NCBI GenBank assembly: GCA_007119615.1
Contig: SKPH01000044.1
Location: forward strand, 1-37,175
DNA: 37,175 nt
From: Syntrophomonadaceae bacterium
Lineage (GTDB): Bacteria; Bacillota; Dethiobacteria; DTU022
Direction of reading: 5' to 3'
Every line of letters starts with the position of its first letter. The stretch's first letter is position 1. Below the pieces are notes generated by a model. The model was not told the origin of the DNA. It saw nothing but the letters and a program-made list of their open reading frames with translations, and ran no database searches. Below are positions 1 through 37,175 of the stretch, piece by piece. Position numbers and translations under genes: made by a program.

Positions 1-2
1 AC

Positions 3-773
3 CGGGTTGCCCTTCTGTCCGCCGGTGGTGTCCTGACCGGCCTGGAAAAAGTTATGGCTGGATCTCCACGAAAAGTATTTTCCCTTAACCGCCCTCCCGG
101 TCATCATGCCGAACGCAGCAGAGCAATGGGGTTTTGTCTTTTTAACAATGTTGCGATTGCTGCTGCAGCAGCTGGGCGTGATTTCGGCTTGCAGAGGATC
201 GCTATCATGGACTGGGATGTTCATCACGGCAACGGAACCCAGCATGCGTTTGAAGATAAAAGTGAAGTTTTATTTATTTCAACCCACCAGAGTCCCGCTT
301 ACCCCGGTACAGGTGGTATGAAGGAGACCGGCCGGGGTAATGGAGAGGGCTTTACTGTTAATATTCCCCTGCCTGCAGGCTGCGGTGATGCAGAATATGC
401 CCTCTTTTTTGACCAGGTGATTATTCCGGTTCTCGATCAGTATAAGCCTGAGCTGATAATAATCTCTTCGGGTCACGATGCTTACCGTCAGGATCCGCTG
501 GCCGGTATGTCGCTCACGCACGGTGGCTTCTACTATATGGCAGGTGTGATGGCTGCTGCCGCCGATCGCTGGTCCGGTGGAAAGGTCCTGCTGGGTCTCG
601 AGGGCGGCTATCACCTGGAGGGCCAATCCGGTGCCGTAATCCAGATTTTGAATGCCATGGGCCGATGGGGTCTGCCGGTTACCGAGCACGCTCCCGACCT
701 GAAACCTTTAAAACACGCTCAACAGCGCCTGGAGGAAGTAATCGAAGTGCAGCGCGCATACTGGGATCTTTAA
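3..773 (+). CDS. Histone deacetylase / acetoin utilization (AcuC-like) family deacetylase, 5' truncated by window edge
   Basis: Frame is open upstream of the ORF-track ATG at 54 (RVALLSAGGVLTGLEKVMAGS...). Motifs RPPGHHAE, GFCLFNNVAIAA, DWDVHHGNGTQ, SSGHDAYRQDPLAGM, LEGGY are typical of the HDAC superfamily. Confidence 0.93.
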   Translation, partial: RVALLSAGGVLTGLEKVMAGSPRKVFSLNRPPGHHAERSRAMGFCLFNNVAIAAAAAGRDFGLQRIAIMDWDVHHGNGTQHAFEDKSEVLFISTHQSPAYPGTGGMKETGRGNGEGFTVNIPLPAGCGDAEYALFFDQVIIPVLDQYKPELIIISSGHDAYRQDPLAGMSLTHGGFYYMAGVMAAAADRWSGGKVLLGLEGGYHLEGQSGAVIQILNAMGRWGLPVTEHAPDLKPLKHAQQRLEEVIEVQRAYWDL

Positions 774-849
774 TTTCCGGTCCCGGTCATTTTTGGATCC
801 GTATTCAGAAGCCTCCACTTCCAGGCACTCTGCCAGATCAGAGATCGGA

Positions 850-867
850 GCCGGGGATATCCCCGGC
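850..867. repeat. Perfect 18-bp palindrome GCCGGGGATATCCCCGGC in the intergenic region
   Basis: Read directly; sits between the HDAC-like gene and the DUF1015 gene; no U-tract follows. Confidence 0.75.
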
Positions 868-1025
868 ATTAATTGATATCCCCGATACCGTTTTCCTTCC
901 GATCAACTTAATTGAAGGTTAAGAGCCACTGATTATCAACCCCAATTAAGGGCCTTGATCCAAAGTAGCTCGGGCAGTGTTAAACTTAAAAACAATATGA
1001 TCCGTTCAATACCAGGAGGGAATTA

Positions 1026-2300
1026 ATGGCTGTTATCAGACCGTTTAAAGGAATCAGGTTTAACCGGGAAAAGGTAAACGATCCGGGCCGGGTAATCACC
1101 CCACCATATGACGTGATCGACAGACCGGAGCAGGAAAGGCTGCATCAGCTCAGTCCTTACAATATAATCCGCCTTGAATATGGGAAAATCTATCCTGATG
1201 ACAATGAAATCGAAAACCGCTACAGCAGGGCCGCCGAAACTCTTAACCTGTGGCTTAAAAATGAAATTCTTAAACCCGACAGCAGGAAAAGTTACTATTT
1301 ATATGAACAGCGGTATACTTATAACCGGCAGGAATTTAAGCGCCGCGGTGTAGTTGCCGCTCTCAAACTTCAACCTTATTCAGATCATGTGATCCTGAGA
1401 CATGAACGGACTATGGCCGCCCCAAAAGCCGACCGTCTGGAACTCTTAACCCGCACCCGAACTAATATCAGTCCGATTTTTACCCTGATGCCGGATCCGG
1501 AAAACAGGATTAAAGATTATTTTGCTATAATAGAGGAGTACAAACCGCTAGTAGATCTGGGTGCGGACTCCGGCATGGGTCACCGCCTCTGGAACATAAC
1601 GGATCAAGCTATTCAGGAAGAGTTGACCGCATACCTTTCTCCGCAACCCCTGCTTATAGCGGACGGCCATCACCGTTACGAAACGGCCCTGAATTTTTAT
1701 CAGAATTCTGATCATGGTAAGACCCCGGGGGCGGGATATATTCTGTCGATCATGGTCTGTATGAATGATCCGGGCCTGCTGGTTCTGCCTACCCACCGCC
1801 TGGTTAGCGGTCTTGACAGGGAGCAAAAAGAGAACCTGTTCAATGCAGTGAAAAATAACTTCAAAATGGTGGAACGGGGGAGTCCCGGTGAGTTGAACAG
1901 GGGAAAATATCTGGGTGAGCTGGCTTCGCTGAGCCGCGAAAAATGCGGATTAGGTTTTATTACCGGTGAGCAGTCGTACCTTCTGATTCCTGAAGGTGAA
2001 AGCTGCGGTGAAACTCTTCCGGTGTCTCTGCTGCATGAGAGGTTGCTGAAACCGGTACTCTCACCCGGTGCAGGCGGCGAGGCTGATAAAGATTTAATCA
2101 GCTTCCCTCACGACATCGAAACTGTGCTGAAAGCAGTTGTTTCCGGATCGGCGGATGCTGCGTTTATTCTTGAAACAATCCGGGCGCCGGAAGTCCTGGA
2201 CCGCGCCGGAAAAGGCCTGGTTATGCCTCAAAAATCAACCTTTTTCTATCCAAAACTGCCCGGCGGCCTGGTCCTCTACAACATGGATCTCAGCTGGTAA
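1026..2300 (+). CDS. DUF1015 family protein
   Basis: 424 aa; MAVIRPFKGIRFN, VITPPYDVI, LIADGHHRYETALNF motifs typical of DUF1015; RBS ccaggaggg upstream. Confidence 0.92.
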   Translation: MAVIRPFKGIRFNREKVNDPGRVITPPYDVIDRPEQERLHQLSPYNIIRLEYGKIYPDDNEIENRYSRAAETLNLWLKNEILKPDSRKSYYLYEQRYTYNRQEFKRRGVVAALKLQPYSDHVILRHERTMAAPKADRLELLTRTRTNISPIFTLMPDPENRIKDYFAIIEEYKPLVDLGADSGMGHRLWNITDQAIQEELTAYLSPQPLLIADGHHRYETALNFYQNSDHGKTPGAGYILSIMVCMNDPGLLVLPTHRLVSGLDREQKENLFNAVKNNFKMVERGSPGELNRGKYLGELASLSREKCGLGFITGEQSYLLIPEGESCGETLPVSLLHERLLKPVLSPGAGGEADKDLISFPHDIETVLKAVVSGSADAAFILETIRAPEVLDRAGKGLVMPQKSTFFYPKLPGGLVLYNMDLSW

Positions 2301-2351
2301 TGAATATTTCCTGGTGTTGTCTCTTTCTGATCGGCAATGTCCCTTTTTCCA

Positions 2352-2380
2352 TTGCCAGGATTGGTGAACTATGCTATACT
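2352..2380 (+). promoter_or_regulatory. Putative sigma-A promoter for rpsB operon (TTGCCA-N17-TATACT, extended -10 TGc)
   Basis: TTGCCA at 2352-2357, 17-bp spacer, TGCTATACT ending 2380. Confidence 0.65.
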
Positions 2381-2488
2381 ACCTCTGGTAATTCCAATAC
2401 GCACGCCTGACGAGTCCGGAACCGGTTGGCTGAATGCTTGGCTGCGGACTATGAACCGGGCGGAGGTAAAAACAAAGGAGGAGTTAGC

Positions 2489-3391
2489 TTGGCCAGAGTA
2501 AGTATGAAGCAGTTGTTGGAAGCGGGGGTCCATTTCGGACATCAAACCCGGCGCTGGAACCCGAAAATGAAAAACTTTATCTTCACCGAAAGAAACGGGA
2601 TTTATATTATTGACCTGCAAAAAACGGTAAAACTGATGGATACGGCCTATAATTTTGTGCGGGACCTGGTTGCCGATGGAGGCAACATTATTTTTGTGGG
2701 AACCAAAAAGCAGGCTCAGGAATCGATCCGCCTCGAAGCGGAAAGAAGCGGGGCCCATTATGTTAATCACCGCTGGCTCGGTGGGATGTTAACTAATTTT
2801 AACACCATCCGCAAACGTATCGACCGGATGATTAAACTGGAGCAGATGGAAGTTGACGGTACTTTTGAACGTTTAACAAAAAAAGAAGTGCTCACCCTTT
2901 TAAACGAAAAAGAACGCCTGATGAAGTTTCTTAGCGGTATCCGCAGTATGAAAAAACTGCCTGATGCGATATATGTGGTCGATCCGCGGAAAGAAAAAAT
3001 TGCAGTGGCTGAAGCTAGAAAGCTCGATATACCGGTAATTGCGATTGTCGATACAAACTGCGATCCTGATGAGATAGATTACTTGATTCCGGGCAATGAT
3101 GACGCGATCAGGGCTGTAAAATTAATCACTTCGGTTATGGCCGATGCCGTGCTGGAAGGAAAACAGATAATCGAATCGGCGAAAGAAACTGAAGCAGCTG
3201 AAGCGGAAGCCGAAAAAGAAGTTATGAAGATTGAGACTGAAACTCCGGCACCTGAAATGGCGACCCCGCCTGTCGCTCCCGACAGTATTGAAGAAATAGC
3301 TGAAGAAGCTGAAGCATCCGGGGCGCCTGAAGACGTTGAAGTGGAAATTAAAGAAGAAGTCAATACCGAGACAGGCAGCGAAGAAAAATAA
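2489..3391 (+). CDS. rpsB: 30S ribosomal protein S2 with acidic C-terminal extension
   Basis: [27 protein letters not shown]...; TTG start at 2489 preceded by aaaggagg; the ORF-track start at 2426 lies in the leader. Confidence 0.97.
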
Positions 3392-3503
3392 GCAGATCAG
3401 TAACCGGCAGCTATTTCGCTGGAGGCTGCCAATTCGCGGACCCGGCGGGCTGCCGTCAGTGGATGCTGTAAGGGATGAAGTAATTGTAGAGGAGTGGACA
3501 TAG

Positions 3504-4136
3504 ATGCACATTGATGCGAAGACAGTTAAAGCTCTGCGCGAAAAAACAGGCGCAGGGATGATGGATTGCAAAAAGGCTCTACAGGAAGCAGGCGGAGACG
3601 AGGAGAAGGCAGTTGATATTCTCAGGGAAAAAGGATTGTCAGCGGCCGCACGCAGATCCGGGCGGGCTGCAAACCAGGGTATTGTCGATTCATATATTCA
3701 CCTCGGCGGTAAAATAGGTGTCCTGGTTGAAGTGAACTGTGAGACCGACTTTGTTGCCCGCAATGATGAGTTTAAGGAATTTGTCCGCAATATCTGTTTG
3801 CAGGTAGCTGCGACAAACCCCGCTTATCTGAAGAAAGAAGATGTTCCGGAAAATATTCTTGAGAAGGAACGCCAGATTATTAAAACCCAGGCTTTAAATG
3901 AGGGCAAGCCGGAAAAAGTAATTGAAAAAATTATCGAAGGCCGTCTTGATAAGTTTTATCGTGAAAACTGTCTGATGGAACAGGCTTTTGTTAAAGATGA
4001 AGATATAACCATTACGGAGTTGTTGACCGGCCTGATTGCCAGGATTGGCGAGAACATTGTAGTCAGGCGTTTCAGCCGTTTCGAGGTCGGCGAAGGTCTC
4101 GATTCTGACACCGGCAGTTCATGCTGCTGCGGCTAA
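3504..4136 (+). CDS. tsf: Elongation factor Ts (short form) with Cys-rich C-terminus
   Basis: [36 protein letters not shown]...[16 protein letters not shown]; ends [22 protein letters not shown]. Confidence 0.97.
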
Positions 4137-4146
4137 GCGGACTTAA

Positions 4147-4174
4147 AAAGAACACTGAAAAGTGTTCTTTTTTT
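4147..4174 (+). terminator. Intrinsic terminator after tsf
   Basis: AAAGAACACT-GAAA-AGTGTTCTTT followed by T-run: 10-bp stem, GAAA loop. Confidence 0.9.
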
Positions 4175-4224
4175 AAACAAAGTTATTACGTTTGAAGGTT
4201 GTTTATGAATATTTGTCGAATTAA

Positions 4225-4965
<741 letters not shown>

Positions 4966-4968
4966 TTT

Positions 4969-5526
4969 ATGTTAGACGAAATTTATGCTGAAACTGAAGA
5001 GCGAATGGAAAAGGTTATAGCAGCTTTTCAGCGTGAACTTGCTACCCTGCGTGCAGGAAGGGCAACACCAACTCTACTTGATCGAATTGAAGTTGATTAT
5101 TACGGTACACCGACACCTTTAAACCAGCTGGCCGGAGTATCGGCGCCGGAATCTCGCCTGCTGGTTATTCAGCCATGGGATAAACAGGCTATGGGCGATA
5201 TTGAAAAAGCGATCCTGAAATCCGACCTGGGATTAACGCCTTCTAACGATGGCAGCGTAATCAGGTTGACCATTCCCCAGTTAACGGAGGAGCGGCGTTT
5301 GGAGCTGGTTAAATTTTTACGCAAAAGAGCCGAAGAGAGCAAAGTGAGTATTCGCAATATCCGGCGGGACTCAAATGACATGGTTAAGCAGCTGGAAAAA
5401 GACAGTGAAATAACTGAAGATGAATACAGGCGGGCCCAGGATAGTATTCAGGAAACGACAAACAATAAAACCGAGAAGATCGATGAAATCCTGACAGCAA
5501 AAGAAAAAGAAATGATGGAAGTATAA
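4969..5526 (+). CDS. frr: Ribosome recycling factor
   Basis: 185 aa; LRAGRATPTLLDRIEVDYYGTPTPLNQLAGVSAPE, IRNIRRDSNDMVKQLEKD. Confidence 0.97.
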   Translation: MLDEIYAETEERMEKVIAAFQRELATLRAGRATPTLLDRIEVDYYGTPTPLNQLAGVSAPESRLLVIQPWDKQAMGDIEKAILKSDLGLTPSNDGSVIRLTIPQLTEERRLELVKFLRKRAEESKVSIRNIRRDSNDMVKQLEKDSEITEDEYRRAQDSIQETTNNKTEKIDEILTAKEKEMMEV

Positions 5527-5553
5527 AAGGATGTTTAAAGGCAACAAGAGACG

Positions 5554-5590
5554 GCTCTCTCTTGAAAAGTAAGGGAGAGCTGTTATTTTT
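5554..5590 (+). terminator. Likely intrinsic terminator after frr
   Basis: gctctctctt-gaaaagt-aagggagagc stem (one G-U) followed by tgttattttt. Confidence 0.7.
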
Positions 5591-5595
5591 AAACA

Positions 5596-6351
5596 ATGAG
5601 GTTAGCCCTGAAAATGAACGAGCGTGAACAGGAACTTAAAAATAAAATCGATCCCGAAAATATCCCACACCATGTTGCGATCATAATGGACGGAAACGGC
5701 CGCTGGGCTGCTGAAAAAGGATTGCCCCGCCATGAAGGGCACAGGCAGGGCGTGGAGACGGTTCGGTCGACAGTGAGGAACAGCAGCGACCTCGGGATTG
5801 GAATACTTACGCTTTTTGCATTTTCCACGGAGAACTGGCAACGGCCTGTCCGGGAAGTCAACTACCTGATGAGCCTCCCTGAAAAATATTTTCAGACTGA
5901 ACTGCCTGAACTAATGCGTAATAATGTCCGGGTCAGGTTGATCGGCGACAGTAAAAGACTGCCCCGTAAAGTTCAAAAAGCGGTAAATGACGGTGCTGAA
6001 AAAACAAAGAATAATACCGGTATGGTCCTTAATTTTGCTCTTAACTACGGTTCACGGGCGGAAATATTGATGGCTGTCAATAAAATGATCGAAGACGCTG
6101 CAAGTGGCCGGCTGAAGGGAAAGATCAATGAAAACATTTTTTCCAGCTACCTTTATACTGCCGGGCTTCCTGATCCGGACCTCTTGATCCGGACCAGCGG
6201 CGAACAAAGAATCAGTAATTTTTTACTCTGGCAGCTGGCTTACAGTGAACTCTGGTTTACCGATGTCTACTGGCCTGATTTTTCAATGTTCCACCTGCTG
6301 GTGGCTGTGGATGGCTATCAGCAGCGCAAACGAAGGTTCGGAAAAATCTGA
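5596..6351 (+). CDS. uppS: Isoprenyl transferase / undecaprenyl diphosphate synthase
   Basis: HVAIIMDGNGRWAAEKGLPRHEGHRQG, TLFAFSTENWQRP, LLIRTSGEQRISNFLLWQLAYSELWF. Confidence 0.96.
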   Translation: MRLALKMNEREQELKNKIDPENIPHHVAIIMDGNGRWAAEKGLPRHEGHRQGVETVRSTVRNSSDLGIGILTLFAFSTENWQRPVREVNYLMSLPEKYFQTELPELMRNNVRVRLIGDSKRLPRKVQKAVNDGAEKTKNNTGMVLNFALNYGSRAEILMAVNKMIEDAASGRLKGKINENIFSSYLYTAGLPDPDLLIRTSGEQRISNFLLWQLAYSELWFTDVYWPDFSMFHLLVAVDGYQQRKRRFGKI

Positions 6352-6406
6352 ACGGTATAAATTTGGTCTGCTTTGCACAAAATCTAAACTAATCCGGTGA
6401 TAATTA

Positions 6407-7207
6407 ATGTTGTATCAAAGGGTAATATCAGCTTTAGTCGCGATCCCGATTGTAATTGGTGCTGTATATTCAGGTGGTTTCTGGTATGCTCTATTGCTTT
6501 TACTGGTTACGAACCTGGGAGTATATGAGTACAATGATATTTTGAAGGGCCGTAATTACAAAGCTCCTCCTGTTCTAAGTTTCATTAGTGTGAGCTTGTT
6601 TTTAATAATAATCTTTTTTGAACAGCTTGAGCTGATCTACCCCCTGGTTGTTTTGACATTTTTAATCCTTTTTGTTTCCGCCCTGTTTAAGATGAAGCAG
6701 GAGAGCATCTCTGATTCTGCGCTTTCCCTATGGGGTGTTATTTACCTGGGCGGTTTGTGTGGATACTTACTGCTCTTAAGAATGATGCCGGAGGGAGCCA
6801 CTTACACTTACCTGCTCCTGGCCGGGGTTTGGATCCATGATGCATCGGCCTATTTTATCGGAATAAAATGGGGGTTTCGCAAGTTTGCGCCCCAGATTAG
6901 TCCGAAAAAATCAGTAGAGGGTTCTCTGGCCGGTATTGGCGGTACAGTGGTGATATTTTTTTCCGTTTCGATCTTATTTCCCGGGCTGATACCTTTAAAC
7001 CCGGCCCAGGTTGTCATCCTGGCCCTGGGCCTGGCGGTATTCGCCCAGCTGGGCGATCTGTTGGAATCGGCCTTGAAACGGCAGATGAACGTAAAGGATT
7101 CGAGCGGGATTATTCCCGGCCATGGGGGAGTTCTGGATCGCCTTGACAGCTTAATGCTGACAGCGCCGTTTGTATATTACTTTTTCCAATTTATGAATTA
7201 TATTTAA
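6407..7207 (+). CDS. cdsA: Phosphatidate cytidylyltransferase
   Basis: Multi-TM protein with SPKKSVEGSLAGIGG and QLGDLLESALKRQMNVKDSSGIIPGHGGVLDRLDSLM signature. Confidence 0.95.
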   Translation: MLYQRVISALVAIPIVIGAVYSGGFWYALLLLLVTNLGVYEYNDILKGRNYKAPPVLSFISVSLFLIIIFFEQLELIYPLVVLTFLILFVSALFKMKQESISDSALSLWGVIYLGGLCGYLLLLRMMPEGATYTYLLLAGVWIHDASAYFIGIKWGFRKFAPQISPKKSVEGSLAGIGGTVVIFFSVSILFPGLIPLNPAQVVILALGLAVFAQLGDLLESALKRQMNVKDSSGIIPGHGGVLDRLDSLMLTAPFVYYFFQFMNYI

Positions 7208-7218
7208 GGAAGGTAATT

Positions 7219-8388
7219 ATGAAAAATATTGCCGTGCTTGGTTCCACCGGCTCGATTGGGCGTCAAACCCTGGAGGTTATCAGCAACCTTGGTCCGGGCT
7301 ATAGAGTAGTTGCCCTGGCCGCAGGTAGCAACGATCGCCTGCTGGCCGAACAGGTAAAGCGTTTCAGACCTGAAATGGCTGCCCTGAGTGACATGGAAGC
7401 TGCAGGCAGGTTAGCCGAAAGGGTAAGATCTGAAAACTGTCTCGTTGAAGGAGGCCCTGACGGCCAGTTGGCAGCCGCTACCTGGCCGTCTGCCGGACTA
7501 ATCGTAATGGCCCAGGTTGGTTTCAGCGGTTTTGAGCCGCTGGTTGCCGCTCTGAAAGACGGTAAAATGATTGCATTATCAAATAAAGAGTCCCTGGTGG
7601 TCGGTGGAGAAATCCTGGAGCGGCTCGGTATGCTTGACCGGAATCGGATTTTTCCTGTTGACAGTGAACACTCGGCAATCTGGCAGTGTCTCGGCTCCCC
7701 GACATCAACTGCAGAAGTTAACCGGATCTTCTTAACTGCCTCCGGAGGACCATTTTTCGGCTGGAAAATTAAAAAACTGGAACGGGTTACTGCCGAAATG
7801 GCATTGAAGCATCCGAACTGGCAAATGGGCGCCAAGATAACCATCGATTCGGCGACGATGATGAATAAGGGCCTGGAAGCGATCGAGGCAAAATGGCTTT
7901 TCGATTTAAGCCTTGAACAAATTGAAGTAGTCATCCACCGGCAGAGCATTATTCATTCTATGGTAGAATATATAGATGGATCGATAATTGCCCAGCTTGG
8001 CCGGCCGGATATGCAGCTGCCGATTCAGTATGCGCTTACTTATCCGGAGCGGAAGGCAAGCCGAACGGAAAGATACAATCCCTTTGGTCAGACCCTGAAT
8101 TTTGAACAACCGGACCGGGAAAATTTTCCCTGCCTTGAACTGGCTTTTCAAGCTGCCCGCGCCGGTGGAACCATGCCTGCTGTTCTTAATGGAGCTAACG
8201 AAATCGCAGTGGAAAAATTTCTAAGCGGCTCGATTGGATTTACACAAATACCGCAGGTCATTGAGCGGGTTATGCTGCGTCACGACATTGTGGAAAATCC
8301 CGGCTTTGAAGATGTAATCGAAGCCGACAGCTGGTCCCGCCGAAAAGCAGCAGGGATTATTGATGAATTAACAGGAAGGGTGATTTAG
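7219..8388 (+). CDS. dxr: 1-deoxy-D-xylulose-5-phosphate reductoisomerase
   Basis: IAVLGSTGSIGRQTLEVI, ALSNKESLVVGGE, PVDSEHSAIWQCL, LTASGGPF, HPNWQMGAKITIDSATMMNKGLE. Confidence 0.97.
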   Translation: MKNIAVLGSTGSIGRQTLEVISNLGPGYRVVALAAGSNDRLLAEQVKRFRPEMAALSDMEAAGRLAERVRSENCLVEGGPDGQLAAATWPSAGLIVMAQVGFSGFEPLVAALKDGKMIALSNKESLVVGGEILERLGMLDRNRIFPVDSEHSAIWQCLGSPTSTAEVNRIFLTASGGPFFGWKIKKLERVTAEMALKHPNWQMGAKITIDSATMMNKGLEAIEAKWLFDLSLEQIEVVIHRQSIIHSMVEYIDGSIIAQLGRPDMQLPIQYALTYPERKASRTERYNPFGQTLNFEQPDRENFPCLELAFQAARAGGTMPAVLNGANEIAVEKFLSGSIGFTQIPQVIERVMLRHDIVENPGFEDVIEADSWSRRKAAGIIDELTGRVI

Positions 8389-8389
8389 T

Positions 8390-9409
8390 ATGCAAACATT
8401 TATTGCATCTATTTTTGTATTTGGTCTGCTGATCCTGGTCCATGAACTGGGGCATTACTTTGTGGCTCGTTTAACCGGAATAAAGGTTATTGAACTGGCG
8501 ATAGGTTTTGGGCCAAAACTAATCGGCTGGACGAAAAATAATATTGATTATTCACTGCGGGCAATCCCCCTGGGCGGGTTTTGCCGCCTGCTCGGTGAAA
8601 CGCCAGAAGAAGCTTCCGAACCGGACAGCTTCCCGCAGCAGCCGCTTTTAAGCAGAGCCGCGGTTCTGCTTGCCGGCGCGACAATGAACCTGCTTTTAGC
8701 GATTGTCGTGTTTTTTATCATCTTCTTCTTCATTATTGGAGTACCGGGTACTGATACTGCCCGGATTGGATATATTGTAGAAGATTCTCCGGCTGAGGCG
8801 ATCGGTCTCGAGGAAGGTGACCTGATTACAGCTATCGACAGTAACCCGGTTACCGAGTGGGAAGATGTGTTAACGCTTATTTCGGCAAAGCCGAATGAAG
8901 AAATTGCACTGGTTATAGAGCGGAATGGGGTGACGAGGGAGCTGGTGGTAGTTGCGGAAGAAGCCCCGGGAGAGGATCGCGGGGTAATCGGTATCGGACC
9001 ACAGGTAGACAGGTACCGTTTTATTCCCTCCCTGATGTTTAGCCTGGAACGTTTTGGAATGGTTATCTACTCGATCTACCAGGTAGTTACCGGACAGGCT
9101 CCCCTTGATGTAGCTGGCCCGGTAGGAATTATTTTTGTTATCGGGGAAGTGGCCGGGACAGGGTTTGTTAACCTGCTCCTGTTAACTGCATTGATCAGCA
9201 TCAGCCTTGGGATTATGAATCTGCTGCCGATTCCGGCATTAGATGGCGGACGGTTATTCTTTCTACTGGTTGAAGCGGTTCGCGGTAAACGGATAGATCC
9301 GGAGAAGGAAGGTTTTATTCACTTTATTGGGTTCGCGCTCCTGATCATGCTGATACTGTTTATTACCTACCAGGATATACTACGCTGGATGGGCGGGCCG
9401 AGCAACTAG
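8390..9409 (+). CDS. rseP: RIP metalloprotease (site-2 protease), single PDZ domain
   Basis: ILVHELGHYFVARLTGIKV (HExxH), PDZ region, LGIMNLLPIPALDGGRLFFLLVEAVRGKRI. Confidence 0.95.
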   Translation: MQTFIASIFVFGLLILVHELGHYFVARLTGIKVIELAIGFGPKLIGWTKNNIDYSLRAIPLGGFCRLLGETPEEASEPDSFPQQPLLSRAAVLLAGATMNLLLAIVVFFIIFFFIIGVPGTDTARIGYIVEDSPAEAIGLEEGDLITAIDSNPVTEWEDVLTLISAKPNEEIALVIERNGVTRELVVVAEEAPGEDRGVIGIGPQVDRYRFIPSLMFSLERFGMVIYSIYQVVTGQAPLDVAGPVGIIFVIGEVAGTGFVNLLLLTALISISLGIMNLLPIPALDGGRLFFLLVEAVRGKRIDPEKEGFIHFIGFALLIMLILFITYQDILRWMGGPSN

Positions 9410-9422
9410 GGGGAACTGTTGA

Positions 9423-10517
9423 TTGGATAGAATAGAAAGAAAAAAAACAAGAGCAGTTCAGGTTGGTAATGTTACTATCGGCGGTGACGCCCCGATAGTA
9501 ATTCAATCTATGACCAACACCCGGACGGAAGATACCGGTGCAACCCTGGAGCAGATTAACTGCCTTGTTGAAGCAGGCTGCGAGCTGGTCAGGGTTGCAG
9601 TTCCGGATATGGCGGCAGCGAAGGCCCTGGGGAAGCTTGTTCGGCAAAGTCCGGTACCTTTAATAGCTGATATTCATTTTGATCCGGCCCTTGCTTACCG
9701 TTCCATGGAAAACGGAGCGTCCAAAATCAGGATTAATCCCGGCAATATTGGCGGAAGGGAAAAATTATCTGAACTTGCCAGGCAGGCTGAAAGTTTCAAG
9801 GTTCCGATCAGGATAGGGGTTAATGCCGGCTCTCTTGAAAGGCGCCTGCTGAAAAAATATGGCGAGGCAAGCGCCGCTGCCCTGGTTGAATCGGCCCTCG
9901 GTTACCTGGAGCTGCTTGAAGCAACCGGTTTTAGTGATCTGGTTGTTTCACTGAAAGCTTCAGATGTTTTTACAGCTATAAGCGCTTATCGGCTTTTTTC
10001 GGAGAAGAGTAGATACCCGCTTCATCTTGGAGTTACCGGAGCCGGCCCCCTTGAAGCAGGGACGATTAAAGGCGCTGTAGGTATCGGCACTCTCCTGGCC
10101 GAAGGAATCGGTGACACAGTGCGGGTTTCACTTACCGCATCGCCAGTGGAAGAGGTCCGGGTGGCCCGCCGGATAATTCAATCTCTCGGACTCAGGGGCT
10201 TTGAACCTGAACTGATTTCCTGTCCCACCTGTGGACGCTGTGAGGTTGACCTTGTAACGCTGGTGGCGGAGGTTGAAAATATATTAAGACTCTACAGCGC
10301 ACCCCTCAAAATCGCGGTTATGGGCTGTGTAGTCAACGGGCCAGGTGAAGCGAGGGAAGCCGATCTGGGGATTTCCGCCGGCAAAAAACAGGGAATCTTA
10401 TTCCGTCACGGCAAAGTAATTAAAACTGTTAAACTGGATAATTTACTGGATACACTAAAAGAAGAGCTGGATTCACTGCTTTCAGAACAGCAGGGAAAGC
10501 AGGAGGAGAGAGAATAA
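9423..10517 (+). CDS. ispG: 4-hydroxy-3-methylbut-2-enyl diphosphate synthase (flavodoxin)
   Basis: VQVGNVTIGGDAPIVIQSMTNTRTEDT, PLIADIHFD, SCPTCGRCEVDL, GCVVNGPGEAREADLGI; TTG start. Confidence 0.96.
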   Translation: MDRIERKKTRAVQVGNVTIGGDAPIVIQSMTNTRTEDTGATLEQINCLVEAGCELVRVAVPDMAAAKALGKLVRQSPVPLIADIHFDPALAYRSMENGASKIRINPGNIGGREKLSELARQAESFKVPIRIGVNAGSLERRLLKKYGEASAAALVESALGYLELLEATGFSDLVVSLKASDVFTAISAYRLFSEKSRYPLHLGVTGAGPLEAGTIKGAVGIGTLLAEGIGDTVRVSLTASPVEEVRVARRIIQSLGLRGFEPELISCPTCGRCEVDLVTLVAEVENILRLYSAPLKIAVMGCVVNGPGEAREADLGISAGKKQGILFRHGKVIKTVKLDNLLDTLKEELDSLLSEQQGKQEERE

Positions 10518-11164
10518 TGGCCGTAACGGCAATAGTACCTGCCTATAACGAAGAGAAAACGATTGCCAGTGTCATAACGGCACTGAAGCAATCTCCGCTG
10601 GTTAAGAATATCATTGTAGTCAGCGACGGTTCCGAGGATGAAACCGTTAAGGAAGCTTCAAAATTCGAAGGTGTTACGATCATCGATATCCTCGAAAACC
10701 GGGGCAAAGGCGGAGCTGTTATGGCGGGGCTTCAACGCTGCAGCGATGAGATTATCCTGGTTCTCGATGCCGATCTGATCGGACTGACTCCGGAACATAT
10801 CGAAGACCTGTTGAGTCCGGTGATCAACGGAGAAGCGCTGATGTCGGTGGGATTATTTGAAAAAGGAAGAGCTGCAACAGATTTCGCTCAGAAAATGGCG
10901 CCATTTTTATCCGGACAGAGAGCTTTAAAAAGAGAACTGTTGGAAAGTATCTCCGACCTTGATCTCTCCCGTTTTGGAATTGAAGTTGCTTTACACCGCT
11001 ATGCTGATGAAAATGATATTGAAGCTGCAGAGGTTCAACTACCCGATCTCTCCCATGTTATGAAAGAAGAAAAACTCGGTTTTGGAAGAGGCGTTCTGGC
11101 CAGGGCAAAAATGTACTGGGAAATATTGAAATATATGATCAGGATCGGTAACAACTCCCGGTAA
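10517..11164 (+). CDS. Family 2 glycosyltransferase (DPM1 / glucosyl-3-phosphoglycerate synthase-like)
   Basis: VTAIVPAYNEEKTIASVI, NIIVVSDGSEDET, NRGKGGAVMAGL, LVLDADLIGL. Start overlaps the ispG stop (TAATG). Confidence 0.88.
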   Translation: MAVTAIVPAYNEEKTIASVITALKQSPLVKNIIVVSDGSEDETVKEASKFEGVTIIDILENRGKGGAVMAGLQRCSDEIILVLDADLIGLTPEHIEDLLSPVINGEALMSVGLFEKGRAATDFAQKMAPFLSGQRALKRELLESISDLDLSRFGIEVALHRYADENDIEAAEVQLPDLSHVMKEEKLGFGRGVLARAKMYWEILKYMIRIGNNSR

Positions 11165-11219
11165 TAGTAAAAATGCTCAGAAGCCTTGCGTAACGAGCTT
11201 ATTTATGATAAATTAATTT

Positions 11220-11263
11220 AGGTGAAATGGTTTTACCTGTCAAGGGTGGGGTTCCCCACTCTT
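11220..11263 (+). promoter_or_regulatory. Tandem hairpins in rimP-nusA operon leader
   Basis: HP1 AGGTGAAA-TGG-TTTTACCT (11220-11238); HP2 AAGGGTGGGGTTCCCCACTCTT (11242-11263). No clear T-run follows. Confidence 0.6.
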
Positions 11264-11288
11264 TCATGTTAATAAGGGTAAATTAAAG

Positions 11289-11786
11289 TTGAGGATCGGA
11301 ATTGTGAACCGAGAAGAAACCAGGAAAATTCTGATAGAATTGATCGAGCCGCTGGTTGAGAGCAAAGGATTTGAGCTGGTGCAGCTTGATTATACAACCG
11401 GTAAGCAGGGACATTTGCTCCTGTATATAGATCATCAAGATGGAATATCAATCGAAGATTGTGAACTTATCAGCTGGGCTGTTTCCGATCTGTTGGACGG
11501 ACATGATCCGATTGCCCATGCCTACACACTTGAAGTATCTTCACCGGGTCTGGAGCGACCGCTTACGAAGCCCGCGCACTTCGTCCGCTTCCGGGGCGAA
11601 AAGGTGAAAGTGAAAACCGCTGAGCCGATCGGAGGAAGCCGTAATTTCAGCGGCGTCCTGAGCAGCGCCGATGATCAACGGATCACGATAAAAAGAGATG
11701 ACGGCAGTGAAGCGCAAATACCGTATGCAGCGATCGCCAGGGCCAGACTATGTTATACAGGGCCGGCCAAAGACGGCTGTTTATAA
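11289..11786 (+). CDS. rimP: Ribosome maturation factor
   Basis: GFELVQLDYTTGKQGHLLLYIDHQDGISIEDCELISWAVSDLLD, YTLEVSSPGLERPLTKPAHFVRFRGEKVKVKT; immediately upstream of nusA. Confidence 0.95.
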   Translation: MRIGIVNREETRKILIELIEPLVESKGFELVQLDYTTGKQGHLLLYIDHQDGISIEDCELISWAVSDLLDGHDPIAHAYTLEVSSPGLERPLTKPAHFVRFRGEKVKVKTAEPIGGSRNFSGVLSSADDQRITIKRDDGSEAQIPYAAIARARLCYTGPAKDGCL

Positions 11787-11822
11787 TATAAATCAGAGTG
11801 AAAGGAGGTACAATAGAAGACG

Positions 11823-13160
11823 ATGAATAAAGAGTTATTTGCGGCAATAGAAATGTTGGAAAAAGAAAAAGGGATTAGCAAAGAGGTTCTCTTTGATGCC
11901 CTCGAAGTAGCTCTGGTTTCCGCCTATAAAAGAAACTTTCAGTCTGCTCCGGCTGTCCGGGTTACAGTTGACCGGGAGACGGGGGAAATAAAAGTTTTCT
12001 CGCAATTAAAGGTTGTGGAAGAAGTCGAATCCGACCAGCAGGAAGTTAACCTCTACGAAGCCCGGGTTTACGATCCTCATTGCCAGATTGGAGATATTGT
12101 CGAGATGGATGTTACCCCGCAGGAATTCGGCAGAATTGCGGCGCAAACTGCAAAACAGGTTGTAATACAGCGAATCAGGGAAGCGGAAAGAGAACTGATT
12201 TATGAAAACTTCGTCGACAGGTTGGAAGAAGTTATAACCGGACTGGTTCGACGTTTTGAGCAGAGAAATGTCATTATTGACCTGGGACGGACAGAAGCTG
12301 TTTTGCCGGTAGATGAGCAAATACCACATGAACGGTACCGCCAGGGCGAACGGGTAAAAACATTTATTCTCGATGTCAAAAAAACAACAAAGGGACCACA
12401 AATTATTGTATCCCGGACTCATACCGGTTTTTTAAAGAGACTATTTGAGATGGAAGTTCCCGAGATCTATGAAGGAATTGTCGAGGTTAAAGCTGCAGCC
12501 AGGGAAGCCGGGCATCGTTCCAAGTTGGCCGTAGTATCGAATAATAAAGATATCGATCCGGTCGGCGCCTGCGTAGGGCCGAAAGGAAGCCGTGTCCAGG
12601 CTATCAGCAATGAACTTAAAGGCGAAAAAATTGATATTGTCAAATGGAGTGAAGAATCTGAAGAATATATCGCCAACGCTCTGAGCCCGGCTAAAGTGTC
12701 ATCGGTAATTCTCGATACGGAAAATAAAACTGCAACAGTGATTGTTCCGGACAGCCAGCTGTCGCTGGCAATCGGAAAAGAGGGGCAGAACGCCCGCCTT
12801 GCAGCCAGGATCACCGGATGGAAAATAGATATATCCAGTGAAACCCAGTATACAGAGAAGAGTCTTTCGGCTATAGGCCTTTCTGATGACACCAACGGCA
12901 GCCAGGAGAGCGCAGGCGAACCCGCTGAGAAGGTAGATGCGGAGGCGACAGAAAGCGCTGCCGGTAATCAAGCTAGCCGGGATGTCGAAGAAGTCGAAGC
13001 CGGTGTTGAAGTAGAACAGGAAACTGTAAAAGGCGATACTGAAATTGATTCAGAGCGGGAAACTGAGGAAGATGAATCCGGAGCTAAAGAAAGTCCGGAA
13101 AATGAGGAAGATGATTCTGACGGCCAGGAATCGCCGGAGGAGGATTCAAAGAATGATTAA
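11823..13160 (+). CDS. nusA: Transcription termination/antitermination factor NusA with long acidic C-terminal tail
   Basis: N-terminal domain, S1 and KH domains (DPVGACVGPKGSRVQAISNELKGEKIDIV; LSLAIGKEGQNARLAARITGWKIDI), then a Glu/Asp/Ser-rich tail. Confidence 0.97.
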   Translation: MNKELFAAIEMLEKEKGISKEVLFDALEVALVSAYKRNFQSAPAVRVTVDRETGEIKVFSQLKVVEEVESDQQEVNLYEARVYDPHCQIGDIVEMDVTPQEFGRIAAQTAKQVVIQRIREAERELIYENFVDRLEEVITGLVRRFEQRNVIIDLGRTEAVLPVDEQIPHERYRQGERVKTFILDVKKTTKGPQIIVSRTHTGFLKRLFEMEVPEIYEGIVEVKAAAREAGHRSKLAVVSNNKDIDPVGACVGPKGSRVQAISNELKGEKIDIVKWSEESEEYIANALSPAKVSSVILDTENKTATVIVPDSQLSLAIGKEGQNARLAARITGWKIDISSETQYTEKSLSAIGLSDDTNGSQESAGEPAEKVDAEATESAAGNQASRDVEEVEAGVEVEQETVKGDTEIDSERETEEDESGAKESPENEEDDSDGQESPEEDSKND

Positions 13161-13440
13161 GAAGCGTAAGATTCCTTTACGCGTCTGTATCGGATGCCAG
13201 GAGAGGAAGCCTAAAAAAGAGTTGGTTCGGATCGTAAGAACCCCCGAAGGGAAGGTTGCCCTCGACCTGACCGGCAAAAAGCCGGGTCGGGGTGCTTATA
13301 TCTGTCAACTGGAATCCTGCCTGAAAAAAGCGATTAAGGGTAAGCGCCTGGAAAAGAACCTGCAGATGCCGATTTCTAATGATCTGGTCGCTGATTTAAC
13401 GGAATCAATTGAAAAAAAACCGGAAGTTGAAGGATGCTAA
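13153..13440 (+). CDS. rnpM: YlxR/RnpM family RNA-binding protein
   Basis: MIKKRKIPLRVCIGCQERKPKKELVRIVRTPEGKVALDLTGKKPGRGAYIC; likely ATG at 13153 overlapping the nusA stop, not the ORF-track start at 13045. Confidence 0.92.
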   Translation: MIKKRKIPLRVCIGCQERKPKKELVRIVRTPEGKVALDLTGKKPGRGAYICQLESCLKKAIKGKRLEKNLQMPISNDLVADLTESIEKKPEVEGC

Positions 13441-13472
13441 CGGGGAGGGCTTACCTTATGGAGGTGTATTAG

Positions 13473-15581
13473 ATGAGCAAGGTTCGGGTTTATGAATTAG
13501 CAAAAGAGCTGGGGACAACCAGTAAAAAATTGATCGAGGTAATGGAAAGTATGGATATTAGCGTTAATAACCATATGAGTACTTTATCTGATGATGAAGC
13601 GAAGAAAGTGATGGCGATCCTGACCGGCCAGGCTGGAGGAAAGCCGTCCAAAGAGGTGCCAAAAGAGAAAGCAGCTGAAAAAAAGACTGCAAATAAAGAA
13701 GCTGTGAAGACAAAACCTGCCCCTGCAGCGCCCAGGAAAAAAGAAAAACCGAAAGCCGAGGAAAAGGCGGCTCCCAGCCGCAAAGCGCGCAAAGCTATCC
13801 AGGAAGAAAAAAGAGCGGCGGCTCTGAAAGCGAAAAAGCCGAAAATCAGGCTGGAAGGCCAGGTCACAGTTGGAGAGCTGGCCGATCACTTTGAGACTCC
13901 CGCGACTGAACTGATCACCTACTTAATGGAAGTGGGTGTTATTGCCAATCTTAATCAACCGCTGACGCCCGAATCAGTCGATATCCTGGCGGAAGAATAC
14001 GGTTTTGAGGTTGATTATATTGAAGATCCGGTCGAGGAAGAGCTTTTAGCCCTGGATGAAGAAGACACGGAAAACGAAGTTCCCCGCAAGCCGGTGGTAA
14101 CCGTTCTCGGCCATGTTGATCACGGCAAAACCTCACTGCTCGATACGATTAGAAGCGCCAAGGTAACTGCCGGGGAGGTAGGTGGAATTACTCAGCATAT
14201 CGGCGCCTACGAAGTTGAGGTTAATGATAAGAAAATTGTCTTTCTGGATACTCCCGGGCACGAAGCGTTTACTGCAATGCGGGCCAGGGGAGCACAGGTA
14301 ACGGATATAGCTGTACTGGTTGTAGCTGCTGACGACGGTGTAATGCCCCAGACTATCGAGGCTATTAACCATGTTAAGGCTGCCCAGGTTCCAATCCTGG
14401 TGGCTATAAATAAAATTGATAAGCCTGACGCTAATCCGGACCGGGTCAAGCAGCAGCTTTCCGATCACGGCCTGGTTTCTGAAGAATGGGGCGGAGACAC
14501 AATATTTGTCCCCGTGAGCGCTGTTAGAGGCGACGGAATTGAAGAACTTTTAGAAATGATCCTGCTGCTGGCCGAAGTAAGCGAGCTCAAAGCAAACCCG
14601 GATCGAGCTGCACGGGGCACGGTTATTGAAGCCAAACTGGACCGGGGCCGCGGACCTGTGGCTACTGTCCTGGTACAGGATGGAATCCTCAGGGTGGGCG
14701 ATCCGATTATCTGCGGATCGATCGCCGGAAAAGTCAGGGCCATGGCCAGCGACCTCGGTGAAAGACTTGACGCTGCCGGCCCGTCTACACCGGTTGAAAT
14801 AATCGGTCTTAACGATGTCCCGATGGCAGGTGACCGTTTCCAGGTGGTCGGCGACGATCGGATCGCCAGGCAGGTAGCTAGCAAGAGAGCTTCCAAATTA
14901 AAAGAAGCAAGCAGGCGTGTCCAGAGGGTAACCCTGGAAGACCTTTTCAAGCAGATCCAGGAAGGTGAAGTCAAAGATTTAAACCTGGTTATTAAGGCTG
15001 ATGTGCAGGGTTCGGTTGAAGCAGTACAGGATGCACTTTCCAAGCTTAGCCTGGAGGAAGTGCAGATCAAAATCATTCATACCGGGGTCGGGGCCATTAA
15101 CGAATCGGACATTATGCTTGCCTCGGCATCTAACGCCATCGTAATCGGCTTTAATGTCAGGCCGGACAGCAACGCCCGCCGGCTGGCTGAACAGGATCAG
15201 GTTGATGTTCGCCTTTATAGAATTATTTATGAAGCGATTGAGGATATTAAGGCTGCTGTGACCGGTATGTTGAAACCGGTAATGAAAGAGGTTATCCTGG
15301 GCCAGGCTGAAGTGAGGGAGCTCTTTAAAGTCTCCCGCCTGGGCAATATTGCCGGCTCATACGTTACTGAAGGAAAAATAACCCGTAATGCCATGATCAG
15401 GGTGATCAGGGATGGAACGGTGATCCTTGATTCAGGACGGATAGATTCGCTCAAACGCTTTAAAGACGATGTTCGTGAAGTATCGGCCGGCTACGAATGC
15501 GGTATATTAATCGAGAATTTTAACGATCTCGACGAGGGAGATATCATAGAAGCCTACGTAATGGAACAGGTGGCTCGCTAA
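13473..15581 (+). CDS. infB: Translation initiation factor IF-2
   Basis: [24 protein letters not shown]; basic linker; [61 protein letters not shown]. Confidence 0.98.
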
Positions 15582-15640
15582 ACAGTTCTTACTGTCAGGG
15601 TTCATATGCCGCATTAAAGGTGAAGCGGGAGGTTGAAAAG

Positions 15641-16006
15641 GTGTCGGAAAACAGGGTCAGGCGGGTTGCCGAACAGGTTAAGAAAGATGTAAGCCAGATA
15701 ATTCGCAGCGAGATGAAAGATCCCCGTGTAGCCGGGATAACAAGCGTAACAGATGTTGAGCTTACGAAAGATTTACGTTATGCAACGATCTATGTAAGCA
15801 TCTACGGCTCTGAACTGGAGAAAGAGGAAACGCTGTTAACATTGACGAAAGCTACGGGTTTTATACGCTCCGAAATCGGCAAGCGAATTAAGCTCAGATA
15901 TACGCCGGAAATTACATTTTTACTGGATGAATCCATGGAATACGGAGCTCATATCGAAAAGGTTCTTAAATCGCTGAAAAAAGAAGAGAACACCGACAAT
16001 GACTGA
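15641..16006 (+). CDS. rbfA: Ribosome-binding factor A
   Basis: VSENRVRRVAEQVKKDVSQIIRSEMKDPRV...SVTDVELTKDLRYATIYVSI; GTG at 15641 follows gggaggt; the ORF track extends to 15620. Confidence 0.92.
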   Translation: MSENRVRRVAEQVKKDVSQIIRSEMKDPRVAGITSVTDVELTKDLRYATIYVSIYGSELEKEETLLTLTKATGFIRSEIGKRIKLRYTPEITFLLDESMEYGAHIEKVLKSLKKEENTDND

Positions 16007-16970
16007 TCGGGAAAAGATCATTAAAAGGCTGAAAGAAGAAGATAAATTTATTTTGATTTCACATATGCTTCCTGATGGGGACAGTATCGGCTCTCTGCTG
16101 GCCATGGGTGAAGGGCTGCGGAGATCAGGTAAAAAGGTTACCCTGATTACTCCCGGACATATTCCCCGTAAATACACATTTTTAAAGGGTTCTGAGCGTG
16201 TTAAGCATGAAGTTCTGATTGACGATCCTGCTATACCTGTCATTGTGCTTGACAGCAGCGATCCTGAACGGCTTGGTCTGCTAAGAGATGAGATTATGAA
16301 AAGCTCCGAGGTCTTCAATATTGATCATCACGTAACCAACCAGCGTTTTGGAACCCTGAACTATGTTGATCCGGAGGCAGCGGCCACCGGGGAAATTATT
16401 TATCATATTTTAGAAGATCTTGAAGTTGAGATTGACGAAAATATTGCCGAGGCTCTTTATGTCGCAATTTCTACAGATACCGGTTCTTTTAAATATGACA
16501 ATACCACTCCAAATACTCACCGGGTTGTCGCCACTTTACTGGAAAGCGGCATCAGCCCGGGAACCATTTCCAGCATGATTTTTGACGAACGGCCGCTCTC
16601 ATTTTATATTTTACTTAAAGAGGCCCTGTCTACCCTGGAACTGTATGAGAGTCGCAGGCTGGCGGTAATGACTTTGAGCAAAGATATTAAGGATAGAAGT
16701 GGAGCGACATCAGATGATCTTGAAGGGATCGTCAACTATACCCGTAATATCGAAGGAATTGAACTGGGCATACTTTTCTATCTGGATAATCAGGGCGAAA
16801 TCAAAGTAGGATTCCGCTCCAAATCGCTTGATGTCAGTATCCTGGCCGGAAAATTAAACGGCGGCGGACATATCCGGGCCGCGGGAGCACGAATCGAGGG
16901 TGACTTTGAAACAGTCAAAGATAAAGTTATTGCCGAAGCCTGTAAAATGCTGAAAGAGCTTTCGGCCTGA
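15999..16970 (+). CDS. nrnA: DHH/DHHA1 family bifunctional oligoribonuclease/PAP phosphatase
   Basis: ILISHMLPDGDSIGSLLAMGEGL, NIDHHVTNQRFGTLNYVDPEAAATGEI, KLNGGGHIRAAGARI; overlaps the end of rbfA by 8 nt. Confidence 0.93.
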   Translation: MTDREKIIKRLKEEDKFILISHMLPDGDSIGSLLAMGEGLRRSGKKVTLITPGHIPRKYTFLKGSERVKHEVLIDDPAIPVIVLDSSDPERLGLLRDEIMKSSEVFNIDHHVTNQRFGTLNYVDPEAAATGEIIYHILEDLEVEIDENIAEALYVAISTDTGSFKYDNTTPNTHRVVATLLESGISPGTISSMIFDERPLSFYILLKEALSTLELYESRRLAVMTLSKDIKDRSGATSDDLEGIVNYTRNIEGIELGILFYLDNQGEIKVGFRSKSLDVSILAGKLNGGGHIRAAGARIEGDFETVKDKVIAEACKMLKELSA

Positions 16971-16982
16971 AGGAGCGGTCCT

Positions 16983-17897
16983 GTGGATGGAATAATTGTT
17001 GTAAACAAGTCCGCCGGAATCACTTCACACCGCGTCGTTCAAATGATCCGCAGGCTTTTTCCCGGTGTCCGGGCTGGACATACAGGCACTCTCGATCCAA
17101 CGGCTACCGGTGTATTGCCGGTTTGCCTGGGACGGGCCACCCGGCTTTCCGAGTATATAATTGAGCTGCCGAAAACATACCGGGCTGAAATTGTTCTCGG
17201 CAAAACCAGTGATACCGAAGATGCTGCAGGCCGAATCACTGAAGAAGCCGCAATTCCTTCACTTGGCCGCAGGCAAATTGAAACAATAATCAGCAGCTTT
17301 ACAGGGTCTATAGAACAGCTGGCGCCGCTTTATTCGGCTGTTAAATACAGGGGAAAGCCTTTGTACTACTGGACCAGGCGGGGTGAAACAGTGCCCCGCA
17401 AAATCCGAAAGGCCAAAATATACAGCATTGATCTGCTTGATTTTAACCCGGAACGGGAACCCCACCTGGTTTTGGATGTACACTGCTCAAGAGGAACCTA
17501 CATCCGGACCCTGGCGGCTGACATCGGCAAAGCGATAGGCTGCGGCGCATACCTTTCCGCCCTGAGCAGGTCGGCAGTCGGACCCTTTACCCTGAAAGAG
17601 GCACTGAAGATCGAGGAAATAGAAAACCTCCTTGACTCCGGAAGCGGTGATCAGGTAATTTTGAAGATGGATTCGGCATTGATAAATTTTCCCAGGATCG
17701 ATCTTAACCAGGATCAAGTTGAAACTTTGAGGCAGGGGAAACATCTAACACCCGAACAATCCAAACAGCTCGAAAATTATACGGCTGATCTGCCGATCAG
17801 AGTTTATGATCCGGATGGTAACTTTAAAGCGCTGGCCTGCCGAATTTCAACCGAAGACGACTTTAGCCTTAAAACGCTGAAATATTTAGCTGATTAA
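16983..17897 (+). CDS. truB: tRNA pseudouridine(55) synthase
   Basis: GIIVVNKSAGITSHRVVQMIRRLFPGVRAGHTGTLDPTATGVLPVCLGRATRLSEYI, GTYIRTLAADIG; GTG start. Confidence 0.96.
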   Translation: MDGIIVVNKSAGITSHRVVQMIRRLFPGVRAGHTGTLDPTATGVLPVCLGRATRLSEYIIELPKTYRAEIVLGKTSDTEDAAGRITEEAAIPSLGRRQIETIISSFTGSIEQLAPLYSAVKYRGKPLYYWTRRGETVPRKIRKAKIYSIDLLDFNPEREPHLVLDVHCSRGTYIRTLAADIGKAIGCGAYLSALSRSAVGPFTLKEALKIEEIENLLDSGSGDQVILKMDSALINFPRIDLNQDQVETLRQGKHLTPEQSKQLENYTADLPIRVYDPDGNFKALACRISTEDDFSLKTLKYLAD

Positions 17898-17955
17898 TTA
17901 CGTTTGACAGAACAACGGATATAAAATTGATTATCCTCTGAAAGGTGATTGAAGG

Positions 17956-18951
17956 ATGGAATTGATTAACGGCGCCGGCCGCCTGCCGGCACATGCCCGG
18001 CCGCTATACCTGGCCCTTGGTAATTTCGACGGTGTCCACCTCGGACACCAGTCGATTATCCGGAGCGCCGTTAACAGCGCCAACAGGGAGAATGGCCTTA
18101 GCGCAGTTATGGTTTTCGATCCGCACCCGTTGATTGCGTTACAGTCTGACAATCCTCCGGCTTTACTGACCGATATTGTCGACAGGGCGGAAATTATGGC
18201 CGAATTGGGCCTCGACTACATGATTATACAGCCCTTTGACGATAAGATTGCTTCACTGTCTCCCGAGCAGTTTGTCCGCCAAATCTTAAAGGATAAACTT
18301 GACGCCAGGGAGGTTTTTATCGGACCCGATTATTCCTTTGGCCGAAAGGGAGCAGGCAGTTCCGACACACTTTGTCACTGGGGTAGAGAGCTGGGTTTTA
18401 GCGTAAAAATAAGTCCGATGGTGAAGCATAAAGGTGTTGAAGTGAGCAGCTCAATGATCAGGTCCCTGCTATTGGCCGGCAAAGTCAACGAGGCTGCCGA
18501 CCTTCTGGGTTATTATTTTTTCAGGCAGGGCAAAGTGATTTCAGGCCACGGTATCGGGAAAAAATTGGTATACCCTACAGCAAACATTTCCGCCAATCCG
18601 CGCCTGATTTGGCCGGGAAAAGGAGTATACTTTACCGCTGTAGGAAAATTGAACGGCGGTCTTCTGTACGGAGTAAGCAATGTAGGTTCCAGGCCGACAT
18701 TCTCACATTTTGACATTACGGTCGAAACGCATATAATTGATTTTCAGGATATAATTTATAACCGCGAGATACGCCTTTGCTTTCTGGAAAAGTTGAGGGA
18801 AACCCGGACGTTTACATCGGCCGCCAGGTTGAAAGAACAGATTGGCAGGGATATCGAACAGGGCAGGTATTTAATTGGCAAATATATGCAGGAAACAAAT
18901 GGCAGCGGCAAATCTTTACAAGCAGGTTGTTCTGTGCTAAGATCTCAATAG
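17956..18951 (+). CDS. ribF: Bifunctional riboflavin kinase / FAD synthetase
   Basis: YLALGNFDGVHLGHQSII, VMVFDPHP, FIGPDYSFGRKGAGS, GKKLVYPTANI, GVSNVGSRPTF. Confidence 0.95.
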   Translation: MELINGAGRLPAHARPLYLALGNFDGVHLGHQSIIRSAVNSANRENGLSAVMVFDPHPLIALQSDNPPALLTDIVDRAEIMAELGLDYMIIQPFDDKIASLSPEQFVRQILKDKLDAREVFIGPDYSFGRKGAGSSDTLCHWGRELGFSVKISPMVKHKGVEVSSSMIRSLLLAGKVNEAADLLGYYFFRQGKVISGHGIGKKLVYPTANISANPRLIWPGKGVYFTAVGKLNGGLLYGVSNVGSRPTFSHFDITVETHIIDFQDIIYNREIRLCFLEKLRETRTFTSAARLKEQIGRDIEQGRYLIGKYMQETNGSGKSLQAGCSVLRSQ

Positions 18952-18957
18952 ACTGAA

Positions 18958-19004
18958 CCGTGTGCCAGGTATAACGACAACCCGACGTTTTACTCGGCAG
19001 ACGG
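18958..19004 (+). promoter_or_regulatory. Long interrupted hairpin in rpsO leader (candidate S15 autoregulatory element)
   Basis: CCGTgTGCCaGGTAtAACG-ACAACCCGA-CGTTtTACTcGGCAgACGG: four 4-bp blocks separated by single mismatches, 10-20 nt upstream of the SD. Confidence 0.55.
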
Positions 19005-19035
19005 CGATTATAAAAAGGGAGGCATTATCTAGATT

Positions 19036-19302
19036 ATGTTGGATCAAGACCGTAAATTGGAGATTATCGATCTCTACAAAAGGCACGAAGGAGACACCGG
19101 TTCACCTGAAGTTCAAATTGCACTCCTCACGGAGCGTATCAATTACCTCACTGAACATTTGAAAACCCACAAAAAAGATTATCATTCGCAGCGCGGTTTA
19201 TTGAAAATGGTCGGCCGGAGAAGGGGCCTGCTGAATTATCTGCGCGACAGGTCACCGGAACGTTACCAGGCAATCCTTGGCAACCTGGGATTAAGGAAGT
19301 AA
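19036..19302 (+). CDS. rpsO: 30S ribosomal protein S15
   Basis: [53 protein letters not shown]. Confidence 0.97.
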
Positions 19303-19312
19303 CAGTTTAATC

Positions 19313-19337
19313 AGCACGGGGTCTCTCCCCGTGCTTT
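19313..19337 (+). terminator. Hairpin after rpsO (weak terminator or pnp leader hairpin)
   Basis: AGCACGGGG-TCTCT-CCCCGTGCT perfect 9-bp stem; only a short T-run follows. Confidence 0.6.
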
Positions 19338-19375
19338 AAGTTAATTTAAGAGTAGTTGAGAGGAGTAATAAGTAG

Positions 19376-21493
19376 ATGGAAACATATACCATGGATTTGC
19401 AGGGCAAAAAGCTCACCATGGAAACGGGCAGACTGGCCAAACAAGCCAGCGGAGCCGTTTTACTGCGTTATGGCGATACAATGGTTCTCGTGACGGCCAC
19501 AGCTTCAGACGAGCCGCGAGAAGGGGTAGATTTTTTACCGATGACAGTCGATTACGAAGAGAGGCTCTATGCCGTCGGGAGAATTCCCGGAGGTTTTATA
19601 AAAAGGGAAGGTCGTCCTACAGAACGTGCGATACTGGGCTGCCGATTAACCGATCGCTCCCTGCGCCCCCTTTTCCCAAAGGGATTTAGGAATTCGGTTC
19701 ATATCGTAAGCACGATCTTTTCCATGGATCAGGATTGCCCGCCCGAACCGTTGTCAATTATCGGAGCTTCGGCGGCACTTTCGATATCAAAAATACCTTT
19801 TGCAGAGCCGATAGCAGCCGTAATCGTCGGGCTTATTGACGGAGAACCGGTGGTGAACCCCGACCAGGAGCAGGTCCAAAAAAGCGATCTGCACCTGATG
19901 CTGGCCGGTACAAAAGATGCAGTTATGATGGTCGAAGCAGGGGCCCGGGAAATCAGTAAAGAAGAAGTGCTGAAGTGTATTGAAGCAGGACACGAGGTTA
20001 TAAAAGAAATCGTTGCCGTACAGGAGCAGATGGTTGCAGATGTCGGCGTTGAAAAAATGGAAGTTGAAAGCCGGGAGCTACCCCGGGAAATAGTGGATAG
20101 GGTAGCACAACCGATCAAAGAAGGCGTTACACAGGCCCTGAGGATACCCGAGAAGCAGGAGCGGGAGACGCAACTGGCTGCTGTAAAAAAAGATCTGGTG
20201 GCCCGTTACCTTGAGGAATTTCCGGATAACGAAAAGGAACTGGGTAAAATATTTGAAGACATCCTGAAGGAAACCCTGCGTGCATTGATTACGGATGAAG
20301 GTTTGCGCGCAGATGGACGCGCTCCAAAAGAAATCAGGCCAATTAGCTGTGAAATTGGGGAGTTTCCACGCACTCACGGCTCAGCGATATTTACCCGCGG
20401 CCAAACCCAGGTCCTCAATATCTGCACCCTGTCAGCATTAAGAGATATGCAGATGCTTGACGGTCTTGGGATTGAAGAGTCAAAGCGTTTTATTCACCAC
20501 TATAATTTCCCTCCTTTCAGTGTCGGCGAGGCAGGTTTTATGCGCGGCCCCGGACGCAGGGAAATTGGACATGGAGCCCTTGCTGAAAAAGCGCTGGAGC
20601 CGGTTGTCCCAAACGAAGATGAGTTTCCTTATACAATTCGCCTGGTTTCCGAAGTGCTCGAATCCAACGGGTCCACCTCGATGGCCAGCGTATGCGCAGG
20701 ATCGCTTGCGATGATGGATACCGGCGTTCCACTAAAAAGAGCGGTAGCCGGAATAGCCATGGGTTTGGTTAAGGAAGGCGATAAAGCTGTTATTTTATCT
20801 GACATCCAGGGTGTTGAAGACTTCCTGGGAGATATGGACTTTAAAATCGCCGGTACAGACGAGGGGATTACCGCCATCCAAATGGATATCAAAATAAAGG
20901 GCATCTCCCGTGAAATTTTTGAGACTGCACTCGCCGAAGCCGATACCGGCTACAGGCATATTCTTGGAATAATGAATGAAACTATTAGCGAAGCCCGCCC
21001 TGAGCTGTCACCTAACGCACCGCGCATGATCAAGCTTCAAATCGGTGTTGATAAGATCAGGGATGTAATCGGTCCGGGTGGAAGGATGATCAATAAGATC
21101 ATTGCCGAAACCGGCGTCGGGATTGATATTGAGCCCGACGGCAGGGTATTCATAGCTGCCGTTGATCCGGAAGGCGGCAAAAAGGCGCAGGAAATGATTG
21201 AGGCCCTGGTTAGAGAAGTCGAACCCGGAGAGGTTTACCTGGGTAAAGTAACAAGGGTCGAGCGTTATGGAGCATTTGTTGAAGTCCTGCCGGGTAAAGA
21301 AGGACTGCTGCATATTTCACATCTTGATCACAACCGGGTCGAGAAGACGGAAGATGTGGTTAATCTCGGTGATGAACTCGAAGTCAAGGTGCTCGATATT
21401 GATGAAAGAGGGCGGATTAACCTCTCAAGAAAAGCCCTGTTAAAGAGATCATCCGGTGATGAAGGCGGCGGTAAGCCAAGACCGCGTCGCTAA
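19376..21493 (+). CDS. pnp: Polyribonucleotide nucleotidyltransferase
   Basis: [50 protein letters not shown] ([20 protein letters not shown]) and S1 domains. Confidence 0.98.
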
Positions 21494-21499
21494 AGGTGA

Positions 21500-21536
21500 A
21501 GCAGTAAAAACCCTGCTATCCGGGGTTTTTTACTGT
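21500..21536 (+). terminator. Intrinsic terminator after pnp
   Basis: CAGTAAAAACCC-tgctatcc-GGGGTTTTTTACTG inverted repeat with an internal T-run. Confidence 0.8.
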
Positions 21537-21571
21537 AAACAGAGCTAAACAGCCCGATTGATGGGAGAAAA

Positions 21572-22030
21572 TTGACTATGCCCCGGGAAACGGTAAAGCT
21601 GCCGATAAAAAAAGTTGAAGGCGCTGACGATATTCCTCTGCCCCGCTATATGACTGAAGGCTCTTCAGGAATGGATCTGTATGCGGCAGTCGTACAGGCT
21701 ATAACTATTGCGCCTGGAGGAACCTTCCTGGTTCCAACGGGATTGATGGTTGCAGTTCCGATCGGGTACGAGCTGCAAATCAGGCCACGCAGCGGCCTGG
21801 CGGCTAAGCAGGGAATCGGTATTCTTAATTCACCGGGTACGATAGATTCGGACTATCGTGGTGAAATTAAAATAATTATGATCAACCTTGGCCTGGAGCC
21901 ATTTGTAATAAAACGCAAGGACCGGATTGCCCAGATGGTTCTTTGTCATGTTCCGCAGGCGATCCCGGCAGAAGTAGATCATCTGCCTCCCACTGACCGC
22001 AGTGACGGGGGCTTCGGACATACAGGATAG
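21572..22030 (+). CDS. dut: dUTP diphosphatase
   Basis: GSSGMDLYAA, RPRSGLAAKQGIGILNSPGTIDSDYRGEIKIIMINLG, RIAQMVL, RSDGGFGHTG motifs. Confidence 0.96.
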   Translation: MTMPRETVKLPIKKVEGADDIPLPRYMTEGSSGMDLYAAVVQAITIAPGGTFLVPTGLMVAVPIGYELQIRPRSGLAAKQGIGILNSPGTIDSDYRGEIKIIMINLGLEPFVIKRKDRIAQMVLCHVPQAIPAEVDHLPPTDRSDGGFGHTG

Positions 22031-22160
22031 ACGGAAACAGGAGGGCGGTATTCAGACGTCAGAAGCGTAATCGTAACAAAATTCAGGAGCAGCAAAAATA
22101 AGCTAAAGGAGAATAAAATCCAGTCCTGATAATTTGTAATTAAAAAAACGGAGGTTTATT

Positions 22161-23855
22161 TTGTCTAGAAGAAATAAGAAAAATAAAGTATTACAACTGA
22201 TTCCGCTTGGCGGAGTCGGTGAAATCGGAAAGAACATGTTTGTGTTGAAATACGGCCAGGAATGTATAATCATGGATGCGGGATTGAAATTCCCGGACGA
22301 CTCCATGCTCGGGATAGATATTGTAATTCCCGACATAGGATATTTAAATGATCAGAATATTAAGATCCTCGGGATTATTCTGTCTCACGGCCATGAAGAT
22401 CATATCGGCGCTCTGCCGTATATAATCGAAGAGCTGGATGCTCCGGTTTATGGAACCCGGCTGACCCTCGGTTTGGTCGAAGCGAAATTCATGGAACACC
22501 CGGCCAAGAACGTCAGGTTGCACGAAATTAACCCGGACCAAAGGCTGGTCCTGTCAGAAAGCTTTAAGCTTGATTTTTTCAGGACCAATCACAGCATTCC
22601 GGATTCAGTCGGGATGGCAGTGGAGACGCCGGCAGGTATTGTTGTCTACACCAGCGACTTTAAATTTGACCAGACGCCGGTTGACGGCCGGATAACAGAT
22701 TATCACAAGCTGGCTGAATTGGGGCGTAAAGGGGTAGTTGCCGCTTTAATTGATTCTACCAATGCCGATCGACCGGGTTACACACTGTCGGAAAAAGAGG
22801 TAGGGGAGAGTATCAATGAAATTTTCCGCTTGTCCCGCAGCCGGATTATCCTGGCGACTTTTGCCTCGAACATCCATCGTATTCAACAGGTGGTTGATGC
22901 GGCGATCCGGTATGATCGGAAAATTGGCATTGCCGGACGCAGCATAGTTAACTCGGTTAACATATCAACAGAACTGGGCTACCTGAAAATCCCCAAAGAT
23001 ATAGTTGTCGACCTGGATAAAATAAAAAAGGTTCCCCATGAAAAAATGGCGCTGATTACCACGGGCAGTCAGGGTGAGCCGCTGTCGGCCCTGACCAGGA
23101 TTTCGAAATCGGAACACCGCCAGATTGAAATATTTCCGGGAGACACGGTAATTATTGCCGCAAGTCCGATTCCCGGCAATGAGAAACTTGTTGCCCGGAC
23201 TGTTAATAACCTGTTCCAGTTAAAGGCGGATGTAATCTACCGCCCGATTTCCGGTGTGCACGTTTCTGGGCACGGCAGCGAAGAAGAGCTTAAACTGATG
23301 ATGAACCTTCTACGCCCGGATTATATTATCCCCGTCCACGGAGAATACCGCCAGCAGGCCTACTGCTCCAAAATCGCCCAAAAATTAGGCATGGCTGAAG
23401 AGAATGTATTTCTGGCGAAGATCGGCAATGTGATGGAGTTTGCCGATGGAGAAGGCCGCTTTTCAGGGTCTGTTCCGTCGGGAAGAGTCCTGGTTGACGG
23501 TTTTGGCGTTGGTGATGTGGGAGAAGTGGTTATCCGTGATCGTCAGATGCTTTCGGAAGACGGGATAGTGATTATCGTCCTGGCAGTTGACCAGAAAAAC
23601 AGTAAAATAATATCCGGGCCGGAAATTATCACCCGGGGTTTTGTATACGTTCGGGAATCGATCAACCTACTGGAAGATGCGAAAGCAGCTGTATCAAAAG
23701 CAATAGATAAAATTAACAAAGATGACCTTCAGGAATGGAATAAGATTAAATCCAGGGTCAGAGACGCAGCTTCATCCTACTTTTATGAGCATACCGGCCG
23801 CAAGCCGATGATTATGCCCATAGTTATCGATATACCGCCGGTCAACGGAAAATAA
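22161..23855 (+). CDS. rnj: Ribonuclease J
   Basis: IPLGGVGEIGKNMFVLKYG, LSHGHEDHIGALPYI, TGSQGEPLSALTRIS, SGHGSEEELKLMMNLLRPDYIIPVHGEYR; TTG start. Confidence 0.96.
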   Translation: MSRRNKKNKVLQLIPLGGVGEIGKNMFVLKYGQECIIMDAGLKFPDDSMLGIDIVIPDIGYLNDQNIKILGIILSHGHEDHIGALPYIIEELDAPVYGTRLTLGLVEAKFMEHPAKNVRLHEINPDQRLVLSESFKLDFFRTNHSIPDSVGMAVETPAGIVVYTSDFKFDQTPVDGRITDYHKLAELGRKGVVAALIDSTNADRPGYTLSEKEVGESINEIFRLSRSRIILATFASNIHRIQQVVDAAIRYDRKIGIAGRSIVNSVNISTELGYLKIPKDIVVDLDKIKKVPHEKMALITTGSQGEPLSALTRISKSEHRQIEIFPGDTVIIAASPIPGNEKLVARTVNNLFQLKADVIYRPISGVHVSGHGSEEELKLMMNLLRPDYIIPVHGEYRQQAYCSKIAQKLGMAEENVFLAKIGNVMEFADGEGRFSGSVPSGRVLVDGFGVGDVGEVVIRDRQMLSEDGIVIIVLAVDQKNSKIISGPEIITRGFVYVRESINLLEDAKAAVSKAIDKINKDDLQEWNKIKSRVRDAASSYFYEHTGRKPMIMPIVIDIPPVNGK

Positions 23856-23891
23856 TATCTGTTCTTGCCGAAAGAAAAGCCGATCAATCTA

Positions 23892-23934
23892 AAATGGGGG
23901 CATTTCCCTGTAAGGGGTCTGTCCCCATTATTTT
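23892..23934 (+). terminator. Intrinsic terminator after rnj
   Basis: AATGGGG ... CCCCATT outer stem with inner CCCT-gtaa-GGGG, followed by ATTTTATT. Confidence 0.75.
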
Positions 23935-24036
23935 ATTAACAGTGTTTTCTAATAGCAGGATCCTACCGGTATTTAGTAGAAATGTTAGGCTTGAACCTGG
24001 ACGTTCTTAAATTTAACCCGGAGGAGAGAAGCGCAG

Positions 24037-24924
24037 TTGGAAAGCTATAAATTCATTGTTAATCCGGTTGCCGGCGGTGGAAAAGCGAAAGCCATGATGC
24101 CTAAAATTAAGGAATATTTTAGAAATGCCGGAGCAGATTTTGATATTTACCAGACCAGGGGTCCGTGCGATGCTATCGAAGCCGCCTCCAGGTCGGCTGA
24201 AGAAGGATTCGATATTGTGGTTGCAGTCGGCGGTGATGGAACTTTGAACGAAGTCCTTAACGGGCTTGTAGGGACGAAGTCCGTTCTGGCAGTAATACAC
24301 GGCGGTAAGGGAAATGATTTCGCTACAGCCGTTCATATGCCCCGGGAACCGGAGAAAGCCTGCCGGGATTTGCTGAGAGCGGAAACCAAAGATATTGACC
24401 TGGGTAAGGTACTGGATCGCTATTTTATCAATACCGTCGGGGTTGGTTTAGATGCAGCTGTCGCACTGCGCGTCAACCGCGGTGTCCGGCCCTTTACGGG
24501 AGTTTCAGCATATATCTATGCTTTTTTCGAGACGCTTCTGTCCTACAAAGTAATTGATATGGAGATCGATCTTGGAAATATCAAGCTAAAAATGAGCCCG
24601 TTTCTTGTAGCTGTTGGAATTGGCCAGGCTTACGGCGGCGGGATGAAGGTGCTTCCGGACGCCATCCAGGATGACGGCCTTTTTGATATATGTGTATTTA
24701 ATAATATGAACCGGCTGGCCATGGCTTACCATTTCCCGAAAGTATTCAGCGGGAAACTGAAAGATATCGAACAGGCCGGAATGTACCGGGCCAGGGAAGT
24801 TAAATTGAAGTTGAGTGAAGTCAGCCCTCTGCACCTTGAGGGTGAGATTTTATTCGGAGACCGGATGCATTTTACCCTGGAGCCCGGGGGAATGACGGTG
24901 ATCTGCGGAAGCGCTCCGAATTAA
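24037..24924 (+). CDS. Diacylglycerol kinase / YegS-like lipid kinase
   Basis: FIVNPVAGGGKAKAMMPKI, VAVGGDGTLNEVLNGLVG, GKGNDFATAVHMP. Confidence 0.92.
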   Translation: MESYKFIVNPVAGGGKAKAMMPKIKEYFRNAGADFDIYQTRGPCDAIEAASRSAEEGFDIVVAVGGDGTLNEVLNGLVGTKSVLAVIHGGKGNDFATAVHMPREPEKACRDLLRAETKDIDLGKVLDRYFINTVGVGLDAAVALRVNRGVRPFTGVSAYIYAFFETLLSYKVIDMEIDLGNIKLKMSPFLVAVGIGQAYGGGMKVLPDAIQDDGLFDICVFNNMNRLAMAYHFPKVFSGKLKDIEQAGMYRAREVKLKLSEVSPLHLEGEILFGDRMHFTLEPGGMTVICGSAPN

Positions 24925-24983
24925 ACAGCCATATTAAAAGCAAAGGCCCGGATTACTCTGGTTTTTATGAAAAGGGGATAGAC

Positions 24984-25772
24984 ATGAATGTATGGGAAGC
25001 GGCCTTCCTGGGTTTGATTCAGGGTTTAACTGAATTTTTACCGGTTAGCAGCTCCGGACATCTCGTTATTTTCCAGGATATTCTGGGCCTTGATGAGCCG
25101 GGATTGACTCTTGAGGTTTTACTGCACTTCGGAACACTTTTTTCCGTTCTTTTTGTATTCGGGAAAGATTTCCTGGCTTTACTCAATTTCAGAGAAGACA
25201 GGAAACAGCGTTACTTAATTTATATGCTACTTGCCGGACTGGTGGCAACCGGCATGATCGGCATACTGCTATACAATTTTGCCGGGATCCTTTTTGGATC
25301 AACACTCCTGGTAGGTTTTATGCTTTTATTTACCGGGGGAATACTCTTTCTCCTGACGATCATCCCGGAGGGTAAAAAACAGGTTACCGATATGAAGGTG
25401 AAGGATGCCATATGGATCGGTCTGCTGCAGGGCTTTGCGGTAATCCCGGGGATTTCCCGCTCCGGTTCGACTATAATGGCCGCCCTCTGGAGGGGCCTCG
25501 ATCGGGAAACTGCAGTTAAGTATTCGTTTATGCTTTCCGCTCCGGTAATATTTGGAGCGACCCTCCTGGAAATAAGAGAAATGATCGTTGTCGGTATTGA
25601 GCAGGTAATGGTGCTCAATTATATAGTAGGCGGATTGGTTGCATTTCTTGCCGGGATATTAGCGATTAAGGTTTTTATCCGGGCACTGGCCAGTCAAAAA
25701 TTCCACTATTTCGCTTACTATTGCTGGGCAGCCGGGAGCCTGGTCATTATCATTTCCCTGATTCGCCTGTAG
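24984..25772 (+). CDS. uppP: Undecaprenyl-diphosphatase
   Basis: AAFLGLIQGLTEFLPVSSSGHLVIFQ, GFAVIPGISRSGSTIMAALWRGLDRETAVKYSF. Confidence 0.96.
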   Translation: MNVWEAAFLGLIQGLTEFLPVSSSGHLVIFQDILGLDEPGLTLEVLLHFGTLFSVLFVFGKDFLALLNFREDRKQRYLIYMLLAGLVATGMIGILLYNFAGILFGSTLLVGFMLLFTGGILFLLTIIPEGKKQVTDMKVKDAIWIGLLQGFAVIPGISRSGSTIMAALWRGLDRETAVKYSFMLSAPVIFGATLLEIREMIVVGIEQVMVLNYIVGGLVAFLAGILAIKVFIRALASQKFHYFAYYCWAAGSLVIIISLIRL

Positions 25773-25809
25773 ATCAATGAAATGACTGGCGATGTTCAGG
25801 TGATTATGC

Positions 25810-25838
25810 TTTACAATAACGAACAAATGTTTTATAAT
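25810..25838 (+). promoter_or_regulatory. Strong putative sigma-A promoter upstream of ftsK
   Basis: TTTACA (25810-25815)-N17-TATAAT (25833-25838). Confidence 0.75.
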
Positions 25839-25880
25839 ACGAAATAATGATTCAATTTGAATGTGAGGTGGCAGCTAAAC

Positions 25881-28193
25881 TTGGCCAAGCGGCGAAAAAG
25901 AAGGTTAAAGAAAGAGATGCGCAGCCAGGTTAAAGGCCTTTTGCTTCTGGCCCTGGCAGCATTTTGTTATGTGGGACTTATCCATACCGACCAGTCCGGA
26001 GGGATAGGCCTGTATGTCAATACCATTTTACGAACCCTGGCCGGGGAAGCTGCTATTGTAATTCCGTTTTTTATCGGCCTTCTGGGGCTGCGTGTGATCT
26101 TACCCCTTAACCGTTCAAAGATCCGCACCAGGCTGATTGGACTTTTAATTTTACAGCTTTTATATATGATCTGGATTCACCTGCAGTTTCTGATTGGTAC
26201 CGGATTATACCTGACCGCAGAAAACCTTTTTTTACAAAGTCTGAATTCAGGCTTAAACCATCTGGGCGGTGGGATCATCGGTTCCGTTTTTGCAGTTGCC
26301 GTATTATACCTCCTGGGGACAACAGGAAGCCGGATCCTGATTGTAACACTGGCCCTTATTTCAGCTTTACTGGTTCTCGATATTTCGATCAGACATGTTA
26401 TAAATACCCTTCTGGGCTGGGTTAGGAAAGGGATTGATTCTTTGAAAGCCCCGGCCAAAGCGTTGATTAAATTTTTCCGGGGTGGGGCTTCATTAACCCG
26501 GTCGAAACTGAAGCTGGCAGCTGAAAAGAAATACGATACTTCCGGGGTTACCGCGGAGCAGGATTCGGGCACCCTTCAAAACTATGACCCGACTGGATTG
26601 GAACAGTCCGGGTATACTCCTCAGGAAGTGCGGGCAGAGAGCACCGACTACCAGAATGAGCGAAGGATTAAGGTTACGGAGCCGCTGCAGGAGGATAGTC
26701 AGGGTTTAAATAACAGCCCTTCCGTTGCTATCCCCGGCAGGCAGGCGCTGCCCGAGAATTACATTTTACCCCCGCTGGAACTGCTTTCTCTGCCCAGGGC
26801 AGTCAGTGAACAGCATCATCTTAAGACCAGCAGGGATAGGGCAAAACTGCTGGAAAGTACCCTGCAGAGTTTTGGGGTCAGGGCAAAGGTTACCCATGTC
26901 CAATCCGGGCCTACTGTTACCCGATTTGAGGTCCAGCCCGAAGCGGGAGTCAAGGTCAGCAAAATTATCAGTCTCTCAGACGATCTAGCTCTAAACCTGG
27001 CTGCTCCGCTGGTCAGAATCGAAGCGCCGATTCCAGGTAAGGCTGCTCTCGGCATCGAGGTCCCCAATACGGTTATCTCCCTGGTTAATATCCGTGAAGT
27101 AATGGAAAACGCAGCCTACAAAGAGAGCAATTCCGCTCTTACAGTGGGACTGGGGAAGGATATTACCGGCGTACCGGTTATAGCCGATTTAGCGAAGATG
27201 CCTCACCTTTTAATAGCCGGAGCAACAGGTGCCGGAAAAAGCGTGTGCCTGAATACGGTTATCACCAGCATTCTCTATAAGGCCGGCTCGGAGCTGGTCC
27301 GTTTCCTGATGATCGATCCTAAAGTTGTCGAGTTGAGCGTATACAATGGTATCCCGCACTTGTTGATGCCTGTGCTTACCGATCCGCGCAAGGCTGCCCT
27401 GGCTCTTCGGAATATGGTCAGGGAAATGGGCAGGCGCTATGACCTCTTCGCCCGCCTTGAAGTACGTGATATCGGCACCTACAATGATCTGGCTGCAAAT
27501 GATCCGGAGCTGGAAAAGCTGCCGTTTATCGTGGTTATAATTGATGAACTGGCAGACCTGATGCTGGTATCGCCAGGCGAAGTTGAAGATTCAATTGCCA
27601 GGCTGGCCCAGATGTCGAGAGCTGCGGGAATCCATCTTATCGTTGCTACTCAGAGGCCCTCGGTTGATGTATTGACCGGTATTATCAAGGCTAACATTAC
27701 CTCAAGAATTGCCTTTACTGTTTCATCTCAGTTTGATTCCAGGACAATTCTCGATATGGCAGGTGCAGAAAAGTTACTCGGCCGCGGCGATATGCTTTAC
27801 TACCCTGTCGGTGCGGTTAAGCCCATTCGTGTCCAAGGCGCCTACGTAAGTGAAATAGAGGTAAAAAAAGTTACCGATTTTATAAAGAACCAGGGTCCGG
27901 TCGAGTATGAAAACGGCAGCGCTTTTCTGGAAACTCCGGATGATGCCGAGGAGGAAGAGCTGGATTCCCTTTTTGCCGAAGCAGTGGACCTGGTTGTGAG
28001 AACCGGCCAGGCTTCGATATCGCTGCTGCAGAGACGTTTCAGGATTGGCTATACAAGAGCAGCCCGTCTGATTGATGACCTGGAGAGGCGGGGAGTAGTC
28101 GGTCAGTTTGAAGGCAGTAAGCCCAGGGAAGTGCTGGTAACCGCTGAACAGGCCGCGAAAATATGCGAAGATTTTAACAGAAATGCTGACTGA
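25881..28193 (+). CDS. ftsK: DNA translocase FtsK/SpoIIIE family
   Basis: N-terminal TM segments; PHLLIAGATGAGKSVCLNTVI, FLMIDPKVVELSVYNGIPHLL, C-terminal winged-helix gamma domain. TTG at 25881 (MAKRRKRRLKKE) favoured over the ORF-track start at 25857. Confidence 0.94.
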   Translation: MAKRRKRRLKKEMRSQVKGLLLLALAAFCYVGLIHTDQSGGIGLYVNTILRTLAGEAAIVIPFFIGLLGLRVILPLNRSKIRTRLIGLLILQLLYMIWIHLQFLIGTGLYLTAENLFLQSLNSGLNHLGGGIIGSVFAVAVLYLLGTTGSRILIVTLALISALLVLDISIRHVINTLLGWVRKGIDSLKAPAKALIKFFRGGASLTRSKLKLAAEKKYDTSGVTAEQDSGTLQNYDPTGLEQSGYTPQEVRAESTDYQNERRIKVTEPLQEDSQGLNNSPSVAIPGRQALPENYILPPLELLSLPRAVSEQHHLKTSRDRAKLLESTLQSFGVRAKVTHVQSGPTVTRFEVQPEAGVKVSKIISLSDDLALNLAAPLVRIEAPIPGKAALGIEVPNTVISLVNIREVMENAAYKESNSALTVGLGKDITGVPVIADLAKMPHLLIAGATGAGKSVCLNTVITSILYKAGSELVRFLMIDPKVVELSVYNGIPHLLMPVLTDPRKAALALRNMVREMGRRYDLFARLEVRDIGTYNDLAANDPELEKLPFIVVIIDELADLMLVSPGEVEDSIARLAQMSRAAGIHLIVATQRPSVDVLTGIIKANITSRIAFTVSSQFDSRTILDMAGAEKLLGRGDMLYYPVGAVKPIRVQGAYVSEIEVKKVTDFIKNQGPVEYENGSAFLETPDDAEEEELDSLFAEAVDLVVRTGQASISLLQRRFRIGYTRAARLIDDLERRGVVGQFEGSKPREVLVTAEQAAKICEDFNRNAD

Positions 28194-28204
28194 GGAGTTT
28201 AAAA

Positions 28205-29575
28205 TTGAAGCCTGAAGACCGTATATCGAACCTGACCGGATCCGAATTTAAAAGTATTAAGCTGGCGGCCGTATCTCTGGGCTGTTCAAAAAACCGGATC
28301 GACACGGAAGAAGTCCTGGGACTTCTTTCCGGTTGGGGTTTCGTCATAACCGATGATTACCGCTCTGCTGATATTATCATCGTTAACACCTGCAGCTTTA
28401 TTGAAGAAGCTCAGCAGGAGTCTGTAAACAAGCTGCTTGAACTGTCCGGAACAACCGGGCGCCAACCGAAAATAGTTGCTGCCGGCTGCCTGGTGGAACT
28501 GTTCGGTAGTAAAATTACAAAATCTATACCGGAAATTGATGGCGCGATCGGCGCACATAGTTATAGATCCCTGGAAAAATTTATGAAAATGCTGATCAGC
28601 GGTAAACGGCCTGTCATTAAGCAAAAACCATCTGCCACCTATAGTTCACTTTCACCGAGAATTTTAACCAGCCCGGCTCACAGCGCTAATGTTAAAATTG
28701 CCGAAGGCTGCAGCAATCGCTGCCATTACTGCCTGATACCCTCGATCAGGGGTATTTACCGCAGCAGGCGGCCGGAAGAAATTGTAACCGAAATCAAAAG
28801 TTTGCTTGCAAACGGGACACGTGAGATAAACCTTATCGCCCAGGATACTACCGCTTATGGGACTGACAGCGAAACGCTGCCGGACCTCTCCGGCCTGATC
28901 AGGCAAATCCTCGACCTTGATTACCAGTTCTGGCTGAGGATCATGTACACCTACCCGTCAAGAATAGACGATCAGCTGATCGACCTGATAGCTTCTGAGA
29001 GCAGGATTTGCAATTACCTTGATTTGCCGATTCAACATGTCAGCGATCAGATTCTCCGCCTGATGAACCGATCGTACGGTAAAGAAGAGTTGTCGGGACT
29101 TGTGAAGAAACTGCGCAATCGTATTCCGGACCTTGCTCTGCGCACAACCTGTATGGTCGGTTACCCCGGTGAAGGATTGAGACAGTTCAGGGAACTGATC
29201 GATTTTATCACAGAAAACCCGTTTGAAAGACTTGGTGCATTCACCTACTCGGGCCAGGAAGGAACCGTAGCTGCCGACATGGCGGGAGAGGTCCCGCCAC
29301 GTGTTGCCAAAAAAAGATACCGGGAATTGATGCTGAGGCAGCAGCGTATTTCCGATCAACTGAACCGTAGCCTGATCGGCAAAGAACTAAGAGTTATTGT
29401 TGAAAAAGCTATTGAGCCTCATCAGGGCCGCTATTACGGCCGCACGGAATACCAGGCACCAGAGGTAGACGGCGGCGTATATTTTAGCTCACAGAGTCTC
29501 CTGATGCCCGGTGAGATGGTTTCTGTGAAGGTCTGCGCCTCTTCGCCGTATAATTTGCTGGCGAAAGCGCTCTAA
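28205..29575 (+). CDS. rimO: Ribosomal protein S12 methylthiotransferase
   Basis: VSLGCSKNRIDTEEVLG, NTCSFIEEAQQES, AEGCSNRCHYCLIPSIRGIYRSR radical-SAM motif, YLDLPIQHVSDQILRLMNR. Confidence 0.95.
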   Translation: MKPEDRISNLTGSEFKSIKLAAVSLGCSKNRIDTEEVLGLLSGWGFVITDDYRSADIIIVNTCSFIEEAQQESVNKLLELSGTTGRQPKIVAAGCLVELFGSKITKSIPEIDGAIGAHSYRSLEKFMKMLISGKRPVIKQKPSATYSSLSPRILTSPAHSANVKIAEGCSNRCHYCLIPSIRGIYRSRRPEEIVTEIKSLLANGTREINLIAQDTTAYGTDSETLPDLSGLIRQILDLDYQFWLRIMYTYPSRIDDQLIDLIASESRICNYLDLPIQHVSDQILRLMNRSYGKEELSGLVKKLRNRIPDLALRTTCMVGYPGEGLRQFRELIDFITENPFERLGAFTYSGQEGTVAADMAGEVPPRVAKKRYRELMLRQQRISDQLNRSLIGKELRVIVEKAIEPHQGRYYGRTEYQAPEVDGGVYFSSQSLLMPGEMVSVKVCASSPYNLLAKAL

Positions 29576-29606
29576 ATTCGAGTTATTTTACCGAGGTGAC
29601 ATTTAA

Positions 29607-30842
29607 ATGCAGGCTGACTTAATTTGTGTCGGCAATGAATTGCTGACCGGCCTTGTTGAAAACAGTAACGCCGGCTTTCTGGCCCGACGCCTCTGTTCTG
29701 TTGGGATCCCGGTAAGTGAAATAAGTGTTGTAGCCGATGATGAAAAAGTGATCCGGGCTGCCCTCGGTAAAGCGTTAAAAGCGTGCGATTTAGTTATCCT
29801 GACCGGCGGACTGGGTCCTACCGATGATGATATAACCAGGGAGGCGGTTGCAGCTATCCTTGGCCTGCCCCTTGTCCTCAACCGGAAGTGGTTGGAAAAA
29901 ATGGAGCAATTTTTTTGTAAGCGCGGCCTTAAAATGCCCAAAAATAACCGAAAGCAGGCGCTTGTCATCGAAGGAAGCACGATCCTGGAAAATAAACGGG
30001 GGACAGCCCCGGGGTCGATGATAGAACATGAAGGCAGTTTAATTGTTCTGCTTCCCGGCCCGCCGCATGAACTGCAAATGATGTTCGATGAACAGGTTCT
30101 TCCGTATCTTGTCGGGCACAACCGGGGAAACCTTACTACGGTAAAAACACTGAAATGCATCGGCCTGGGAGAATCGATGCTGGAAGAAAAAATTAAGTCC
30201 GCCGGTGAATGGGATCTGCCCCAAATCTCATATGTGGCCAGGGGATTTGAAGTCGACCTGCAGATCAAAGGATGCGGAGACCCGGCCTCTGCTTCCGCAG
30301 CACTGGCAGACGCAGAAAAGCGCCTGAGATCCGCTCTCGGTACCTATATTTTCGGCAGCGATGATCAAACCCTGGCCGGTACGGTAGCCGAAATTTTAAT
30401 AGCCGGAAAGCTGACCCTCGGTTTGGCTGAATCGTGCAGCGGAGGCCTTTTATCTGACATCATTACCGACATACCGGGAAGTTCAAAGTTTTACCGGGGC
30501 GGTGTGGTTGTCTACAACCCGGATGCAAAAGTAGAAGTGCTTGGTCTAAGCCGGTCTCTGTTGAATCACGAGGGAGAAGTAAGCGATGCAGTGGCAAGGG
30601 CAATGGCCGAGGGAGCAAGATCACTTTTCAGGGCAGATCTGGGTGTCGGAATAACCGGAATTGCCGGCCCCGACAGTGACTTATCGGGAAGCCCTGTTGG
30701 CCTCGTTTATGTTGCCGTGTCTTCACCGGACTTGTGTGACAGCATGGAACTGAATTTTGGCGGCGGGAGAAGAGCAGTTAAAGAGAGATCGGCTCAAATC
30801 GCCCTGGATATGATCAGGAAAATTGTTCTTACCGGGAATTAA
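29607..30842 (+). CDS. cinA: CinA family competence/damage-inducible protein (two-domain)
   Basis: VGNELLTGLVENSNAGFLARRL, LTGGLGPTDDDITREAVA, C-terminal LGLAESCSGGLLSDIITDIPGSSKFYRGGVVVYN. Confidence 0.95.
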   Translation: MQADLICVGNELLTGLVENSNAGFLARRLCSVGIPVSEISVVADDEKVIRAALGKALKACDLVILTGGLGPTDDDITREAVAAILGLPLVLNRKWLEKMEQFFCKRGLKMPKNNRKQALVIEGSTILENKRGTAPGSMIEHEGSLIVLLPGPPHELQMMFDEQVLPYLVGHNRGNLTTVKTLKCIGLGESMLEEKIKSAGEWDLPQISYVARGFEVDLQIKGCGDPASASAALADAEKRLRSALGTYIFGSDDQTLAGTVAEILIAGKLTLGLAESCSGGLLSDIITDIPGSSKFYRGGVVVYNPDAKVEVLGLSRSLLNHEGEVSDAVARAMAEGARSLFRADLGVGITGIAGPDSDLSGSPVGLVYVAVSSPDLCDSMELNFGGGRRAVKERSAQIALDMIRKIVLTGN

Positions 30843-30861
30843 TGTTGGAGGTAAGAATTCA

Positions 30862-30927
30862 AAAACCGAAGCTTGCAGCTTTGAAGTTGGAAAAGATAAA
30901 AATATAACCATCCTGCAAGCCGGTTTT
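30862..30927 (+). repeat. Long-loop imperfect inverted repeat downstream of cinA (possible terminator)
   Basis: AAAACCG(aa)GCTTGCAG - 34-nt A-rich loop - CTGCAAGCCGGTTTT. Confidence 0.6.
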
Positions 30928-30970
30928 AACGTTGCCTGCTATACCGGACCTGATGAAGGAGGGTGAGCTG

Positions 30971-31537
30971 TTGCTTAGATTGTTTGTAGCTATTGGGCTT
31001 ACCGAAAAACAAAAAGATCAACTTACGGCCTTGCAGAATAAACTGAAAGATTACATGGACGGGGTGCGCTGGGTACGCCCGGAAGCGATGCACCTGACCT
31101 TAAATTTTATGGAAGCTGTTGAAGAAGAGAGAGCTGCCCTGATCCAGGAAGCCATGGACGGGGCAGTTGAAGATCTTAAACCGTTTAAGATACAGTTCGG
31201 AAGCTGCGGGGTATTCCCTTCGCCCGGGAAAGCAAGAGTGCTCTGGATCGGAATTGAGGAAGGAGAAGCGCCGATTAAGGAATTGGCCTCGAAACTGGAG
31301 AGTAATCTGGCTGCGCATAATTTTAAAAAGGAAGAACGGATTTACCATCCTCACCTGACTATCGGACGCATCCGTGGCAGGGTTCACCAAAATAAGATCA
31401 ATAAATTTCTTGAGCAGGAAAAAATGTTTCAAACATCGGCAGCCGAAGCCCGTGAAGTTATTCTATACCAGAGCCGTTTATCAAACCGGGGCGCGGTTCA
31501 TACGGCAGTCTACAGAACGGCTTTTAGGAAAATATGA
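30971..31537 (+). CDS. thpR: RNA 2',3'-cyclic phosphodiesterase (2H / LigT family)
   Basis: LRLFVAIGLTEKQKDQL, MHLTLNFMEAVEEE (HxT), YHPHLTIGRIRG (HxT). TTG at 30971 with aaggagggtg RBS; the ORF track begins at 30932. Confidence 0.92.
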   Translation: MLRLFVAIGLTEKQKDQLTALQNKLKDYMDGVRWVRPEAMHLTLNFMEAVEEERAALIQEAMDGAVEDLKPFKIQFGSCGVFPSPGKARVLWIGIEEGEAPIKELASKLESNLAAHNFKKEERIYHPHLTIGRIRGRVHQNKINKFLEQEKMFQTSAAEAREVILYQSRLSNRGAVHTAVYRTAFRKI

Positions 31538-31662
31538 TGTTCTTTATTCTGCCGAAAATTTCTTAAGGAAGAAAGAGATAACCGGGTTAAAATGGCAGGA
31601 GATTGTTGGTTGGAAAAAGAACTAATGAGGTTAGATCAACCCGCTTAAGGAGGTAAGGCTAA

Positions 31663-32715
31663 TTGGAAAAAGAAAAAGCACTGGAAGCAGCACTGCTACA
31701 AATTGAAAAGCAATTCGGTAAGGGATCGGTTATGAGACTTGGCCAGGATGCCATAGCGGAGATAGCATTCATTCCGACCGGCAGCCTTTCACTGGATGTT
31801 GCCCTTGGCGTAGGCGGCGTACCAAGAGGAAGAGTAATTGAAATATTCGGACCCGAATCTTCGGGTAAGACCACAGTCGCTCTCCATATTATCGCCGAGG
31901 CGCAGAAGAGAGGCGGTTTTGCCGCTTTCGTTGATGCCGAGCATGCCCTGGATCCCCAGTACGCAACCAACCTGGGAGTTAACCTGGATGAGCTGCTGGT
32001 TTCACAGCCCGATACGGGTGAACAGGCTCTTGAAATTGCTGAAGCGCTTGTAAGGAGCAATGCTATCGATGTCCTCGTTATAGACTCTGTTGCCGCTCTG
32101 GTCCCCCGCGCTGAAATCGAAGGTGAGATGGGCGATGCCCATGTCGGACTTCAGGCCAGGCTAATGTCACAGGCGCTGCGAAAACTATCCGGTGTAATCA
32201 GTAAATCGAGGACCTGTGCTATTTTTATTAACCAGATCAGGGAGAAGGTCGGGGTCATGTTTGGAAACCCCGAGGTAACACCTGGCGGGCGGGCCTTAAA
32301 ATTTTACTCCTCTGTCAGGCTTGATGTCAGAAGAATAGAATCACTGAAAATCGGATCCGACCAGATTATCGGTAACCGGACCAGGGTGAAGGTTGTTAAG
32401 AACAAGGTTGCTCCTCCGTTTAAAATAGCGGAATTCGATATTCTTTACGGCAAAGGGGTCTCGGCGGAAGGTTCGCTAATTGATCTCGGCCTGGAGCACA
32501 ATGTAATTAACAAAAGCGGCGCCTGGTACTCATATGGGGAGGAAAGGCTGGGCCAGGGCCGGGAGAATGTCAGGGAATTCCTGAAGGAAAACCCGGAGAT
32601 GCGACAGGAGATCGAGATAAAAGTACGCGAGTTGGCCGGCCTGCCGATAAACAGTTTATATACTGTTGCCGAAGGTGTTGTTACCGATACCGATGATTCG
32701 GGCAAAGAAGAGTAA
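31663..32715 (+). CDS. recA: Recombinase RecA
   Basis: [96 protein letters not shown] start. Confidence 0.98.
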
Positions 32716-32740
32716 TTCTGAGCTACGGAGTTGACATTTT

Positions 32741-33211
32741 TTGAATGAAGAGGTGGTTCTAAAAAAAGCCCGCGCCAGGGTTCTGCGCCTTCTTGCATAC
32801 CGGGCCCGCAGCTGTAAAGAAGTCATGGAATACCTTGAACGCAAAGGCTTTTCACAAGAAATTAGCGAGAGTGTAGTAAAGGAGATGGAAAAGTACGGTT
32901 ATATAAACGACGACCGGTTTGCATCAGATTTCATTGCCTATAGAAAAGCCCGCGGAGATGGCTTAATCAAAATCCGGTATGAGCTGCAATTAAAAGGGAT
33001 CGACCAGCAGATTGTCAATGAAAAAATAGCCGAAAACTTCAGCCCGGAAGAAGATTTTTGCAGGATTAAAGAAGCGTTGAGCAGAAGAGAACCTGTAAAC
33101 GGGGAAATTGATCAGCGCTGGATCGGTCGCCAGGTGGCATATTTTAAGAGACGCGGTTTTCAGGATGGCTTAATTATCAAAGCTTTAAAAGAATATAGTT
33201 ATTTTGAGTAA
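32741..33211 (+). CDS. recX: Regulatory protein RecX
   Basis: ARARVLRLLAYRARSCKEVMEYLERKGFSQEISESVVKEMEKYGYINDDRFASDFIAYRK; adjacent to recA. Confidence 0.93.
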   Translation: MNEEVVLKKARARVLRLLAYRARSCKEVMEYLERKGFSQEISESVVKEMEKYGYINDDRFASDFIAYRKARGDGLIKIRYELQLKGIDQQIVNEKIAENFSPEEDFCRIKEALSRREPVNGEIDQRWIGRQVAYFKRRGFQDGLIIKALKEYSYFE

Positions 33212-33219
33212 ATATTAAC

Positions 33220-33248
33220 TTGACATAATATTTAATACAAGCTACACT
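33220..33248 (+). promoter_or_regulatory. Strong putative sigma-A promoter in recX-rny gap
   Basis: TTGACA (33220-33225)-N17-TACACT (33243-33248); perfect -35, optimal spacing. Confidence 0.8.
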
Positions 33249-33254
33249 TATGAA

Positions 33255-33397
33255 GTAAATCATTATACTTTATGGATGTTCAGTTCATAACTGACAAGAG
33301 AAAGCCTTGTGCCGGAAGGTACTGAGGATATATTAAAAAAGCATACAATCTTTTTGCAGGCTAAGGGATAAGTGTACCTGCGCCTGACCTTTCTCTT
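33255..33397 (+). ncRNA. Candidate structured RNA (unassigned small RNA, 6S-like to be tested, or rny leader aptamer)
   Basis: Hairpin TCAGTT-CAT-AACTGA (33280-33294); 9-bp closing helix AAGAGAAAG (33296-33304)/CTTTCTCTT (33389-33397); abutting 9-bp hairpin CCTTGTGCC-GGAA-GGTAC(t)GAGG (33305-33327) with GNRA loop. Flanked by promoter and terminator. Confidence 0.6.
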
Positions 33398-33399
33398 TT

Positions 33400-33431
33400 A
33401 AGCTGTGTCCTGGACACAGCTTATATTATTT
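33400..33431 (+). terminator. Intrinsic terminator between candidate RNA and rny
   Basis: AAGCTGTGTC-CTG-GACACAGCTT perfect 10-bp stem followed by ATATTATTTT. Confidence 0.8.
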
Positions 33432-33479
33432 TGACGGACTTATCATATCTGCGATCACAATGAGACGGAGGTGAACAAT

Positions 33480-35015
33480 ATGCTTGAAACCTTACTTTTA
33501 ATCATAGCCGCCCTGGCTGTTGGTTTTGGGGGCGGTTATTTAATTCGTAAGATGATTGCTGAAGCTAAGATTTCTTCAGCAGAAACCGCAGCGAAAAAAA
33601 TAATTGAAGAAGCGACCCAGGAAGCAAATGCCTTAAAAAGAGAAAAGCAACTCGAAGCGAAAGAAGAAGCTCACAGACTGAGAACCGAACTGGAGAAAGA
33701 AGGTAAAGAAAGACGTTCAGAGTTACAACGCCTGGAACGGCGGCTGGACCAGAAAGAGGAAAGCCTTGACCGTAAACTAAGTAATGTTGAACACAAGGAA
33801 GAAGAACTTAAAACCAAAGAAGAGGAAATTAAGAGTTTCAGGGAAGAATTGGAGCAGTTACAGCAGAAACAGCTCACAGAATTGGAGCGAGTCTCGGGTA
33901 TGAACACCGAAGATGCCAAAGAACTGCTGCTTCAAAGGGTTCGGGATGAGATTAACCATGAGATGATCAGCATGGTTAAAGAAATGGAAAGCCAGGCTAA
34001 AGCAGAAGGTGAGAAGAAAGCCCGTGAAATAGTAACGCTGGCAATTCAGCGTTATGCTGCAGATCATGTCTCCGAGTCGACTGTTTCCGTTGTATCCCTG
34101 CCAAATGATGAAATGAAAGGCCGGATTATCGGGCGTGAAGGCAGAAACATCAGGGCGTTGGAAACGCTAACCGGAATCGATTTGATTATTGATGATACCC
34201 CGGAAGCGGTGATTATTTCCGGCTTCGATCCAATCAGGCGTGAAGTTGCCCGGCTGGCTCTTGAAAAACTGGTCAGCGATGGCCGAATCCACCCGGCAAG
34301 GATTGAGGAGATTGTTGAAAAGACACGCAAAGAAGTAGATTCACAAATCAAGGAAGAAGGAGAGCGCGCCACATTTGAATCCAGAGTTCACGGCGTGCAT
34401 CCGGAATTAGTAACTTTGCTTGGTAAACTTAAATTCAGAACCAGCTACGGACAAAATGTATTACAGCACTCAATCGAAGTAGCTCATCTGGCAGGGATCA
34501 TGGCCGCAGAATTAGGACTTGACGTTACTTTTGCCAAGAGAGCAGGATTGCTGCATGATATAGGCAAAGCGATCGATCATGAAACCGAGGGTTCCCACGT
34601 CAGTATTGGCGCTGAGGTGGCCAAGAAATACAAGGAGTCCCCGGCGATTGTCAATGCAATCGAAGCTCACCATGGCGATGTTGATTTTAACACCATGGAA
34701 GCAGTGCTAATTCAGGCAGCCGATGCAATTTCTGCCGTTCGTCCCGGGGCCAGGCGGGAAACGCTGGAAGCCTATATTAAACGACTGGAAAAACTGGAAA
34801 ATATCGCTGATTCGTTCGAAGGCGTGGAGAAGTCTTACGCTATTCATGCCGGGCGGGAAATCAGAATTATGGTTAAACCCGATCGGATTGACGATTATAC
34901 CTCTATCCAGGTGGCCAGGGATATAGTTAAAAAAATCGAAGGCGAATTGGAATATCCCGGACAAATTAAAGTTACCGTAATTCGGGAAACGAGAGCTGTC
35001 GACTACGCCAAGTAA
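33480..35015 (+). CDS. rny: Ribonuclease Y
   Basis: N-terminal TM helix, long coiled-coil, KH ([29 protein letters not shown]), HD domain ([17 protein letters not shown]). ATG at 33480 after ggaggtg. Confidence 0.97.
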
Positions 35016-35057
35016 CATTTGCCCCTGGCGCGGCAGTCAACAAGATTTACCAGTATT

Positions 35058-35090
35058 GAGAGTGCCCTCCCGGGGCGCTCTCTTTATTTC
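35058..35090 (+). terminator. Intrinsic terminator after rny
   Basis: GAGAGTGCCC-tcccg-GGGCGCTCTC followed by tttattt. Confidence 0.85.
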
Positions 35091-35157
35091 CGGCAGGAAA
35101 CAAGGCGAAAAAAAAGAAACAGTAAAAAAAATATGTTATAAAAATGGAGTTGTTAAA

Positions 35158-35943
35158 GTGCGTATATTATTTATAGGTGATATTGTCGGCAAACCGGGTC
35201 GGGAGTGCCTTAAAAGCCAGATTCCTGAGTTGAAAAAAAACGGTCGCCTCGATTTTATAATCGCCAATGGGGAAAATGCCGCCGGTGGAATCGGGATGAC
35301 TGAAAAAGTGTTTGATGAGTTGAGAGCCGATGGAGTCGATCTGGTCACCGGCGGCAATCATATCTGGGATCAGCAGGATATTTACAACTTTATTGATCGA
35401 GAACCGAGGATGATCAGACCGGCTAACTATCCCGTGGAAACTACTCCCGGACTGGGAGCGTCCGTTATTGAAAAAAAGAAGGGAAAATCCAGGCTGGGAG
35501 TGATTAATTTAATGGGCCGGGTTTTTATGAAACCTGTTGACTGCCCGTTTCGATCCGCCGATCGGGAGATAGCTTTTCTGAAGCAGAAGGCTGAAGTGAT
35601 TATAGTTGATTTCCATGCGGAAGCGACTTCAGAAAAACAGGCCCTGGGCTGGTACCTGGACGGACAGGTCGGCGCAGTTATCGGTACACATACCCATGTG
35701 CAAACAGCAGATCAGAGGATTTTGCCGGCTGGAACTGCTTATATTTCAGATGTGGGTATGTCCGGGCTCTATGATTCGATCCTGGGAGTCGACAAAGGAG
35801 GCCCGCTGAAGAGGTTTCTGACCCAGCTGCCCCACAAGCTAAGTATATCCGAAGGCAAAACCCTCTTCAACGCAGTAATTATCGAAATAAATGATGCTAC
35901 CGGAAAAGCGGAAACAATTGAAAGGATATCAGAAGTTGTTTAA
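35158..35943 (+). CDS. ymdB: YmdB-family metallophosphoesterase
   Basis: VRILFIGDIVGKPGRECL, IANGENAAGGIGMT, VTGGNHIWDQQDIYNFID, VIIVDFHAEATSEKQALGWYLDGQVGAVIGTHTHVQTADQRI. GTG at 35158 favoured; the longer ORF starts before the preceding terminator. Confidence 0.94.
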   Translation: MRILFIGDIVGKPGRECLKSQIPELKKNGRLDFIIANGENAAGGIGMTEKVFDELRADGVDLVTGGNHIWDQQDIYNFIDREPRMIRPANYPVETTPGLGASVIEKKKGKSRLGVINLMGRVFMKPVDCPFRSADREIAFLKQKAEVIIVDFHAEATSEKQALGWYLDGQVGAVIGTHTHVQTADQRILPAGTAYISDVGMSGLYDSILGVDKGGPLKRFLTQLPHKLSISEGKTLFNAVIIEINDATGKAETIERISEVV

Positions 35944-35975
35944 AGTTCTAATTTTATATAATTCATATAATTCTG

Positions 35976-36004
35976 GCAGGAATTTGACTAATTAAGCCGA
36001 ATAT
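35976..36004 (+). promoter_or_regulatory. Putative sigma-H promoter of spoVS
   Basis: GCAGGAATT (35976-35984)-N11-GCCGAATAT (35996-36004), matching RNAGGAWWW-N11/12-RNNGAATWW at every specified position. Confidence 0.75.
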
Positions 36005-36036
36005 GCTATTTAAAGCCGCAAAGGAGGCATCTCTCA

Positions 36037-36297
36037 ATGGAAGTATTAAAAGTCTCAGCAAAATCCAACCCCAATTCTGTAGCCGGAGCCCTTGCCGGTG
36101 TACTCAGGGAAAGAGGAGGAGCGGAAATACAAACTATTGGTGCCGGTGCCCTGAATCAAGCTGTCAAAGCTGTTGCGATCGCCAGGGGTTTTGTTGCTCC
36201 CGGGGGTATTGATCTGATCTGTATTCCGGCTTTTACGGATATCGAGATCGACGGTGAGGAAAGGACAGCAATTAAATTGATTATTGAGCCTCGCTAA
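36037..36297 (+). CDS. spoVS: Stage V sporulation protein S
   Basis: MEVLKVSAKSNPNSVAGALAGVLRERGGAEIQTIGAGALNQAVKAVAIARGFVAPGGIDLICIPAFTDIEIDGEERTAIKLIIEPR; near-canonical SpoVS. Confidence 0.98.
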   Translation: MEVLKVSAKSNPNSVAGALAGVLRERGGAEIQTIGAGALNQAVKAVAIARGFVAPGGIDLICIPAFTDIEIDGEERTAIKLIIEPR

Positions 36298-36333
36298 CAG
36301 TAAACCTGACTTTTATAACCTGTCAGTTCTGCG

Positions 36334-36370
36334 CGCCCTCTTTAATTATGCCTGTGAGGGTGTTTTTTTA
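36334..36370 (+). terminator. Likely intrinsic terminator after spoVS
   Basis: CGCCCTC - 15-nt loop - GAGGGTG (one G-U) followed by TTTTTTT. Confidence 0.75.
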
Positions 36371-36423
36371 GTACACTATACAATGTAATTATTTCTATCC
36401 CGTAAAGGTGCGGTCTATTAAAT

Positions 36424-37175
36424 ATGGAATCCCTGAAAAAGGTAGATTTTCACATCCACAGTAATGCATCGGATGGTTGTTACAGTCCACGGAAGCTGAT
36501 ACAGACTCTCTCAGAAGCCGGGTTGGCAGCAGCTGGTCTAACCGACCATGACACAGTGAGTGGATTGCAGGAAGCTCAGGAAGCTGCAAATGAGTTCGGT
36601 ATTGAGCTGATCCCGGGTGTTGAAATCTCTGTCCTGGATGACGACGTTGAAGTCCATATTCTCGGCTATTATCCCCGGGATCTCATCCGGTTAACAGCGG
36701 CGCTGGAGAAAATGCAGCAGGAAAGATTTATCCGTATGGAGCAAATTATCGAAAAGTTAAAAAACAGCGGTTTCAGAATAAATACCGAAGATGTTCTGAC
36801 AGAAGCGGGAAGGGCAGCCCCGGGCAGATTGCACCTGGCCCGTCTTATGGTTAAAAAGAAATACGTTCATACCCCGGCCGAGGCCTTTTCATTATATTTA
36901 AACCGCGGGCAGGCGGCATATGTGCCGCGCCGGACCCCGGGAATCGAAGAGATTATGAGTTTGCTGAGCGGCGTTGGGGCGATAACTGTGATTGCCCATC
37001 CCGGCGAAAAAGGAAAAAGAACCGTTGAAAAGCTTTTACCCTTAGGGCTTGAAGGAATTGAGGTGTTCCATCCCGACCATAACAAACCGTTAGCCCGGTA
37101 TTTCCGGAACCTCGCTCTGGATAAAAAACTGCTTATTACCGGAGGGTCTGATTTTCACGGCGATCCAGGTCCCGG
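36424..37175 (+). CDS. PHP-domain phosphoesterase (RNase AM/TrpH-like), 3' truncated by window edge
   Basis: Open frame to window end, not in the ORF track: MESLKKVDFHIHSNASDGCYSPRKLIQTLSEAGLAAAGLTDHDTVSG...LIPGVEISVLDDDVEVHILGYY...ITVIAHPGE...GGSDFHGD. Confidence 0.9.
   Translation, partial: MESLKKVDFHIHSNASDGCYSPRKLIQTLSEAGLAAAGLTDHDTVSGLQEAQEAANEFGIELIPGVEISVLDDDVEVHILGYYPRDLIRLTAALEKMQQERFIRMEQIIEKLKNSGFRINTEDVLTEAGRAAPGRLHLARLMVKKKYVHTPAEAFSLYLNRGQAAYVPRRTPGIEEIMSLLSGVGAITVIAHPGEKGKRTVEKLLPLGLEGIEVFHPDHNKPLARYFRNLALDKKLLITGGSDFHGDPGP

What the first reader, a model, noticed from the sequence alone, without database searches (positions are those of the whole stretch)
33212..33479. Unannotated promoter-RNA-terminator module between recX and rny (RNase Y)
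Seen in sequence: the 268-bp gap has TTGACA-N17-TACACT, then a compact RNA, then a 10-bp terminator hairpin with a U-rich tail, all before the rny SD. The RNA has a 9-bp perfect closing helix (33296-33304/33389-33397) directly abutting a 9-bp hairpin capped by a GGAA (GNRA) tetraloop (33305-33327). It also has a 5' hairpin (33280-33294) and further pairing options (AGGTAC 33317-33322/GTACCT 33374-33379; GCAGG 33356-33360/CCTGC 33377-33381; AAAAAG/CTTTTT). This looks like either an independent ~175-nt small RNA (6S RNA is the obvious known class to test) or a conditional-termination leader of rny. The second case would be notable because RNase Y is a global mRNA decay enzyme, so an RNA switch at its own 5' end suggests autoregulation. 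I do not recognise it as a known riboswitch class.
Basis: partly seen in the sequence, partly recalled or inferred. Interest (0 to 1): 0.8.

Follow-up and report, generated by a model that had tools for sequence, protein, structure and literature searches.

The report
Terminator-switch leader controlling RNase Y gene
The DNA in front of the gene for RNase Y, a main mRNA-destroying enzyme of Gram-positive bacteria, encodes a conserved RNA leader that can fold either as a transcription stop or as an alternative pairing that blocks the stop; similar leaders sit before the same gene across much of the phylum, and I found no description of them.

Summary
In detail: promoter, structured RNA, intrinsic terminator, then rny. 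It is not 6S RNA and matches no Rfam family. Homologues sit upstream of rny in 39 of 43 genomes of the family, and covariation supports P1, P2 and P4. The conserved 5' element GUUCAGnnCAUAACU (33278-33292) is complementary to the terminator's 5' arm and loop (33401-33415), giving a mutually exclusive antiterminator stacked on P1. Other families use different sequences (f7 GUGUGGG/CCCACAC; f4 a 13-bp helix) but keep the complementarity: cognate pairings average -12.2 kcal/mol against -7.5 for swapped ones (0 of 2000 draws). Outside the class, 33 of 60 sampled genomes also have promoter-terminator-rny (shuffles 0). Many share the terminator CCGAGTTTCTACTCGG, which lies before rny at 29 of 30 sites in 160 genomes. 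Best reading: an unannotated, phylum-wide conditional-termination leader of rny. That only rny carries it suggests autogenous control by RNase Y, but the signal is inferred, not shown. RNase Y autoregulation is known in B. subtilis, by mRNA cleavage rather than attenuation. No transcript data were available.

The parts
33220..33248 (+). sigma-A type promoter, TTGACA-N17-TACACT
   Evidence: -35 CTTGACATAA and -10 TAnAnT conserved in homologues
33255..33277 (+). inferred transcript start and AU-rich unconserved 5' segment
   Evidence: inferred from promoter spacing; no TSS data
33278..33292 (+). antiterminator 5' element GUUCAGUUCAUAACU, complementary to 33401-33415
33296..33304 (+). P1 5' strand AAGAGAAAG, closing helix
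33305..33327 (+). P2 hairpin, GGAA loop in this genome
   Evidence: 7 of its 9 pairs show changes on both sides
33328..33350 (+). junction: consensus AUAGAU (AUAUAU in this genome) followed by an A-rich stretch
   Evidence: motif enrichment over shuffles: f1 33/38 vs 2.9, f5 16/19 vs 2.6, phylum 15/29 vs 2.8
33356..33386 (+). P4 hairpin (CAGGC..GCCUG with an inner helix)
   Evidence: pairs covary across homologues (helices 3 and 4)
33389..33397 (+). P1 3' strand CUUUCUCUU
33399..33430 (+). intrinsic terminator AAGCUGUGUCCUGGACACAGCUU plus U-rich tail; its 5' arm and loop are the antiterminator 3' half
   Evidence: occurs once in the genome
33462..33479 (+). ribosome binding site region of rny (GGAGGTG)
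33480..35015 (+). rny, RNase Y, the controlled gene
   Evidence: identity from the finding and conserved synteny, no domain scan run

Best explanation
33220-33430 is the promoter and transcription-attenuation leader of rny. RNA polymerase starts near 33255 and makes a folded domain (P1 closing P2, P4 and an AU-rich junction). As the terminator's 5' arm emerges it can pair with the upstream 5' element (33278-33292 with 33401-33415), stacking on P1 and blocking the terminator, so rny is transcribed. If instead the terminator hairpin forms (33399-33423), transcription stops near 33430 and a ~175-nt RNA is released. The P1 domain sets the balance. Most likely the signal is the supply of RNase Y itself, by binding or cutting the nascent leader, giving negative feedback. 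Shown by sequence comparison: the parts, the mutually exclusive pairings, their covariation and the association with rny. Inferred: transcription, switching, and the signal.
For: Homologue upstream of rny in 39 of 43 family genomes, and all nine weak CM hits outside the family are also just upstream of rny. Helix covariation: 18 pairs with two-sided changes against 10.2 in shuffles, 93% of cells paired against 40-51% when slid. Antiterminator: 83% of cells paired against 27-46% when slid, 5 pairs with two-sided changes against 2.3 (7 of 500 shuffles); cognate duplex -12.2 against -7.5 +/- 0.26 kcal/mol with other families' terminators (0 of 2000), and better than same-family swaps in f1, f5 and f7. 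Folding: in all 37 f1, 18 f7 and 2 f4 leaders the transcript without the terminator's 3' arm folds with the antiterminator, and for the window the full transcript folds with the terminator. Phylum: promoter then strong terminator then rny in 33 of 60 genomes, shuffles 0; the CCGAG terminator lies before rny at 29 of 30 sites in 160 genomes (rny positions). The leader stays with rny where recX is absent or other ORFs intervene. No strong conserved promoter lies between terminator and rny.
Against: No RNA-seq, TSS or 3'-end data. In family f5 the antiterminator is weak: only 8 of 19 leaders form it in the prefix fold, and f5 cognate pairing is barely better than other-family pairing (34 of 2000). 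The antiterminator shuffle test within f1 is modest (3-7 of 500) because both strands are nearly invariant, and related sequences are not independent. The U tract in this genome is interrupted (TATATTATTTT). 27 of 60 sampled phylum genomes lack a strict promoter-terminator-rny detection. The autogenous signal rests only on target specificity and analogy.
Confidence: 0.8

Rival explanations
1. The leader is a small-molecule riboswitch: a metabolite or nucleotide signal binds the P1-P2-P4 domain and shifts the balance between antiterminator and terminator.
For: Aptamer-like multi-helix domain with conserved single-stranded motifs directly followed by a switchable terminator; attenuation layout is typical of riboswitches.
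Against: Only rny is associated in the genomes searched, whereas metabolite riboswitches usually control several genes of a pathway; the core diverges strongly between families, with different P1 and junction sequences.
Confidence: 0.2
2. It is a trans-acting small RNA whose gene happens to precede rny; the terminator is simply its 3' end and rny is transcribed from elsewhere.
For: Own promoter and strong terminator; nearly invariant terminator sequence in family f1.
Against: Association with rny is kept across the phylum even when upstream genes change; no conserved promoter between terminator and rny; 5' element and terminator coevolve as alternatives.
Confidence: 0.08
3. It is a divergent 6S RNA.
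For: Length about 175 nt with a closing helix.
Against: No Rfam 6S match; 6S lies at another locus in 86 of 98 class genomes.
Confidence: 0.01
4. Fixed attenuator: the structures set a constant read-through fraction and sense nothing.
For: No signal has been shown; the terminator form is favoured by about 5 kcal/mol on average in f1.
Against: Mutually exclusive pairing preserved by compensatory change across families and a conserved folded core are more than a fixed terminator needs.
Confidence: 0.1

Closest known systems
B. subtilis RNase Y autoregulation through its 164-nt 5' UTR (PMC10303841)
   Same: Control of rny acting on a long 5' UTR transcribed from a sigma-A promoter; keeps RNase Y supply steady.
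   Different: There the mechanism is RNase Y cleavage of the UTR and ORF followed by RNase J1 decay; the paper mentions no terminator, whereas here a terminator/antiterminator pair is conserved.
Transcription-attenuation leaders of autogenously controlled genes (e.g. ribosomal-protein and PyrR-type leaders; own knowledge)
   Same: Promoter, folded leader, mutually exclusive antiterminator and terminator, single target operon.
   Different: No sequence or structure match to any Rfam family; the target is a global decay endonuclease.
6S RNA (RF00013)
   Same: Similar length and a closing helix.
   Different: Separate locus in relatives; no Rfam match.
RNAP-associated rny mRNA in B. subtilis (RIP-seq, PMC11077062)
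   Same: rny transcript enriched about 64-fold on RNA polymerase, suggesting a link of rny mRNA to RNAP.
   Different: Full-length rny mRNA in a Bacillus; no leader element or terminator identified, and whether B. subtilis has this leader was not tested here.

Membership tests
Transcription-attenuation leader (mechanistic kind) | promoter, then leader, then intrinsic terminator upstream of the gene | tested here: met
Transcription-attenuation leader (mechanistic kind) | antiterminator mutually exclusive with the terminator, supported by covariation | tested here: met
   weak in family f5
Transcription-attenuation leader (mechanistic kind) | condition-dependent read-through | not testable with these tools
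   needs Term-seq or reporters
6S RNA (RF00013) | match to the 6S covariance model | tested here: not met
   true 6S elsewhere
Known riboswitch, T-box or other Rfam cis-regulatory family | match to any Rfam 15 model | tested here: not met
   (only chance-level hits)
Autogenous RNase leader | leader associated only with the RNase gene | tested here: met
   (29 of 30 sites; the exception G215:C7:61778 was not examined)
Autogenous RNase leader | expression responds to RNase Y level through the leader | not testable with these tools
   shown only for B. subtilis by another mechanism (PMC10303841)

The most novel reading that the evidence does not exclude
A phylum-wide, previously undescribed RNA class at rny that measures the cell's RNA-decay or transcription capacity (free RNase Y, or RNA polymerase itself, which binds rny mRNA in B. 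subtilis) and tunes RNase Y synthesis by attenuation, coupling transcription with mRNA decay.
Probability: 0.3. Interest if true: 0.88.

Novelty: new variant of a known kind. Interest (0 to 1): 0.72.

Why it matters
RNase Y starts much of the mRNA decay in Gram-positive bacteria, and how its level is matched to RNA load is an open question outside B. subtilis. A conserved terminator/antiterminator leader kept at this one gene across much of a phylum makes the question testable: the switch can be assayed in vitro and in reporters. It would also be a new RNA family to annotate.

Tried and rejected
6S RNA. Any Rfam class. The terminator palindrome as a regulon operator: it occurs once in the genome. 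RNAalifold on the raw MAFFT alignment recovered only P2 and the terminator; replaced by a CM-based alignment. A first duplex test with a 75-nt 5' window was too wide and gave mixed results; repeated with the 25-nt element next to P1. Alignment A3 contains one antisense hit (a reverse-strand match in L006) that I did not remove. Literature searches found no description of a terminator leader at rny; PMC5737381 was not held, and most subscription papers are not searchable.

Full report
Observation. The 268-bp gap holds TTGACA-N17-TACACT, a compact RNA and an intrinsic terminator before the rny ribosome binding site, at the coordinates given. The RNA folds much better than shuffles (z -4.6). Rfam has no match at gathering scores, and at E<=10 only a chance-level RT-17 hit. 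The window lies in an unnamed 1.06-Mb draft genome, 69.8% complete. An exact terminator pattern across 85,462 species genomes found only 27 stretches, in records titled Syntrophomonadaceae, Bacillota or Clostridia DTU022 MAGs.

Conservation in the family. A DNA search found the region upstream of rny in nearly all family genomes, mostly as recA-recX-leader-rny. The alignment shows conserved -35 and -10 boxes, GUUCAGnnCAUAAC, P1, P2, AUAGAU plus an A-rich stretch, P4 and a nearly invariant terminator. A covariance model found a copy in 39 of 43 family genomes (second hits are antisense to the same site); two of the four without one had no detectable rny, and in a third, G012, the contig breaks inside the terminator. 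All nine weak hits in other families of the class also lay directly upstream of rny (rny positions). On the CM alignment of 39 rows (one an antisense hit left in), 18 of 34 pairs have changes on both sides against 10.2 in shuffles, and 93% of cells are paired against 40-51% when partners are slid.

The antiterminator. Folds of homologues revealed that GUUCAGnnCAUAACU (33278-33292) is complementary to AGCUGUGUCCUGGAC (33401-33415), the terminator's 5' arm, loop and start of the 3' arm. The two structures exclude each other. L020 and L023 change both sides (GUCUG/CAGAC; CCUGG..ACACA/UGUGU..CCAG), L027 swaps U-A for C-G, and L096 has matching insertions. In other families the sequences differ but complementarity is kept: f7 GUGUGGG/CCCACAC, f4 UGUGGAAAUACAA/UUGUGUUUCCACA (13 bp), f5 CAGGGUC/GAUCCUG in one genome. 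Swapping terminators between families raises mean duplex energy from -12.2 to -7.5 +/- 0.26 kcal/mol, 0 of 2000 draws as good; same-family swaps are also worse (4, 5 and 0 of 2000 for f1, f5, f7). Family f5 is the weak case. Column counting in f1 gives 83% pairing against 27-46% slid and 5 two-sided pairs against 2.3. The same kind of swap test supports P1: -9.5 against -5.7, 0 of 2000. In silico, the transcript before the terminator's 3' arm appears folds with the antiterminator in all f1, f7 and f4 leaders tested; once complete, the terminator form is favoured on average in f1, f5 and f7.

Beyond the class. I took rny upstream regions from 60 further genomes of 59 families of the phylum. In 33 of 60 there is promoter, strong terminator, then rny in order; shuffles give 0 (class 63 of 85 against 0.1). 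Many share (A)CCGAGTTTCTACTCGGT(T)n. In 160 genomes the strict pattern gave 13 sites, all upstream of rny, and a looser one gave 30 distinct sites, 29 upstream of rny (the exception G215:C7:61778 was not examined). These leaders have a strong closing helix next to the terminator (-27.5 against -18.7 for swaps, 0 of 2000) and a 5' end, often GGGAGAAACU, complementary to the terminator's AGUUUCU (-8.2 against -6.9, 2 of 2000). AUAGAU-like and GAGAAAC motifs exceed shuffles. No Rfam match for these either. That the class and phylum forms descend from one ancestor is likely from position, layout and shared motif, but not proven.

What it is not. 6S RNA scores over its cut-off elsewhere in 86 of 98 class genomes. 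The leader stays with rny where recX was not detected (f5: L104, L105) or where extra ORFs separate it from recX (L047), so it is not an element of recX. Only weak, unconserved promoter-like sites (20 of 122 leaders) lie between terminator and rny.

Mechanism and signal. Attenuation with an antiterminator is the best-supported mechanism. The signal is unknown. Because only rny carries the element, autogenous control by RNase Y is my preferred guess (about 0.45); a metabolite riboswitch (0.2) and a fixed attenuator (0.1) remain. RNase Y controls its own synthesis in B. subtilis, by cleaving its mRNA (PMC10303841). The rny mRNA is enriched about 64-fold on RNA polymerase in that species (PMC11077062), which leaves open a role for polymerase. 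I found no paper describing this leader; the searchable library lacks most subscription journals.

Noticed in passing
L047 2212-3766: Two small ORFs, one lipoprotein-like, lie between recX and the rny leader in one relative; the leader remains next to rny.
   Followed up: partly
L104, L105 (family f5): recX was not detected between recA and rny in these genomes.
   Followed up: no
G215:C7:61778-61801: The only CCGAG-type terminator site not next to rny among 30 sites in 160 genomes; its gene context was not examined.
   Followed up: no
G055 and G076: Two 6S RNA copies over the cut-off in each of these genomes.
   Followed up: no
L021: About 300 nt separate the leader's terminator from rny here, far more than in the other family members.
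   Followed up: no
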